This document shows positions 1-12,186 of a stretch of DNA of 12,186 bases, piece after piece (position 1 is the first letter of the stretch; each line of letters opens with the position of its first letter). Made by a program: the position numbers and the translations under genes. The DNA comes from an uncultured Bacteroidales bacterium (lineage in GTDB: Bacteria; Bacteroidota; Bacteroidia; Bacteroidales; Bacteroidaceae), in NCBI GenBank assembly GCA_902768605.1, contig CACXLY010000071.1, forward strand, positions 1 to 12,186, written 5' to 3'. A model generated the notes under the pieces. The model did not search any database, had not been told where the DNA came from, and worked only from the letters and a program-made list of their open reading frames with translations.

Positions 1-363
1 CGTCCTGTGCTTTCTACACGCTTATTCCAGCCTTCGTTTTCGTGCATCGGCAAGACCTGGACCACCAACCGATACCTTAGTCTCTAAGAGTTTCGCCACG
101 GGATAGAGACGTCTCCCACGACTATTTCCGATTTTTTAGCACCGCTTGATCAAACGCTTCGGAACAACAGCTTTTGAGCGATGTCTCGTCTCAGCACCTG
201 GTGCCGAGATAAGGCCAGTAACCTACTGTGCTTCGGTTAGGCAGCGAGAGCGTAGTTGTTTGCGCCAATTAAACTTTCGGAAGTCAGAGATTATAGAGAG
301 GGACCGCCAGCTCTCTGCGTGCTTACACAACACCTCGACCTGCTGTCAAATCCAGTCAGCCCC
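1..363 (-). ncRNA. ssrA: tmRNA (transfer-messenger RNA), 3' end cut by window edge
   Basis: tmRNA rescues ribosomes stalled on broken mRNAs: its tRNA-like part enters the A site, then a short internal reading frame adds a degradation tag. Read on the minus strand, the molecule opens at 363 with GGGGCTGACTGGATTTGAC, the usual tmRNA 5' acceptor and D-like segment. A tag frame lies about 100 nt in, ending in the typical NNYALAA and TAA. The far end at position 1 reads GTGTAGAAAGCACAGGACG, which matches the stretch just before the T-arm in other tmRNAs. The T-arm and CCA end, roughly 25-30 nt, therefore lie outside the window, giving a full length near 390 nt. No protein gene on either strand here is credible. 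The 5' end is inferred from family similarity; RNase P normally makes it. Confidence 0.95.
237..266 (-). other. tmRNA proteolysis-tag reading frame, GANNYALAA then TAA
   Basis: The minus strand from 266 reads GGC GCA AAC AAC TAC GCT CTC GCT GCC followed by TAA at 239-237. This encodes G-A-N-N-Y-A-L-A-A. The YALAA end is the known recognition signal for ClpXP-type proteases. The resume codon GGC is inferred from tags of related bacteria, which usually start with G and carry an acidic or polar residue at position 2; here that residue is Ala. The upstream sequence is A/T rich (AAAGTTTAATT), as expected just before the resume codon. Confidence 0.9.
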
Positions 364-531
364 AAAGTGATGTTTTCCGTAAAACGGACTGCAAAGATAC
401 GACAAATAAGTGAAAAGTGAAGAATAAAAAGGGAAAAACTTTGTTTAAAGCCTCGGATTTTGCTTTTTCCTGCCTTCTATCCTACTCTAAGGCGGCAGCG
501 AACGCTACTTTCTTCACTTTTCTTTCTTTGT
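364..531. other. AT-rich intergenic region between the SusE/F-like gene and ssrA
   Basis: This 168-bp gap should hold the end of the GH31 operon transcript and the ssrA promoter. A 10-bp palindrome (AGCGTTCGCT on the minus strand, about 499-508) and A/T-rich runs are visible, but no strong GC-rich hairpin followed by a T tract, so I cannot assign a terminator. Confidence 0.5.
392..399 (-). promoter_or_regulatory. possible -7 element of the ssrA promoter
   Basis: On the minus strand this reads TATCTTTG, a full match to the Bacteroidetes -7 consensus TAnnTTTG. Transcription from it would start about 24 nt before the mature tmRNA 5' end, a reasonable length for a precursor trimmed by RNase P. 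I see no good TTG/TTTG -33 element at the expected 19-21 bp spacing, so confidence is limited. Between box and tmRNA lies a small perfect inverted repeat (TCCGT, 3 nt, ACGGA; 376-388) that would fall in the precursor leader. Confidence 0.4.
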
Positions 532-1569
532 TCACTTCACTAAAATCTTCCAGGTCGAGCCTTGCTGGGCGCCTGTGGCAGTGAGGATGTAGATGCCTGC
601 GGCGGGTGCCGTCAGGGTGAGGCTGGTGCCGGATGCGGCGGCGCATTGTGTGCCGTCGATGGAGAAGAGCCGCACGGTCATCGGCTTCTCTGCCTGGAAG
701 GCTATCTCGCGACCGCTGACGCTGATGTCCGCCTCTGCTTCCTGCATCGTGCTGATGCCGTCGGGCTTTTCCGCGCCAAGATATTCGCCCTCGATGGTTT
801 CCTCGAAGACGTTGATGCGGATGCGGTAGTAGCCGTCCTTGCTGATAGCCCACTTATAGTCCTCCGAGCCGTTGTACCAGAGCTGCTTGGCTGTCAGGAT
901 GGAGGCGTCCTGCCCAAACGGGTGCAGCACCTTCGGGCTCCATCCGTACTGCCCGTTTATCTTGAAGCGCTTTGGCTCCTGATTGTATGTGTAGTTTTTC
1001 AGCAAGCCAATCCACTCGAACACGTTGGGGTCGTCTCTGTCCTGCACCATCTGCTTGCCGGCCGACAGCTGCCAATGCCCTTCCTGACCTGATGTGCCCT
1101 TGCCCTGCTCGTCCTCGACGCAGCCGCCGCATATCCAGGCCTCGTACCATCGGGTGAATAGCTCGCCCGTCAGCTGCTTGTGGTAGGTGTCGACGGTAAA
1201 GCGATAGTTGTCCGCCTCGAAGAGAACCGCCCACTCAGCCCCCACGCTGTCGCGCCTTTGGACATAGTCGGCCTTATTGGTCACGATGTTTGTGTCCACG
1301 AGTTTCGGCGCGTAGTAGGTCGAGGGTGTTGCCGAGCCGGTGGTGGTGATGTAGAGATTGCCGGGGAGCAGCTTGCCGTGGTACTTGAAGGTGTAGCGGC
1401 CGCTGACGTTCGTCGGAAACTTTGTGAGCTGCTGTATGCCGCCAGGCACCGCCGAACCCCTGATGTAGAGGCGAGACTGAGCAAGAGCCATAGAACATTG
1501 CACATTGAACAATGAACAATGAACAAGGAGGAAGAATATGAGGAAGGAAAGAATGCGATGAATCATCAT
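532..1569 (-). CDS. secreted SusE/SusF-like carbohydrate-binding protein with T9SS-type C-terminal signal
   Basis: A 345-residue protein, probably a cell-surface or released glycan-binding partner of the GH31 enzyme encoded just upstream. Residues 1-30 form a signal peptide (hydrophobic ILSFLIFFLL, cut probably near ALA-QS). Two beta-rich, Trp/Tyr-rich modules follow, about 33-135 (starting LYIRGSAVPGG, as in SusE/SusF-type modules) and about 143-264 (ending in a YRIRINV strand). Residues 283-345 look like a type IX secretion sorting domain: a short Ig-like fold, AAGIYILTATG, and a terminal KILVK. Classical SusE and SusF are lipoproteins, but I see no lipobox Cys here, so export by T9SS is the better fit (inference). 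It starts 40 bp after the GH31 stop on the same strand and is probably co-transcribed. The codons for residues about 14-25 are made of a 7-bp repeat. Ligand unknown; an alpha-glucan is a guess from context. Confidence 0.75.
   Translation of the reverse strand: MMIHRILSFLIFFLLVHCSLFNVQCSMALAQSRLYIRGSAVPGGIQQLTKFPTNVSGRYTFKYHGKLLPGNLYITTTGSATPSTYYAPKLVDTNIVTNKADYVQRRDSVGAEWAVLFEADNYRFTVDTYHKQLTGELFTRWYEAWICGGCVEDEQGKGTSGQEGHWQLSAGKQMVQDRDDPNVFEWIGLLKNYTYNQEPKRFKINGQYGWSPKVLHPFGQDASILTAKQLWYNGSEDYKWAISKDGYYRIRINVFEETIEGEYLGAEKPDGISTMQEAEADISVSGREIAFQAEKPMTVRLFSIDGTQCAAASGTSLTLTAPAAGIYILTATGAQQGSTWKILVK
1494..1528. repeat. five in-phase 7-bp repeats inside the signal-peptide codons
   Basis: On the plus strand five heptamers run without a break, consensus AACAATG (variants AACATTG, CACATTG, AACAAGG). 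They lie within the SusE/F-like gene, encoding the segment around LVHCSLFNVQCS of its signal peptide. Seven is not a multiple of three, so gain or loss of one unit would shift the frame. Confidence 0.85.
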
Positions 1570-1571
1570 AT

Positions 1572-1614
1572 AACTATGAATTATTAACTATGAACTATGA
1601 ACTGATAAACTATG
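1572..1614. repeat. degenerate AACTATG heptamer repeats between the GH31 and SusE/F-like genes
   Basis: AACTATG-like units begin at 1572, 1586, 1593, 1600 (partial) and 1608, several in 7-bp register. They fill the 40-bp gap between the two genes and run into the GH31 stop codon (1610-1612). They resemble the heptamers at 1494-1528 and 6940-6960. Confidence 0.75.
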
Positions 1615-3946
1615 CTATCTCGCTAAGCGGGACGTTAATGGTGATGGGGGCAGAGAGGTCGCTTGTGCTGACGGTGACCGTGAGCGTCTTGGTGGCCTCG
1701 TCGTAGGTGATGTCGGCATCTTCTACAGGATTGCCGTTGACGGTGATGCCTTCGCGGACGAAGGTGGCAGGTGTCCCGAGGAACTCCACTTTCCATTGGC
1801 GCTCGGTCGGCATGCCTTCGAAGCTGCCTTCGCGTCCGCCGATGGTCAGCTCGACATTGCGCTTGCTGCGGTTCTGCACAAAGGTCGTCATGGTCCAGGC
1901 ATCGCCCTTGTAGTCCTGATTGTCGCCGCTGTCCTCGTAGAGTTTACCTGTGCCGCTTGCTCCGGGCGCCACTTTGAGGATGATTTCGCCCGGGTCGCCC
2001 ACGACGGTGCGTCGCACGGGATAGAAGGGTATGACGCTTCCCGCGCGGTAGAACACGGGGAACTCGTCGAGCGTGAATGTGCTGTAGAAAGCGCGGCCGC
2101 CACTGAGCAGGCGCGACTTCGTCACGTCCCACCACTGCCCCTCGGGGTACCAGATCATGCGTCCGCTGAGTCCGTCGCGGCTCGGCGTGTAGATGGGAGC
2201 GACGAGCATATCGTTTCCGAACATATATTCATCCTCATAGATATAGGAATTCTGCTCTTCGGGATAGTCGTAGTAGAGCGGGCGGTTCATGCCGACACCT
2301 GTGTCGTAGGTTTCGCGAGCAGCCGTATAGAGATACGGAAAGAGTTTGTAGCGCAGACGCACCGCCTCGCGAAGCTGTTCGAAGTTGCTGTATTTCCAGA
2401 TGCGACGTTCCAGGCGGCTGTCGTTCGTGGCATGGGTGCGGAAGATTGGCGTGAAGGCGCCGAACTGCAGCCAGCGGAGGAGGAGCTCCGGATCGTTGTT
2501 GCCGCCCTGATGCCCGCCGAGGTCGTGTCCCCAATAAGCATAGAGGACGTTGCTGGCATTGCTTGTGAAGAAGATTTCGTAGCCGAGCATCGACCAAGCG
2601 GCCCACGTGTCGCCGGAGAAGCAGATGGGATAGCGGTGCGAGCCCAAGCCGCCCCAGCGGTGATAGATGACGGGGCGAAGGTCGGGCCTGTTCTTTTGCA
2701 TGTCCTCGAAGAACGTGTGGTTGCACCAGAAGGTTTCGCCCAGGCGGCCCGACCCATCGGCAGGCGTGTAGCTTTTCTCCTGCCCGTGCTTGCCGACGGT
2801 AAGCGCTTGCTGCCAGTCGAGCCACCAGAAGTCGACGCCTTCGCGCTCGTGGGGTCGGATGACGTGATTGAAGAGGGCCTGCATGTAGTCGTAATCCTCG
2901 ACCTTCCACTTCAGGGTCTGTCCGGAGTTGTCGCCCAGGGCATTTGCCATCGCCCTGTAGGAGTCCTCGCTTTTCGACACGCCGTCGGAGGGGTGCAGAT
3001 TGAGGGCAGTCTTCAGTCCGTGCTGATGGAAGTAGCTGATGAGCGAGCGGGGCTGTGGGATGCGATTCGTGTTCCAGCTCCATCCCGTCCATCCGCTCTT
3101 GTGCCAGTCCATGTCCATAATGATGACGTCCATCGGGATGTCGTTGCTTTCGACGTCACGGACGATCTGCTTGAACTGGTCGGCCGTATAGGCCATATAG
3201 CGGCTGTACCAGTATCCCAGTATGTACTTCGGGGGCATGGGTACGCGTCCGCCGACCTTCGTGTAGTCCTGCAGGCACTTCTTGTACTCGTGGCCGTAGC
3301 CGAGGAAATACCAGTCGATGGCCATCGTATCGACGGGGATGGCCCACCAGGTGATGCCGTCGTCCTTTGGCTCAAGTGCATAGGAGGCACTTCCGTCGCC
3401 CCGGAGCGTCATGGGGCTTTCGTCGATGATGCTCCATCCAGCGCGTGAGAGGAGTCCCTTCTCGAGGTTGCCGCGCTTGTTGTCGCCCCAGGCCTGGTCG
3501 AGGGTGCGGCATGTGCCGAGCAGGTTCATCGAGTCGTCCTTGCCCGGGTACCACGTGATGTTGCGTCCGTTCATCTGAAACGTGACCATCAGGTTGTCGG
3601 GGGTCTTGTCGGTCGGTTTGAAGACGCTGCCCTCTTTATAGCGTAGGGTGAGGTCCTGCGTGCGGATGTAGAGGTAGCCGTCGCTCGTCTCGGTGGAGAA
3701 CTCGGGCACGGGGAGGCGCCGGTTGACGATGCCGAAGGTGGCTCTGTCCTCAAACAGGGGGTACGAGCTGTACTGGATGCGGATCATCTGGCTCGTGAGG
3801 ACCGTGAAGCGGGCATTGCCCGAAGTGACCACTGCCGCCGGATCGGCCACGGGATTCAACTCGTCTTCTGCACGCATGGGCAGTGAAGACAGGATGAATG
3901 AAAGAACGAGAAAATGAATGAATGAAAGGTGAAATTTGGAAATCAT
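1610..3946 (-). CDS. GH31 family glycosidase (alpha-glucosidase-like), secreted
   Basis: A 778-residue enzyme expected to remove alpha-linked sugars from glycan ends by a retaining mechanism. Residues 1-26 are a signal peptide (SFIHFLVLSFILSS, cut near MRA). An N-terminal beta-sandwich covers about 30-230. The GH31 barrel starts near KYILGYWYSRY (240) and includes DVIIMDMDWH (273-282), the predicted nucleophile Asp377 in FWWLDWQ, the predicted acid/base Asp446 in FSGDTW, and the RTH substrate-site motif at 503-505. C-terminal beta domains follow (ML VAPIY from about 580, then a DUF5110-like part). A longer frame opens with TTG at 3979, but that start overlaps the -7 promoter box at 3977-3984, so I chose the ATG at 3946. 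It shares its operon with the SusE/F-like gene and is divergent from the GH43 gene. Family assignment is firm. Substrate (alpha-glucan, or alpha-xyloside or galactoside) is not settled by the sequence. Confidence 0.92.
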   Translation of the reverse strand: MISKFHLSFIHFLVLSFILSSLPMRAEDELNPVADPAAVVTSGNARFTVLTSQMIRIQYSSYPLFEDRATFGIVNRRLPVPEFSTETSDGYLYIRTQDLTLRYKEGSVFKPTDKTPDNLMVTFQMNGRNITWYPGKDDSMNLLGTCRTLDQAWGDNKRGNLEKGLLSRAGWSIIDESPMTLRGDGSASYALEPKDDGITWWAIPVDTMAIDWYFLGYGHEYKKCLQDYTKVGGRVPMPPKYILGYWYSRYMAYTADQFKQIVRDVESNDIPMDVIIMDMDWHKSGWTGWSWNTNRIPQPRSLISYFHQHGLKTALNLHPSDGVSKSEDSYRAMANALGDNSGQTLKWKVEDYDYMQALFNHVIRPHEREGVDFWWLDWQQALTVGKHGQEKSYTPADGSGRLGETFWCNHTFFEDMQKNRPDLRPVIYHRWGGLGSHRYPICFSGDTWAAWSMLGYEIFFTSNASNVLYAYWGHDLGGHQGGNNDPELLLRWLQFGAFTPIFRTHATNDSRLERRIWKYSNFEQLREAVRLRYKLFPYLYTAARETYDTGVGMNRPLYYDYPEEQNSYIYEDEYMFGNDMLVAPIYTPSRDGLSGRMIWYPEGQWWDVTKSRLLSGGRAFYSTFTLDEFPVFYRAGSVIPFYPVRRTVVGDPGEIILKVAPGASGTGKLYEDSGDNQDYKGDAWTMTTFVQNRSKRNVELTIGGREGSFEGMPTERQWKVEFLGTPATFVREGITVNGNPVEDADITYDEATKTLTVTVSTSDLSAPITINVPLSEIA

Positions 3947-3976
3947 ACAGTAGGATGTCTTTGCTTTATTTGCTTG

Positions 3977-4009
3977 CAAAGTTACACTTTTCTTGCCAAA
4001 CTGGCAAAA
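3977..4009 (-). promoter_or_regulatory. Bacteroidetes-type promoter for the GH31 operon
   Basis: On the minus strand TTTTG (4009-4005) is followed after 20 bp by TAACTTTG (3984-3977), a full match to the Bacteroidetes consensus TTTG-N19-21-TAnnTTTG. The predicted start point is roughly 3970-3973, giving a leader of about 25 nt before the ATG at 3946. This position is why the upstream TTG start is rejected. Confidence 0.85.
3993..4007. promoter_or_regulatory. inverted repeat, candidate operator on the GH31 promoter
   Basis: TTGCCAAACTGGCAA is a perfect 6-bp inverted repeat with a 3-bp centre, extendable outward with one mismatch. It overlaps the -33 element of the GH31 promoter and fills much of its spacer, so a bound protein would likely block or alter RNA polymerase. 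No regulator gene lies in the window, so its ligand and binder are unknown. Confidence 0.5.
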
Positions 4010-4012
4010 ATA

Positions 4013-4040
4013 ATGTGCTCAAAAATGCCTTTCGGCACAT
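4013..4040. promoter_or_regulatory. second inverted repeat between the divergent promoters
   Basis: ATGTGC (4013-4018) and GCACAT (4035-4040) are perfect inverted copies 16 bp apart, with a nested TGCC/GGCA pair (4026-4029, 4034-4037). It sits between the two -33 elements, where a shared regulator could act on both promoters. Six-base arms alone could arise by chance. Confidence 0.35.
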
Positions 4041-4076
4041 AGAATTGACTCTGCCCTGCTATTTCTCGACGTTTTC

Positions 4077-4108
4077 TTTGCTCGTTTCAAAGGAAAATCG
4101 TAACTTTG
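4077..4108 (+). promoter_or_regulatory. Bacteroidetes-type promoter for the GH43 gene
   Basis: TTTG (4077-4080), a 20-bp spacer and TAACTTTG (4101-4108) match the Bacteroidetes consensus in every fixed position. The -7 box is identical to that of the divergent GH31 promoter. A start near 4112-4115 leaves a leader of about 25 nt, A/T rich, before the ATG at 4139. Confidence 0.87.
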
Positions 4109-4138
4109 CGCGGCATTATAAAATAAAATAAGGTAAAG

Positions 4139-5161
4139 ATGACTCTGTTTCGCACACTCTCACTTTTGCTGACGATGCTGATCCCTCTTCTCGTTTTCGG
4201 CGGAGGAGGAACGGGCAGCGAAGCGCTTCCCCTGGAGGGGGAGCCGACGCCCATTGTCAATCCCGTATGGAAGGGCAACTGGCCCGACCCGACCGTCTGG
4301 CGGGGCGACGACGGCCGCTATCACTGTCTGGCCACCAATCCCATGCGTTCGCTCGTGAGCGACGACCTGTTCCACTGGGAAATGAGCGAGGTGCCGCCCA
4401 TCGACCTCGAGTCGTGGAACACGATGCACGCCATCAGCCGCAACTACTGGGCCCCCGATGTAGCCACCGTGGCAGGCAAACGCAATCTCTACATCTCGCT
4501 CTACAACAGCGCGGAGGACAGCAACATAGGCGTCCTGCAGGAGTATGCGCCCGGGCAGTTCCGCTTTGTCGGCATCATCACGAGCGGCAAGGAGACGGGC
4601 ATCCACGACACCATCGACCCGGAGGTCATTACTGACCCCAAGACGAAGAAAGTGTGGCTCTTCTTCGGCTCTGTGGGCGGCATACATCGCATCGAGCTCA
4701 ACAAGGACGGCCTCTCGCTGAAGGAGGGCGCGACGTACGAGCATGTGGCCGGCCTCAAGGTGGAAGAGAACCCCAACCGCTCCAAGGTGTTCGAGGGCTC
4801 CTATCTGCACCGCCACGGCAAGTACTGGTATCTCTTCGTCAGCTCCGGCTTCTTCGGCGACCACTCCTATCAGCTGAAAGTGGGCAGGGCGAAGAAACTG
4901 ACCGACGACTTCCTCGACCGCGACGGACGCCCCATGAAGGACGGGTACGCCACCATGGTGCTTCACAGCGACGAGGGCGACCGCTTCTACGGCCCCGGGC
5001 ATTGCGGCGAGATATTCCAGGCAAAGGATGGGAACGAATACATCTTCTACCACTGCCACGTGGCGGGAAGCAGGAGACCGGGCAGCCGTCCGCTATTCCT
5101 CTCCCCCATCAAGTGGGACAAGGAGGGCTGGCCATACGTCGAAGGAGGCAAGCCCCAATGA
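4139..5161 (+). CDS. GH43 family glycosidase (arabinosidase/xylosidase-type), secreted
   Basis: A 340-residue single-domain inverting glycosidase with a five-bladed beta-propeller fold. Residues 1-20 are a hydrophobic signal segment (LSLLLTMLIPLLVF) followed by a Gly-rich stretch, with no lipobox Cys. Family 43 signatures are all present: predicted base Asp50 in NWPDPTVW, the YWAPDV motif (103-108), predicted pKa-modulating Asp160 in TIDPEV, predicted acid Glu219 in FEGSY, and the metal-associated GPGH (285-288). Length is usual for a catalytic domain with no binding module attached. It has its own promoter, divergent from the GH31 pair, so the three probably act on the same or mixed plant glycans in the periplasm or outside the cell. 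GH43 enzymes vary in substrate (arabinan, arabinoxylan, galactan), and I cannot choose among these. Confidence 0.9.
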   Translation: MTLFRTLSLLLTMLIPLLVFGGGGTGSEALPLEGEPTPIVNPVWKGNWPDPTVWRGDDGRYHCLATNPMRSLVSDDLFHWEMSEVPPIDLESWNTMHAISRNYWAPDVATVAGKRNLYISLYNSAEDSNIGVLQEYAPGQFRFVGIITSGKETGIHDTIDPEVITDPKTKKVWLFFGSVGGIHRIELNKDGLSLKEGATYEHVAGLKVEENPNRSKVFEGSYLHRHGKYWYLFVSSGFFGDHSYQLKVGRAKKLTDDFLDRDGRPMKDGYATMVLHSDEGDRFYGPGHCGEIFQAKDGNEYIFYHCHVAGSRRPGSRPLFLSPIKWDKEGWPYVEGGKPQ

Positions 5162-5176
5162 GGCCCTGAAAAACCC

Positions 5177-5264
5177 CACAGCAAGGAACGCCGCTTCCCA
5201 CAGCAAGGAACGGCCAACGCTACAGCAAGGAACAGCCAACGCCACAGCAAGGAGTTTCCGGCGC
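5177..5264. repeat. four tandem copies of a 22-bp repeat
   Basis: A core CACAGCAAGG (TACAGCAAGG in copy 3) recurs at 5177, 5199, 5221 and 5243, exactly 22 bp apart. Copies 2 and 3 also share the following part (GCCAACGC), while copies 1 and 4 diverge at their 3' halves. The array begins 16 bp after the GH43 stop codon and is GC rich, unlike the other intergenic repeats in the window. Confidence 0.9.
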
Positions 5265-5331
5265 CAGAAATCGAAAGCAGAAAACCAGCAAATGGGAAAG
5301 ACAGGATCATGAAGTAGTAAACTCTTATTTC

Positions 5332-5485
5332 GGAAGTTAAAGAAGTTAATGAAGTTAAAGAAGTTAAAGGACGATACCTATGGATGCTGTGTGCATTCAG
5401 TGCCGGATTGGGCTGCAAAAGCTATTGTCCTTTAACTTCCCCAAGCGAGCAAAGCGAGCTAACTTCTTTAACTTCTTTAACTTCC
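5332..5485. repeat. 154-bp imperfect inverted repeat built from 9-bp units
   Basis: The left arm (5332-5372) has four GAAGTTAAA-type nonamers and ends in GGAC. The right arm carries the reverse complement: GTCCTTTAACTTC (5427-5439), then after 20 extra bases a run of TTTAACTTC-type units to 5485. Outer arms 5332-5357 and 5460-5485 pair over 26 bp with one mismatch; inner arms 5360-5372 and 5427-5439 pair over 13 bp exactly. The 20 inserted bases include AAGCGAGCA and AAGCGAGCT, also 9-bp units in phase with what follows. The loop is 54 bp. It may end GH43 transcription, be a small non-autonomous element, or form a structured RNA; no clear target-site duplication was seen. Confidence 0.85.
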
Positions 5486-5546
5486 AAAAATTCAAAACAA
5501 GCATAGCACAAATCGAAACCATAATTTCTTTAAATAATAATTCTCT

Positions 5547-6932
5547 ATGACATTAATCAAATCAATCTCTGGTATCAGAGGCACCATCGGAGGCAGGGCA
5601 GGAGATACGCTCAACCCCCTCGACATCGTGAAATTCACATCAGCCTACGCAACCCTCATCCGCCGCACAACGACGGTCGGGAGTAACAAGATAGTGGTCG
5701 GCCGGGACGCCCGCATCTCCGGACCCATGGTGAAGAACGTGGTCTGCGGTACGCTCATGGGCATGGGCTTCGACGTAGTCAATATCGGCCTCGCCACGAC
5801 GCCCACCACGGAGGTGGCTGTCACCATGGAAGGCGCTTGCGGCGGCATCATCATCACCGCCAGCCATAACCCACGCATGTGGAACGCACTGAAACTGCTC
5901 AATTCCCAGGGCGAGTTCCTCAACAAAGAGGAAGGAAACGAGGTGCTCCGCATAGCCGAAGCCGAAGACTTCGAGTATGCCGACGTCGACCATCTGGGCA
6001 CGTATCGCGAGGACAACACTTACGACCAGAAGCACATCGACATGGTGCTCGGCCTCGACCTCGTGGATGTGGACGCCATACGGGGGGCAAACTTCCGCGT
6101 CGCCTTCGACAGCGTCAACAGCGTCGGCGGCATCATCCTGCCCAAACTGCTCGAACAGCTCGGCGTGAAGACCGTCACGGGCCTCTTCACCGAGCCGACC
6201 GGCGACTTCCAGCACAACCCGGAGCCGCTCGAGAAGAATCTGGCCGACATCAAAGCCCTCATGCAAAAGGGCGGGCACGACATCGCATTCGTCGTCGACC
6301 CCGATGTGGACCGCCTCGCCCTCTTCTGCGAAGACGGCACGATGTACGGCGAAGAGTACACCCTCGTCACGGTGGCCGACTACATCCTGCAGCACACGCC
6401 GGGCAATACCGTCAGCAACCTCAGCTCGACCCGCGCCCTGCGCGACGTGACGCGTAAGTATGGCTGCGAGTACAACGCCGCTGCCGTGGGCGAAGTGAAT
6501 GTGGTGACGAAGATGAAGGAGACGGGTGCCGTCATCGGCGGCGAAGGCAACGGCGGCGTCATCTATCCCGCCGCACACTACGGCCGCGACGCTCTCGTAG
6601 GCATCGCTCTCATCCTGACCTACCTCGCCAAAAAGGGAATGACGGCAAGCCAGTTGCGTGCCACCTATCCCCCCTACTTCATCGCGAAGAACCGCATCGA
6701 CCTCAAGCCCGAGACCGACGTTGATGCCATCCTGCAAGAGGTCAAGAAGATGTATGCCAGCGAAGAGGTAAACGACATCGATGGCGTCAAGATAGACTTC
6801 CCCGACAAATGGGTTCACCTGCGCAAGTCCAACACCGAGCCCATCATCCGCGTCTACAGCGAAGCCAGCACGATGGAGGAAGCCGACGCCATCGGCAAGA
6901 AAATCATGGACGTCGTCTATAGCATGGCATGA
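5547..6932 (+). CDS. glmM: phosphoglucosamine mutase (phosphohexomutase family)
   Basis: A 461-residue cytoplasmic alpha-D-phosphohexomutase. GlmM interconverts GlcN-6-P and GlcN-1-P on the way to UDP-GlcNAc for peptidoglycan and surface glycans. The start SISGIRGTIGG is the usual N-terminal substrate loop. The phospho-serine loop is ITASHNP with Ser106; the metal loop is DPDVDRLA (Asp251, 253, 255), with Pro and Val where many homologues have Gly; the sugar-binding loop is GGEGNGG (331-337, Glu333); and the phosphate-binding loop is RKSNTEPIIRVYSE (426-439). Full length and uninterrupted. nagA follows 37 bp downstream on the same strand, and its product GlcN-6-P is the GlmM substrate, which supports GlmM over a general phosphomannomutase or phosphoglucomutase. 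A looser specificity cannot be excluded. Confidence 0.87.
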   Translation: MTLIKSISGIRGTIGGRAGDTLNPLDIVKFTSAYATLIRRTTTVGSNKIVVGRDARISGPMVKNVVCGTLMGMGFDVVNIGLATTPTTEVAVTMEGACGGIIITASHNPRMWNALKLLNSQGEFLNKEEGNEVLRIAEAEDFEYADVDHLGTYREDNTYDQKHIDMVLGLDLVDVDAIRGANFRVAFDSVNSVGGIILPKLLEQLGVKTVTGLFTEPTGDFQHNPEPLEKNLADIKALMQKGGHDIAFVVDPDVDRLALFCEDGTMYGEEYTLVTVADYILQHTPGNTVSNLSSTRALRDVTRKYGCEYNAAAVGEVNVVTKMKETGAVIGGEGNGGVIYPAAHYGRDALVGIALILTYLAKKGMTASQLRATYPPYFIAKNRIDLKPETDVDAILQEVKKMYASEEVNDIDGVKIDFPDKWVHLRKSNTEPIIRVYSEASTMEEADAIGKKIMDVVYSMA

Positions 6933-6939
6933 AAACTTT

Positions 6940-6960
6940 AAACTATAAACTATCAACTAT
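6940..6960. repeat. three 7-bp repeats between glmM and nagA
   Basis: AAACTAT, AAACTAT and CAACTAT follow one another without gaps in the 37-bp glmM-nagA spacer. The unit is close to the AACTATG heptamers at 1572-1614. No promoter or terminator is visible in this spacer, so the pair is probably one transcript. Confidence 0.75.
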
Positions 6961-6969
6961 TTACGCCCT

Positions 6970-8136
6970 ATGTTAACACAGATCATCAATGGTAAAATCC
7001 TGACTCCGCAGGGGTGGCTCAAGAACGGTAGCGTCATCCTGAGAGACAACAAGATACTGGAGGTCACGAACTGCGACTTGGCAGTCATCGGAGCTGACCT
7101 CATCGATGCGAAAGGCATGTATGTGGTGCCCGGATTCATCGACATGCACGTCCACGGCGGTGGCGGAAGAGACTTCCAGGAAGGCACACCCGAAGCCTTC
7201 CGCGCCGCAGTGGAAGCGCACGCCAAACACGGCACGACCTCCATCTTCCCCACTCTCTCCAGCAGCACCGTGCCGATGATAGAGAAGGCCGTACAGACGT
7301 GCTCCAAGCTCATGCAGGAAAAGGATTCGCCCATCCTCGGCTTGCATCTCGAGGGGCATTACCTCAGCCCGAGCAAGGCCGGCGCACAGCAGCCCGAATG
7401 GATCAAGAACCCCGACCCGAACGAATACATCCCCATCGTGGAGCACTCGGATTGCCTGACACGCTGGGACGCAGCGCCTGAGCTGCCGGGGGCATTGCAG
7501 TTCGGAAAATACTGCGCAGAGAAAGGCATCCTGCCCAGCATCGCACACACCAATGCAGAGTACGACGACGTGAAGGCCGCCTTTGAAGCCGGTTTCACCC
7601 ACGTCACACACTTCTACAACGCTATGCCTGGCTTCCACAACAAGATGGGTTATAAGTACGAAGGCACTGTGGAAAGCGTGTACCTCATCGACGACATGAC
7701 TATAGAATGCATCGCCGATGGCATCCACGTTCCTCCCACTATCCTCCGCATGGCCTACAAGATTAAGGGCGTGGAGCGTATGGCAGTCATCACCGACGCC
7801 TTGGCAGTTGCAGCCGCAGGTCCCGATGCGAAAGCCTTCGACGACCGCGTCATCATCGAGGACGGCGTCTGCAAGCTCGCCGACCGCAGTGCGCTGGCAG
7901 GCTCCATCGCCACGACCGACCGCCTGGTACGCACCCTCGTGCAGCAGGCAGAGGTGCCGCTCGAGGATGCCGTCCGCATGGCAAGCGAGACGCCGGCTCA
8001 CATCATGGGCGTCTTCGGACGTAAGGGCGCGCTGGCCCGCGGCAAGGATGCCGACGTGCTTGTCCTCGACGACAAGCTCAAGGTGCGCTGTGTATGGCAA
8101 ATGGGCAGAATCATTGAGAACACGCTCTTCAAATAA
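6970..8136 (+). CDS. nagA: N-acetylglucosamine-6-phosphate deacetylase
   Basis: A 388-residue cytoplasmic amidohydrolase that converts GlcNAc-6-P to GlcN-6-P and acetate, the entry step for GlcNAc from chitin, host glycans or recycled peptidoglycan. The family layout is complete: an N-terminal beta-sandwich strand (LTQIINGKILTP), the HxH motif in GFIDMHVHGGGG (His60, His62), the metal ligand Glu128 in LHLEGHYLSP, His193 (AHTNAE), His214 in THFYNAMPG, His253 in ADGIHVPP, and the predicted catalytic Asp276 in ITDALA. The LEGHY form replaces the LEGPF common in enterobacterial NagA. The final RGKDADVLVLD closes the sandwich. The ATG at 6970 gives the expected N-terminus. The gene follows glmM by 37 bp, and together they can feed salvaged GlcNAc into UDP-GlcNAc synthesis without GlmS. 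Confidence 0.92.
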   Translation: MLTQIINGKILTPQGWLKNGSVILRDNKILEVTNCDLAVIGADLIDAKGMYVVPGFIDMHVHGGGGRDFQEGTPEAFRAAVEAHAKHGTTSIFPTLSSSTVPMIEKAVQTCSKLMQEKDSPILGLHLEGHYLSPSKAGAQQPEWIKNPDPNEYIPIVEHSDCLTRWDAAPELPGALQFGKYCAEKGILPSIAHTNAEYDDVKAAFEAGFTHVTHFYNAMPGFHNKMGYKYEGTVESVYLIDDMTIECIADGIHVPPTILRMAYKIKGVERMAVITDALAVAAAGPDAKAFDDRVIIEDGVCKLADRSALAGSIATTDRLVRTLVQQAEVPLEDAVRMASETPAHIMGVFGRKGALARGKDADVLVLDDKLKVRCVWQMGRIIENTLFK

Positions 8137-8152
8137 ACGAAAAGTAAGGCCG

Positions 8153-8267
8153 AACACTCTGAATGCTCTGATTGTTCTGAATACTCTGAGTGCTCCGATT
8201 ATTCAGAATACTCTGAGTAATCCCAACTCAGAATACTCAGAACACTTCGAACACTCCGAACCATCCG
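8153..8267. repeat. array of about 13 degenerate 9-bp repeats upstream of the channel-CotH gene
   Basis: From 8153, nonamers of consensus AAYACTCYG (for example AACACTCTG, AATACTCTG, AACACTCCG) run in 9-bp register to 8224. One shortened 7-bp unit (8225-8231) follows, then four more nonamers to 8267. The array fills nearly the whole 135-bp gap between nagA and the next start codon, ending 4 bp before the ATG at 8272. On paper one frame reads a three-residue repeat, but no start or family supports a protein. Confidence 0.88.
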
Positions 8268-8271
8268 ATAA

Positions 8272-11200
8272 ATGAACATCATCCGACGTCTGTGGCAGAA
8301 AGCCATGAGGAATAAGGCACTCCGAGAGAAGCTGCGAGTCATCATCTTCCAAAGCGACACGCCCCTCGGAAAGGCCTTCGACATCACCTTGCTCTGGTGC
8401 ATCGTGGCGAGCATCCTGCTTGTCGTGGTCGAGAGCATGAGAGGTCTCCCGCCGATGGCCAAGCAGATATTCACCATCCTGGAATACGTCTTCACGTTCT
8501 TCTTCACGCTCGAATACCTGTGCCGCCTCTACTGCTCGGACAAGCCCAAAGAGTATGCCCTCAGCTTCTTCGGCATCGTGGACCTGCTGAGCACACTGCC
8601 GCTCTACATCGGCTGGTTGTTTGGGCCGGTGCGCTACCTCATGGTGGTGCGTACGTTCCGACTCATACGCGTCTTCCGCGTCTTCAAACTCTTCAGCTTC
8701 CTCCAGGAGGGCGACCTCCTGATGCGTTCCATCATCATCAGTGCCCCGAAGATTGGCGTCTTCTTCCTCTTCATGGTCATCCTGGTCATCAGTATGGGGA
8801 CGCTGATGTTCATGGTGGAAGGCAACCTCCCGGGCTCGCCGTTCAAAGACATCCCGACAAGCATCTACTGGGCTGTCGTGACAATGACGACCGTCGGCTA
8901 CGGCGACATCGCTCCGGCAACGTTTTTCGGACGCGTGCTTTCCGCAATAGTCATGCTCATGGGCTACACCATCATGGCTGTGCCGACGGGTATCGTCAGC
9001 GCACAGATGGTGCACGATCACAAGACACGACGCAAAGACAAGTTCTGCCCGGAGTGCGGTTCGCCCCTACCCTTCGATGCGCATTACTGTCCGTTCTGCG
9101 GCTTGAAGCAAGACGCCATCAAGAACCTGAAGAGCGTCAAGACGCCGCTTGTCCTGATACTATGCCTGTTGATGCCGAGTGTCCCGCTTTTTGCAGAGGG
9201 GCAAAGGCTGACAGGCACAATCATTGGCACTGCCGAGAGCGTGGATTACGCTACAGGACAGGCAAGCACCACCATCAACACTGCGGCCAATGCCTTCGAC
9301 GGGAACCTCTCCACATTCTTTGCCTCCTACGAGCGCAGCAAGACGTGGGTGGGACTTGACCTCGGAGCGAAGCATGTCATCACCCGTGTCGGATGGGCAC
9401 CTCGCGAGGGCAGTTATGGCCCGAAACGCGTCGTCCTGGGGCTCTTCGAGGGTGCCAACGACCCGAACTTCATGGATGGTGTCCCTCTTTATATTATAGA
9501 TGAGGAAGGCACGGCCGGCACGATGAGCTATGCCGACGTCGATGTCTCGCGAGGCTTCCGCTATGTACGATACATCGGGCCTAACGACGCGAGGTGCAAC
9601 ATAGCGGAAGTCGCATTCTATGGCCAAGCCAGCGAAGGCGACGACTCGCACTTCTACCAGCTCACCAACCTGCCTACGCTCTCCTTCCATACTGTCGACA
9701 ACGTTGACCCATACGACAAAGTGCATGAAATCGTCTCGTCCATCACCATCATTTATGACAACGAAACGAAGATTCAGGAAGAGACAGGCACGACCCGATA
9801 CCGCGGCAACGGTTCGCTCACGAACGAAAAAAAGCCCTATCGCATCAAGCTCGACGAATCGCATCGCATGTTCAAGAACTCCGAGATGCGTTCTCCGGCG
9901 AAAGCCAGGAAGTGGACACTCATCAACAATCACGACGACAAGACCCTGATGCGCAACCTCGTGGCCTTCGAGATAGCACGCCGAATGGGCTACGACTACG
10001 TGCCCTGGAGCAAGCCGGTTGATGTCATCGTCAACGGTGAGTACAAGGGTTGCTACCAACTGAGCGACCAGATAACGGTCGACAGGAACCGCGTCAACAT
10101 CACCGAGATGCTTCCAACCGACATCGAAGGCGACCTCATCACGGGCGGCTATCTGCTGGAGCTCGACGGATATGCCAATCAAGAAGTCTCCTGGTTCACC
10201 AGTGCCGCAGGCAATCCGGTTACCATCAAGAGTCCCGACGACAATGATATCGTGCCCGAACAGGCTGCCTACATTCGCCGCGAGTTCAATCTGATGGAGG
10301 CAAAGATACTGGCTTCCAACTTCGACGACCCTGATTTGGGATTCCGTTCGAAGCTCGACGAGAAGACTCTCCTGCAGTATTTCCTGACCGAAGAACTGGC
10401 CGGCAATCCCGATGCCTTCTGGAGCTGCTACCTGACAAAAGACCGCGAAGAGGACGTCTTCCGCATCGGACCGGTCTGGGACTTTGATAATGCCTTCGAC
10501 AACGACTACCGCAACTACCCGACGAACGGCCTTGGAGATTTCCTCTCGCTTGCCCGAGGTGGTGCCGGCAACTCGCGTGCCTTGCTCAAGCGAATGTTCT
10601 CCGACCAGGTCCTACGCGACTCGATGGCGGTGATGTGGAACAACGCGAGAGCCGAAAGAGGCATTAACGCTGAGAGCCTCGACGCCTATATCGACTCGAC
10701 GGCCAACGAGCTGATGCAGTCGCAAAGGCTTAATTTCATACGATGGCCCATTTTGGACAAGCTCATACAAATCAATCACAGGGCCGGCGGTTCGTATGAA
10801 GTCGAGGTCGGATGGCTGAAGGAATACATCGACGAACGTATCCCGTGGCTCGACAACGCCATCAATACAGAATCCGACGACCAAGAGCCGGAGCTCGTGG
10901 AGATTGCATCTGCTGCAGCTTTGGCCAGATTTGCCAATCGCGTCAACAACGGGGAGACCAAGCTCAATGCTGTGCTGAAGGCCGACATCAACTTTGCTCC
11001 ATATCCTTCCATAATGATTGGCGTCAACACCCACTACCAGGGAGAGTTCGACGGAGCCGGTCACAGCATCAAACTTGCCTTGAAACGCACCTCGGACGAT
11101 GCCGGCCTGTTCGGTTGGCTCTCCGGCTATGTCCACGACCTCACCACGACTGGCACCATCACGACATCTGCCAAGTTTGCCGGAGGCATAGCGGCAAGGA

Positions 11201-12186
11201 CAGAAGATGCCACGATAGAACGATGCCAAAGCCGCGTCAACATCGTCAGCACGGTTAATGGCGACGGCACGCACGGCGGCATTATGGGCATCGCCTATAA
11301 GGGCACGATTGTACGCGACTGCCTTGTCAGCGGCAACATGGAAGGCAATCAGACGAACTGCTGCGGCGGTGTCGCCGGCTGGACAGACGGCTCGACTCAC
11401 ATCTCGAACTGCCTCATCACAAGCCAGTTCACAGTAGGCACATCGGGCAGCGACCTCTTGGCTCGAAACGTCAGCAACGTCACTTCCACGAACAACTACT
11501 TTGCCAGCGACTGGGGCGCCTCGAATGGTTGCGGCGGCATTACGTTCCTGACTGAAAACCAAGTGGCTTACGGCGAGGCTTGCTTCATGCTTGATGGCAA
11601 ACAGCCAGGCTCCACTGCCTGGCGGCAGACACTTGGCTCGGACGTCACCCCCGTGCCCGACACTTCGCACGGCACCGTCTATTGCTTCTCGCATCTGCAT
11701 TGCGACGGCACACCCTACACCACCATTAACGGCTACACCAACGACGCTTCGCGCAACGGACAGGACGAACATTCCTTCCAGTACGGCATCTGTCAGTACT
11801 GCGGATACGTCGATATGGACAGTATGCCGAAGGACGAACGCGGCTACTTCCAGATTGCTTCGGCTGAGGCGCTCGAATGGTTTGCCCAGATGATAGAACA
11901 AGGTCATACCGATATCTGCGGCGTGCTGACCGAAGATATTGACTTCACCGGCTATCCCACCACGATGATTGGCGACAGCAAGACCTACGAAGGCACCTTC
12001 GACGGAGCCGGTCACACCATCACCATCGCACTTGTCCGCACAGCCGACTACGCCGGACTCTTCAACAGACTGTCAGGCACGGTGCAGGACCTCATCGTTC
12101 GTGGCACGATTACTACAAACCGCAAGTTCGCAGGCCTTGCAGCCAACGTATTGGGCGGCACATTGCTCCGCTGCCAAAGCTACATC
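8272..12186 (+). CDS. fused voltage-gated ion channel / zinc ribbon / discoidin / CotH-kinase / GLUG protein, 3' end beyond window
   Basis: One frame stays open for 1305 codons to the window edge. The ATG at 8272 has TAA directly before it in frame. Residues 1-250 are a six-helix voltage-gated channel: S2 with Glu71 and Glu81, S3 Asp104, an S4 with basic residues every third position (Arg127, 130, 133, 136, Lys139), and a K+ filter TVGYGD (207-212). A zinc ribbon follows (Cys259, 262, 273, 276), as at the end of normal-length relatives. Residues 291-308 are hydrophobic with Lys before and AEG after, a typical signal peptide. Then come a discoidin/F5-8C domain (about 315-451, AFDGNLSTFF), a CotH-kinase-like domain (about 475-860: YRGNGS 510-515, KKPYRIK 520-526, GGYLLELD 625-632, WDFDNAFD 736-743), and GLUG-like beta repeats from 878. 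Each half is a standard protein alone; their union is the oddity. The role of the whole is unknown. Confidence 0.85.
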   Translation, partial: MNIIRRLWQKAMRNKALREKLRVIIFQSDTPLGKAFDITLLWCIVASILLVVVESMRGLPPMAKQIFTILEYVFTFFFTLEYLCRLYCSDKPKEYALSFFGIVDLLSTLPLYIGWLFGPVRYLMVVRTFRLIRVFRVFKLFSFLQEGDLLMRSIIISAPKIGVFFLFMVILVISMGTLMFMVEGNLPGSPFKDIPTSIYWAVVTMTTVGYGDIAPATFFGRVLSAIVMLMGYTIMAVPTGIVSAQMVHDHKTRRKDKFCPECGSPLPFDAHYCPFCGLKQDAIKNLKSVKTPLVLILCLLMPSVPLFAEGQRLTGTIIGTAESVDYATGQASTTINTAANAFDGNLSTFFASYERSKTWVGLDLGAKHVITRVGWAPREGSYGPKRVVLGLFEGANDPNFMDGVPLYIIDEEGTAGTMSYADVDVSRGFRYVRYIGPNDARCNIAEVAFYGQASEGDDSHFYQLTNLPTLSFHTVDNVDPYDKVHEIVSSITIIYDNETKIQEETGTTRYRGNGSLTNEKKPYRIKLDESHRMFKNSEMRSPAKARKWTLINNHDDKTLMRNLVAFEIARRMGYDYVPWSKPVDVIVNGEYKGCYQLSDQITVDRNRVNITEMLPTDIEGDLITGGYLLELDGYANQEVSWFTSAAGNPVTIKSPDDNDIVPEQAAYIRREFNLMEAKILASNFDDPDLGFRSKLDEKTLLQYFLTEELAGNPDAFWSCYLTKDREEDVFRIGPVWDFDNAFDNDYRNYPTNGLGDFLSLARGGAGNSRALLKRMFSDQVLRDSMAVMWNNARAERGINAESLDAYIDSTANELMQSQRLNFIRWPILDKLIQINHRAGGSYEVEVGWLKEYIDERIPWLDNAINTESDDQEPELVEIASAAALARFANRVNNGETKLNAVLKADINFAPYPSIMIGVNTHYQGEFDGAGHSIKLALKRTSDDAGLFGWLSGYVHDLTTTGTITTSAKFAGGIAARTEDATIERCQSRVNIVSTVNGDGTHGGIMGIAYKGTIVRDCLVSGNMEGNQTNCCGGVAGWTDGSTHISNCLITSQFTVGTSGSDLLARNVSNVTSTNNYFASDWGASNGCGGITFLTENQVAYGEACFMLDGKQPGSTAWRQTLGSDVTPVPDTSHGTVYCFSHLHCDGTPYTTINGYTNDASRNGQDEHSFQYGICQYCGYVDMDSMPKDERGYFQIASAEALEWFAQMIEQGHTDICGVLTEDIDFTGYPTTMIGDSKTYEGTFDGAGHTITIALVRTADYAGLFNRLSGTVQDLIVRGTITTNRKFAGLAANVLGGTLLRCQSYI
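9103..9195 (+). other. fusion junction and internal signal-peptide-like segment
   Basis: The zinc ribbon ends at Cys276-Gly277, then LKQDA, then IKNLKSVK (283-290) and the helix TPLVLILCLLMPSVPLFA (291-308). Changing CAA (9109-9111) to TAA and ATC (9118-9120) to ATG would give two ordinary neighbouring genes 6 bp apart, the second starting MKNLKSVK plus signal peptide. A TTG at 9103 could in principle start the second half separately. The segment has lysines on the cytoplasmic side, so the second half would face the periplasm. Cleavage after Ala308 is plausible. Confidence 0.7.
10903..11238 (+). repeat. GLUG-type repeat unit 1 within the fused protein
   Basis: Residues 878-989 start IASAAALARFANRVNNG and include GEFDGAGHSI and GLFGWLSG, then FAGGIAA. 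They align along their whole length with unit 2, starting 317 residues later. Between the units are further GGI/GGV-type strands and a CxxC segment (YGICQYCGY). Confidence 0.85.
11854..12186 (+). repeat. GLUG-type repeat unit 2, cut by window edge
   Basis: Residues 1195-1305 start IASAEALEWFAQMIEQG and include GTFDGAGHTI and GLFNRLSG, matching unit 1 with conserved order. An 18-bp stretch, TTCGACGGAGCCGGTCAC, is identical at DNA level in both. The unit probably continues past the window. Confidence 0.85.

What the first reader, a model, noticed from the sequence alone, without database searches (positions are those of the whole stretch)
8272..12186. Voltage-gated ion channel fused in frame to an exported discoidin-CotH-GLUG protein
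A full six-helix channel with S4 arginines and a TVGYGD filter runs without a stop into a zinc ribbon, a signal-peptide-like helix and a large extracytoplasmic CotH-kinase-type protein. Both halves are complete and separately recognisable, and all 1305 codons are open. I know of no described protein with this order of domains. It could link membrane voltage or K+ flow to a periplasmic kinase-like domain, or simply be a recent gene joining.
Basis: partly seen in the sequence, partly recalled or inferred. Interest (0 to 1): 0.85.

Follow-up and report, generated by a model that had tools for sequence, protein, structure and literature searches.

The report
Potassium channel fused to exported kinase
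In a group of gut bacteria one gene encodes both a complete voltage-gated potassium channel and a large exported kinase-like protein joined by a built-in signal peptide, so the two halves are probably made as one chain and then cut apart at the cell membrane.

The parts
8272..12186 (+). Fused reading frame (1305 codons in the window, open at its end; about 1,521 aa in full)
8371..9021 (+). Six-helix voltage-gated K+ channel domain (Ion_trans, residues 34-250)
   Evidence: nearest solved chains are Kv4, Kv2, Kv1 and Shaker channels
8632..8694 (+). S4 segment with arginines 121, 127, 130, 133, 136 and lysine 139
   Evidence: sequence; near-invariant
8890..8907 (+). K+ selectivity filter TVGYGD (residues 207-212)
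   Evidence: sequence; conserved
9040..9111 (+). Zinc ribbon with four cysteines (259, 262, 273, 276)
   Evidence: the four Cys are in 24 of 24 fused loci
9112..9195 (+). Linker and internal signal peptide (residues 281-308); predicted signal peptidase I cut between 9195 and 9196
   Evidence: cut inferred
9196..9636 (+). CBM62-like carbohydrate-binding domain (about residues 309-455)
9796..10848 (+). CotH kinase domain (residues 509-859); conserved Asn712, Asp714, Asp737
10909..12186 (+). GLUG-like repeat region, continues beyond the window
5547..8136 (+). Conserved upstream neighbours: phosphohexomutase (5547-6932) and NagA-type amidohydrolase (6970-8136; enzyme name recalled)

Best explanation
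The gene encodes a polyprotein. The ribosome makes one chain. Sec inserts the six channel helices with the zinc ribbon in the cytoplasm, then treats the seventh hydrophobic segment as an ordinary signal peptide, N-in/C-out. Signal peptidase I cuts after Ala308. The channel stays in the inner membrane as a normal Kv-type subunit; the CBM62-like/CotH/GLUG protein leaves as a free exported protein (in most relatives with an N-terminal Gln that can be cyclised), probably to act on or near plant cell-wall material. The fusion replaces a separate start for the exported protein and ties its output 1:1 to the channel. Shown here: the fusion, its age, frame retention, the conserved cleavage-site pattern, the CotH fold. 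Inferred: that the cut happens, the final location, the plant-wall role, any benefit of equal dosage.
For: 62 clusters with both halves; 23 of 62 loci plus the window fused in frame, joint 35-52 residues long by the script's anchors. In the 23 loci that hold the close CotH part downstream of the channel it is in frame every time. -1 is Ala in 55 of 62 (Ser 4, Gly 1), +1 is Gln 38 or Glu 18 of 62, the Bacteroidetes Q-rule (PMC5837995). In a 28-sequence alignment Ala308 is the only position of at least 90% between 280 and 313; in the 24 loci it is Ala in 23, equalled only by core leucines 297 (24) and 293 (23). Linker plus signal peptide pN/pS 0.59 against 0.11-0.30 in the flanking domains, pS not lowered (0.68). 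Free-standing relatives of the exported half carry Met-initiated signal peptides at the same place. Five clade members kept the channel without CotH.
Against: No protein-level data; cleavage is predicted, not seen. No dedicated signal-peptide predictor was run. A crude script gave an uncharged run of median 14 but under 5 in 18 of 62 (Asn, Gln or His near the site breaks the count), and a net charge before it of zero or less in 20 of 62, so the n-region is not uniformly positive. The window's own +1 residue is Glu, not Gln. Distances of the two halves correlate weakly (Mantel r 0.27, reached by 52 of 2000 permutations), so the two parts have not always travelled together. The model of residues 1-480 was too poor to show the topology.
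Confidence: 0.72

Rival explanations
1. Tethered channel-kinase: the chain is not cut, the signal-peptide-like helix serves as a seventh membrane helix, and each channel tetramer carries four extracytoplasmic CotH arms whose activity or position follows membrane voltage or K+ flow.
For: One chain in 62 clusters; both halves under purifying selection; CotH kinase fold with conserved Asp pair; kept over long divergence.
Against: Ala at -1 and Gln/Glu at +1 are kept at the joint, which an uncut tether does not need; five clade members have the channel alone and close CotH relatives exist free with their own signal peptide.
Confidence: 0.15
2. Two proteins by internal initiation: the exported protein is mainly made from a start codon near the joint, and the continuous frame is incidental.
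For: The window and 15 of the other 23 fused loci have TTG or ATG at codon 278 (14 TTG, 2 ATG); cluster P0005 has Met at the site where a signal peptide would begin.
Against: No start codon in the joint is common to the 24; L024 and L025 have none there, their nearest being ATG 246 in S6, a codon the channel keeps anyway. Frame kept in all 24 despite length changes. Synonymous change in the joint is not reduced (pS 0.68).
Confidence: 0.1
3. Assembly or sequencing artefact, or a recent accident in one strain.
For: The fused loci found are from metagenome assemblies by their record titles; no genome is held for the window.
Against: 62 protein clusters from several sources and 23 loci from public assemblies, strongly diverged at synonymous sites.
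Confidence: 0.01

Closest known systems
Cytochrome b/c1 polyprotein (fbcH) of Bradyrhizobium japonicum, cut by signal peptidase (recalled; not found)
   Same: A polytopic membrane protein followed, in one chain, by an internal signal peptide and an exported protein
   Different: Two subunits of one enzyme complex there; here a K+ channel and a CotH protein with no known joint function. Cleavage here is predicted only
Bacillus CotH spore-coat kinase
   Different: Exported, with CBM62-like and GLUG-like parts, in non-sporing Bacteroidales (recalled); kinase activity untested
Free-standing Bacteroidales CotH proteins (P0122-P0137 type)
   Same: Same mature domains, 58-67% identity to the searched 850 residues for P0122-P0137, own signal peptide
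   Different: Start with Met; six placed in genomes (L116-L121) lie beside a glutamine amidotransferase-like gene, no channel gene among the neighbours listed
Separate Bacteroidales Kv-type channels with C-terminal zinc ribbon (e.g. Phocaeicola vulgatus, L053)
   Same: Same channel and ribbon, 61% identity
   Different: End at the ribbon (285 aa)
CotH and CBM62 proteins of cellulosomes
   Same: CotH-like proteins occur in some cellulosomes with unclear role (PMC12484212, passages); CtCBM62 binds D-galactopyranose and L-arabinopyranose (PMC5063996, passages); some fused relatives end in a type I dockerin
   Different: No channel in those proteins as far as I know (recalled)

Membership tests
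Voltage-gated K+ channel (6TM) | Ion_trans domain, S4 arginines, TVGYGD filter | tested here: met
Voltage-gated K+ channel (6TM) | Voltage gating and K+ current | not testable with these tools
   needs electrophysiology
CotH kinase | Pfam CotH above cut-off | tested here: met
   137.2 bits against 23.8
CotH kinase | Fold of B. cereus CotH | tested here: met
CotH kinase | Catalytic aspartates | tested here: inconclusive
   Asp714 and Asp737 invariant in 63 rows, spacing 23 as D228/D251, but not aligned residue by residue to a CotH kinase
CotH kinase | Kinase activity | not testable with these tools
   needs an assay
Signal peptidase I substrate, Bacteroidetes Q-rule | Small residue at -1 and Gln at +1 | tested here: met
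   -1 Ala/Ser/Gly in 60 of 62, +1 Gln in 38 and Glu in 18 of 62; the window itself has Glu
Signal peptidase I substrate, Bacteroidetes Q-rule | Actual cleavage | not testable with these tools
   needs N-terminal proteomics
Signal peptidase I-cleaved polyprotein (fbcH-like) | One frame for membrane protein, internal signal peptide and exported protein, kept by descent | tested here: met
Signal peptidase I-cleaved polyprotein (fbcH-like) | Two mature proteins from the one chain | not testable with these tools
   needs blotting of fractions
Type IX secretion cargo | C-terminal sorting domain above cut-off | tested here: inconclusive
   Por_Secre_tail 8.9e-4, below cut-off, in free relative P0127; none for P0001

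The most novel reading that the evidence does not exclude
The chain stays uncut: a tetrameric voltage-gated K+ channel that carries four extracytoplasmic carbohydrate-binding CotH kinase arms, so that membrane voltage or K+ flux and an outside kinase act as one device, a signalling protein of a kind I know no description of.
Probability: 0.15. Interest if true: 0.9.

Novelty: new variant of a known kind. Interest (0 to 1): 0.6.

Why it matters
Cellular bacterial polyproteins split by the general signal peptidase are rare (from memory, the cytochrome b/c1 precursor is the textbook case). Here is one kept by a clade of gut bacteria, with an internal export signal whose evolution can be read in dozens of relatives, including lineages that have the channel alone and lineages in which the exported half is free-standing. 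It also ties a bacterial voltage-gated channel to an exported CotH protein, two things whose roles in gut bacteria are mostly unknown (recalled), and so gives a directly testable pair.

Tried and rejected
Artefact: rejected by recurrence. Recent accident: rejected by divergence. Ancestral neighbour genes that merely lost a stop: none of the 39 unfused loci has a CotH gene directly behind the channel within the stretch held (0.8-6.0 kb); the only CotH-domain match downstream is a 48% paralogue in L018, 3.6 kb away. Eight outgroup loci have a CotH paralogue (50-53% in the CotH domain) upstream of the phosphohexomutase, and close free orthologues lie at another locus. I tried to learn the direction of that move: in the 10 fused genomes searched, the bPH_2 and amidotransferase neighbours of the free gene are on different contigs, so direction stays open. 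A single clade of fused genes without the five unfused: rejected, p-AU 2.8e-5. AlphaFold model of residues 1-480 was poor (pLDDT 52.7) and not used. The CotH stretch alone found nothing among solved sequences and a profile gave 5jd9 only at E 0.5; the fold search settled it. Literature: no paper on a channel-CotH protein (CotH, Bacteroidetes, kinase, rumen) listed 15 of 839 papers, none on this by title; the fbcH precedent was not found and is recalled.

Limits: no genome is held for the window. The 62 clusters were chosen because they hold both halves; the less selected count is the 23 of 23 loci with the close CotH part, all in frame. The genomes appear to be largely those behind the loci, so the two counts are not independent. 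All are incomplete metagenome assemblies, so absence of CotH in five genomes is not certain. The CotH tree used 33 fused rows (the 23 loci, the window and 9 of the 62 clusters) and 25 of 26 chosen free proteins; P0142 lacked the anchor motif. In one search two fused rows (-1 Asp, -1 Gln) look offset by the fixed spacing, and among free proteins (39 of 40 placed) the same fixed spacing gave Ala at -1 in only 21. P0121 and P0138 have starts that may be mis-called. Fetched but not analysed: L083-L085 and most of L063-L082, L086-L115 and L122-L135.

Full report
What is there. The frame 8272-12186 is open from ATG to the window end. Pfam finds Ion_trans at residues 34-250, a zinc ribbon at 257-277, a weak F5/8 type C match at 332-438 and CotH at 509-859. 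The channel's best sequence matches among solved structures are Kv4, Kv2, Kv1 and Shaker channels, with archaeal KvAP (1orq, name recalled) further down. The F5/8-like domain is better described as CBM62-like: it matches 2yb7 and 5g56 at 8.4e-27 and 8.6e-26 (the CBM62 label is recalled and fits the domain order of CtXyl5A in PMC5063996, passages). The repeat region matches 3n6z, a putative IgA1 protease, at 3.7e-9 with a profile. A database protein, P0001, with 100% identity by rounding over the first 330 residues, is 1,521 aa and ends in a YDLSGR...GIYI tail.

It is real and shared. A search with residues 1-330 among proteins of 0.55-1.75 times the query length gave 134 hits, 120 listed; P0001-P0062 carry both Ion_trans and CotH. 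Of 62 genome loci with a channel relative, 23 have the CotH part in the same frame, 24 of 63 with the window. Of 139 genomes of one genus, 94 have a channel match; the 28 best-scoring matches (E 7e-152 or lower) are 23 in long open frames (1,077 aa or more) and 5 in short ones of about 300; these are largely the same genomes as. In a sample of 399 genomes of the family, 180 had a match and only G006, G203, G008 and G316 of those listed had an open frame above 1,000 aa. Thirteen of the 23 fused loci have titles naming a ruminant gut site; the others carry codes only.

History. A channel tree of 63 rows puts the 24 fused and 5 separate genes in one clade (100/99), needing 5 changes of state, 4 of them forced by supported branches. 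A DNA tree of 37 rows rejects the fused rows as one clade without those five (p-AU 2.8e-5; there the supported branches force only 2 changes). One gain and about four losses is the simplest reading. An M24 peptidase gene (Pfam on the L021 copy) lies behind the CotH part in 13 of 16 fused loci checked, and closely behind the channel in all 5 separate ones. The five genomes hold only CotH matches of 50% identity or less to the searched 850 residues. In the CotH tree (33 fused, 25 free rows) free genes lie inside the fused clade: 7 changes, 6 forced. Eight of these free rows form one group; relatives of it (74-85% to P0127) are in seven genomes, and in the six fetched they sit at another locus, with a glutamine amidotransferase-like gene downstream in six and a bPH_2-type gene upstream in five (Pfam on the L116 copies). 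Whether these were released from a fusion or the fused copies were exchanged by recombination is open; distances of the two halves correlate only weakly (Mantel r 0.27, reached by 52 of 2000 permutations).

The joint. From the last ribbon Gly to the conserved G-T-x-I-G-T of the mature protein there are 35-52 residues, in frame in 24 of 24. No start codon in that stretch is common to the 24. L024 and L025 have no ATG, GTG or TTG there; their nearest upstream in-frame start is ATG 246 in S6. The window and 15 others have TTG or ATG at codon 278. pN/pS is 0.113 in the channel, 0.150 in the ribbon, 0.592 in linker plus signal peptide, 0.160 in CBM62, 0.213 in CotH and 0.301 in the repeats; pS in the joint is 0.684, not lowered. 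In a 28-sequence alignment Ala308 is the only position of 90% or more between Gln280 and Leu313; in the 24 loci Ala308 is kept in 23, with leucines 297 (24) and 293 (23) of the hydrophobic core as the other fixed points. Over 62 clusters -1 is Ala 55, Ser 4, Gly 1, Asp 1, Gln 1; +1 is Gln 38, Glu 18, Lys 5, Asp 1. In Bacteroidetes signal peptidase I cleavage exposes Gln in most substrates (PMC5837995, start of abstract and passages). A crude script on run length and charge was less clean: uncharged run median 14 but under 5 in 18 of 62, net charge before it zero or less in 20 of 62. On balance the joint looks like a working signal peptide, in the orientation that a Kv channel's cytoplasmic end requires (established topology of the family; my model of this part was poor).

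How it works. Most likely a polyprotein cut by signal peptidase I (0.72): the fusion supplies the start and the 1:1 dosage, the internal signal peptide supplies export, and the cut restores two normal proteins. The tether (0.15) would leave the conserved cleavage pattern unused. Internal initiation (0.10) would need starts that are not conserved. The precedent of a cytochrome b/c1 precursor cut by signal peptidase is recalled; searches did not find it in the library.

Verdict. A real, conserved domain order that the one paper search aimed at it did not find in print. Mechanistically most likely a new variant of a known kind (membrane protein plus exported protein in one precursor), not a new kind of signalling channel, although that bolder reading is not excluded.

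Noticed in passing
window 8152-8238, also 1489-1526, 1572-1614, 5172-5253, 5333-5369, 5460-5484, 6933-6960: Short tandem repeats, mostly of 7 or 9 bases and one of 27, lie in or at the edge of intergenic gaps, one right before the channel's ATG. Some CotH proteins, free and fused, have stretches such as NSQF.IHN before their C-terminal tail, as if such repeats had entered the coding region.
   Followed up: no
P0024, P0027, P0040, P0043, P0046; L009 near 10500-10595: In some fused proteins a type I dockerin domain stands in place of the YDLSGR tail: a swap of the C-terminal sorting or docking part.
   Followed up: partly
L028, L030, L031, L033, L034, L037, L040, L042, about positions 200-1500: An outgroup clade carries another CotH gene (50-53% in the CotH domain) upstream of the same phosphohexomutase, NagA-type and channel genes, so CotH genes meet this locus more than once.
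   Followed up: partly
window 1610-3979 (-), 4139-5161 (+), 532-1569 (-): Neighbouring glycan genes: a family 31 glycoside hydrolase, a family 43 glycoside hydrolase and a weak SusE/SusF-like outer-membrane protein.
   Followed up: no
P0063, P0065-P0069, P0071-P0078: Proteins of about 770-1,310 aa that join a related channel (39-43% identity) to a PF00999 sodium/proton-exchanger domain; some are named as Flammeovirgaceae or Cyclobacteriaceae. Another channel fusion, not examined.
   Followed up: no
L083 (G330:C12), channel at G330:C12:72429-73250: A separate channel relative lies in a 644-codon open frame; the stretch was fetched but its extra frame was not examined.
   Followed up: no
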